A stretch of 35,646 nucleotides of DNA, taken from Candidatus Thermoplasmatota archaeon. Lineage in GTDB: Archaea; Thermoplasmatota; JASEFT01. The notes below the pieces were generated by a model. The model was given only the letters and a program-made list of their open reading frames with translations, searched no databases and was not told the DNA's origin. Positions 1 through 35,646 of the stretch are shown piece after piece (within the stretch, counting starts at the first letter, position 1; every line of letters starts with the position of its first letter). Position numbers and translations under genes: made by a program. The stretch covers positions 1 through 35,646 of the forward strand of contig JASEFT010000007.1 of the NCBI GenBank assembly GCA_030018475.1, in the 5' to 3' direction.

Positions 1-96
1 TTAAAATCTTATAGAGAAGTAAGTATCACACGAGTTAATAAAAATTTATCTCCGTAAGACACAGCAAACTGAGCGTCAGCTTTTTATATTCAAAAC

Positions 97-560
97 AACA
101 TTATTATTGATGTGCTTGAGAAATTTAAAGATATGATAGACAGCTCAACTATTCTAGAGAGGCTTGGAGTGGAGGCTGATAGCTATTTCTTATCAACACT
201 ACATAGGCCAGAGAATGTTGAGGATTATTATAACTTGAGTAGTATCCTAGAAGGTCTGGGACTGATTTATAAAGAGTTTGGAAAAGTTGTTATTGCAGCA
301 CTACACCCAAGAACAGCTGCAGCTATAAAGAGGTTAAGTATAAATGTACCAGAAGGGGTGAATATAATAAGCCCGCTAATATGATAGTTGGAGAAAGAGA
401 TGGAACTTTTAACCCTGTTAGTATTTCAAGGGCGGTAGAAGAGATGGTAGGGAGAGATAGGAGGTGGGTGATACCATATAAAAGAGATGCTACTAATAGG
501 ATTGTTAAAATATTGAAAAAAAAGGAAAGCGAGATTTTGGAGAAAAAGATTTGGTGGTGA
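97..560 (+). pseudogene. UDP-GlcNAc 2-epimerase (WecB-like) remnant
   Basis: Remains of a non-hydrolysing UDP-N-acetylglucosamine 2-epimerase, an enzyme that makes UDP-ManNAc for surface polysaccharide. The first piece (frame open from about 73, family-like from about 97, ending at the TGA at 382-384) carries the family signatures LHRPENV and HPRT. A second piece in another frame, beginning at ATG 381 and ending at 560, reads MIVGERDG and then a basic helix like the extreme C-terminus of WecB. The stretch between them, which in the family holds the SGG and substrate-binding loops, is absent, and so is the N-terminal half. An internal deletion plus 5' truncation fits. The two pieces cannot make an active enzyme. 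The last codons lie 1 nt before the next gene, so the original operon order is still visible. Confidence 0.75.
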
Positions 561-561
561 T

Positions 562-984
562 ATGGAAGAGCCAAAGACCAAAGATTTGTTTAGACATATT
601 GATGATAGAGGGGTGCTAGATATGATCTTTAACCTCGACTTGCCTTTTGATGTTAAAAGGATTTACACAACGATAAATAAGAAAGGGATAATTAGAGGAA
701 TGCATGGGCACAGAAATGAGTGGAAGGCATTTTATTGTTTTAAGGGGGCAATAAAAATTGTTGCTAGCCATATGGACAAAGATGAGATAAAGGGCTTTAT
801 TTTAGATGAGATGAAGCCACAGCTATTCATATTGCCAAAGAATTATTACCATGGCTATACCTCTCTTAGTGAGGAAGCTAGGGTTGTGATATTGTCTAGT
901 GCAACTCTAGAGGACTCTAAAAAAGATGACCATAGGCTTGAGCCTAAAGGCTTTAAAGAATATTTTGAGGTGGTTGATAGGTGA
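562..984 (+). CDS. RmlC/WxcM-like sugar-nucleotide cupin (epimerase or ketoisomerase)
   Basis: A 140-residue single cupin domain related to dTDP-4-dehydrorhamnose 3,5-epimerase and to FdtA/WxcM sugar ketoisomerases. Visible features are RGMHGHRNEWKAFYC near residues 45-60 (cupin motif 1 with its histidines), a KGAIKIV strand, and the PKNYYHGYTSL segment near residues 92-105 (cupin motif 2). It is shorter than typical RmlC (about 180 residues), so isomerase rather than epimerase activity is possible. The ATG at 562 follows a GGTGGTGAT stretch that can serve as ribosome binding site and sits just after the broken WecB frame. The stop overlaps the next start (GTGA, 4 nt). The frame is intact although its neighbours are decaying. 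The nucleotide-sugar role follows from family and context; the exact substrate is unknown. Confidence 0.75.
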   Translation: MEEPKTKDLFRHIDDRGVLDMIFNLDLPFDVKRIYTTINKKGIIRGMHGHRNEWKAFYCFKGAIKIVASHMDKDEIKGFILDEMKPQLFILPKNYYHGYTSLSEEARVVILSSATLEDSKKDDHRLEPKGFKEYFEVVDR

Positions 985-1979
985 AGGTTTTGATAACTGG
1001 CGGTGCTGGATTTTTAGGTAGCGTGTTAGTAAGAGGGTTAGTTAACAGAGGGCATAAAGTTAGAGTTTTAGACAGGTTTTTGTATGGAAAAAAACCTTTG
1101 GAAGGACTTGTGGGCATAGAAATAGTCGAGGGAGATATTAGAGACATAACAGCTCTTGTTAGAGCTATGAGGGGTATTGATGCTGTTATCCACCTGGCTT
1201 GTATTGTTGGTGATGCGGCAGCCGACCTAGACTTAGAAACAACAATGGAAGTTAATTATCTAGCAACAAAAAATATCGCCGAGTTATGCAAACTTTATAA
1301 GAAAAAGTTGCTATTTGCAAGTACTTGTTCTGTTTATGGAAAGCTGTTAGATAGAGATGTTAGCGAAAGATATAGGGTTTTGCCAAGACAGTCTGTAAGC
1401 CTATATGGAAGGTCAAAAGTAATGGCAGAAAAGGCGATTTATGACCTAAGAATACCTTATACTATCCTAAGGCTGGGGACTTTATTTGGGTATTCGCCAA
1501 GAATGAGATTTGACCTAGCAATAAATCTGTTTATAGCTAAGGCAATAAAAGGCGAAACGATAACTTTGTATGGGGGAGACCAATGGAGACCTTGGCTACA
1601 TGTTCAGGATGCAGCTAATGCTTTTACGATGGCTTTAGAGGAGAATTGGAAGGGGGTTTTTAATGTTGCGTGGAAAAATATTCAGCTAAAGGAAGTAGTT
1701 TCTGAGCTGAGGAAATATTTTAGTGGGCTGAGGGTTGAGGTTTCTAAAAACATAGTTGATAAGAGAAACTATAGAGTTAACTTTAGCAAATCTCTAAGAG
1801 CTGGTTTTAGGCCACAGAGAACAATTAAGGAGGCTGTTAGTGAAATTAGGCATGCATTTGATGTTGGGTTGATAGATGATTATATGCTACCACAGTATAG
1901 CAATTACAAACACCTGTTTACTGATGTTGAGACACAAAAGAAGGTCTATATAAAAGGGCCTTTGGGGGAGAGAGTATGA
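981..1979 (+). CDS. NAD-dependent epimerase/dehydratase (extended SDR)
   Basis: An intact 332-residue extended short-chain dehydrogenase of the nucleotide-sugar epimerase/dehydratase class. The Rossmann loop GGAGFLG is at residues 7-13, and an acidic residue ends the second strand (VLDRF), favouring NAD. A conserved STCSVYG strand leads to the catalytic YGRSK (YxxxK), and a WLHVQDAA segment typical of the family follows. The GTG start at 981 overlaps the cupin stop by 4 nt, and the gene ends in an ATGA overlap with the RmlD-like gene, so translational coupling is likely. It presumably modifies a nucleotide-linked hexose for a surface glycan. The substrate cannot be read from sequence. Confidence 0.85.
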   Translation: MKVLITGGAGFLGSVLVRGLVNRGHKVRVLDRFLYGKKPLEGLVGIEIVEGDIRDITALVRAMRGIDAVIHLACIVGDAAADLDLETTMEVNYLATKNIAELCKLYKKKLLFASTCSVYGKLLDRDVSERYRVLPRQSVSLYGRSKVMAEKAIYDLRIPYTILRLGTLFGYSPRMRFDLAINLFIAKAIKGETITLYGGDQWRPWLHVQDAANAFTMALEENWKGVFNVAWKNIQLKEVVSELRKYFSGLRVEVSKNIVDKRNYRVNFSKSLRAGFRPQRTIKEAVSEIRHAFDVGLIDDYMLPQYSNYKHLFTDVETQKKVYIKGPLGERV

Positions 1980-2771
1980 ACGAGTATAAACTAGCAACAA
2001 TAGTGTATAGAGATAAACCGCTAGTTATGATAACTGGAGCTTCGGGCAAACTTGGCTCAGAGATTAGCAAGCTATACCCAGATGCGCTAAAGCCAACACA
2101 TAGTGAGTTGGACATAACAGATAGAAAAAGGGTTTTTTGAGTATATAAAAGACGAGCTGCCAGATATAATAATTCATCTAGCTGCTGCTGTAAGTCCTCC
2201 AAGGTGTGAGCAAAATAAAAAGTGGTCGTGGGATACAACTGTACAAGGGACAATAAATTTGGTTGATGCGTGCGAAATGCTTAAGCCAGATTGCTATTTT
2301 GTGATGATGGGAACTCCTTGTGTTTTTTCTGGAGATGATAAAACTCCAAAAGATGAGTACTATCTCTACGATCCAGATAACTACTATGGATGGTGTAAGG
2401 CTGTACAGGAGACGGTAGTTAGAAGAAGTAGGCCAAGATGGCTAATAACTCGTGGAAATTTTGTCCCTTACGAAAAGTGGCCTTATCCAGAGGCATTTAC
2501 TGATAGAAAGAGCAATTACCTCTTTGCACACCAACTAGCCAGGGGAATAAAGGAGGTTATTGATAGTGAGAAAGGGGGTATAGTTCATGTGCTAGGCGAT
2601 AAGATAATTTCAATGTATGAGCTGGCTAAGAGATGTTCTGATAGTGAAGGGGTTAGACCAACAACCCTTAAAGAGTTTTACAGGAAAAACAGAGATTTTC
2701 CGTGCAGATTGACTAAAAATATGGTAATGAAAAGTACATTTTGGAAAACTTATAATATAGACGAGGTGTGA
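1976..2771 (+). pseudogene. dTDP-4-dehydrorhamnose reductase (RmlD)-like, frameshifted
   Basis: An SDR of the RmlD type, the last step of dTDP-rhamnose-like sugar synthesis. The first frame, from ATG 1976 (overlapping the previous stop), gives VMITGASGKLGSEI and then SELDIT, and stops at the TGA at 2138-2140. The homology continues without loss in another frame from 2139: EYIKDELPDIIIHLAAAVSP, the MGTPCVFSG strand, then YGWCK as the YxxxK motif, ending at 2771. One extra T in the T6 run at 2133-2138 accounts for the break. Removing one T joins RVF to EYIK in a single frame. It is either a recent inactivating mutation or, less likely, a sequence error. The rest of the protein looks complete. 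Confidence 0.8.
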
Positions 2772-2773
2772 AT

Positions 2774-3258
2774 ATGAAAGTATGTGTAGTAGGTACGAGT
2801 AGTTTTTTGGTTGGAATTGTAGCAGATACCTAAAAGAAATGGATTGTGAGGTTATAGATTGTGACGCTTTGGGAGGGGCTATATATAGGTATAAGGATAT
2901 GGTGGGAGGAAGAGATGTTGATGCGATAATAAATTGCCAGGCATATATAGAGGCACCTTATTCTTTAACGCATCCTACTAAGGTGTTTAACTATAATGTA
3001 AAAACTATGCTGGCTACATTAGAGTTTGCAAGAAAGTATGACTGTCGTGTGATTTGTTCTAGTAGTAACTTAGTTTATGGCAATCCTGTGTATTCGCCGC
3101 TAGATGAGAGGCATCCTTTGGCTCCACAGAGCCCTTATGCTGCCTCAAGGGTTGCTCAGGAAATGCTGACTATGTCTTATTTCAGAAGTTATGGTCTGCC
3201 TGTAACAGTCCTAAGATATTCAAATCTATATGGCCCAAAGGGTAGGGGTCAAAATTAA
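2774..3258 (+). pseudogene. NAD-dependent epimerase, frameshifted and truncated
   Basis: The N-terminal half of another extended SDR. ATG 2774 opens MKVCVVGTSSF and then runs out of frame at the T6 run near 2812-2817, reaching a stop at 2838-2840. The neighbouring frame continues sensibly (GWNCSRYLKEMDCEVIDCD), so one T is missing from the run. The continuation has VDAIINCQA, CSSSNLVYG and YAASR as the YxxxK-type motif, then VLRYSNLYGP. It breaks off at about residue 160 where the family runs to about 300, at a junction near 3250 with unrelated sequence. The C-terminal substrate-binding half is gone, so the gene is dead regardless of the frameshift. Confidence 0.8.
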
Positions 3259-3554
3259 TAAAAATTCTAAATGAAATGAGAGAAAGAGGAATAATAACCC
3301 ATGAAGAAATAAAGGGAAAAAAATACTATGTCTTAATCAAGCATGCATCTGAATACAAAATAAAACATACAATAATAAAATTGAGAAAGGAACTAAAAAG
3401 GGAACCAAAGTTAGAGGAAGTTGCTTTAAGATTAGGTAAAGATTACAAAGATACCAATTTTCGTAATAATTTTTTTAAAGCGGCTAAAGATTTAGGGTGG
3501 AAACCACCAAAGCGTTGGGAATACGAATATGAGGATATTATTCGTGTTAGATGA
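3249..3554 (+). pseudogene. C-terminal fragment of an unrecognised protein
   Basis: An open frame beginning directly after the epimerase break. The readable protein starts KLIKILNEMRERG, with the first ATG at 3276, and ends at 3554. It is lysine-rich and predicted helical. The beginning (EMRERGIITHEEIKGKKYYVL) resembles the end of a winged-helix domain, and the tail has a KLEEVALRLGKDYKD helix pair. There is no recognisable catalytic motif and no ribosome binding site before ATG 3276. Its abrupt fusion to the epimerase remnant suggests the 3' end of a gene joined by deletion or rearrangement. It could still be expressed as a 92-residue protein. The function is unknown. Confidence 0.4.
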
Positions 3555-3662
3555 AATATCTAAAAAAAGATCTTACTGAAGAACATCTGAAATTTTAATA
3601 CAAGTTTTAGTCATTCTAATATAACTAATTCTCTTTCTAAAGAACTGATAATTAGAAAGAAA
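3555..3662. other. Non-coding spacer with one inverted repeat
   Basis: A1-T-rich spacer between the gene fragment and the insertion sequence. It holds a perfect 8-bp inverted repeat, CTTTCTAA at 3633-3640 and TTAGAAAG at 3652-3659, with an 11-nt loop. This could be a transcription-stopping hairpin or a relic of an older mobile-element end. Nothing else is recognisable. Confidence 0.4.
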
Positions 3663-3686
3663 GGTACTTATCCGAAATCGGTTGGT
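3663..3686 (+). repeat. Left terminal inverted repeat of the IS
   Basis: Begins GGTACTTATCC and ends CGGTTGGT. It matches the reverse complement of 4696-4719 at 20 of 24 positions (mismatches at positions 5, 7, 12 and 16), with the inner CGGTTGGT identical. Confidence 0.85.
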
Positions 3687-3707
3687 GGACGATAGATATA
3701 AGATTTA

Positions 3708-3759
3708 GCTATCCTCATCCCTCTCTTAGCTCTATAAAACTAGAGCGGGATGGGATAGC
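3708..3759 (+). promoter_or_regulatory. Long hairpin immediately before the transposase start
   Basis: Three consecutive complementary blocks fold into one stem: GCTATCC (3708-3714) with GGATAGC (3753-3759), CATCCC (3716-3721) with GGGATG (3747-3752), and GCTCTA (3729-3734) with TAGAGC (3741-3746). That gives 19 pairs with a 1-nt bulge, a 7-nt bulge and a 6-nt loop. The foot of the stem ends one base before ATG 3761, so the purine-rich 3' arm that would act as ribosome binding site is buried. Known IS elements such as IS10 and IS50 use similar structures to silence read-through mRNA. That role here is inferred. Confidence 0.7.
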
Positions 3760-3760
3760 A

Positions 3761-4640
3761 ATGGAAAATGCGTTTCGTGCTATATGTAGATTTTGTAAAT
3801 CTAGAAATGTTACAAAATGGTGCAAGAGGAGAAATCTATATGCGATTAAGCAGAGATGGTTTTGTAAAAACTGCAAAAAAAACCTTCACTCCTGATGACG
3901 GTTTTCTCTGGAAACACTACAATCCTTTGATTATAGTAGGAGCTCTGGCTCTTTATATAATGGGCTTATCTGAAAATAACATTATTCATTATTTTTGGCA
4001 GCTGTGGGCTGTCAAGTTTAGTACAAGCACTTTATTTAGATGGAGAACCGAGTACTCTACGAAAGTAAAGAGGTTTGTAGACAGATTCAAGCCTGAAATT
4101 AAAGGTACTGTGCATACCGACGAGGTTGTCGTGAAGATAAGGAAAAAGAAAGGCTGGAGATGGGGTTGTATTGATAGAGTAACGAGATTCAAAATCTCAG
4201 GAAGACTTACTAAATGGAGAAGTTATGAGGAGGGTGCAAAACCTCTTTTTAGGAGGCTAAAATATCATACTAAGGGGCATATACCAAAGATAATCTCAGA
4301 TAAGTTAGGGCATTATAAGCTTGCATTTAACAAATATTTCTACCATACAAAAACCAAGCTCATTCATGGAGTACCGATTGCATGTAATAAACATGGGCTA
4401 AAGTACAATAACAACCCAGCGGAAAGAGATAACGGGAGAGTGAAGCAGCGATACAAAGTGATGAAAGGGTTTAAGTCTTATAGCTCGGCAGAAGCTTTTC
4501 TGGATATACTAGACATACATCATAATTACATCAAACCTAGTATGGCTCTGGATGGCAGCTACCCAGCTGAGCATGCTAACATACATTTACCCCTGGGAAG
4601 GAATAGATTACTCTCACTCATCCTGCTTGCTTCACTCTAA
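3761..4640 (+). pseudogene. IS transposase, zinc ribbon plus DDE domain, frameshifted at A8
   Basis: The transposase starts at ATG 3761. The first frame encodes a zinc ribbon with C9-x2-C12 and C35-x2-C38, then hits a stop after reading through the A8 run at 3875-3882. The rest lies in the frame that continues KKTFTPDDGFLW after CKNC and runs to 4640. Joining needs one A less (or a +1 shift) in the A8 run. The C-terminal part has a helix-turn-helix region (FSTSTLFRWR) and an RNase H-like DDE core: D in VHTDEVV, D in IISDKLGHY about 60 residues later, and E in NNPAERDNG about 41 residues after that. This spacing fits IS6/IS240-type enzymes. The whole reading totals about 293 residues. The shift may be decay or a programmed slippage as used by several IS families. 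Confidence 0.8.
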
Positions 4641-4695
4641 ACCAATCGCCGATCAAAAGAAAACACTGGAGGTGTAATTATCTCCGTGATGTATT

Positions 4696-4719
4696 ACCAA
4701 CCGTTTTTGGATGAATACC
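4696..4719 (-). repeat. Right terminal inverted repeat of the IS
   Basis: Reads ACCAACCGTTTTTGG on the + strand and ends GAATACC at 4719. It is the imperfect inverse of 3663-3686. The next base, 4720, is already the last base of the neighbouring gene's stop codon. Confidence 0.85.
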
Positions 4720-5943
4720 CTAGAACTCGAAAATCTTTTTCTGAAAACTAGTTTTTTTGCCGTGCTCTTCTAAATTTTCAGGCAGCTCTATTGCTCCGTA
4801 TCTACCTCCGCCGCCAGGATGGACTATTATTTTACCCTCTCTAAAAGCTTTTATTGCGTTAGTAATTCTAACATCTGCTACTTTAGCAATGGCTGATATC
4901 GCTGTATCTATAAGTATGCTCACTTCGCTGCCAAAATTTTTCACAAGTTCGCTCCAAGTTTCGAATACTCTCTTAGTAATGGGCGAATCTAACTTGAGAG
5001 CTTTAGCAATAATCTCGCTTAGCGGTATTAGATGGAGATATGGCGGCCTGTGCTCAGGGTGTATTGGTCTATCGCAATCTGCAAGCTCGTCAACTCTATC
5101 TTTAACCCCTTTCTTTATTCTAGCGCCGCAATTGTTACAGCGCCATTTCAGCTCTAGCGCTGCTCGCAGTTTATAGTGTTTATAGCATTTTATACAGGCA
5201 GTCTCGTTGTACTTGCCTTCTTGAGGAGGTACACCTACATTTAGAACGATTTTTCTACCAGCTTGCCTCAGAATGGCTTTCTTCAGCTCTTCAAAATTTA
5301 TCTCCTCTAATTCAAATCTATTGAATTCCCGTGCAAGTCTCAGAGGATATGGTGAGTGCGAGTCTGAGTTCGTTAAAAATGTTTTGTCTGCTAACTCTTT
5401 TATCCTATCTGCATAGCTCGTATCTGCGCTCAAGCCCAGTTCTACAAAACTCACGTAATATGTTAAGTCTCCATAGCAATCTTCAAGTGAGTTGTGATAA
5501 GCATATAACGCAGTCCAAGGAGTAAATGCATGGCAACAGCCTATTAGTGCATCTACATCTTTGGCTAATTCTGCAAGCTCCTCGCCAGTCATTGCAATAT
5601 TTGGTCTCCCATCAGTATCTAAATTTGGTGCTTTGTTTCTAGCCTTTGTTCTAAACTCTTCAACAGCGCTTAAACTTGGAAAAATAATTAAATGGTGCAC
5701 TCTATTGCAATCCTCAACCTCTGTTGTTAGTACAAATCTTGTAGCGTTCAGCTCTAAAGTGCCATCACTAACTTTATTTAATTCTTTGATTTCTTTTAGC
5801 CACGCAGGATGCAGGCAATCGCCAGTTGCAAGTAAGTGAATACCTTTCTTCAGAGCTTCTTTTGCAAGTACTGGCAAGCGCATTTTTTCGCTTGTAGCAG
5901 CTGAGAAACGTGAGTGAATATGCAAATCGGCATTGACCAGCAT
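4720..5943 (-). CDS. Endonuclease Q-like PHP nuclease
   Basis: A 407-residue PHP-family protein closely resembling archaeal endonuclease Q (EndoQ), which nicks DNA 5' of deaminated bases (uracil, hypoxanthine, xanthine). PHP metal motifs are DLHIHS at residues 6-11, HLLATGD near 36-42, HAFTPW at 138-143 and NSDSHSPYP at 192-200. A zinc ribbon follows (C250-x2-C253 and C269-x2-C272), then KKGVKDRVDELAD, a helical region and the glycine-rich HPGGGGRYG motif. These match the EndoQ layout in order and length. The last residues QKKIFEF look like a PCNA-binding box that lacks its final hydrophobic residue. The insertion sequence begins on the base after the stop codon, so the extreme 3' end may have been altered. 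There is no clear ribosome binding site, and the mRNA may be leaderless. Confidence 0.85.
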   Translation of the reverse strand: MLVNADLHIHSRFSAATSEKMRLPVLAKEALKKGIHLLATGDCLHPAWLKEIKELNKVSDGTLELNATRFVLTTEVEDCNRVHHLIIFPSLSAVEEFRTKARNKAPNLDTDGRPNIAMTGEELAELAKDVDALIGCCHAFTPWTALYAYHNSLEDCYGDLTYYVSFVELGLSADTSYADRIKELADKTFLTNSDSHSPYPLRLAREFNRFELEEINFEELKKAILRQAGRKIVLNVGVPPQEGKYNETACIKCYKHYKLRAALELKWRCNNCGARIKKGVKDRVDELADCDRPIHPEHRPPYLHLIPLSEIIAKALKLDSPITKRVFETWSELVKNFGSEVSILIDTAISAIAKVADVRITNAIKAFREGKIIVHPGGGGRYGAIELPENLEEHGKKTSFQKKIFEF

Positions 5944-5999
5944 TTTTATAAAAATTAGTTGGTGAGATAATAGAGTTTTTGATGGACAAATAAATCACA

Positions 6000-6523
6000 T
6001 CATATCATGCCCTCAGCGCCGCAGAAAGGGCATTTGACTTTAAACGGACGGGCTTTTTGTTCTACGGTAAATGATGACTTACAGGCTTTGCATCGTAACG
6101 TTATAGCTCCTGCAGCAGGTGTTGTAGGCGCAGGCGGTGGCTGTGGCGGCGACACTAGCTCTACAGGTAATTCTTCTTTGCGCTTTTCTGGTTTAACCTC
6201 AACAGGCTTTCTTAAGCTTTTAGGAATAACTGCCCCTTGATAGGATCCTAGAGTGAAAACAGTCACACCCAATCCAAAAGACAGCATACCATAAGCCAAA
6301 AAAGTAAAAGCGTTGTTCCTTAGATTTATCGTATCGAAAATTTTATTTCTGGTAGCATAAAATCTTCTGTTTGATTTGTTCTTCCGCTCAGCATCTCCTC
6401 GTATACCTCTTTCTCTTTGATCTGAGCGGAGCATGCTGTGAATATTCCTATAGTTAAGATAATAGTTCCTACCAGTAGAAGCGCTGCGCTTGCAATTATC
6501 GCTGCAGTCCTTAGTTTTGTCAT
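6000..6523 (-). pseudogene. Two-helix membrane protein with C-terminal zinc ribbon, frameshifted
   Basis: Two overlapping frames read as one gene. The first, from ATG 6523, encodes a hydrophobic segment (about residues 7-31) and a linker ending EIKFSIR, with its stop at 6326-6328. The second frame continues FDTINLRNNAFTFLAYG, a second membrane segment, a proline-rich linker (PPQPPPAPTTP) and a zinc ribbon C-x2-C / C-x2-C near the end (RCKACK, KCPFCGAEG). One additional base in the AAAATTTT tract near 6342-6349 would fuse them as EIKF-FDTIN. The layout suggests a membrane-anchored protein with a cytoplasmic metal-binding ribbon. No enzymatic function is recognisable. If not a true mutation, the downstream part would need its own rare start such as TTG. 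Confidence 0.6.
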
Positions 6524-6556
6524 AAATATATTATTGTTCTAAGTGCATAAAAGGGT

Positions 6557-6576
6557 TTTTCTAGGCGCCTGAAAAC
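6557..6576. promoter_or_regulatory. Imperfect palindrome between divergent genes
   Basis: A perfect AGGCGCCT core (6563-6570) flanked by TTT and AAA arms, lying between the divergent genes starting at 6523 and 6665. G+C-rich symmetry in an A+T-rich spacer could be a repressor site or a shared hairpin. No regulator is identified. Confidence 0.3.
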
Positions 6577-6622
6577 ATATACATTTCTAAAATTCTACAC
6601 TTCATACGTACCATACGCTTAA

Positions 6623-6634
6623 CATTTATAAATT
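6623..6634 (+). promoter_or_regulatory. TATA-like element for the OB-fold gene
   Basis: The CATTTATAAATT segment lies about 35 bases before ATG 6665, with a GGTGAGAAA ribosome binding site between. It fits an archaeal TATA box. Confidence 0.45.
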
Positions 6635-6664
6635 AGTACTTTTTAAAAAGGTATTGGTGAGAAA

Positions 6665-7300
6665 ATGAGCAAGCGCCTTGTAATAATATTTGCAACTGTC
6701 GGTATTGCGTTGCTAGCGTTATTAGCTATAGCTTCAAAGCCTATCAGCGTTGAGCTAAATGCGCTGAGAAGCTATGATGGCAAAGAGGTTATAGCGCAAG
6801 GTGTTGTTACAGAAAAGTACGCAACTAAATCAGGAAATACTGTATTGCGGCTTCAGTATGATAATACTACCGTACCTGTATTTGTGAAAGGCTTGCTAAA
6901 CGTTGATGCGGGAGACGAAATTAGAGTTGCGGGTAAAGTTCAATCTTATAATGGTGAATACGAAATTGTTGTATTCGACAGTAGCAAAGTTGATATTACA
7001 AATAAGTGGTCTGATAGCAGTATTTCAATAGCTCAGTTAAAATACGAGCCTGAAAAATATAAAGGTACGAACATAAACGTCACAGGATATGCCCACTCGA
7101 TAAGTTCGTCTAGCTTTACATTAGTAGATAATATTAGTACTTGCAGGTGTTTTATAAAAGTTATTATCAGAAAAACGCTTGCGCTACCTACTGAAAACCA
7201 GTTAGTTTATATAAAAGCTCTACTAGTTTACGATGAAAACTCGTTCAGCTATTTTCTTAAGTTAGATTCAACAGCACATGGGGTTGGCGTAATTGATTGA
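6665..7300 (+). CDS. Membrane-anchored protein with two OB-fold-like domains
   Basis: A 211-residue protein with an N-terminal membrane anchor or signal segment (residues 4-24) and two similar beta-rich halves. The first (about 35-105) has DGKEVIAQGVVTEKY and GDEIRVAGKVQSYNGEYEIVV. The second (about 115-205) has YKGTNINVTGYAHSISSSSFTLVD. The pattern 'xxGKxVxVxGxVxxxxxxxxxFxLxD' is typical of OB folds of the tRNA-anti or CcmE type. The protein is probably extracytoplasmic. ATG 6665 has a GGTGA ribosome binding site 4 nt upstream. The gene ends inside the start of the TctA-like membrane protein (8-nt overlap), so the two are translationally coupled and probably work together. No catalytic residues are recognisable. 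Confidence 0.6.
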   Translation: MSKRLVIIFATVGIALLALLAIASKPISVELNALRSYDGKEVIAQGVVTEKYATKSGNTVLRLQYDNTTVPVFVKGLLNVDAGDEIRVAGKVQSYNGEYEIVVFDSSKVDITNKWSDSSISIAQLKYEPEKYKGTNINVTGYAHSISSSSFTLVDNISTCRCFIKVIIRKTLALPTENQLVYIKALLVYDENSFSYFLKLDSTAHGVGVID

Positions 7301-8840
7301 GCTTTTTCTTGTAATTGGACTCTCGTTTTTAGGCGCTCTGCTCGGCTGTCTATCAGGCTTAGTGCCTGGACTACATGTGAATAACTTAGCTCTTATTCTA
7401 GTCTCACTTTCCCCCTCCCTTCTTTTCCTGCTCCCTAACCCCCTGCTGGTATGCCTAATCATTGTTACAATTTCTATCGCCCATACGTTTGTCAATCTTA
7501 TCCCGGGCACTTTTTTAGGCGCACCTGACGAAAATGCGTTGGGTATTTTACCAGCCCATAAATTATTGCTCGAAGGCAATGGCTATAGCGCCGTGTTCAT
7601 ATCCTCAGTCGGCAGTTTCGGCGCATTAGCGTTTGGATTTGTAACTCTATTATTATTTAAATTTATTATGTGCGAATTGAACTTCTATCTACTTTTAACT
7701 CGGTTTATGGCTTTTATATTGATAGCGATCACAATAATTTTAATTTATTCAGAGCACCGTGAAATTCCTTATAAGAAAGGCATTGCGGTAGAAAATATAA
7801 AATATAGGGAGAGAAGCGGCAAAGCCGATTTTTTTAAAAAGCTAAAGCTTAAGACTCAATGCTCATTGGACGGTTTAATCACAAGAAGTAATAAAGGATA
7901 TTTTATAGAAACTAAGAAAGAGCAAATACCACTTAGCACTGCGAATATAAAGCTTATAGACGGTGTTACAGCAACTGTAGAAGGAATTGTAAAGAGAGTT
8001 AAAGCTAAATTCTCAAGGACTTTAGGTGTTGTAGTAGCGAGCTTTGTATTCTTACTCTCAGGCGCTCTCGGTATAATCACATTTTCGATTAATGTATCTT
8101 CGCCTCTTAATTTACCATCAACGGTACTTTTTCCTGCTTTCGCAGGTCTTTTCGGGCTCCCTACACTGATATTCTCAGCCAGAAGTATTTCTGCGATACC
8201 GAAGCAGAGGCTTATCAAACCGCATCTTGATAAAAAAGCCTCTTTTATTTCTGTACTCACAGGCTCTGCAGCTGGTAGTGTATTAGGCTTCTTGCCAGGC
8301 GTAACTTCAGGACATGCGACTGTCTTGAGCATGTTAGCAAGAAGTTCGAAGCCACTCTCCTCTCTTAAAGGGAAAAGAGGAAAAATCGAGGTCTCTCCGG
8401 AGCAAACTTTACTAACACTTTCTGCAGTAAATACTTCTTATTCATTTTTTTGTGTTGTTACACTTTTCGTATTAGGAAAGGCTAGAAACGGTACTGCGTT
8501 TGCAATAGCGCAATTGACAAATATTGAAAAATGGACAAGTGCTCTGCCGGTAACGTTTATCTATCTCTTAATAGGAATTTTAATTGCAGGCGCAGTCTCT
8601 TATTATGTCAATATTTGGTTAGGAAAGTGTTTTGTGAAAATATTTTCGCACCTACCTTACAGGAAATTAGTAATTTCGATAGTTGCTTTTATTGCAATAA
8701 TGGTTTTTATTTTTACAGGTCTTGTAGGCTTGCTCATACTCTTCGTTGCTACTGCTGTGGGGCTAATCCCACTACTATTCGGTGTTCGTAGATCTCATTG
8801 CATGGGCTTGATTCTCCTGCCTACGATTATAAGGCTGTAG
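7293..8840 (+). CDS. TctA-like DUF112 membrane transport protein
   Basis: A 515-residue polytopic protein of the archaeal COG1784 (TctA-related) group. The first helix has the family signature GCLSGLVPGLHVNNLAL, followed by NLIPGTFLGAPDENALGILP and GHKLLLEG-like residues. The second half repeats the pattern (GSAAGSVLGFLPGVTSGHAT), the internal duplication expected of TctA proteins. Between the halves (residues about 150-245) is a hydrophilic insert of roughly 95 residues containing DGLITRSNKGYFIE and DGVTATVEGIVKRV, which looks like a small soluble domain. The start is TTG 7293, overlapping the OB-fold gene by 8 nt with no alternative ATG nearby. It probably transports an organic anion, but in bacteria TctA works with TctB/TctC and neither is visible here. 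Confidence 0.75.
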   Translation: MIELFLVIGLSFLGALLGCLSGLVPGLHVNNLALILVSLSPSLLFLLPNPLLVCLIIVTISIAHTFVNLIPGTFLGAPDENALGILPAHKLLLEGNGYSAVFISSVGSFGALAFGFVTLLLFKFIMCELNFYLLLTRFMAFILIAITIILIYSEHREIPYKKGIAVENIKYRERSGKADFFKKLKLKTQCSLDGLITRSNKGYFIETKKEQIPLSTANIKLIDGVTATVEGIVKRVKAKFSRTLGVVVASFVFLLSGALGIITFSINVSSPLNLPSTVLFPAFAGLFGLPTLIFSARSISAIPKQRLIKPHLDKKASFISVLTGSAAGSVLGFLPGVTSGHATVLSMLARSSKPLSSLKGKRGKIEVSPEQTLLTLSAVNTSYSFFCVVTLFVLGKARNGTAFAIAQLTNIEKWTSALPVTFIYLLIGILIAGAVSYYVNIWLGKCFVKIFSHLPYRKLVISIVAFIAIMVFIFTGLVGLLILFVATAVGLIPLLFGVRRSHCMGLILLPTIIRL

Positions 8841-8850
8841 GATAGAAGCA

Positions 8851-8860
8851 AAGGAGGTGA
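8851..8860 (+). promoter_or_regulatory. Extended Shine-Dalgarno sequence
   Basis: AAGGAGGTGA is a full-length complement of the 16S rRNA 3' tail, 8 nt before ATG 8869. It decides the start over the in-frame GTG at 8857, which lies inside it. A second strong site (AAGGAGGA) precedes ATG 9100. Confidence 0.75.
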
Positions 8861-8868
8861 TAGAAAGA

Positions 8869-9093
8869 ATGGAGTTAGAAAATGCGCCTGAGCATGTTAG
8901 GGTTGGCGGCATCGAGGTAACGATCTGGCGTAATACTGCAGGAAACGGATTTGCAACAGTAACTTTGCAGCGCAACTACAAAGACAAAAACGACCAGTGG
9001 CAGAAGACGCAATCGCTTAGAGTAAATGATGTACCAAAGGCAATACTAGCGCTACAGAAAGCTTACGAATTGCTTGTGCTTAAGGAGGATTGA
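8869..9093 (+). CDS. Small conserved protein, PC4-like or ssDNA-binding-like
   Basis: A 74-residue protein. The sequence alternates beta strands (VRVGGIEVTIWRN, GFATVTLQRNYKDK, QWQKTQSLRV) and ends in one helix (DVPKAILALQKAYELLVLKE). Small proteins with the same 'xVTLxRxYKDKxxxWxxTxSLRxNDLPKAxxxLxKAYE' pattern are widespread in archaea and bacteria and mostly uncharacterised. The strands-plus-helix outline recalls the PC4/Whirly ssDNA-binding fold, which is inference only. The start at ATG 8869 is set by the perfect Shine-Dalgarno sequence. It is followed after 6 nt by a secreted-protein gene with an equally strong site, so both are probably well expressed. Confidence 0.65.
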   Translation: MELENAPEHVRVGGIEVTIWRNTAGNGFATVTLQRNYKDKNDQWQKTQSLRVNDVPKAILALQKAYELLVLKED

Positions 9094-9099
9094 AAAAAA

Positions 9100-9597
9100 A
9101 TGAAGAAATGGCTAACATCTGCATGTATGGCGATATGCTTAGCTATAGGCTTAGTAGTGAGTGCAGCGCATCTCAACAATTACACGGAGCTTCCAACAAG
9201 ATTCGAGGTGAAGAAAGCAATCGTGGTGGAGGGCGAGCAGTGTATAAACAAGAGCTATGTGCTGAGTATAGACCTGGGAACACTCTATCAAGGCGAAAGC
9301 AATACAGAGCTTATAAACATCACAAACAGAGCGAGTGTTAACTTAACAATAGATGTCATGTGCGACAAAATTACGTTAGTGTACAAAAGCGGCTACAAGC
9401 TCAGCAAAAGTCCTGAAAATGCGAGTAAAGATTGGGGTATAAACGTAACAACACCTGGCAAGCTCACAATACCTGCAAAGGGCACTATCGCTGTAGAAAT
9501 TGGAATAAGCGCTTCGCCAAATGCGCAAATAGCAAGCGAAGAGAGTGAAAAATACGATCACTACGAAGCTGAAATATATGTTAGAGCTGTGGCGTAG
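9100..9597 (+). CDS. Secreted beta-sandwich protein with many N-glycosylation sites
   Basis: A 165-residue exported protein. The N-terminus is KK followed by a hydrophobic stretch (residues 4-24) ending SAA, typical of a cleavable signal peptide. The mature part is beta-rich (YVLSIDLGTLYQGES, TELINITN, LTIPAKGTIAVEIGISA), like small extracellular Ig-type or camelysin/TasA-like domains. Family assignment is not certain. Six sequons (NYT, NKS, NIT, NLT, NAS, NVT) and two cysteines (QCIN, MCDK) suggest a glycosylated, perhaps disulfide-bonded surface protein. The gene is led by AAGGAGGA 11 nt before ATG and is followed by a T-rich stop region. Confidence 0.6.
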   Translation: MKKWLTSACMAICLAIGLVVSAAHLNNYTELPTRFEVKKAIVVEGEQCINKSYVLSIDLGTLYQGESNTELINITNRASVNLTIDVMCDKITLVYKSGYKLSKSPENASKDWGINVTTPGKLTIPAKGTIAVEIGISASPNAQIASEESEKYDHYEAEIYVRAVA

Positions 9598-9598
9598 C

Positions 9599-9616
9599 TC
9601 TCTCTTTTATTTTTTT
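9599..9616 (+). terminator. T-rich transcription stop
   Basis: Two T runs (TTTT then T7) directly after the stop codon of the secreted-protein gene, the usual archaeal oligo-T terminator. A convergent gene ends at 9687. Confidence 0.5.
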
Positions 9617-9686
9617 GTAAAGAAAAGGGAATGAGAAAAAAATGAGAACAAAAGGGTATGAGAACTGGTTAAAGTTGTTTAGTAAG

Positions 9687-10232
9687 TCATGAACCACACG
9701 CTCTTGCTTCCCTTGCTATTCTCCTCAAAATATTTTCCAATGTTTCACTCCAATTATCCTTCCCCAAAAAATATACTTTGTAATCCCTCTTTATCTCCAA
9801 GATTAAGGGGTGCTCATAATCCCAGTGCACAGTAGCTAAAATATTTTTACCTGAGCTCAATGTTTCTCTTACTACTTCTTCGAATTTTTTACTATACAAT
9901 TCCATTTTCCCTATTTCATCTATAACTATCCAATCTGCACTCTCTTTTGCTGCCTCAACCGCCTTCACGCCTATTCCCTCAAGGTCAGAAATATTCACCC
10001 TATACTTAGAGACTCTCGGTCCTTCTTTCTGCTCAACATGAGCTAAAATCCCTTCTCTCTGGGTTGCAAGATCTTTTATCTTAAAACCAACCCGCTTATT
10101 ACCAGCTCTAATATCTTGAGTAACAAAGCCTCCGACTTTCAATCCTTTCTTAGTTAGTTCGTCCGTAGCTTTGAGTATCAAACTTGTTTTGCCGGAGCCA
10201 GGCTTGCCTGTAACAAAAATTCTTGCTACTAT
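9687..10232 (-). CDS. THEP1-type nucleoside-triphosphatase
   Basis: A P-loop NTPase of the THEP1/COG1618 family, which hydrolyses NTPs in vitro and has an unclear cellular role. The Walker A motif TGKPGSGKTS, VGGFVTQDIR, GFKIKDL, the Walker B-like WIVIDEIGKMEL and the HWDYEHPL region are all present. The full protein is about 181 residues. The only standard start that leaves a long frame (TTG 10181) lies behind the P-loop and would delete it. Upstream of the P-loop the frame has no ATG, GTG or TTG before a stop, so the real start is probably the ATA at 10232-10230 (or ATT/AAT just before), overlapping the TAG of the AOR gene. Both genes are on the minus strand, so they are likely co-transcribed. 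Confidence 0.8.
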   Translation of the reverse strand: MVARIFVTGKPGSGKTSLILKATDELTKKGLKVGGFVTQDIRAGNKRVGFKIKDLATQREGILAHVEQKEGPRVSKYRVNISDLEGIGVKAVEAAKESADWIVIDEIGKMELYSKKFEEVVRETLSSGKNILATVHWDYEHPLILEIKRDYKVYFLGKDNWSETLENILRRIAREARACGS

Positions 10233-11944
10233 ATTAATTCCAACTCCACTAACTTCTCTTTTTTAGGTATTCCATTCTCATCCCAGTTCCTAAGCATATA
10301 ATAATCTTCAAGCATTTTATCAAGTTCATCCTTCTTTACTATTAGCTCCTTGCCATCGCTTGTACGTAAAGGCTCTTCTGTAAATCTTTTAGGCAGAGTA
10401 TCGTCTTTTCTGGAAATGCCTTCGCGTGTATTAAAAAGTCGGGCTAAATTCCAAATTCGCTCCCCAATCTTTAAATATTCACTTTCATCAAGCTCCAAGC
10501 CTGTAGCAGCATTTGTCAGCTCAAAAAAATCTTTCATTTCTAACGGTAAAAGCTCACATAGCACTAGTGACGCGCTTACTGAGCTATTGTCTTGCGCGCA
10601 TTTTACAACCCTAGCTAGAGCCTCTGGCGAATACCCAGTGCAGTCTAACTCCAAAAACGTTTCTGGAATTTCACAGGTATCTGACGTTATATATGCAAGT
10701 GCAATAGCTGGAGAATATCTAGCGTCATAAAACATTTCCAAACCTTTAACTTGAGCCCCAAATTGAGCAGCATTAATTCTTTCAGAATAGCGTTTGACAC
10801 CCTCTGCAAGCTCGTTACCTATATTTTCACGTCTTGCTATCTTCTTTATCAATTCTATTGTTGCATCATCATCACTAAAATTTATATTGCTACTAATGAA
10901 ATTTTTTTCAGAGCATTCCATAACAAAGCCTACAACATTGCATATGCTACTAGCATCTAATCCGTAATCGTTGCATAGATAGCTTGCATAAGCTAGTGGC
11001 GCAATATCCCTTATTAACCAGTTAGAGCCCAGCATAGCTAGAGTTTGATTAAATGCTAAGCATTCGCATTTATATTTTTCATTTTTTACAAAAAAGTGCC
11101 TCAAGCATTTTAACTGGCATAAATAACAGCCTTTTGTCTTTGTAGTGATATTCTCTTGAAATTCTTCTGATAGCTTGTAGGAGCATTCAAAACTACTTGA
11201 TTGGAAATTTTTAGTTGGAAGCGAATTTTTTTTGACCGCCTTGTTTGAGCTTGCTTTGCTTTTGTAAATCTTGACTTTTTTAAAAATATTCCTCGCTATA
11301 AATTTAAATTTATCAAAGTCGTAATACCGTAATTTATTTTTACCATTTACAGCTATTGCTTTTAGATTCTTGGAGCCCATGACAGCACCGGCAATACATT
11401 GCCCGTACGAATCCACGTTAATACTTGCACATCTAACAAATTTTTCACCGCTTATGCCTATAGCAGCGACAGCAAAATTTCTTCCAAGTTCATCTTTAAG
11501 AATTTTTTCAGTCTGGTAGATATTTTTACGCCACAGATCTAAAGCCCCTATAATTTTGCAATCGTTATCTTCTATTTCTAGAAATACTGGTGAGGAAGAT
11601 GAGCCTTTAACTACAAGTATGTCAAAGCCTGCTTGCTTTAGCCTCGTACCCAAATTTCCTCTTGCTACAGAGCAGTAAAAAATATTTGTAAGAGGCGATT
11701 TCGTTATAACAGAAAAGCATCCTGAGCTGGGTAGCGCTAAGCCCGTAAGCGGTCCTGTAGCAAATATTAATAAATTTTCAGGCGATAATGAATCTACGCC
11801 GGGCTTTAAAGAATCGTATAGAATTTTAGTGCCCAGCCCTTTTCCGCCAATAAATTTTTTAAAAAGCTCTTCGTCTATATCAAAAATTTTCGTTTTACTT
11901 GTAGTTAAATCAACTTCGAGTAGTTTACCAGTATATCCAAACAC
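10229..11944 (-). CDS. Aldehyde ferredoxin oxidoreductase (AOR) family tungsten enzyme
   Basis: About 571 residues, the usual length of AOR-family enzymes that oxidise aldehydes with a tungstopterin cofactor and pass electrons to ferredoxin. Motifs in order: FGYTGKLLEVDL at the N-terminus, GGKGLG, ATGPLTGLALPSSG, VARGNLGTRLKQAGFD (pterin region), LPTKNFQ, and the [4Fe-4S] cysteines CYLCQLKC (about residues 274-281), with the fourth in LVLCELL near the C-terminus followed by the EGISRKDDTLPKR segment. Starting at GTG 11944 gives the family-typical MFGYTGK; TTG 11947 is the alternative. The substrate cannot be deduced. It overlaps the THEP1 gene, and no pterin-synthesis genes are visible nearby. 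The divergent spacer (11945-12010) is short and A+T-rich with TATAT-like sequence. Confidence 0.9.
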   Translation of the reverse strand: MFGYTGKLLEVDLTTSKTKIFDIDEELFKKFIGGKGLGTKILYDSLKPGVDSLSPENLLIFATGPLTGLALPSSGCFSVITKSPLTNIFYCSVARGNLGTRLKQAGFDILVVKGSSSSPVFLEIEDNDCKIIGALDLWRKNIYQTEKILKDELGRNFAVAAIGISGEKFVRCASINVDSYGQCIAGAVMGSKNLKAIAVNGKNKLRYYDFDKFKFIARNIFKKVKIYKSKASSNKAVKKNSLPTKNFQSSSFECSYKLSEEFQENITTKTKGCYLCQLKCLRHFFVKNEKYKCECLAFNQTLAMLGSNWLIRDIAPLAYASYLCNDYGLDASSICNVVGFVMECSEKNFISSNINFSDDDATIELIKKIARRENIGNELAEGVKRYSERINAAQFGAQVKGLEMFYDARYSPAIALAYITSDTCEIPETFLELDCTGYSPEALARVVKCAQDNSSVSASLVLCELLPLEMKDFFELTNAATGLELDESEYLKIGERIWNLARLFNTREGISRKDDTLPKRFTEEPLRTSDGKELIVKKDELDKMLEDYYMLRNWDENGIPKKEKLVELELI

Positions 11945-12010
11945 CAATTATAAATATATCTCATTAAACAAAAGATTTATGCTTGGAAGCCTTTCTTTTT
12001 CTTTAAAAAA

Positions 12011-13012
12011 ATGTATGTAATTGAAGTTCAAGAGCTTACAAAAAGGTATAAAATTAAGAAAAAAGTACGTTTGGTAGAAACTTTTAAGAATAGGTTTAAG
12101 CCAGAAAAGTTTGACTACACGGCAGCTCTTAGGAATGTAAGTTTTAGTGTGGAATCAGGCGAAATATTCGGTTTTTTGGGTTACGAAGGTGCTGGCAAAA
12201 CCACTCTGATAAAAATTCTTAGCGGCAATCTCAAGCCAGATTATGGCGTTGCTTTGGTTAGTGGCTACGATGTAGTAAAAGAAAGACATAAAGTAAAAAA
12301 ACTCGTCGGTGTTATGCCCAGCTTAAACGATGTTAGTTTTAGTCAGAGGCTAACAATTTCACAAAATCTTAAGTTTTCGGCACTCAAAAGAAATTTTAAG
12401 TCATATAGTGAGAGAGTCGATAAAGTTTTGAAACTTGTAGGGTTAGAAGCTCTAAAAGATTACTACCCAGTAGTGCTTAACTCTTCGCAGCTCCAGAGAC
12501 TAAATTTGGCAAAATGTTTGCTAGCAGACAGTGCGATTTATTTGCTTGACGAGCCTACTGCAAATACAGATAGCACTACAACGAATACTATTAAAGAGAT
12601 TATTAAGAAATTAAAATCTGATGGTAAAAGTATTCTTTTAACTACTAGCAACCTTAGCGATGCTGAGGAGCTCTGCGATAGAATAGCGATTTTAAACGCA
12701 GGTGCAATCGTCAGGATAGAAGAAGCTGAGAAGTTAGAGAGGCTAGGGAAGGATATTTTTGTAGTAGATTTGAAAGAGTTAGCTCCAGAGCTAATCAGAA
12801 ATTTAGCAGCGCTTGAGTTCATTGATAAAATAATTTTTGAGAAAAATCGTATTGTGCTCTACGGCAAGCTAAAGAAACAGAATTTAGTAGAAGTTCTAGA
12901 GCTTTGTAGGAATTACAATGTTTTGAGCATAGATTTTAGAGAAGTAGATTTAAAAGATGTTTTGCTTGAGCTTGTAACTGAGGAAGAAAGAGCTTTAGAA
13001 GTCCTCCCTTGA
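12011..13012 (+). CDS. ABC-2 type transporter ATPase with degenerate catalytic motifs
   Basis: A 333-residue ATP-binding subunit of the NatA/DrrA kind. Walker A is GYEGAGKTT (57-65) and Walker B with the catalytic Glu is IYLLDEPTA (177-184). Three other hallmarks are altered: the Q-loop glutamine is replaced (VMPS at 101-104), the signature LSGGQ reads LNSSQ (156-160), and the switch histidine after LLTT is Ser (213). A C-terminal domain of about 90 residues follows, as in ABC-2 ATPases. No membrane-spanning partner lies next to it: a tRNA gene starts immediately after the stop. Binding without efficient hydrolysis, or use of a distant permease, is possible. No ribosome binding site is seen, so translation may be leaderless. 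Confidence 0.85.
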   Translation: MYVIEVQELTKRYKIKKKVRLVETFKNRFKPEKFDYTAALRNVSFSVESGEIFGFLGYEGAGKTTLIKILSGNLKPDYGVALVSGYDVVKERHKVKKLVGVMPSLNDVSFSQRLTISQNLKFSALKRNFKSYSERVDKVLKLVGLEALKDYYPVVLNSSQLQRLNLAKCLLADSAIYLLDEPTANTDSTTTNTIKEIIKKLKSDGKSILLTTSNLSDAEELCDRIAILNAGAIVRIEEAEKLERLGKDIFVVDLKELAPELIRNLAALEFIDKIIFEKNRIVLYGKLKKQNLVEVLELCRNYNVLSIDFREVDLKDVLLELVTEEERALEVLP

Positions 13013-13026
13013 TGGGGTCGTCGAGA

Positions 13027-13078
13027 TTCTCAGCGAGCGATTAGCGAGCTGAGAATGAGTTGATGCTAATCAACTCGA
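13027..13078 (-). other. tRNA-Pro intron 2 (T-loop, position 59/60)
   Basis: A 52-nt intron inside the T-loop. The outer helix is the T-stem TCGAG/CTCGA, the central helix pairs TTCA (exon 54-57) with TGAG (intron 3' side), and both 3-nt bulges read AAT. The inner helix CGAG/CTCG completes a standard bulge-helix-bulge. Any symmetric cut in the bulges restores TTCAAAT; the usual cut after the second base gives 59/60. Confidence 0.88.
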
Positions 13079-13099
13079 TTTGAACTCGAGTCGCCAGCG

Positions 13100-13146
13100 A
13101 TGCGAAACCTTTTCCGTTAACGCTTTTGCTGAAGGCAAAAAGGTTA
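13100..13146 (-). other. tRNA-Pro intron 1 (canonical position 37/38)
   Basis: A 47-nt intron. The inner helix AACCTTTT/AAAAGGTT, a central helix of three pairs (T33-G, G34-C, G35-T) and two 3-nt bulges (GGT and ATC) form a relaxed bulge-helix-bulge. Cutting each bulge after its second base puts the intron exactly between 37 and 38. Confidence 0.85.
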
Positions 13147-13186
13147 CCCCAGGCTGGTAGGATAGACCAAGCTACCCCACGACCCC

Positions 13187-13379
13187 TAACTGATAAAAGG
13201 ATTTATAAGTATTTTTGTGTTACCTTTTTGCATGCGCTGACGCTTGTGCTGAAGGAGTAAATCTAAAATGTTGCAATTACTCTATAAAAACACCTCATTA
13301 CATGGGCAAAAACTTTATAAACTCCAAAGTATTTTGGTAGTACGAAAATAAAAAAAGTAGCACTAAAAGGTGATAAAAG
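13187..13379. promoter_or_regulatory. Spacer with tRNA promoter region, intron-like repeat and TATA box
   Basis: A divergent spacer between tRNA-Pro and the next gene. It contains the tRNA's TATA-like element (13201-13209), a 16-nt near-copy (13240-13255) of the loop of tRNA intron 1 (13120-13135, 15 of 16 matching), and TTTATAAA at 13314-13321 as likely TATA box for the gene at 13380. No other gene is seen. Confidence 0.5.
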
Positions 13380-13676
13380 ATGGTGTGCTATACAGTGCCT
13401 ACGGGCGCGGCAATTGTTCATTATGTGCTGAGAAAGAGTATATCCGGATGGAAAAAGAGCAATTATCTGTATTGGCTCAATATATTATTGCTTGGAGGAG
13501 CTATTTTTGGTATTGTAGACCATTTGTGGAACGGCGAGCTCTTTCTAATAAGCGAGGAGCCGATGATGGATATATTGCTGGGAGTTACAATAACAATATC
13601 AATATTTGTTGTTTGGGCGTTAATAGTAGCTATAGATAAAGCAAGAGCTCCTAAACCCGCGAAGTTTCCAGCCTAA
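13380..13676 (+). CDS. Small membrane protein, unknown function
   Basis: A 98-residue hydrophobic protein with two clear membrane helices (about residues 31-49, LYWLNILLLGGAIFGIVDHLW, and 64-86, ILLGVTITISIFVVWALIV) and an amphipathic N-terminal stretch that may be a third. The acidic loop between them (NGELFLISEEP) and the basic tail (DKARAPKPAK) suggest a defined topology. ATG 13380 has AAGGTGAT 5 nt upstream and a TATA box about 60 nt before it. The 3' end overlaps by 4 nt the convergent small gene. I do not recognise a family. Confidence 0.65.
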   Translation: MVCYTVPTGAAIVHYVLRKSISGWKKSNYLYWLNILLLGGAIFGIVDHLWNGELFLISEEPMMDILLGVTITISIFVVWALIVAIDKARAPKPAKFPA

Positions 13677-13852
13677 CCTCTCCCCAGCTCCTTCTTCATA
13701 AAATCAAGCCATTTACTATCAAATACGACTTCATTTCCAAATTTGCCGTAATGCCTGTCGCAAGGAAATTCTGTGCACTCGAAACAATATTTTATCTTTC
13801 TTTTTTTCAGCGCAATCAAGGTATTCCGCAGACGCTTATTTTCATATACCAT
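13673..13852 (-). CDS. Small Cys-rich protein, DUF3795-like
   Basis: A 59-residue frame from ATG 13852 to TAG 13673. The centre reads YCFECTEFPC, a cysteine cluster (C-x2-C-x4-C) followed by a basic/aromatic segment and a DSKWLDFMKK helix. This matches the C-terminal half of DUF3795 proteins ('CxxCxxFPC'), which normally also carry an N-terminal cysteine pair that is missing here. It may be a short family member, a metal-binding minidomain or a truncated relic. It starts 21 nt after the RpoN stop on the same strand, so it could be the last gene of the ribosomal operon. Confidence 0.55.
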   Translation of the reverse strand: MVYENKRLRNTLIALKKRKIKYCFECTEFPCDRHYGKFGNEVVFDSKWLDFMKKELGRG

Positions 13853-13873
13853 TTATTGTTAATTTGAAAATTA

Positions 13874-14062
13874 TCAGTATGGTATAGCCTCGTCTATCAG
13901 CTCTATATGGGTTAGAAGCATTCTCCTGCAGCAGTATCTTTTCAGCCCGAGAGAGTCAAGCACTTTTTTAGGATGTTCGCCTTCGCTAACCCTCTTTTTG
14001 TATTCTTCGTAGAGCCCTCCTATAACCTTGCCGCAGGTGAAGCATCTTACCGGTATTATCAT
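13874..14062 (-). CDS. rpoN: DNA-directed RNA polymerase subunit N (Rpb10)
   Basis: A 62-residue zinc-binding subunit that anchors RNA polymerase subunits D and [16 protein letters not shown] carries the CxxC pair, and RYCCRRM the second cysteine pair, all in the expected spacing; the length is typical. The start is ATG 14062, six bases after a GGTGA ribosome binding site. An in-frame extension further upstream would run into the S9 gene and is not needed. It follows S9 by 4 nt in the conserved L18e-L13-S9-RpoN operon. Confidence 0.95.
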
Positions 14063-14066
14063 TTTT

Positions 14067-14471
14067 TCACCTATATGATTTCTGACGCTTTTTACGGGCA
14101 CCTCTACCGCATGGATGCTTAGCCTCTTTTCTGCGAGGGTCGCTTACAAGCAAGCCTCTATCGTAAGCAATGTAGAGGTCTTTAAGCTCTTTATCGTTAA
14201 GGAATTCTACAATACCTTTTGCAATTGCAGTACGAGCTGCCTGCGCTTGCCCCATCACGCCACCACCGTGAACATTGACGTCCACATCTAAACTCTCTGC
14301 TTTGCCTTTAGCTAAAATTATAGGCTCCATCATTTTTAATCGTGGTAGCTCACCCGGCCATATCTCCAAAGGAATGTTATTTATTCTTATCCTACCTTTT
14401 CCTTTCTTCACCCTAGCCCTCGCGATAGCTGTTTTCCTCTTACCTGTAGTAATAATACATCTCTCTTTCAT
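14067..14471 (-). CDS. rps9: 30S ribosomal protein S9 (uS9)
   Basis: A 134-residue archaeal/eukaryotic-type uS9. [19 protein letters not shown] near the N-terminus, [20 protein letters not shown] in the middle and the basic C-terminal tail ending RKKRQKSYR, which reaches toward the P-site tRNA, are all present. ATG 14471 overlaps the L13 stop by 4 nt (ATGA), which suggests coupled translation. Confidence 0.97.
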
Positions 14472-14875
14472 AGTTTCGCGCCCAATGAAATTGAAAGCTC
14501 TTTCAAAGTAATAAATTTATCAGGTAGCACCTTTTCTGTAATTTCTAAACCTGCCTTTTCAAACTCTTTCGGTAGTCCTACATAAACCCTTAGCCTTTTT
14601 AGAGCTGCTCTACCGCGAGGCTTTTGGTAGGGCAACATTCCTCTTATAGCTCTTTTCAAAATTCTATCTGGCATTCTAGGCCAGTAAGGTCCTTTTCTAG
14701 GTCTGTAACCTATTTTACGCTTTTGCATGAATTCCGTAATTATCCTTTTTTTAGAGCCTGTAATTATAGCTTTTTCTGCGTTTACAACTGCAACTTCCTC
14801 GCCTAGTATTAATAATTTTGCTACCTTACTTGCAAGTCTACCAAGCACAGCATTCTCAGCATTTATTACTCTCAT
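14468..14875 (-). CDS. rpl13: 50S ribosomal protein L13 (uL13)
   Basis: A 135-residue archaeal uL13. It starts MRVINAENAVLGRLASKVAK with the family's NA.....GRLAS motif, followed by GKRIITEF-type and KRKIGYRPRKGPYWPRMPDR segments and RGMLPYQKPRG. It begins 4 nt after the L18e stop and overlaps S9. The length is normal. Confidence 0.97.
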   Translation of the reverse strand: MRVINAENAVLGRLASKVAKLLILGEEVAVVNAEKAIITGSKKRIITEFMQKRKIGYRPRKGPYWPRMPDRILKRAIRGMLPYQKPRGRAALKRLRVYVGLPKEFEKAGLEITEKVLPDKFITLKELSISLGAKL

Positions 14876-14879
14876 ATTT

Positions 14880-15230
14880 CTATCCTATTATTCTAACGTT
14901 ACTTCCGGTTGGGTTATGCGCTAGTAGCTCTGCGATACTCAAAACTTTTCCTTTAGCAGCAGTTATTTTCTCCTCCGCGCTTTTAGAGAACGAGAAAGCA
15001 GCTATGGTAATTTTTTTACTCAACATACCTGAGCCAAGCACTTTTCCAGGCACTACTATTACTTCATTTTCTTTAGCATATCTTGAAATTCTACTTAAAT
15101 TTACTTCATACCAATTTTTTTTAGACCTTTCTAAACGCTCTGCTAACGACTTCCAAATTTTTGAGCTTCTCTCAATGCTCGCTTTTTTAAGGGTTTTAAT
15201 TAACTCAGCTAGTTGTGGATTGGTTTTCAT
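14880..15230 (-). CDS. rpl18e: 50S ribosomal protein L18e (eL18)
   Basis: A 116-residue eL18. NPQLAELIKTLKKAS at the N-terminus, VNLSRISRYAKENE, VVPGKVLGSG and the C-terminal LLAHNPTGSNVRIIG are family hallmarks. It is the first gene of the operon here. The usual upstream neighbours (rpoD, S11, S4, S13) are absent and a divergent ftcD gene lies instead. A TATA-like CTTATAAAC at 15258-15266 on the other strand sits about 28 bases before the ATG, consistent with a nearly leaderless mRNA. Confidence 0.96.
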   Translation of the reverse strand: MKTNPQLAELIKTLKKASIERSSKIWKSLAERLERSKKNWYEVNLSRISRYAKENEVIVVPGKVLGSGMLSKKITIAAFSFSKSAEEKITAAKGKVLSIAELLAHNPTGSNVRIIG

Positions 15231-15257
15231 AAATAGAAATTAAAAACTACAGCTCCA

Positions 15258-15266
15258 CTTATAAAC
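15258..15266 (-). promoter_or_regulatory. TATA box of the ribosomal operon
   Basis: On the minus strand it reads GTTTATAAG, centred about 32 bases before the L18e ATG at 15230, at the spacing expected for an archaeal promoter with a very short leader. Confidence 0.5.
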
Positions 15267-15322
15267 TTTTTCATCGAGACTCTCAGAAATTTTTTAATGT
15301 TGCAAACGTTTTATAACTGCAA

Positions 15323-16210
15323 ATGAAGAAAATAGTTGAATGCGTGCCTAACTTTAGCGAAGGTAGAAGAAAAGGTGTAATTGAAGCTATAGTAAATGCG
15401 ATAAAGAGCCGGAAAGGGATAAAAGTTTTAGATTATTCTGGAGATAGCGACCATAATAGAATGGTAGTAACTTTCGTGGGCACACCAAAATCTGTAAAAG
15501 AAGCTATCCTTAAAAGTAGTAAAAAAGCAATTGAGCTTATAGATCTTAAAAGGCATAAAGGCGAGCATCCTAGAATAGGGGCTGTCGATGTTATTCCTTT
15601 TATTCCCGTGTTAAATACAACTATGGAAGAATGCACCAAGCTTGCGTGCGAAGTAGGTAAAGCCTTAGCGCAGAAATTTGAGCTGCCAGTCTATCTTTAC
15701 GGAGAAGCTACTAAAGAGCGTACAAGATTGGGCACAATAAGAAAATACGGCTTTGAGGGCTTAGACAAATTAATGAAAGAGCTGAAGCCTGATTTCGGCG
15801 ATGCCAAGCCCCACCCTACTGCAGGGGCTTGTGCTGTAGGGGCAAGAAAGCCTTTAATTGCCTTTAACGTGAATTTAGATAGTAATAATTTAGAAATTGC
15901 AAAAAAAATTGCTAAATCGATAAGAGCTAGTAGCGGAGGCCTGCCTTCCGTTCAAGCTTTAGGAATTGAGCTTAAGAGCAAAGGAATAGTTCAAGTATCC
16001 ATGAATCTGGTAGATTACGAGATAACATCGGTAGTTAAAGCTTTTGAGGCAGTGAAAGCTGAAGCAAGAAAATATGGCGTTCAAGTGATAGGGAGCGAAA
16101 TTATAGGGCTTGTGCCTTTAAACGCACTGATAGATATCGCAAAATATTATTTACAGTTAGAAGATTTTAGCAGCTTTAAGATATTAGAAAAAAGGATCTG
16201 GGAGGATTAA
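15323..16210 (+). CDS. ftcD: Glutamate formimidoyltransferase
   Basis: A 295-residue stand-alone transferase that moves the formimino group of formiminoglutamate to tetrahydrofolate. It spans both formiminotransferase subdomains: ECVPNFSEGR at residues 6-15, DHNRMVVTFVG, the RHKGEHPRIGAVDVIPF motif with the active-site histidine, GEATKERTRLGTIRKYGFEG, HPTAGACAVGARKPLIAFNVNL, and a C-terminal EITSVVKAFEAVK region. The fused cyclodeaminase domain of animal FtcD is missing, as in most prokaryotes. It sits 7 nt before the DUF89 gene in the same orientation. In archaea it may serve histidine breakdown or one-carbon supply. Confidence 0.9.
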   Translation: MKKIVECVPNFSEGRRKGVIEAIVNAIKSRKGIKVLDYSGDSDHNRMVVTFVGTPKSVKEAILKSSKKAIELIDLKRHKGEHPRIGAVDVIPFIPVLNTTMEECTKLACEVGKALAQKFELPVYLYGEATKERTRLGTIRKYGFEGLDKLMKELKPDFGDAKPHPTAGACAVGARKPLIAFNVNLDSNNLEIAKKIAKSIRASSGGLPSVQALGIELKSKGIVQVSMNLVDYEITSVVKAFEAVKAEARKYGVQVIGSEIIGLVPLNALIDIAKYYLQLEDFSSFKILEKRIWED

Positions 16211-16217
16211 TAAAAAA

Positions 16218-17081
16218 ATGAGAATGCGTTCCGAATGCGTGCCGTGCTTGCTAAGAAGAACTATTTATGAATCTTTACTTGTAAACGAAAGGTTTGCTGA
16301 GAGAGCAGTTCAAGAAGCTTTGAAAATACTAGCGCAAGAATATTCGAATAGAGCAAATTCTGTTAAAGTAGCAACTAAAATTCACCGTGAGGTTTACCAG
16401 ATACTGGGTAGTGAAGACCCTTATAAAGAGCTAAAAGAAAGGAGTAATAGAGTTGCCTCAAAATTAGTTGGGAAAGCACTGGACAAAATAAAAAATTCCA
16501 ATGATAAATTTGAGAGTGCTGCGCTGTGCTCCGTAATAGGCAATGTTTTAGATTTCGGAATAGCGCAGGATTATGGTGCGCCTGAGAAACTATTTGATGA
16601 GTTTGACTTTTTTTGGAACTCCGGCTTTGGTATAAATGATATTGCGAAAGCTAAAAAATATTTGCAAAATGGAAACGAGATAGTATTTTTACCTGATAAT
16701 TGCGGCGAAATAATTTTCGATAAGTTGCTTTGCGAGCAGTTGAAAAAATTTGGCATACATCTTACTATTATCGTCAAAGAGAAGCCTATGCTGACGGACG
16801 CTACTATAAAAGAAATTGAAGAATTAAAATTTGATGAGGTAGTGGATGATGTGCTTCTATCAACAAATGCCGTAGGTATAGATTTTAACGAAATTTCTGG
16901 CGAGGTAAAGAAAAGAATTAAAGAATCAGACTTAATTATATGCAAGGGTATGGGCTTATACGAGGCTTTCTGCGAAACTAACTATAAGCCAATTCTTTAT
17001 TTGCTGAGAACTAAATGCGCTCCTGTAGCTCAGGATATGGGAGTAAGCAAAGGCATTAATGTTGCGAAGTTATACGAGTAG
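16218..17081 (+). CDS. DUF89 damage-control phosphatase family protein
   Basis: A 287-residue archaeal DUF89 (ARMT1-like) protein, a metal-dependent phosphatase family thought to remove harmful phosphometabolites. It has the N-terminal SECVPCLLRR cysteine pair, the active-site FLPDNCGEIIFD with the metal-binding D-N and GE residues, IIVKEKPMLTDAT, then SDLIICKGMGLYEAF and the C-terminal LLRTKCAPVAQDMGV. All are typical for the archaeal branch. It is in a short operon with ftcD. The substrate is unknown. The gene ends 12 nt before a convergent methyltransferase gene. Confidence 0.88.
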   Translation: MRMRSECVPCLLRRTIYESLLVNERFAERAVQEALKILAQEYSNRANSVKVATKIHREVYQILGSEDPYKELKERSNRVASKLVGKALDKIKNSNDKFESAALCSVIGNVLDFGIAQDYGAPEKLFDEFDFFWNSGFGINDIAKAKKYLQNGNEIVFLPDNCGEIIFDKLLCEQLKKFGIHLTIIVKEKPMLTDATIKEIEELKFDEVVDDVLLSTNAVGIDFNEISGEVKKRIKESDLIICKGMGLYEAFCETNYKPILYLLRTKCAPVAQDMGVSKGINVAKLYE

Positions 17082-17092
17082 CTAGTCAGCAA

Positions 17093-17821
17093 CTAAATTT
17101 TTTCTATGATTGCAATATACGCTGCTTTTTTAGAATCTATGAACTTTCTAATTTTCCAACCTGTACCTTCAACTATTTTCCCCATCTCCTTTTTAGAAAC
17201 TAATAGGTAGTCAAACCAATTTCCTATAAATTTTTCAAATCTTACTCTAATCCTTACTTGACCGCCCATTCGACCTCTTTTCCTGTTGAGCTTATGATAT
17301 CTCAAGTGCGCAGGGTTATCGGTTTTGTATGGGTCAGTGGATTCAGCTACGATTAGCGCCTTATCCGAAGTTATTTTATAAAATTTTTTTAATAACCTTT
17401 TTGCACTTTTAAAATCGCCAAATAATCCAAAATTATTACCAAGCATGATTATTGTGTCAAATGAATTGGGTTTGAAATTTATATCTGTAATTGCCATTAT
17501 CTTGGCTTTTTTCAACCCTCTGAGTTTGCAAACCCTAATTGCAAGAGGAGAACTATCAATTCCCAGAACACTCAATCCTTTCTTTTGAAGCCATAAAGAA
17601 TGTCTTCCTACACCACAGCCGATATCTAAAACTCTACCTTTAACGTATTTTATTGCTTCCTTTTCGTGTGAGGGCCAATCTTTGTAATCAGAGAAATACA
17701 CTTTAGGCCCGCTAGAAGATCCATTAATATACCCATCATCTCTTTCTATAATTTCAAAACTTCTTTTGCCTTTGTAATAATTCCATATTAGTTTGCCATA
17801 AACGTCCTTTGCAGCTATCAT
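17093..17821 (-). CDS. Class I SAM-dependent methyltransferase
   Basis: A 242-residue Rossmann-fold methyltransferase. Motif I is VLDIGCGVGRHSLWL (about residues 65-79), motif II is LGIDSSPLAI, and the NNFGLFG loop fits motif IV. The C-terminal region (FEKFIGNWFDYLLVSKKEMGKIV) is basic and aromatic. The substrate is not deducible. ATG 17821 overlaps the stop of the preceding phosphatase gene by 4 nt, making it the last gene of the minus-strand operon. Confidence 0.8.
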   Translation of the reverse strand: MIAAKDVYGKLIWNYYKGKRSFEIIERDDGYINGSSSGPKVYFSDYKDWPSHEKEAIKYVKGRVLDIGCGVGRHSLWLQKKGLSVLGIDSSPLAIRVCKLRGLKKAKIMAITDINFKPNSFDTIIMLGNNFGLFGDFKSAKRLLKKFYKITSDKALIVAESTDPYKTDNPAHLRYHKLNRKRGRMGGQVRIRVRFEKFIGNWFDYLLVSKKEMGKIVEGTGWKIRKFIDSKKAAYIAIIEKI

Positions 17822-18225
17822 AGCGCTTTAGCCTCGAGGCTTGATATTAATTCTTTAACTTTTTCGTCAATCTTATCTCTGACTCTACGATAGAACTCTA
17901 AAGATTGCCCTCTCGGATCTTCAATATCCCAGTTAATTATTTTTTTGTTTGTCGGTATTAAATTGTAAAGACCTTTACTAGCTTCGCATAAAGTTATAAC
18001 CAGATCGGCCCATTCTAAGTCCTTCTCAGTGAGAGCTTTAGACTTCTGCTTACTGATATCAATTCCTTTTTCTTTCATTACTAAAATTGCTTTCTGGGCA
18101 ACAAACCCTGCAGGCTTTACACCCGCGCTTTTTGCCTTTAAGTTTAGAGAAGAGTTGTTAAGAAAGCCTTCGGCGAGCTGGCTACGCGCTGCGTTACCTT
18201 CGCATACAAATAATATTTTATTCAT
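17818..18225 (-). CDS. ArsC / low-molecular-weight phosphatase family protein
   Basis: A 135-residue protein of the LMW protein tyrosine phosphatase fold, as in thioredoxin-coupled arsenate reductases. The P-loop CEGNAARS (C-x5-R-S at residues 8-15) starts the protein, and the acid loop WDIEDPRG is near residue 100. The pair of further cysteines used by S. aureus-type ArsC is reduced to one (ITLCEAS), so arsenate reduction would need another mechanism. Protein phosphatase activity is equally possible. Its ATG overlaps the stop of the large surface protein (TAATG), and its stop overlaps the methyltransferase start, so the three are tightly coupled. Confidence 0.82.
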   Translation of the reverse strand: MNKILFVCEGNAARSQLAEGFLNNSSLNLKAKSAGVKPAGFVAQKAILVMKEKGIDISKQKSKALTEKDLEWADLVITLCEASKGLYNLIPTNKKIINWDIEDPRGQSLEFYRRVRDKIDEKVKELISSLEAKAL

Positions 18226-21011
18226 TATCCATCAAAATTTGGTGTGTAAGGGTTAAAAGCAGGGTCACCATGTACAAAAACAGCTTCGTAAGTGTCATCA
18301 TTACATCCTCCGCCGTCAGTTCCTTGATCCTTTATAAAGAAATTCTTTGCAAGCATTAGGGCAGCGCCTACCGTGGTATTAGCTTGCTCTACTTTCACAT
18401 AGCCTCCTTGGGATTTATCGTATAGGTACCCGCAAAGATGTCCGTAAAAGTGGTTCATCATCAGATTACCAATCACTTCCCCAGTAGCTGGGTCTGGCGT
18501 GAAGAAAAGGGAGCCCCACATATAGGTAGAGGCATCTACGTAACAGTTCATACCTGCGTGCAAGAAAGCATTAGAGATACAGTTGTAGGGTTGTAGGCCA
18601 TCAAGTCTGCCTGTAACGCAGGAGGTGGCCCACATAGTAGAAGGACCAAAATTCATTAATTTAACATGCCTTACATCAAACGCGCTACCTGCGCCTATCT
18701 CGTAGAACGGGTCTCTCGGATCTGGGGTATCGAATTCTCTATCTCTGGGTGTAGGCACATACCAGTACCAGAACCCATGGACAAGAATAGAAATAAAATT
18801 ACTACCTTCGTAAGCCAACGTAGCTTCCTGCCTTGCGCACTGCTGGTTATCTTTGTTATCTTGGTCTACGGTCATGCCAGCTTTTCGCCATGCCCCAGCT
18901 ACTTTTGCCTGCGCAGGCTCTGTGCCAGGTGGATGCGCAGGATCTTTAGGCGAGCCAGCATCTGCAGACATGCCTAGTGCGTTGTTCTTCCATATATTAC
19001 CCAACATCGGCGGTTTATTAACTGCAGCAGGATTGTAGATGCCTTCAGGAACTTGTATATTATCTATAATCTCTTTGTAGAAAAACGTTCTGGAAAGCAG
19101 TGCAGAGATATCTTGAGAATCAAAACCTGTTATTCTACCGTCGCAAAGTTCCAACCGAGGATATCTCCCATTTAGACCATAGGGTGGAAGATCAAGATCT
19201 GCATCTATATCAGAATAAATAATATCGCCTCTGACACCATAGCCTGCATACATATCATCTCCTAGTCGTTTGCTAGGATAGTAATAGTGTGGGATCATAT
19301 CTGGATGTGCAAGAATACCCAGATAGGTGAAATCCCCATTTTGGTTTAGACCATGATAATATTCTGAGAGAGCAATAATATCTTCGTCGGTCTCAGTTGG
19401 CATACCTGCCATTCTTCCCAGCAAGTTGTTTAGCGCAGCTTTTACTTCCCCTACACGTTCATTCGTAGGCTCTATTAGTTCTGGGTTTGTGGTAGGCGTA
19501 CTTGAATGCCATATTTCCACATACTTTTCATTCCAAATCATAAATTCTGGTTTTGCAAGCACTACGCCTTTTCTATAAGCAGTAAGATAACCTGCAAGTG
19601 AAGAAGCAGAATATAACCTTGGATAAATATAAGAATCAAGCTCTTCTACAGTCACAGAAAGGGTGCAGTCTGCTTTCCCTACCGGATTGACTAATGGAAC
19701 TATATCATCATCTGAGGGGAGCCTGGCAAGTAGCTGGATACAATATTCTCCCACAGCGTTAAAGATAGGGGCTTCTGTGTAAAGATGTGAAACTCCTACT
19801 TTCGGCTCCCCATCCTCAGAGGGAAACGGGTATAGCGTGGGGTAGCCATAAGGCTGCTTTTCTAATTTCATAACTTCATACCCTACAGAGGAGCAAAAGT
19901 ACATTATTTCGTTGTCTTCATCATCTAGGTAGCCATTATTGTTTGCATCGATTCCTAAGAATGCAATTACTCTCGCACCAGAGTCGTCGCCATACCTTTC
20001 TCCAGAAACGTCCATTTTTACGTCTATTTTAACGTTTGCGTATTTGTAAGTAATATTAAAGTACCATGCAGGTTGCCCCTCTAAATCAGTTGGTGGCACC
20101 CCCGGATGAGGTATTTTTGCAGTTGAGTGTAGGATCTCAAAAGTTACAGGAGACCACTCCGGCACATGTGTATCTAAAACCCTCGGTTTGCGGATATCTA
20201 AGGGATTTGTCATTGTGATGTAGCTAACCCTACTCGCTAACCTTTGCTCCACTACAGCAATAATCCAATCTTGTATCTCTTCTATGGTAGCGAATCGTTT
20301 CGTAAGCCCGTAGCCCCCCATTCTACCACATACTAGCGAATACCTTACCCCTAAGCCTTTAAGAACATTTGCAACTTTTTCATCTACAGCATCTGTTACA
20401 ATCACGGGTATGTTCAGATAAGATGCTATTGGCATTGCTATAATTGCTTGATTGTATCCCTCTTGACTGCTCTCTATTAAGATAACGCCCTCACTCCTTA
20501 TCCAGAAATGGCTTGCAACAGCGAGAGAGATATCTTTTACAGAGCCTCTAAAATACTTATCAACATTAATAGTAGCGGTAGTTGGCTCTTCCCATTCGCG
20601 CTCACTCGAAGAAAGTACCAGCGTATTGGCTTCAAATTCAAATTCACCGATAACTACAGCTACTTCAGCTCCATACAAGTTTAGAAACCTTACTACCGCT
20701 CTAGAATTATCTTCTGGATTTACAACAAGCAGTGGCGAGAGTTTCAGCTCTGTACCTTCGTAGTAAAGTGCCACTGACGTAGCTATCAGAGTAAAATATG
20801 GGGAGTGGTCAGAGACTATTGCTAGCATATTTTCTACCCTTCTTTCAGAACTAGATCTTAGCACGTCGTCCAAAGTTGCGATTCCAGTCTCGTAGCCTTT
20901 TATTCTCGTCCAGATGTAGTATGCAGTTGTTATAATAGCGACTGCAACTATTATCGCTATAACCTCTTTCAGTCTTTTGCTCATTTTTTTCACACTAGCA
21001 TATACCTTCAT
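18225..21011 (-). CDS. Surface protein: CWB2-like region plus gingipain (C25)-like domain
   Basis: A 928-residue protein with one N-terminal membrane anchor (residues 17-34) and a long extracellular part. Residues about 165-245 resemble a cell-wall-binding type 2 or similar repeat (IPVIVTDAVDEKVANVLKGL). DANNNGYLDDEDNE near 350 is a calcium-binding-loop type sequence. The C-terminal third resembles the caspase-like fold of gingipain (C25) peptidases: ISILVHGFW with H745 and MWATSCVTGRLDG with C798 as candidate dyad, ending VFVHGDPAFNPYTPN, a C25-like tail. Peptidase activity is inferred. The start may be ATG 20984 (GTGTGA before it) rather than 21011. It lies 15 nt after purC and overlaps the phosphatase gene. 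Confidence 0.7.
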   Translation of the reverse strand: MKVYASVKKMSKRLKEVIAIIVAVAIITTAYYIWTRIKGYETGIATLDDVLRSSSERRVENMLAIVSDHSPYFTLIATSVALYYEGTELKLSPLLVVNPEDNSRAVVRFLNLYGAEVAVVIGEFEFEANTLVLSSSEREWEEPTTATINVDKYFRGSVKDISLAVASHFWIRSEGVILIESSQEGYNQAIIAMPIASYLNIPVIVTDAVDEKVANVLKGLGVRYSLVCGRMGGYGLTKRFATIEEIQDWIIAVVEQRLASRVSYITMTNPLDIRKPRVLDTHVPEWSPVTFEILHSTAKIPHPGVPPTDLEGQPAWYFNITYKYANVKIDVKMDVSGERYGDDSGARVIAFLGIDANNNGYLDDEDNEIMYFCSSVGYEVMKLEKQPYGYPTLYPFPSEDGEPKVGVSHLYTEAPIFNAVGEYCIQLLARLPSDDDIVPLVNPVGKADCTLSVTVEELDSYIYPRLYSASSLAGYLTAYRKGVVLAKPEFMIWNEKYVEIWHSSTPTTNPELIEPTNERVGEVKAALNNLLGRMAGMPTETDEDIIALSEYYHGLNQNGDFTYLGILAHPDMIPHYYYPSKRLGDDMYAGYGVRGDIIYSDIDADLDLPPYGLNGRYPRLELCDGRITGFDSQDISALLSRTFFYKEIIDNIQVPEGIYNPAAVNKPPMLGNIWKNNALGMSADAGSPKDPAHPPGTEPAQAKVAGAWRKAGMTVDQDNKDNQQCARQEATLAYEGSNFISILVHGFWYWYVPTPRDREFDTPDPRDPFYEIGAGSAFDVRHVKLMNFGPSTMWATSCVTGRLDGLQPYNCISNAFLHAGMNCYVDASTYMWGSLFFTPDPATGEVIGNLMMNHFYGHLCGYLYDKSQGGYVKVEQANTTVGAALMLAKNFFIKDQGTDGGGCNDDTYEAVFVHGDPAFNPYTPNFDG

Positions 21012-21026
21012 TACATTATATTTTCT

Positions 21027-21932
21027 CTATCTGAGTTTTTCACCTGTTATTCTTTCGAACAAATCAATATAAAGCCTGCTCACCTTTTGAATAATCTCGC
21101 GAGGTAATGGCAGAATATCGGGCTCGGGCAGCCCTTTTTTTCTAGCGTCCATAAGCTTATCGTAATACCCTATCTTCCTATAATACTGCCTTACAAACTC
21201 TTTGCTGAGCTCAACAAATTTTCCTTCTTTATATTTCTCAGCATCCCAGAATCTGTCTTCGTCAGCAGTACCAAAAGTATCTATTACCATCAGCTCTCTA
21301 TTTTCATCAAACGCAAACTCTTTTTTACCATCAACATGTATGAGACCTCTCTGCTCTACCTCCTCATTCATTTTTTCATCTATCTTCAAAAATATCTCTT
21401 TAATCTCATTGTATTCTTCTTTAGAAAGGCCTGACATTTTCAAAGCCTCTCTGAGCTCTAGCTCGCGATCTACCTTTTCCAGTTTCGTTGTTACTTCAAA
21501 AAAGGGTGTTGGCAATTTATCGCCATACTTTACCTCGTAATTTTTTTCAAATCCCAGACCCTCAGGCTTAATCTCTCCACTTTTTATCCTATCAAACAGA
21601 GAGCCTGCAACATAGTATCTACAAACAAATTCTAATGGAATCAGGTAGTTTTTGGAGCTGTTGCTTATTTTTTTATAATCCTTAATCACATCAACTCTTT
21701 TCACTCTAAGTCTGTTTGGCGCAATTAACTTAATAAAATGAGTTTTCATTCCCAGATTTTCTGCAACCCTAAACCAGTACGCGCTAGTTCTGCAAAGCGT
21801 CTCTCCTTTAAAAGGTATCTTGGAAGGTATTATTTTATCGAAAACTGAAATATTATCGGTAAATAAAAACTCAAGCTCTTTATCATCAACTTCGTATACT
21901 TCCTTAACTTTACCTTTCTTTATTAATCTCAT
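21027..21932 (-). CDS. purC: SAICAR synthetase
   Basis: A 301-residue phosphoribosylaminoimidazole-succinocarboxamide synthase that joins aspartate to CAIR in purine synthesis. The N-terminal KKGKVKEVYEVDD ATP-binding loop, DNISVFDKIIPSKIPFKG, PLEFVCRYYVAGSL, LPTPFFEVTTKLE, GLIHVDGKKEFAFDE and the VIDTFGTADEDRFWD motif are all in order. The length suits the longer SAICAR synthetase type. AAGGTGG lies directly before the ATG. It is divergent from purP, with a 57-bp spacer that must hold both promoters. Confidence 0.95.
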   Translation of the reverse strand: MRLIKKGKVKEVYEVDDKELEFLFTDNISVFDKIIPSKIPFKGETLCRTSAYWFRVAENLGMKTHFIKLIAPNRLRVKRVDVIKDYKKISNSSKNYLIPLEFVCRYYVAGSLFDRIKSGEIKPEGLGFEKNYEVKYGDKLPTPFFEVTTKLEKVDRELELREALKMSGLSKEEYNEIKEIFLKIDEKMNEEVEQRGLIHVDGKKEFAFDENRELMVIDTFGTADEDRFWDAEKYKEGKFVELSKEFVRQYYRKIGYYDKLMDARKKGLPEPDILPLPREIIQKVSRLYIDLFERITGEKLR

Positions 21933-21989
21933 CCACCTTAAAAAAGGGCAATAGAAAATATTAATACTTTCTAATGTATTTCTACAGAA

Positions 21990-23075
21990 ATGGTAGTAAA
22001 AGAAGAAATAATTAAAAAGCTAAAAAATTACGATCAAGATAATATTACAATAGCTACTTTAGGTTCTCATTCTGCGCTAAATATTTTCAAAGGTGCTAAA
22101 GAAGAAGGTTTTAAAACAGTTTGTATTTGTAAAAAAGGTGATGAGATAGTTTACAAGAGTTTCCCTCTGGCTGATGAAATTATTTTAGTTAACGATTTTA
22201 AAGAGCTTTTAAACGATAATATTCAGAGAAGGCTACGCAAATTAAATACTATTCTTATACCACACGGCTCTTTTAATGCTTATATTAGCACTGAGGATAT
22301 AAACGAAAAATTATATGTGCCTTTGTTCGGCAATCGCGAGCTATTAGATTGGGAAACTAACCGTGAAAAACAGAGGGATTGGCTAAAGAGGAGCGGCTTA
22401 AAAATACCTGACTATTTCAGCTCGCCTGAAGATATAAATAAACTGGTTATGGTTAAATTTCAAGGTGCTCGCGGCGGCAGAGGCTATTTCCTAACGCAAT
22501 CAGCTATAGGATTTTATAGAAAAGGTAAAGAAATGATAGAGAGAGGCTTTCTTACAGATAAAGATTTAAAAGAAGCGCAAATTCAAGAATATATAATGGG
22601 AGTGAATATCTATCCTCTTTATTTTAGATCTGTTCTGAAGAACGAAGTTGAGTTTTTCGGTGTAGATAAAAGGTATGAGAGTTTCGCAGATAATATTGGA
22701 AGAATACCTGCGGATGAGCAAATACTGCTTACAATCAATCCAACTTATACTATTGTAGGCAATACTCCTGTTACTGTAAGGGAGTCTCTGCTGCCTGAGT
22801 TTATTAAAATGGGAAATGCGGTTGTAGAGCAATCTGAGAAAATAGCGAAGCCAGGTATTATAGGACCTTTCTGCTTAGAAACTGTGGTTACAGAAAATTT
22901 AGAAATTGTAACTTTTGAAATTTCTGCTAGAATAGTTGCAGGCGCAAACGTAGGTATAGGCACATCACCTTACACCTATCTAAAATATGGTGAAGGGATG
23001 TATATGGGCAGAAGAATAGCAATAGAAATAAAAGAAGCGATAAAATCAAATAGATTAGAAGAGATTGTAACATAG
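21990..23075 (+). CDS. purP: FAICAR synthetase (formate-dependent AICAR ligase)
   Basis: A 361-residue ATP-grasp enzyme. In archaea it uses ATP and formate to turn AICAR into FAICAR in place of the folate-dependent PurH transformylase. ATLGSHSALNIFKGAKEEGF opens the protein, then LIPHGSFNAYIS, FGNREL-WE residues, VKFQGARGGRGYFLTQS (ATP loop), QEYIMGVNIYPLYF and FEISARIVAGANVG in the expected order. It is the first gene of a + strand operon with larB and purE, and divergent from purC. Confidence 0.95.
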   Translation: MVVKEEIIKKLKNYDQDNITIATLGSHSALNIFKGAKEEGFKTVCICKKGDEIVYKSFPLADEIILVNDFKELLNDNIQRRLRKLNTILIPHGSFNAYISTEDINEKLYVPLFGNRELLDWETNREKQRDWLKRSGLKIPDYFSSPEDINKLVMVKFQGARGGRGYFLTQSAIGFYRKGKEMIERGFLTDKDLKEAQIQEYIMGVNIYPLYFRSVLKNEVEFFGVDKRYESFADNIGRIPADEQILLTINPTYTIVGNTPVTVRESLLPEFIKMGNAVVEQSEKIAKPGIIGPFCLETVVTENLEIVTFEISARIVAGANVGIGTSPYTYLKYGEGMYMGRRIAIEIKEAIKSNRLEEIVT

Positions 23076-23081
23076 AAAAAA

Positions 23082-23852
23082 ATGGCTGAGCTAAATCTTA
23101 CTACAGAAGATGTGCTGAAAAAACTTGCAGAGAGGAAAATAACTATTAAGGAAGCTAAAAAACATCTTGCGGTACTTGCTATTGAGAAGATTAAAAATGC
23201 GTATTTAGATGTTCATAGAAAATATCGTACAGGGGTACCTGAAATAGTATACGGCGCGGGCAAAGAAGAGAAAGAAATTATAGAAGCTGTGAAAATATTA
23301 CTGAGAAGGAATGATTATGCTTTGGTTACAAGATTGAATAATCCAGAGAGGTTCAAAAGCAAGCTTAAGGAATTCGATGTTGATTGTAATAGGAGAGCTA
23401 AAACATTACTCGTAAAGAAAAAGAGCTACAAATTTCCAAAAGTTGGACGAGTGGGTATTTTAGCAGCAGGTACTGTAGATGTATCTGTGGCTGAAGAGGC
23501 AAAGGTTGCTGCTGAGGTTATGGGCTGCGAAGTAATATCAGCTTATGATGTCGGAATTGCAGGTCTGCATCGTGTTATAGAACCTTTAAAAGAAATGCTC
23601 GAAAAAAACGTATCTGCTATTATAGTAGTAGCTGGCATGGAAGGCGCTTTGCCTTCTATTGTAGCAAGTCTTATAGATATTCCTGTGATAGGAGTACCAA
23701 CATCTGTTGGTTATGGTGTTGGTGAAAAAGGTTTAGGAGCACTTACAACAATGCTACAGACATGCTCTCCCGGTTTAGCAGTTGTTAATATTGATAACGG
23801 TGTTGGGGCAGGTATATTTGCAGGATTAATTGCAAGAAAAGCAAGAGGTTAA
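23082..23852 (+). CDS. larB: LarB, nickel-pincer cofactor biosynthesis (PurE-like carboxylase)
   Basis: A 256-residue protein with an N-terminal helical region (residues 1-75) and a C-terminal PurE-like core, as in LarB, the nicotinate adenine dinucleotide carboxylase/hydrolase of the Ni-pincer pathway. GVPEIVYGAGKEEKEI, then VGILAAGTVDVSVAEEA, CEVISAYDVGIAGLHR and the catalytic-loop-like IIVVAGMEGALPSIVAS, IPVIGVPTSVGYGVGEKG and NIDNGVGAG are diagnostic. No larC, larE or larA is visible in the window. Its position between purP and purE raises the question whether it acts in purine metabolism here or is only co-transcribed. Confidence 0.9.
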   Translation: MAELNLTTEDVLKKLAERKITIKEAKKHLAVLAIEKIKNAYLDVHRKYRTGVPEIVYGAGKEEKEIIEAVKILLRRNDYALVTRLNNPERFKSKLKEFDVDCNRRAKTLLVKKKSYKFPKVGRVGILAAGTVDVSVAEEAKVAAEVMGCEVISAYDVGIAGLHRVIEPLKEMLEKNVSAIIVVAGMEGALPSIVASLIDIPVIGVPTSVGYGVGEKGLGALTTMLQTCSPGLAVVNIDNGVGAGIFAGLIARKARG

Positions 23853-23853
23853 A

Positions 23854-24321
23854 ATGAGTGAAGTAATGATAATCCTGGGAAGCGCATCAGATAAAGAAAT
23901 TGCAATTAAATGCACGGAGATATTGAAAAAATTTGGTATAGGTTATGAGGTTGCAGTAGCCTCTGCTCATCGTACCCCTGAAAGAGTAAAAGAAATAGTT
24001 GAGAAGAGCAATGCAAAAGTCTTTATTGCAATTGCAGGTTTAGCAGCTGCTTTACCAGGAGTTGTAGCTGCACATACTACAAAACCAGTAATTGGTGTTC
24101 CGGTTTCAGGTAAAGTGCCTCTTGCCTCTCTTCTCTCAATAGTGCAAATGCCTGCTGGTATACCAGTAGCTTGCGTTGGCGTAGATAATAGCGAAAACGC
24201 AGCGTTGCTAGCAGCTGAAATACTTGCACTTCAAAACGAAGAAATAAGTAAAAAATTAGTGCTCTATAGGCAAGAGCTGGAGAAGAAAGTGGAAGAATCT
24301 GCAAAATTAGAAAAATTATAG
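23854..24321 (+). CDS. purE: PurE, 5-aminoimidazole ribonucleotide carboxylase/mutase
   Basis: A 155-residue catalytic core producing CAIR for PurC. ILGSASDKEIAIKC, VAVASAHRTPERV, FIAIAGLAAALPGVVAAHTT and PVIGVPVSG form the nucleotide- and substrate-binding loops. The start at ATG 23854 lies 1 nt after the larB stop; a longer in-frame start would overlap larB needlessly. No purK is present here, so direct CO2 use (class II-like) is possible but cannot be settled. It overlaps the convergent queA by 6 nt. Confidence 0.93.
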   Translation: MSEVMIILGSASDKEIAIKCTEILKKFGIGYEVAVASAHRTPERVKEIVEKSNAKVFIAIAGLAAALPGVVAAHTTKPVIGVPVSGKVPLASLLSIVQMPAGIPVACVGVDNSENAALLAAEILALQNEEISKKLVLYRQELEKKVEESAKLEKL

Positions 24322-25302
24322 TATCAGCATTGCGTCCCCAAACGAATAGAATCTATATCCATTTTTTATTGCCTCTTTATAAGCTCTAAGAATTCTCTCC
24401 CTGCCTGCAAATGCGCAAGTAAGTAACAGAACGGTAGATTTAGGCAGGTGGAAGTTAGTGAGTAGAGCGCTGATACCAGACTTGAATTTATAACCCGGAT
24501 AGATAAACAAATCGCTCCAGCCTTCGCAAGCTTGGAGCTTACCATTTTTATATGCGCTTTCCAGTGCTTTTATAACAGTAGTTCCCACAGCAACCAATTT
24601 CCCACTTGTACCATTAATGAGCTCCGCGTTTTCTTTAGTAACTCTAAACCATTCCTTTTCTAACTTATGCTGGGTAATATTTTCTGCCCTTATTGGCATA
24701 AACGTCCCGGGACCAATATGGAGGGTAATGTATGCAAGATTGCATTTTTTCTCTATTCTTTTTAATAATTCTTTAGTAAAATGTAGCCCTGAAGTTGGCG
24801 CTGCAACAGAGCCTTCGTGTTTTGCATAAACTGTGTTGTACCTACTTTGATCATTTAATTCTTTTTTAATATACGGTGGCAGAGGCATTCTACCAATTTT
24901 AGCTAGATCTAACTTCCGATTCAACTCAATAACAAATTCCCCTTCTGCAATTTGTTTTTCCACCCTCCCCACAATACAGTTCTCAAACCCTATTTCAAGA
25001 CCAGCTCTAATCTTCTTCCCCTTAACCAGAGCTTTATATTTATTCGAGTTAAGCTTATCCAAAATCAAGAGCTCCACTTTACCACCAGTAGTTTTTTTAC
25101 CAACAAGCTTTGCAGGAATTACTTTCGTATCATTCAGTACTAAAGTATCCCCCGAGTCAAGCTCATCAACAATATCGTAAAATATTCTATGCTTAGTCTT
25201 TTCTCTTCTTATTACCATTAATTTTGAATTATCTCTAGGCTCAACTGGCACTTGGGCAATAAGCTCTTTAGGTAAATAATAATCAAACTCTGAGAGTTTC
25301 AT
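24316..25302 (-). CDS. queA: QueA, SAM:tRNA ribosyltransferase-isomerase
   Basis: A 328-residue QueA, which in bacteria transfers the ribosyl part of SAM to preQ1 in tRNA during queuosine synthesis. FDYYLPKELIAQVPVEPRD at the start, VLNDTKVIPAKLVG, RYNTVYAKHEGSVAAPTSGL (active site), LHIGPGTFMPI, ALLTNFHLPKSTVLLL and YRFYSFGDAMLI at the end are all family hallmarks, at full length. Archaea normally make archaeosine, not queuosine, and QueA is rare in them, so this gene is either a transfer or serves another modification. Its codon use looks like its neighbours. It overlaps purE by 6 nt and stands alone. Confidence 0.93.
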   Translation of the reverse strand: MKLSEFDYYLPKELIAQVPVEPRDNSKLMVIRREKTKHRIFYDIVDELDSGDTLVLNDTKVIPAKLVGKKTTGGKVELLILDKLNSNKYKALVKGKKIRAGLEIGFENCIVGRVEKQIAEGEFVIELNRKLDLAKIGRMPLPPYIKKELNDQSRYNTVYAKHEGSVAAPTSGLHFTKELLKRIEKKCNLAYITLHIGPGTFMPIRAENITQHKLEKEWFRVTKENAELINGTSGKLVAVGTTVIKALESAYKNGKLQACEGWSDLFIYPGYKFKSGISALLTNFHLPKSTVLLLTCAFAGRERILRAYKEAIKNGYRFYSFGDAMLIL

Positions 25303-25372
25303 AGTAGATTATCCACTAACTAAAATATAAGGATAATTATTTATCTCAGATTGCTATTTTAAAGTTTGCAAG

Positions 25373-26506
25373 ATGAAAATTTACAATGCGAAAATATTGT
25401 ACGGCGAAGATTTTGAACTGATAGAAGGTTCTCTAGAAATTAAAAACGGCTCTATATCCAGGATTAGGGAAGGCAACGCTACAGGAGACTTTAACGCTAA
25501 AGGCTCAATTATTATACCTAGTTTCATTAATGCTCATGTGCACTTGCTCGATGCACTTGGAAAAGACTTGTGGTATGGTAAAACTCTAGATGAACTTGTA
25601 CGCCCTCCTAACAGCTTGAAGCACAAATTACTAAAGAAGCCTGAGTCAAAAATAAAATCAGCTGCTAGCGCTGCGGTTAAAGAAATGCTTATGAGTGGCA
25701 CTACTTATTATTGCGAGTTTTCTAATATTCCTAAAATATCAACTGAAATTTTGAAAATCTCAAGAATGGATGGTAAAATTTTGTACGAGCCTATAGAAGT
25801 TATGGACGACAATGAGGTATGGGAAAATATTCTAGATAATGCGCTTGTAAAAAATATATTGAAAGTCGCAAGTGAATGCGAGGGTCTAGGAATAAGCGGT
25901 GTGTGCGAGTTTTCTGATGCTATACTTCAAAAACTTGCTTCGCTATCAAAATATTTTGCACTCCACGCTGCAGAGCATAAAATTTCGCAAGAGCGCTCTA
26001 TCAGACAAACTGGCAGAACGGAAATTGAGCGCGCGGTTAAAATAAAACCTAAATTTCTTGTACATCTCACCCATCCTTTAAAAAACGATTTAACCCTTCT
26101 CGAAAAAAACAAAATACCAGTTATATGCTGTCCTAGAGCGAACGCAGTTTTAAATGTTGGCTCTCCACCAATACCGCAACTGTTGAGAAACAAAGTTTTA
26201 GTTGCGTTAGGCACAGATAACGTTATGCTGACCTCGCCAGACATTCTCAGAGAGCTTGAGTTTGTAGCAAAACTCTGGCCAGAGCTTGAGCCCCGAACTA
26301 TCCTTAAACTTGTTACTGTTAATCCTGCTAAAATTTTCGGACTCAATAAAGGAGTAGCACAAGAAGGCAAAGACGCAGATTTGATTTTATTAAAACCTTT
26401 AGAGAACCTCGAATATTCTCACGATATTGTTGCGTCAATAATTCATCGCGCTACTCAAAGAAATATATGGAAAGTGTATTATAAAGGAAGAGCGATATAT
26501 GGCTAA
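25373..26506 (+). CDS. Amidohydrolase, cytosine deaminase / chlorohydrolase-like
   Basis: A 377-residue metal-dependent hydrolase of the COG0402 deaminase group. The metal motif SFINAHVHL (about residues 50-58) is followed by MLMSGTTYYCEF, FALHAAEH, FLVHLTH, CPRANAVLNVGSPP, then VALGTDNVML with the catalytic Asp and FGLNKG...GKDADLILL at the C-terminus. It is shorter than many family members (about 400-450). It probably deaminates a heterocyclic nucleobase- or pterin-like compound, but no substrate is assigned. It overlaps the following sua5 by 8 nt, so both are co-translated. Confidence 0.85.
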   Translation: MKIYNAKILYGEDFELIEGSLEIKNGSISRIREGNATGDFNAKGSIIIPSFINAHVHLLDALGKDLWYGKTLDELVRPPNSLKHKLLKKPESKIKSAASAAVKEMLMSGTTYYCEFSNIPKISTEILKISRMDGKILYEPIEVMDDNEVWENILDNALVKNILKVASECEGLGISGVCEFSDAILQKLASLSKYFALHAAEHKISQERSIRQTGRTEIERAVKIKPKFLVHLTHPLKNDLTLLEKNKIPVICCPRANAVLNVGSPPIPQLLRNKVLVALGTDNVMLTSPDILRELEFVAKLWPELEPRTILKLVTVNPAKIFGLNKGVAQEGKDADLILLKPLENLEYSHDIVASIIHRATQRNIWKVYYKGRAIYG

Positions 26507-27542
26507 AAAAACCATTGTACTGAAAATCACTCCTAAAAAAATAGAGCTTAACAAAATAAAAAAAGCTGCAGAGATTATTAAAAAAGGTGGCATAGTTGCT
26601 TTTCCTACAGAAACAGTCTATGGCTTGGGTGCAAATGCTTTAAACGCCAAAGCGGTCTTGAAAATATTTAGAGCGAAGAAAAGGCCTGCAGATAATCCTA
26701 TAATAGTGCACGTATACAACAAAGAGGATATTTATAGACTCGCTAAACACGTGCCTAAAGAGGCAGAAAAATTAATTTCTAAATTTTGGCCAGGACCACT
26801 AACACTTCTACTGAAAAAATCCAAAATAGTACCATATACAACAACAGGAGGTTTAGATACTGTATGCATCAGAATGCCCTCTCACGCTATTGCGCAAGCT
26901 TTAATTAAAGAATCAAAAACGCCTATTGCAGCTCCTTCAGCTAATCTCGCAGGTAGGCCAAGTCCTACAACTGCAGAGCATGTGTTAGAAGATTTAAATG
27001 GAAAAATAGATGCAATTATAGATGGCGGTAGAACGAAAGTAGGTTTAGAGTCTACAGTTCTAGATTTAACCTCCGAGGTGCCTACAGTGCTACGACCTGG
27101 TGGCGTTAGTCTAGAAGAGTTGGAAAATGTTTTAGGTGCTGTTAAATTGCATAGACTTGCTAAAGCAGAATATGAGATAGAGAGCGCTGTCGCTTTATCG
27201 CCAGGTATGAAATATCGCCATTATGCACCTAAAGCTAAGATGATATTAGTTGAAGGTAGTAAAGAAAAAATTATTAAAAAAACTCAGCAGATTGCTGAAG
27301 AATACAGTGATAAAAAAGTAGGAGTCCTTTCTTTCAGTGGCTATGAATATAAAGTTGCTATTACTAAATTTTTAGGAAAGGATTTGAAAGAAGCGGCTAG
27401 AAAATTATTCACTACGCTTAGAGAATTTGATATTGAAAATGTAGATATGATAATTGCGGAAGGCTGTGGTACGAAAGGTATAGGGCTTGCGATAATGAAC
27501 CGATTGAGAAAGGCTTGCGGATATAATATTATAAGGGTGTAA
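26499..27542 (+). CDS. sua5: Sua5 threonylcarbamoyl-AMP synthase
   Basis: A 347-residue two-domain Sua5 that makes threonylcarbamoyl-AMP for the t6A37 modification of ANN-decoding tRNAs. The YrdC domain (about residues 20-210) has GGIVAFPTETVYGLGANA, FRAKKRPADNPIIVHV, PGPLTLLLKK, TVCIRMPSH and PSANLAGRPSPTTAEHV. The linker SPGMKYRHYAPKAKM then leads to the C-terminal Sua5 domain, ending GIGLAIMNRLRKAC. The length is typical for archaeal Sua5 rather than stand-alone YrdC. Confidence 0.95.
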   Translation: MAKKTIVLKITPKKIELNKIKKAAEIIKKGGIVAFPTETVYGLGANALNAKAVLKIFRAKKRPADNPIIVHVYNKEDIYRLAKHVPKEAEKLISKFWPGPLTLLLKKSKIVPYTTTGGLDTVCIRMPSHAIAQALIKESKTPIAAPSANLAGRPSPTTAEHVLEDLNGKIDAIIDGGRTKVGLESTVLDLTSEVPTVLRPGGVSLEELENVLGAVKLHRLAKAEYEIESAVALSPGMKYRHYAPKAKMILVEGSKEKIIKKTQQIAEEYSDKKVGVLSFSGYEYKVAITKFLGKDLKEAARKLFTTLREFDIENVDMIIAEGCGTKGIGLAIMNRLRKACGYNIIRV

Positions 27543-27550
27543 TCTCATGA

Positions 27551-28174
27551 TTAAACAAAGATTCTAAAAATTACTGCAATAACAGCTAACGACAAAACAA
27601 TAAAGAGGCTCGCTGAGTTAAGATCAACCATTATTTTATTTCTAATTTTTGTAAGCAAATCCGATTTTACTATACTCCATTTCAAGAGCAAAATACCAAA
27701 AACAATGATTAACAGTTCCATAATAAGTACCTCTAGTACTAACAACCTAGAAAAATCAAATGTAATCTCAAATTGTGTAGCATTTGCAGCAGGTAGTATA
27801 AAATAGCCCAATAAAAGATTAGGCATTATTCCGAGCACAGTACATAAACTTGCTAGAACGAGCATGGGTAGTCGCATTGACAAAGGGACTTCCCTGACTG
27901 CTTTTGCGTTTTCAAACTTAATAAACGAATAATAAATAATCTTCAAAAACGACGCTACTGTGCCAATAGTAGCTATAATTAAGATGAATTTTAATACCGG
28001 ATAAGCATCTACAGAAGAGAATAAACTCGATATTAGTGCTAGTTCTAGGTCGGATTCTAAACTTATTTTTACTTTTACGATTTTAGGGCCAATTCTTAGC
28101 GATATCGCTTGATACATTAAAAGGCAGTTTGCATAAATCACTCTCGCTATAGTTGTAAAAACTATCCCTACCAA
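27551..28174 (-). pseudogene. C-terminal remnant of an Mrp/Mbh-type antiporter subunit (MrpD/NuoN-like)
   Basis: About 207 residues with several membrane helices. SFLKIIYYSFI, then REVPLSMRLPMLVLASLCTVLGIMPNLLL, match the C-terminal third of proton-pumping antiporter subunits (MrpD, MbhH, NuoN), which are normally around 480-500 residues with 14 helices. The N-terminal core with its charged pumping residues is missing. The frame can be read 17 codons further upstream (PFKEYFFAVEHLVG) into the preceding gene without meeting ATG, GTG or TTG, so TTG 28174 is only a nominal start. It is most simply a gene remnant. A small independent protein cannot be excluded. Confidence 0.65.
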
Positions 28175-28199
28175 ATGCTCTACTGCAAAGAAATATTCT

Positions 28200-28421
28200 T
28201 TAAATGGTTTTCCGCCTCTCCTTTACTTCAGTTATTACTAACTTTCTGGTGGCTATAATTATCGCAGCAGAAACAAGCAACCCTACAGTTAATGAAAGGT
28301 ACGAAAAATCGGACGTTAGAAGAATCCAGAAAACGAACAATGCTAAAATACCTGCTGTATATCTCTCTCTCTTGTAGACTTCTACGTATTTCTCGCCCTT
28401 CGCAACAATCTCATTTCCCAT
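28200..28421 (-). CDS. MrpE/MnhE-like small membrane protein (truncated)
   Basis: A 73-residue protein with two membrane helices. ALFVFWILLTSDFSYLSLTVGLLVSAAIIIA fits the N-terminal helix pair of MrpE/MnhE subunits of multi-subunit cation/proton antiporters, usually about 160 residues. The C-terminal soluble half is missing. It lies directly upstream of the MrpD-like remnant on the same strand, and its reading frame could be joined to that remnant by a +1 shift near the stop (ATTTAAAG). It is probably part of a decayed antiporter or hydrogenase-associated cluster. Confidence 0.55.
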   Translation of the reverse strand: MGNEIVAKGEKYVEVYKRERYTAGILALFVFWILLTSDFSYLSLTVGLLVSAAIIIATRKLVITEVKERRKTI

Positions 28422-28524
28422 TGTACTAGCAATAGTTTCTGCTCATTATAAAACTACTGTGGAGTAGGGCACTCGAAAATTTTAGGAATGAAATTGGAGG
28501 CGAAGAGATTGATAAAATAAAGCT

Positions 28525-28818
28525 CTAGCCCATCATTTTTTCCAAGACTTCTCTGCACATCATACCTTCTTTTATTCCAAGCATCGTTGCATTCTCAGAA
28601 ATTTCAACTACCTTAGCACTCAGCATACCCTCAAAACTCTTCACCCCTGTAACTTTCACAGCTATATCTCCAAGTTTATTTGCAGTTTTCATGTCCAAAT
28701 ATCCGCACATTGCAAATCCTTTCTCCGCTTTGATTAGAATCAAAGGCGCCACTCCAAGTTCTATCTTCACGCCCAGCGCAGTACCTGTTTTTAATTTAAT
28801 CAGCTCCGTACAAATCAT
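28525..28818 (-). CDS. DUF1805 domain protein
   Basis: A 97-residue protein of the DUF1805 (YunC-like) family. LGVKIELGVAPLILIKAEKGFAMCGYLDM with the conserved GFAMCGYLD, the ANKLGDIAV helix, a VKSFEGMLSAKV strand and the IKEGMMCREVLEKM tail fit at full family length. The biological role is unknown. Stand-alone on the minus strand, divergent from ilvE. Confidence 0.85.
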   Translation of the reverse strand: MICTELIKLKTGTALGVKIELGVAPLILIKAEKGFAMCGYLDMKTANKLGDIAVKVTGVKSFEGMLSAKVVEISENATMLGIKEGMMCREVLEKMMG

Positions 28819-28881
28819 AAAAAACAGAATCGTTTACTAAATGAAAAGATTTATGTTCGGTTATTTCCTTTTTTTGTCTCA

Positions 28882-29745
28882 ATGACTGTCATATACATAA
28901 ATGACGAATTTCTACCCGAAGAGCAGGCAAAAATTTCTGTTTATGATCACGGCTTGCTCTATGGAGACGGTGTTTTCGAAGGTATAAGAGCTTATAATAA
29001 AAGAATATTCAAGCTTGAAGAGCATGTTGATAGACTTTACGAATCTTCAAATGCTATTGATTTGAAAATACCAATGTCAAGGCAGGAGCTCTGCCGGAAA
29101 ATAATAGAAACATGTAGGAAGAACGAGGTTAAAGATGGCTATATAAGAGTTGTTGTAACTCGCGGCGTTGGCGATTTAGGCTTGGACCCTAGAAAATGCA
29201 AAGCTCCAACTATAATAATAATTGCAAAATCAATTGCACTCTATCCGCATAAAGAAGGCTTGACAATGATAACAACTACTATTAGGAGGACACCTCCACA
29301 ATCACTCAGTCCAAATATAAAATCTCTTAATTATCTAAATAATATACTTGCTAGAATAGAAGCGAACCATGCAGGCGCAGATGAAGCGCTATTCCTTGAT
29401 ACTGATGGCTATGTGAGCGAGGCAAGCGCTGACAATATCTTCTATGTTAAAGGTAATTTAGTCACAACTCCTCCAACAGCAACTAATCTTAAAGGCATAA
29501 CAAGAGCTACAGTATTAGAGCTTGCAAAAGAGCTTGGCTACGATACGAGAGTGACGCTATTCACGCTATTCGATATTTACAATGCGGATGAGGTTTTCCT
29601 TACAGGTACTGCAGCAGAAATAGAGGCTGTGATTAAAATTGATGGCAGAATAATTGGCGAAGGTAAGCCCGGAAAGGTTACAAAGCATCTTATTCAATCT
29701 TATAGAGAGCTGGTGAATTCTACAGGAACGCCTATCTACGAATAA
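28882..29745 (+). CDS. ilvE: Branched-chain amino acid aminotransferase
   Basis: A 287-residue fold-type IV PLP transaminase for the last step of Val/Leu/Ile synthesis. ISVYDHGLLYGDGVFEGIRA, RLYESSNAIDLKIP, GDLGLDPRKC, the PLP lysine in IKSLNYLNNILARIEA, then DGYVSEASADNIFYVK and ADEVFLTGTAAEI are diagnostic. D-amino-acid transaminase and aminodeoxychorismate lyase share the fold, but EGIRAY and GTAAEI favour IlvE. It starts 20 nt after an A+T-rich stretch without a ribosome binding site. Confidence 0.93.
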   Translation: MTVIYINDEFLPEEQAKISVYDHGLLYGDGVFEGIRAYNKRIFKLEEHVDRLYESSNAIDLKIPMSRQELCRKIIETCRKNEVKDGYIRVVVTRGVGDLGLDPRKCKAPTIIIIAKSIALYPHKEGLTMITTTIRRTPPQSLSPNIKSLNYLNNILARIEANHAGADEALFLDTDGYVSEASADNIFYVKGNLVTTPPTATNLKGITRATVLELAKELGYDTRVTLFTLFDIYNADEVFLTGTAAEIEAVIKIDGRIIGEGKPGKVTKHLIQSYRELVNSTGTPIYE

Positions 29746-29790
29746 TTTGAATTTGTGGCTCGTGGCACTACATAAACTTCCGGCATATTT

Positions 29791-30495
29791 ATGAAAATTG
29801 AAATTTCACTTGCAGATCTTGAACGAGTGTATGGAAAATATTGGTGGCGTAAGGATCAAGAAGAGCTTTATAACGAGCTTTGTAGAGAGCCTTTTAAATT
29901 GCTAGTTTTTACAATACTATCTCAAAACACTTCTAGCGAGAATACTTACAGAGCTTATAAAGGATTGAGTTCTAAGTTTTCAATAGATAGTGCGACTTTA
30001 GCTAAAGCTTCTGAGAAAGAGTTAGCAAAATGTATTAAAGCTGGTGGATTGCATAATATTAAAGCAGAGAGAATAAAAGCATGCTCTCAGTACATACTGA
30101 ATGAGCTTAATGCTGAGTTATCGGAAATTCTCAAACTACCTGTTGATAAAGCTCGTGAAGAACTTCAAAAAATACCAGGCGTAGGCTCTAAAACTGCAGA
30201 CGTGCTCTTGAGCAATGTTTATACTTCTAAAGAAGCGCTTGTTATAGATACTCATATGAGAAGACTAGCGCTAAGAGTGGGACTTGTTGAAAAGAGCGCA
30301 AGCTATGAAAAGATACAGAAAGCGTTAACAGATTCTATACCTTGGAATTCAATACCAAAAGAAAAGCATGAGCGCTACGTGGGCTTACTATGGCTACTCG
30401 CCAAACACACTTGCGGAGCTATAAAACCTAAATGTGGCGATTGTAGCTTAAGAAATATGTGCAAGTATGCCTCTAGAGTCGTGCGTGTTTTGTAG
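29791..30495 (+). CDS. nth: Endonuclease III (DNA glycosylase/AP lyase)
   Basis: A 234-residue base-excision-repair enzyme that removes oxidised pyrimidines and nicks abasic sites. The helix-hairpin-helix ELQKIPGVGSKTADVLLS carries the catalytic Lys, VIDTHMRRLALRVGLV the catalytic Asp, and the C-terminal C-x6-C-x2-C-x5-C (TCGAIKPKCGDCSLRNMC) binds the [4Fe-4S] cluster. The length is normal. It complements the EndoQ-like gene elsewhere in the window. Confidence 0.94.
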   Translation: MKIEISLADLERVYGKYWWRKDQEELYNELCREPFKLLVFTILSQNTSSENTYRAYKGLSSKFSIDSATLAKASEKELAKCIKAGGLHNIKAERIKACSQYILNELNAELSEILKLPVDKAREELQKIPGVGSKTADVLLSNVYTSKEALVIDTHMRRLALRVGLVEKSASYEKIQKALTDSIPWNSIPKEKHERYVGLLWLLAKHTCGAIKPKCGDCSLRNMCKYASRVVRVL

Positions 30496-30565
30496 GGCGA
30501 AATTTGTAGTGGCAAGCTGCAACAGATTGCAAAATTTATAATGTTATAAAGGTTGAAATTTATTT

Positions 30566-31852
30566 ATGTCTATGAGCTACAAAGGAATAGCTAAAAAAGT
30601 TCTAGAATTAGCGAAAGCCCACGAGGGCGACGAAATTGAAGTAATAAAAGAAAAGAGCCTTATCGGTATTTTAATGCCTAGGCATGAGTTTAGCGCTGAG
30701 AATATAATTACTTTGAAATTACCAAATGGCTACAATATAGGAGTGGAAATTGATAGTGGAACTAAAATAAAGATGATAAAGGAGCGTGAGAAAAAAAAGC
30801 CACCACTTAAATCACCTCCTTTAGCTACTGATAAATTAACAATTTCATTACTTTCTACAGGGGGTACAATTGCAAGCTATGTGGATTATCGCACTGGCGC
30901 TGTAAAGCCTGCGCTAACAGCTCAAGAACTTGCTTTTGCAGTGCCTGAGCTGACAGAGCTTTACAATATAAGAGCAAAAGTTCTTTTTAGTATTTTCAGT
31001 GAAGATATGTGCCCGTTGCATTGGAAAAAGCTAGCCAAAGAAGTAGCAAAAGAACTTAGCGAAGGTAGCGATGCAGTGATTATACCTCACGGTACCGATA
31101 CTCTTCATTACACCTCAGCAGCTCTATCTTTCATGCTAAGAAATTTGCCCTCGCCAGTCATTTTAGTAGGCTCGCAGAGGAGTAGCGATAGACCGTCTAG
31201 CGATGCGGTACTCAATCTTCTAGGAGCAGCGAGACTAGCAACTACAGATCTGGGCGAAGTTGTAGTTGTAATGCACGGCAGTAGGAGCGACGATTTCTTG
31301 CTGGTCCATCGAGGTACTAAAGTAAGGAAAATGCATACAAGTGCCAGAGATGCGTTTAAATCGATAAATTGCCAGCCACTTGCAAAAATACAAAATAATG
31401 ATGTAAAATTTCTTCAGGAATATACTAAAAGGAGCTCAGGTAAATTAGAAATTAACACTAAACTCGAAGAGAGGGTAGCTTTCGTCTATTTCTATCCAGG
31501 AATGAGTGAAGAGTATTTTGAGTACTTAGCTAAAAATAACAAAGGCTTAGTGATTGCAGGTACTGGATTGGGACATGTTTCTGGAGAGCTGCTTTCTACA
31601 ATAAAAAAATATTCTTTCAAAATACCAATTGTTATGAGCTCTCAATGCTTAGCTGGTAGAGTGAATATGAATGTATATTCCAGGGGCAGAGACCTTTTAG
31701 GAGCTAATGTAATTGCTGCTGAGGATATGCTGCCTGAAGTAGCCTATATAAAGTTAATGCTCGTACTTGGCAAGACCAAAAAAATGGCTAGAATAAAAGA
31801 GCTAATGCAGAAAAATTATGCCGGAGAAATATCTGAAAGGAGAGAGCTATGA
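30566..31852 (+). CDS. gatD: Glu-tRNA(Gln) amidotransferase subunit D
   Basis: A 428-residue asparaginase-like subunit of the archaeal GatDE complex, which supplies ammonia to convert Glu-tRNA-Gln to Gln-tRNA-Gln. The N-terminal domain (1-85) precedes the asparaginase core: LLSTGGTIASYVDYRTGAV with the nucleophilic Thr, then PHGTDTLHYTSAAL, VGSQRSSDRPSSDAVLN and AGTGLGHVS. A TATA-like TTATAAA about 20 nt before the ATG fits a leaderless start. It overlaps gatE by 4 nt (ATGA). Confidence 0.96.
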   Translation: MSMSYKGIAKKVLELAKAHEGDEIEVIKEKSLIGILMPRHEFSAENIITLKLPNGYNIGVEIDSGTKIKMIKEREKKKPPLKSPPLATDKLTISLLSTGGTIASYVDYRTGAVKPALTAQELAFAVPELTELYNIRAKVLFSIFSEDMCPLHWKKLAKEVAKELSEGSDAVIIPHGTDTLHYTSAALSFMLRNLPSPVILVGSQRSSDRPSSDAVLNLLGAARLATTDLGEVVVVMHGSRSDDFLLVHRGTKVRKMHTSARDAFKSINCQPLAKIQNNDVKFLQEYTKRSSGKLEINTKLEERVAFVYFYPGMSEEYFEYLAKNNKGLVIAGTGLGHVSGELLSTIKKYSFKIPIVMSSQCLAGRVNMNVYSRGRDLLGANVIAAEDMLPEVAYIKLMLVLGKTKKMARIKELMQKNYAGEISERREL

Positions 31853-33675
31853 TAGATTATGAGAAATTAGAGCTTAAAGTAGGGCTTGAAATTCACCAGC
31901 AATTAGATACAAAAAAATTATTTTGTTCATGTAGCTCTGAACTTTACGATAATTATAATTACGAAATAGTGCGCATGCTAAGGCCAACGCAGTCAGAGCT
32001 TGGCGAGGTAGATAAAGCTGCAATTGAAGAAGCCAAAAAAAAGCTTAGATTTAAATATCAAATCACAGACAATACATGTCTTGTAGAACTGGATGAAGAG
32101 CCACCGCAAGAGCCTAATCAAGAAGCAATTGAAATTGCACTTACTATTGCAAAAATTCTTAAAAGCGAAATTATAGATGAAATAAATTTCATGAGGAAGA
32201 TAGTTATTGATGGAAGCAATACCGCGGGATTTCAGCGCACTGCTTTAATAGCGACTGGTGGAGAAATTAAAGGTATAAAAATTCAAACTATTTGTTTAGA
32301 AGAAGATGCAGCTAGAAAAATTAGTGAAGAAGAAAAATTCGTTGTTTATAGATTAGATAGACTCGGCATACCTCTTATAGAAATTGCAACTTCGCCACAA
32401 ATTACAACACCAGAAAAAGTTAAAGAGACAGCTGAGAATATAGGGCTTTTGCTTAGAGCTACTAAAGTCAAGCGTGGGTTAGGCACAATAAGGCAGGATT
32501 TGAATATTTCTATAAAAGGTGGCGCCAGAGCAGAGATAAAAGGTGTGCAAGAGCTAAGCTCAATACCCGAGGTTATAGAGAATGAGGTAAAGCGTCAGTT
32601 AAAACTTATAGAAATAAAAGAAGAACTTGCAAAAAGAAATGTTGAGCTCAAAGGCGAAGTCTGCCAAGTTACTGACATCTTCAAAGCCACTAAATGCAAA
32701 ATATTTCAGAATAAAGCTATCTGGGGAGTTAAATTGGAAGGTTTATCAAACTTGTTGGGCGCTAAGGAAGTGAGGCTGGGAAGAGAGCTCGCTTGTAGAG
32801 TGAAACATCTGGTAAAAGGCATAATACACTCAGATGAAGAGCTCTCAAGCTACGGTATCTCAGAAGAAGAGCAGAGTGCTGTAAGAACTAAAATTGGTAT
32901 TCTCGAAAAAGACGCCTTCGTGCTAATCGCTGGGGAAGAGAAAGTTGCAAAGCAAGCTATTGCAGAAATTCTAAAAAGGGCAAGAGAGTGTTTAAGGCAA
33001 GTGCCTGAAGAGGTTAGAAGAGCTTTGCCTGATAATACAACTGAGTACATGCGCCCTATGCCAGGAGAAGCCAGAATGTATCCGGAAACTGACATAAAGC
33101 CAATTATTACTAAAGAATATATAAAGAAACTCAAAATCCCAGAATTACCAGAAAATAAAATAAAAAGATTTTGCAAAGAATATAAAATTAGTGAGGAGCA
33201 GGCTAGGCAGTTGGTTTATCAAGGCTACGATGAACAATATGAAAAATTTGTTAAGCTCTACAAACGCAGTGTTATAGCGAGAACATTCTTAAGTACTATT
33301 CCTGAACTTGCAGCTCAAGGCTTAGATATTAACAAGATCACAGAAGATTTTTTGCAAAGTGTATTCGAAGCTCTGGCGCAGAAAAAATTTGCAAAAGAGG
33401 CTGTACCTCAAATTATGGCATGCATGCTGAAAGAGGATCTAACTCTTGAGAAAGCTATTGAGAGAACAGGCTTGGCAGCAATATCGCAAAAAGAGCTTGT
33501 GAAAATAATCAATGATATTTTAAGCTCTAAAAAAGAGTTGATTAGGCAAGGTGATAAAGCATTTGCACCACTAATGGGACTGGTTATGGAAAAAGTTAGA
33601 GGTAGAATAGATGGCAAGCTTGTAGCTCGAATATTAAAAAGCAAGCTAACTACTATTATTAAAGCTTATCGATAG
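31849..33675 (+). CDS. gatE: Glu-tRNA(Gln) amidotransferase subunit E
   Basis: A 608-residue GatB-related kinase/amidotransferase subunit, archaea-specific. LKVGLEIHQQLDTKKLFC opens the cradle domain; NTAGFQRTALIATGG, ISIKGGARAEIKGVQELSSI, an AspRS-like inserted domain near residues 260-400, MPGEARMYPETDIKP and a C-terminal YqeY-like helical tail follow. The length matches GatE rather than bacterial GatB. It is co-translated with gatD by the ATGA overlap. Confidence 0.96.
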   Translation: MIDYEKLELKVGLEIHQQLDTKKLFCSCSSELYDNYNYEIVRMLRPTQSELGEVDKAAIEEAKKKLRFKYQITDNTCLVELDEEPPQEPNQEAIEIALTIAKILKSEIIDEINFMRKIVIDGSNTAGFQRTALIATGGEIKGIKIQTICLEEDAARKISEEEKFVVYRLDRLGIPLIEIATSPQITTPEKVKETAENIGLLLRATKVKRGLGTIRQDLNISIKGGARAEIKGVQELSSIPEVIENEVKRQLKLIEIKEELAKRNVELKGEVCQVTDIFKATKCKIFQNKAIWGVKLEGLSNLLGAKEVRLGRELACRVKHLVKGIIHSDEELSSYGISEEEQSAVRTKIGILEKDAFVLIAGEEKVAKQAIAEILKRARECLRQVPEEVRRALPDNTTEYMRPMPGEARMYPETDIKPIITKEYIKKLKIPELPENKIKRFCKEYKISEEQARQLVYQGYDEQYEKFVKLYKRSVIARTFLSTIPELAAQGLDINKITEDFLQSVFEALAQKKFAKEAVPQIMACMLKEDLTLEKAIERTGLAAISQKELVKIINDILSSKKELIRQGDKAFAPLMGLVMEKVRGRIDGKLVARILKSKLTTIIKAYR

Positions 33676-33720
33676 TATTTTTAATACATAAAGTTATATC
33701 TTCTTCTCGGTGATAAAAAT

Positions 33721-33954
33721 ATGGCTGAAAAAGTTGCTAAAGCAGGTGTAAAAAAAGAGGAAGGCTATCTTTACTTTGTAGACAAAGCTGGAGATGTGAG
33801 CAGAGCCAAAATGGCAAGAGCTGGCGAAAGAGGCGGTAAGCCTGAAAAAGTAGCAAAGTGTGGTGTAAAGAAAGAGCCTGGGTATTTGTATTTTGTTGAT
33901 AAATCTGGCGATATATCAAGAGCCAAAATGGCTAGAGGTAGAAAGAAAAAATAA
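33721..33954 (+). CDS. 77-residue protein made of two 31-residue repeats
   Basis: Residues 3-33 and 42-72 are copies of one unit, 'EKVAKxGVKKExGYLYFVDKxGDxSRAKMAR', matching at 27 of 31 positions, joined by AGERGGKP and ending in a basic RGRKKK tail. The unit is strongly basic with an aromatic YLYF core that suggests a short beta hairpin; the pattern looks like a nucleic acid- or ribosome-associated mini-domain. Single-copy relatives with the same motif occur in other prokaryotes as uncharacterised short proteins. GGTGATAAAA precedes the ATG, and an oligo-T stop follows. No function is known to me. Confidence 0.7.
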   Translation: MAEKVAKAGVKKEEGYLYFVDKAGDVSRAKMARAGERGGKPEKVAKCGVKKEPGYLYFVDKSGDISRAKMARGRKKK

Positions 33955-33972
33955 TTTATCTTTTATTTTTTT
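33955..33972 (+). terminator. T-rich transcription stop
   Basis: TTTATCTTTTATTTTTTT follows the stop of the repeat protein, and the SAM synthetase has its own ribosome binding site 57 nt later. Confidence 0.5.
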
Positions 33973-34043
33973 AAAAGCGAAAAATTTAATCTTTTATCAG
34001 TACCTTAGTCCTTTTACTTTAATTTAAAAAGGTGCAGCAAGAA

Positions 34044-35240
34044 ATGGAAAGGAATATTTTCATTGAAGAGCTGAAGCACACGCCTATTGAGGAACAGGAG
34101 ACTGAGTTTGTAGAACGCAAAGGGTTAGGGCATCCTGACAGTATTGCAGATGCGCTTGCAGAAAATGTAGCTAGAAATTTAGCTAGAGAATATCTAAAAA
34201 GATTCGGTAGAATTTTGCATTTTAATACAGACGAAGTACAAATAGTTGGAGGTTTATCAGCGCCTAAATTTGGCGGAGGAGGCATGGTCTGGCCTATCTA
34301 TATACTGCTTGTAGGAAGAGCCACTACAGATGTTGGCGGCGAAAAATTGCCAGTAGGCTCTATTGCAATTAACTCCTCAAAAACATATCTTAAAAAAACG
34401 TTCAAGCATCTTGATGTCTATTCAGATGTAATTCTGGATAGTAAAATTTCTATGGGCTCAGTTGAGCTAAGAAAAGTTTTTGAAAGTGAAGTTAGACTTG
34501 CAAACGATACCTCTTTTGGAGTAGGCTATGCGCCGATGAGCGAAACTGAGAAATTAGTTTATCACACAGAGAAATTAATTAACGGGAAGCTCAAAAAAAC
34601 TATGCCTGAGCTCGGCGAAGATGTTAAGGTAATGGGCACAAGGAAAAAGGATTTAATCAATTTAACTATAGCTGTAGCAATGGTTGGTAAAAAAATACCT
34701 GATTTGGATCATTATATAAGCAGCGTGAAAGAGCTTAAGGAAATAATTCTAGACAATGCGCTGAAATATACTGATAGAGATGTAAGTGTAGATATAAACA
34801 CTGCAGATAACTACAAAAAAAACATTGTCTATCTCACGGTCACAGGCTTGAGCATGGAGAACGGCGATGATGGTAGCGTTGGTAGAGGCAATCGAGTTAA
34901 TGGAGTAATAGCGCCACACAGACCAATGAGTATGGAAGCACATGCAGGTAAAAACCCAGTTACGCATGTAGGCAAACTCTATAATATATTGGCATTTAGA
35001 ATTGCAGAAGATATATTAAAATTGAGCAACGATATAAAAGAAGCGCATGTGCGCATTGTATCTCAGATAGGCAAGCCTATAGACGAGCCGAATGGATGCT
35101 CAATTCAGCTGATAATGGAGGAAGGCAGTAAAATACACGGTATAAAAAACGAAGCTTCGGAAGTTGCAAACGAGCATTTAGCCAATATTTACAAGCTCAC
35201 CGACTTAATAGTTCAAGATAAAATACCTGTGTTCTTATGA
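34044..35240 (+). CDS. mat: S-adenosylmethionine synthetase, archaeal type
   Basis: A 398-residue archaeal methionine adenosyltransferase, very different in sequence from bacterial Met[20 protein letters not shown] near residue 20, [48 protein letters not shown]-like residues, [20 protein letters not shown] and [15 protein letters not shown] are the family signature segments. The start at ATG 34044 is set by AAGGTG 9 nt upstream; an in-frame GTG at 34032 lies inside that site. It overlaps the next gene by 4 nt. Confidence 0.96.
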
Positions 35241-35646
35241 AAGGCGCTCTGCCAAAATTTACAAACGTTCATTTATGGAAAACTTTGCGCGAGATTTACT
35301 TGACGCAAACAATTGGCAGGAAAAGGTTAGCTTCGCAAGTAGGTGTTGGAGAAGGTACTATAAGAACAATTCTGAAATATTTTAAGGCTAAAGATTTTGT
35401 TGTGATTGAGCAAGTAGGTATAAAGTTGAGTGAGAAAGGAAAAAAAATTTTTGAAAAATATAGATTGCAAACTACAGCATTAGAAAAGTCAGGACTTACG
35501 GTTGGAAAATATAACTGTGCAGTTATTGTGAAAAACAAAGCTTCTAAAATAAAGCTTGGAATTGAGCAGCGCGATGAGGCAATTAAAGCTGGTGCAACAG
35601 GCACAACTACCCTGGTTTATAAAAATAACGTCCTATCATTTCCAGG
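35237..35646 (+). CDS. Winged-helix regulator, DUF4443-like (partial, cut by window end)
   Basis: A frame from ATG 35237, overlapping the SAM synthetase stop (ATGA), open to the last base. Residues about 10-60 form a winged helix-turn-helix (TIGRKRLASQVGVGEGTIRT, then ILKYFKAKDFVVIEQVGIKL), and LSEKGKKIFEKY closes it. A second domain begins CAVIVKNKASKIKLGIEQRD with GATGTTTLVYK, the layout of archaeal DUF4443 proteins. It may regulate methionine/SAM genes, which is inference from position only. The C-terminus is missing. Confidence 0.65.
   Translation, partial: MKGALPKFTNVHLWKTLREIYLTQTIGRKRLASQVGVGEGTIRTILKYFKAKDFVVIEQVGIKLSEKGKKIFEKYRLQTTALEKSGLTVGKYNCAVIVKNKASKIKLGIEQRDEAIKAGATGTTTLVYKNNVLSFP

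Follow-up and report, generated by a model that had tools for sequence, protein, structure and literature searches.

Two predicted introns, one of them within the T-loop, in a tRNA-Pro(GGG) gene of a Thermoplasmatota-like archaeon

The tRNA-Pro(GGG) gene and the structure of its introns

The window analysed here (the whole 35,646-nt stretch, contig 7 of a draft genome of 1.41 Mb in 133 contigs that is 95.5% complete, with a contamination estimate of 0.31%) carries at 13186-13013 on the minus strand a sequence that gives a complete tRNA-Pro(GGG) after 47 nt at position 37/38 and 52 nt at position 59/60 are taken out, as the preliminary description had claimed. The strand reads GGGGTCG TG GGGT...CCAGC CTGGGG, 47 nt, C GCTGG..TCGAG TTCAAA, 52 nt, T CTCGA CGACCCC A. 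Exon 1 (13147-13186, minus strand, as are all parts of the gene) comprises tRNA positions 1-37 with the anticodon GGG, and was delimited by reading the sequence and by alignment with the intron-less Pro(GGG) of relatives. It is followed by intron 1 (13100-13146; 47 nt, at 37/38), exon 2 (13079-13099; positions 38-59, with the 3' end TTCAAA), intron 2 (13027-13078; 52 nt, at 59/60 within the T-loop), and exon 3 (13013-13026), which consists of T60, the 3' strand of the T-stem (CTCGA), the acceptor strand (CGACCCC), and A73. In the spliced tRNA all 7 acceptor pairs and all 5 T-stem pairs are formed and the anticodon arm is complete; the T-loop TTCAAAT and the anticodon loop CTGGGGC are restored only without 13146-13100 and 13078-13027, as is expected of archaeal bulge-helix-bulge (BHB) tRNA introns. 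From end to end, the 75-nt product can be aligned with intron-free tRNA-Pro(GGG) genes of related genomes (85% identity in G023 and 88% in G033), and the intron borders are therefore fixed to within a nucleotide.

A candidate TATA-like sequence, CTTATAAAT, was noted by inspection of the sequence upstream of the gene (13201-13209, minus strand). On the other side, an ABC transporter ATPase gene (12011-13012, plus strand) converges on Pro(GGG), with its stop codon abutting A73 and a spacer of zero. Elsewhere in the window, a gene at 24316-25302 (minus strand) has a strong match (412 bits, NF001140) to QueA, a queuosine enzyme that is typical of bacteria and is found here on an archaeal contig, and an IS6/IS240-like transposase at 3768-4640 (plus strand) scores under the NCBIfam cut-off and over the Pfam one.

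The Pro(GGG) gene at 13186-13013 was missed by both ARAGORN and Rfam. A custom scanner requiring a full tRNA frame together with T-stem, central helix, and acceptor gave one match in the real window, as against none in 100 dinucleotide shuffles of it. Two other accounts of the insert were rejected. A contiguous alternative T-arm (CTCGA-GTTCAAA-TCGAG) forms locally, but by eye the acceptor stem then remains unpaired. As for a group I or group II intron, the window has no Rfam match to either at the gathering score, and 52 nt is too short for both.

Intron 2 can be folded onto the T-arm as a BHB. Its 5' side (13078-13089, minus strand) contains the T-stem strand TCGAG, the central strand TTCA, and the bulge AAT, and its 3' side (13021-13032, minus strand) the central strand TGAG, a second AAT bulge, and the T-stem strand CTCGA. 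The outer helix is thus TCGAG/CTCGA, and a central helix with 4 of 4 pairs lies between two 3-nt bulges. The intron is matched by a covariance model with an E value of 5.4e-7, a value to be read with Pro itself among the model's eight training sequences. The motif had been called textbook, and its central helix and identical bulges are as described. However, an unpaired C shifts the inner helix CGAGT/GCTCG by one nucleotide, and without constraints the fold of lowest energy is not the BHB but a pair of hairpins (-26.4 versus -19.7 kcal/mol at 37 °C, and -5.8 versus -3.0 kcal/mol at 75 °C), so that the preference for the hairpins is 6.7 kcal/mol at the lower temperature and 2.8 kcal/mol at the higher. 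Hairpin 1 (GAGTTGAT/ATCAACTC; 13057-13076, minus strand) covaries with tandem copies in tRNA-Ala(CGC), and hairpin 2 (ATTCTCAGC/GCTGAGAAT; 13026-13056, minus strand) uses the 3' splice strand that the BHB also requires. Both are kept by four compensated pairs across the Pro intron and two full Ala(CGC) units, a small sample of three closely related copies, and the Ile(GAT) intron has an inverted repeat at the corresponding place. This suggests that the structure of the excised or unspliced Pro-type intron may matter. Intron 1 forms an imperfect BHB, with 3 of 4 central pairs when the borders are set so as to leave the anticodon stem intact.

T-loop introns across the genome and in other archaea

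Combining the custom scan with a covariance model (R1), at least 14 tRNA genes of this genome were found to have a 59/60 intron. In addition to Pro(GGG) (52 nt), these are Ala(GGC) (53 nt), Ala(CGC) (153 nt), Ala(TGC) (111 nt), Glu(TTC) (104 nt), Glu(CTC) (43 nt), Gly(TCC) (53 nt), His(GTG) (23 nt), Ile(GAT) (51 nt), Leu(CAG) (47 nt), Leu(TAA) (62 nt), Leu(TAG) (42 nt), Ser(CGA) (22 nt), and Ser(GGA) (55 nt). All 14 have 7/7 acceptor pairs, 5/5 T-stem pairs, 3-nt bulges, and a 4/4 central helix with TTCR, the scanner having demanded 4/4 central pairs for the first eight genes and at least 3/4 for the later ones. In a partial census of the genome, about 24 of the 34 tRNA genes found bear introns. 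A T-loop intron is present in each of the Ala (GGC, CGC, TGC), Glu (TTC, CTC), and His genes found, and an Rfam tRNA search of the genome, a method that picks up intact tRNAs readily, did not recover an uninterrupted gene for Ala, Glu, His, or Ile. Because no intact copies were found, the Ala, Glu, and His introns must be spliced; judged from sequence, these tRNAs should work only after intron removal, unless the intact copies all sit in the missing few per cent of the genome.

Several of the introns are related to each other. A BLAST search of the Pro(GGG) gene against its own genome gave matches in the T-loops of tRNA-Ala(CGC) and tRNA-His; one intron family is common to Pro, His, and Ala(CGC), and another to Ala(GGC), Leu(TAA), Leu(TAG), and Ser(GGA). 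The Ala(CGC) intron (L024:1493-1766; G000:C22) consists of three tandem units of 49, 52, and 52 nt, each ending in a potential 3' splice site. Units two and three each reproduce the Pro(GGG)-type intron from end to end, with identities of 41/52 and 44/52, and this one tRNA therefore holds a tandem array of T-loop introns.

These data bear on whether Pro(GGG) could be a decayed pseudogene, that is, a dispensable gene entered by a mobile or repeat element, with its codons read by the products of the TGG and CGG genes. Pro(TGG) and Pro(CGG) are indeed both present, intact, and intron-free, and the Pro intron is related to the repeats in tRNA-Ala(CGC). Against this, the Pro(GGG) exons are undamaged, the insertion sits exactly at the site where a BHB is formed, and a BLAST search of the genome found the intron nowhere but in tRNA genes. 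According to the preliminary description, an intact Pro(GGG) elsewhere would point to a pseudogene; no second Pro(GGG) gene was found in this draft, and an intact copy could be among the part missing from a genome at 95.5% completeness. The pseudogene explanation was rejected since tRNAs that cannot be spared (His, and all Ala and Glu found) bear the same introns and intact copies of them were not found, and it is very improbable.

Further unusual tRNA genes were observed in the same genome. Apparent D-loop introns are present in Leu(GAG) (L014), Leu(TAA) (L118), and Leu(TAG) (L119), and Leu(TAA) apparently has three introns. A partial second tRNA-Tyr with different inserts (L114:1525-1767; G000:C18) lies directly upstream of tRNA-Tyr(GTA). 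tRNA-Trp(CCA) (L002:993-1139) has a long 37/38 intron that, on inspection, seems to contain box C/D motifs, a feature already known from tRNA-Trp of archaea.

Among 145 genomes of the phylum (MAGs titled Thermoplasmata), 34 have R1 matches at E<=0.001, with up to 12 matches per genome in one family of relatives (f4). A set of named genomes, which overlaps the 145 as judged from identical match coordinates (G051 is Thermoplasmata AUK033, G142 is AUK189, and G080 is Thermoplasmatota S4B5_HD70), includes S5B5_HD70 with 18 matches, AUK033 with 13, and M10_bin2222 with 6. Parvarchaeota CSMAG_2747 has four, and Methanomassiliicoccus-type genomes have one or two. A search with R1 of Thermococcus, Methanohalophilus, Methanothermococcus, Archaeoglobaceae, and Methanoregula genomes gave no matches. 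In another family (f17), there is a single intron of 20-24 nt, always in tRNA-Arg(TCT), with a variable inner helix. R1 matches were obtained in 39 of the 151 genomes of a Thermoproteota sample, mostly one per genome and six at the most. T-loop introns had initially been described as known mainly from Thermoproteales; as counted with R1, they are instead commoner per genome in the present phylum (up to 12-14) than in the Thermoproteota sample, with the reservation that R1 was trained on this genome's own introns and may under-count relaxed introns in Thermoproteota.

The structure of the motif was further assessed at 36 loci of other genomes, where introns were delineated from the exons alone and a helix was not required. 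The central helix has 4 of 4 pairs at every one of these loci, and residue 57 covaries with its partner in all of them (A-U at 14, G-C at 22). The loci are mutually related and were found by R1, which favours pairing and the strict motif, and thus form a biased sample; the covariation gives strong, but not independent, support to the predicted fold.

An assembly or binning artefact, in which the contig is foreign or tandem repeats were misassembled, might be considered for a draft of 133 contigs. However, the 59/60 introns are spread over 11 or more contigs of the bin, several of them with intron sequences in common, contamination is estimated at the 0.31% given above, and independent MAGs of related genomes contain the same kind of intron. 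An artefact is therefore exceedingly improbable. The closest L13 sequences come from Thermoplasmata MAGs, and the earlier view that a 59/60 intron beside a euryarchaeal gene set is unusual is borne out, in contrast to the few, single, 37/38 introns reported for euryarchaea (PMC4090602, PMC4033280).

The splicing enzymes and a proposed course of splicing

The preliminary description had called for a check of the endonuclease subunit type. The genome has a single EndA gene, which encodes a protein of 352 aa with two PF02778 and two PF01974 domains, and it also encodes the ligase RtcB, so that both an endonuclease and a ligase are available. The best PDB match of EndA is the loop-less Methanopyrus kandleri fusion (5X89), followed by M. 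jannaschii, ARMAN-2, and A. fulgidus. One gene with two N/C domain repeats, of which the second is catalytic and retains Y, H, and K, is the arrangement of alpha'2-type enzymes; separate alpha and beta subunit genes with a CSL, as in the Thermoproteales-type (alpha beta)2 enzyme, are not what this genome has. Relative to A. fulgidus, the C-terminal unit is ungapped across the site of the crenarchaeal CSL and the ARMAN ASL. In an alignment of 30 EndA sequences, the alpha units of Odin-, Loki-, Thor-, and Bathyarchaeota have a ten-residue insertion (YGKPLGIRKPKxPxF) at the loop site, and the CSL/ASL insertion is absent from the EndA described here and from alignable relatives with T-loop introns.

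Two relatives, G051 (94% complete, 12 T-loop intron matches) and G059 (99% complete, 7 such matches), gave no tRNA_int_endo match; a missing contig or a divergent enzyme could be responsible. The genome S5B5_HD70 (G168; L078, L196) has one EndA, a one-domain protein of 197 aa without a CSL and possibly of the alpha4 type.

According to the literature read, alpha4 and alpha'2 enzymes are accompanied by few introns, always at 37/38, and introns at odd positions depend on (alpha beta)2 or epsilon2 enzymes equipped with a specificity loop (PMC4090602, PMC4033280, PMC6379350, PMC12397907). Alpha'2 enzymes have been described as confined to the canonical BHB (PMC4090602, PMC4033280), and a 2025 structure paper links strict recognition of the motif to a missing loop (PMC12397907). 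The suggestion that the T-loop intron would need an endonuclease of relaxed substrate range is not upheld, given a two-domain, alpha'2-like EndA without CSL or ASL and T-loop introns with a 4-bp helix and 3-nt bulges on both sides. To judge from their sequences, the introns mostly represent a strict motif at an unusual position. Alternatively, the introns could be real and the alpha'2-like EndA relaxed by means other than a CSL or ASL, or by a partner. The imperfect 37/38 BHB of Pro(GGG), the offset inner helices of several T-loop introns, the greater stability of the competing fold, and the apparent D-loop introns in Leu genes are in favour of such relaxation. Nevertheless, no insertion is present at the loop site of this EndA or of its alignable relatives with T-loop introns, the T-loop introns have both 3-nt bulges and the 4-bp helix, and the alpha'2 enzyme of A. 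fulgidus is already able to excise a relaxed 37/38 BHL intron when the substrate is full-length pre-tRNA (PMC6379350). A relaxed EndA is thus rather unlikely.

Overall, Pro(GGG) is very probably a functional single-copy gene whose pre-tRNA is spliced twice by an EndA that is strict for motif and free as to position. In the proposed course of splicing, the T-loop intron would fold back on the T-arm, with TTCA (positions 54-57) pairing with TGAG near the intron 3' end to give the BHB. EndA, being alpha'2-like and loop-less and thus presumably strict for the motif and not for its position, would read this BHB on the extended T-arm and cut both AAT bulges after AA, and RtcB would then ligate TTCAAA to T60. 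The elbow between D-loop and T-loop could probably form only after ligation. Nearly all tRNAs have the T-loop sequence TTCRAAT in common, so that a 59/60 intron would form its own splice site in nearly any of them; it would be spliceable in a new tRNA with just YGRR-AA near its 3' end, and could thus move to almost any tRNA. Anticodon-loop introns, by contrast, would have to fit each anticodon loop. A movable YGRR-AA intron would therefore explain the concentration at 59/60, the occurrence in at least 14 tRNAs, and the sharing of introns between tRNAs. A wider proposal, possible but offered tentatively, is that Thermoplasmatota have a dedicated class of T-loop introns that spread from tRNA to tRNA under a strict, loop-less alpha'2 enzyme, with TTCRAAT giving half of the splice site, and that in one family (Pro, Ala(CGC), and partly Ile) the covarying hairpins sequester the 3' site and may be a folding switch in splicing.

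Motif strictness and freedom of position, two properties that have been confounded, would come apart in this genome and its relatives, and the usual rule that an odd intron position implies a relaxed enzyme would need revising. The lineage would also be a second one, besides Thermoproteales, for the study of tRNA intron movement. In MAGs of this kind, tRNA genes are easily overlooked in annotation, as the failure of ARAGORN and Rfam to detect Pro(GGG) illustrates.

Comparison with known systems

Non-canonical introns, including those at 59/60 and 56/57, are known from Thermoproteales (Sugahara 2008 and Fujishima 2010, as cited in PMC4090602 and PMC4033280). The present genome resembles these in having BHB introns at positions other than 37/38, tRNAs with several introns, and similar introns across tRNAs, which in Thermoproteales was read as intron transposition. 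It differs in its euryarchaeal lineage, in having one alpha'2-like EndA without CSL instead of an (alpha beta)2 enzyme, and in that nearly all non-anticodon-loop introns found are at the one position 59/60. Like the alpha'2 enzymes of A. fulgidus and Thermoplasma acidophilum (1RLV, 2GJW, 2OHC), EndA has two tRNA_int_endo repeats of which the second is catalytic, and neither a CSL nor an ASL; however, the protein is longer than those enzymes and occurs in a genome with many non-37/38 introns. A homodimeric-type enzyme together with non-canonical introns is also found in Korarchaeum cryptofilum, but its alpha2 EndA was reported to have a specific loop (PMC4033280), which is absent here. In Atabeyarchaeia and Freyarchaeia, too, introns are present in a very large proportion of the tRNAs, with non-canonical positions and multiple introns (PMC11291895), although these are Asgard archaea, and the Asgard EndA alpha units in the alignment contain a CSL-like insertion.

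No paper on T-loop introns in Thermoplasmatota was found in the literature searched. BHB introns at 59/60 and the sharing of introns between tRNAs are already known from Thermoproteales, and non-canonical introns from Asgard archaea (PMC11291895). As far as the literature searched shows, what is new is the abundance of T-loop introns in a Thermoplasmatota-like lineage whose alpha'2-like EndA has no specificity loop, together with the tandem intron array.
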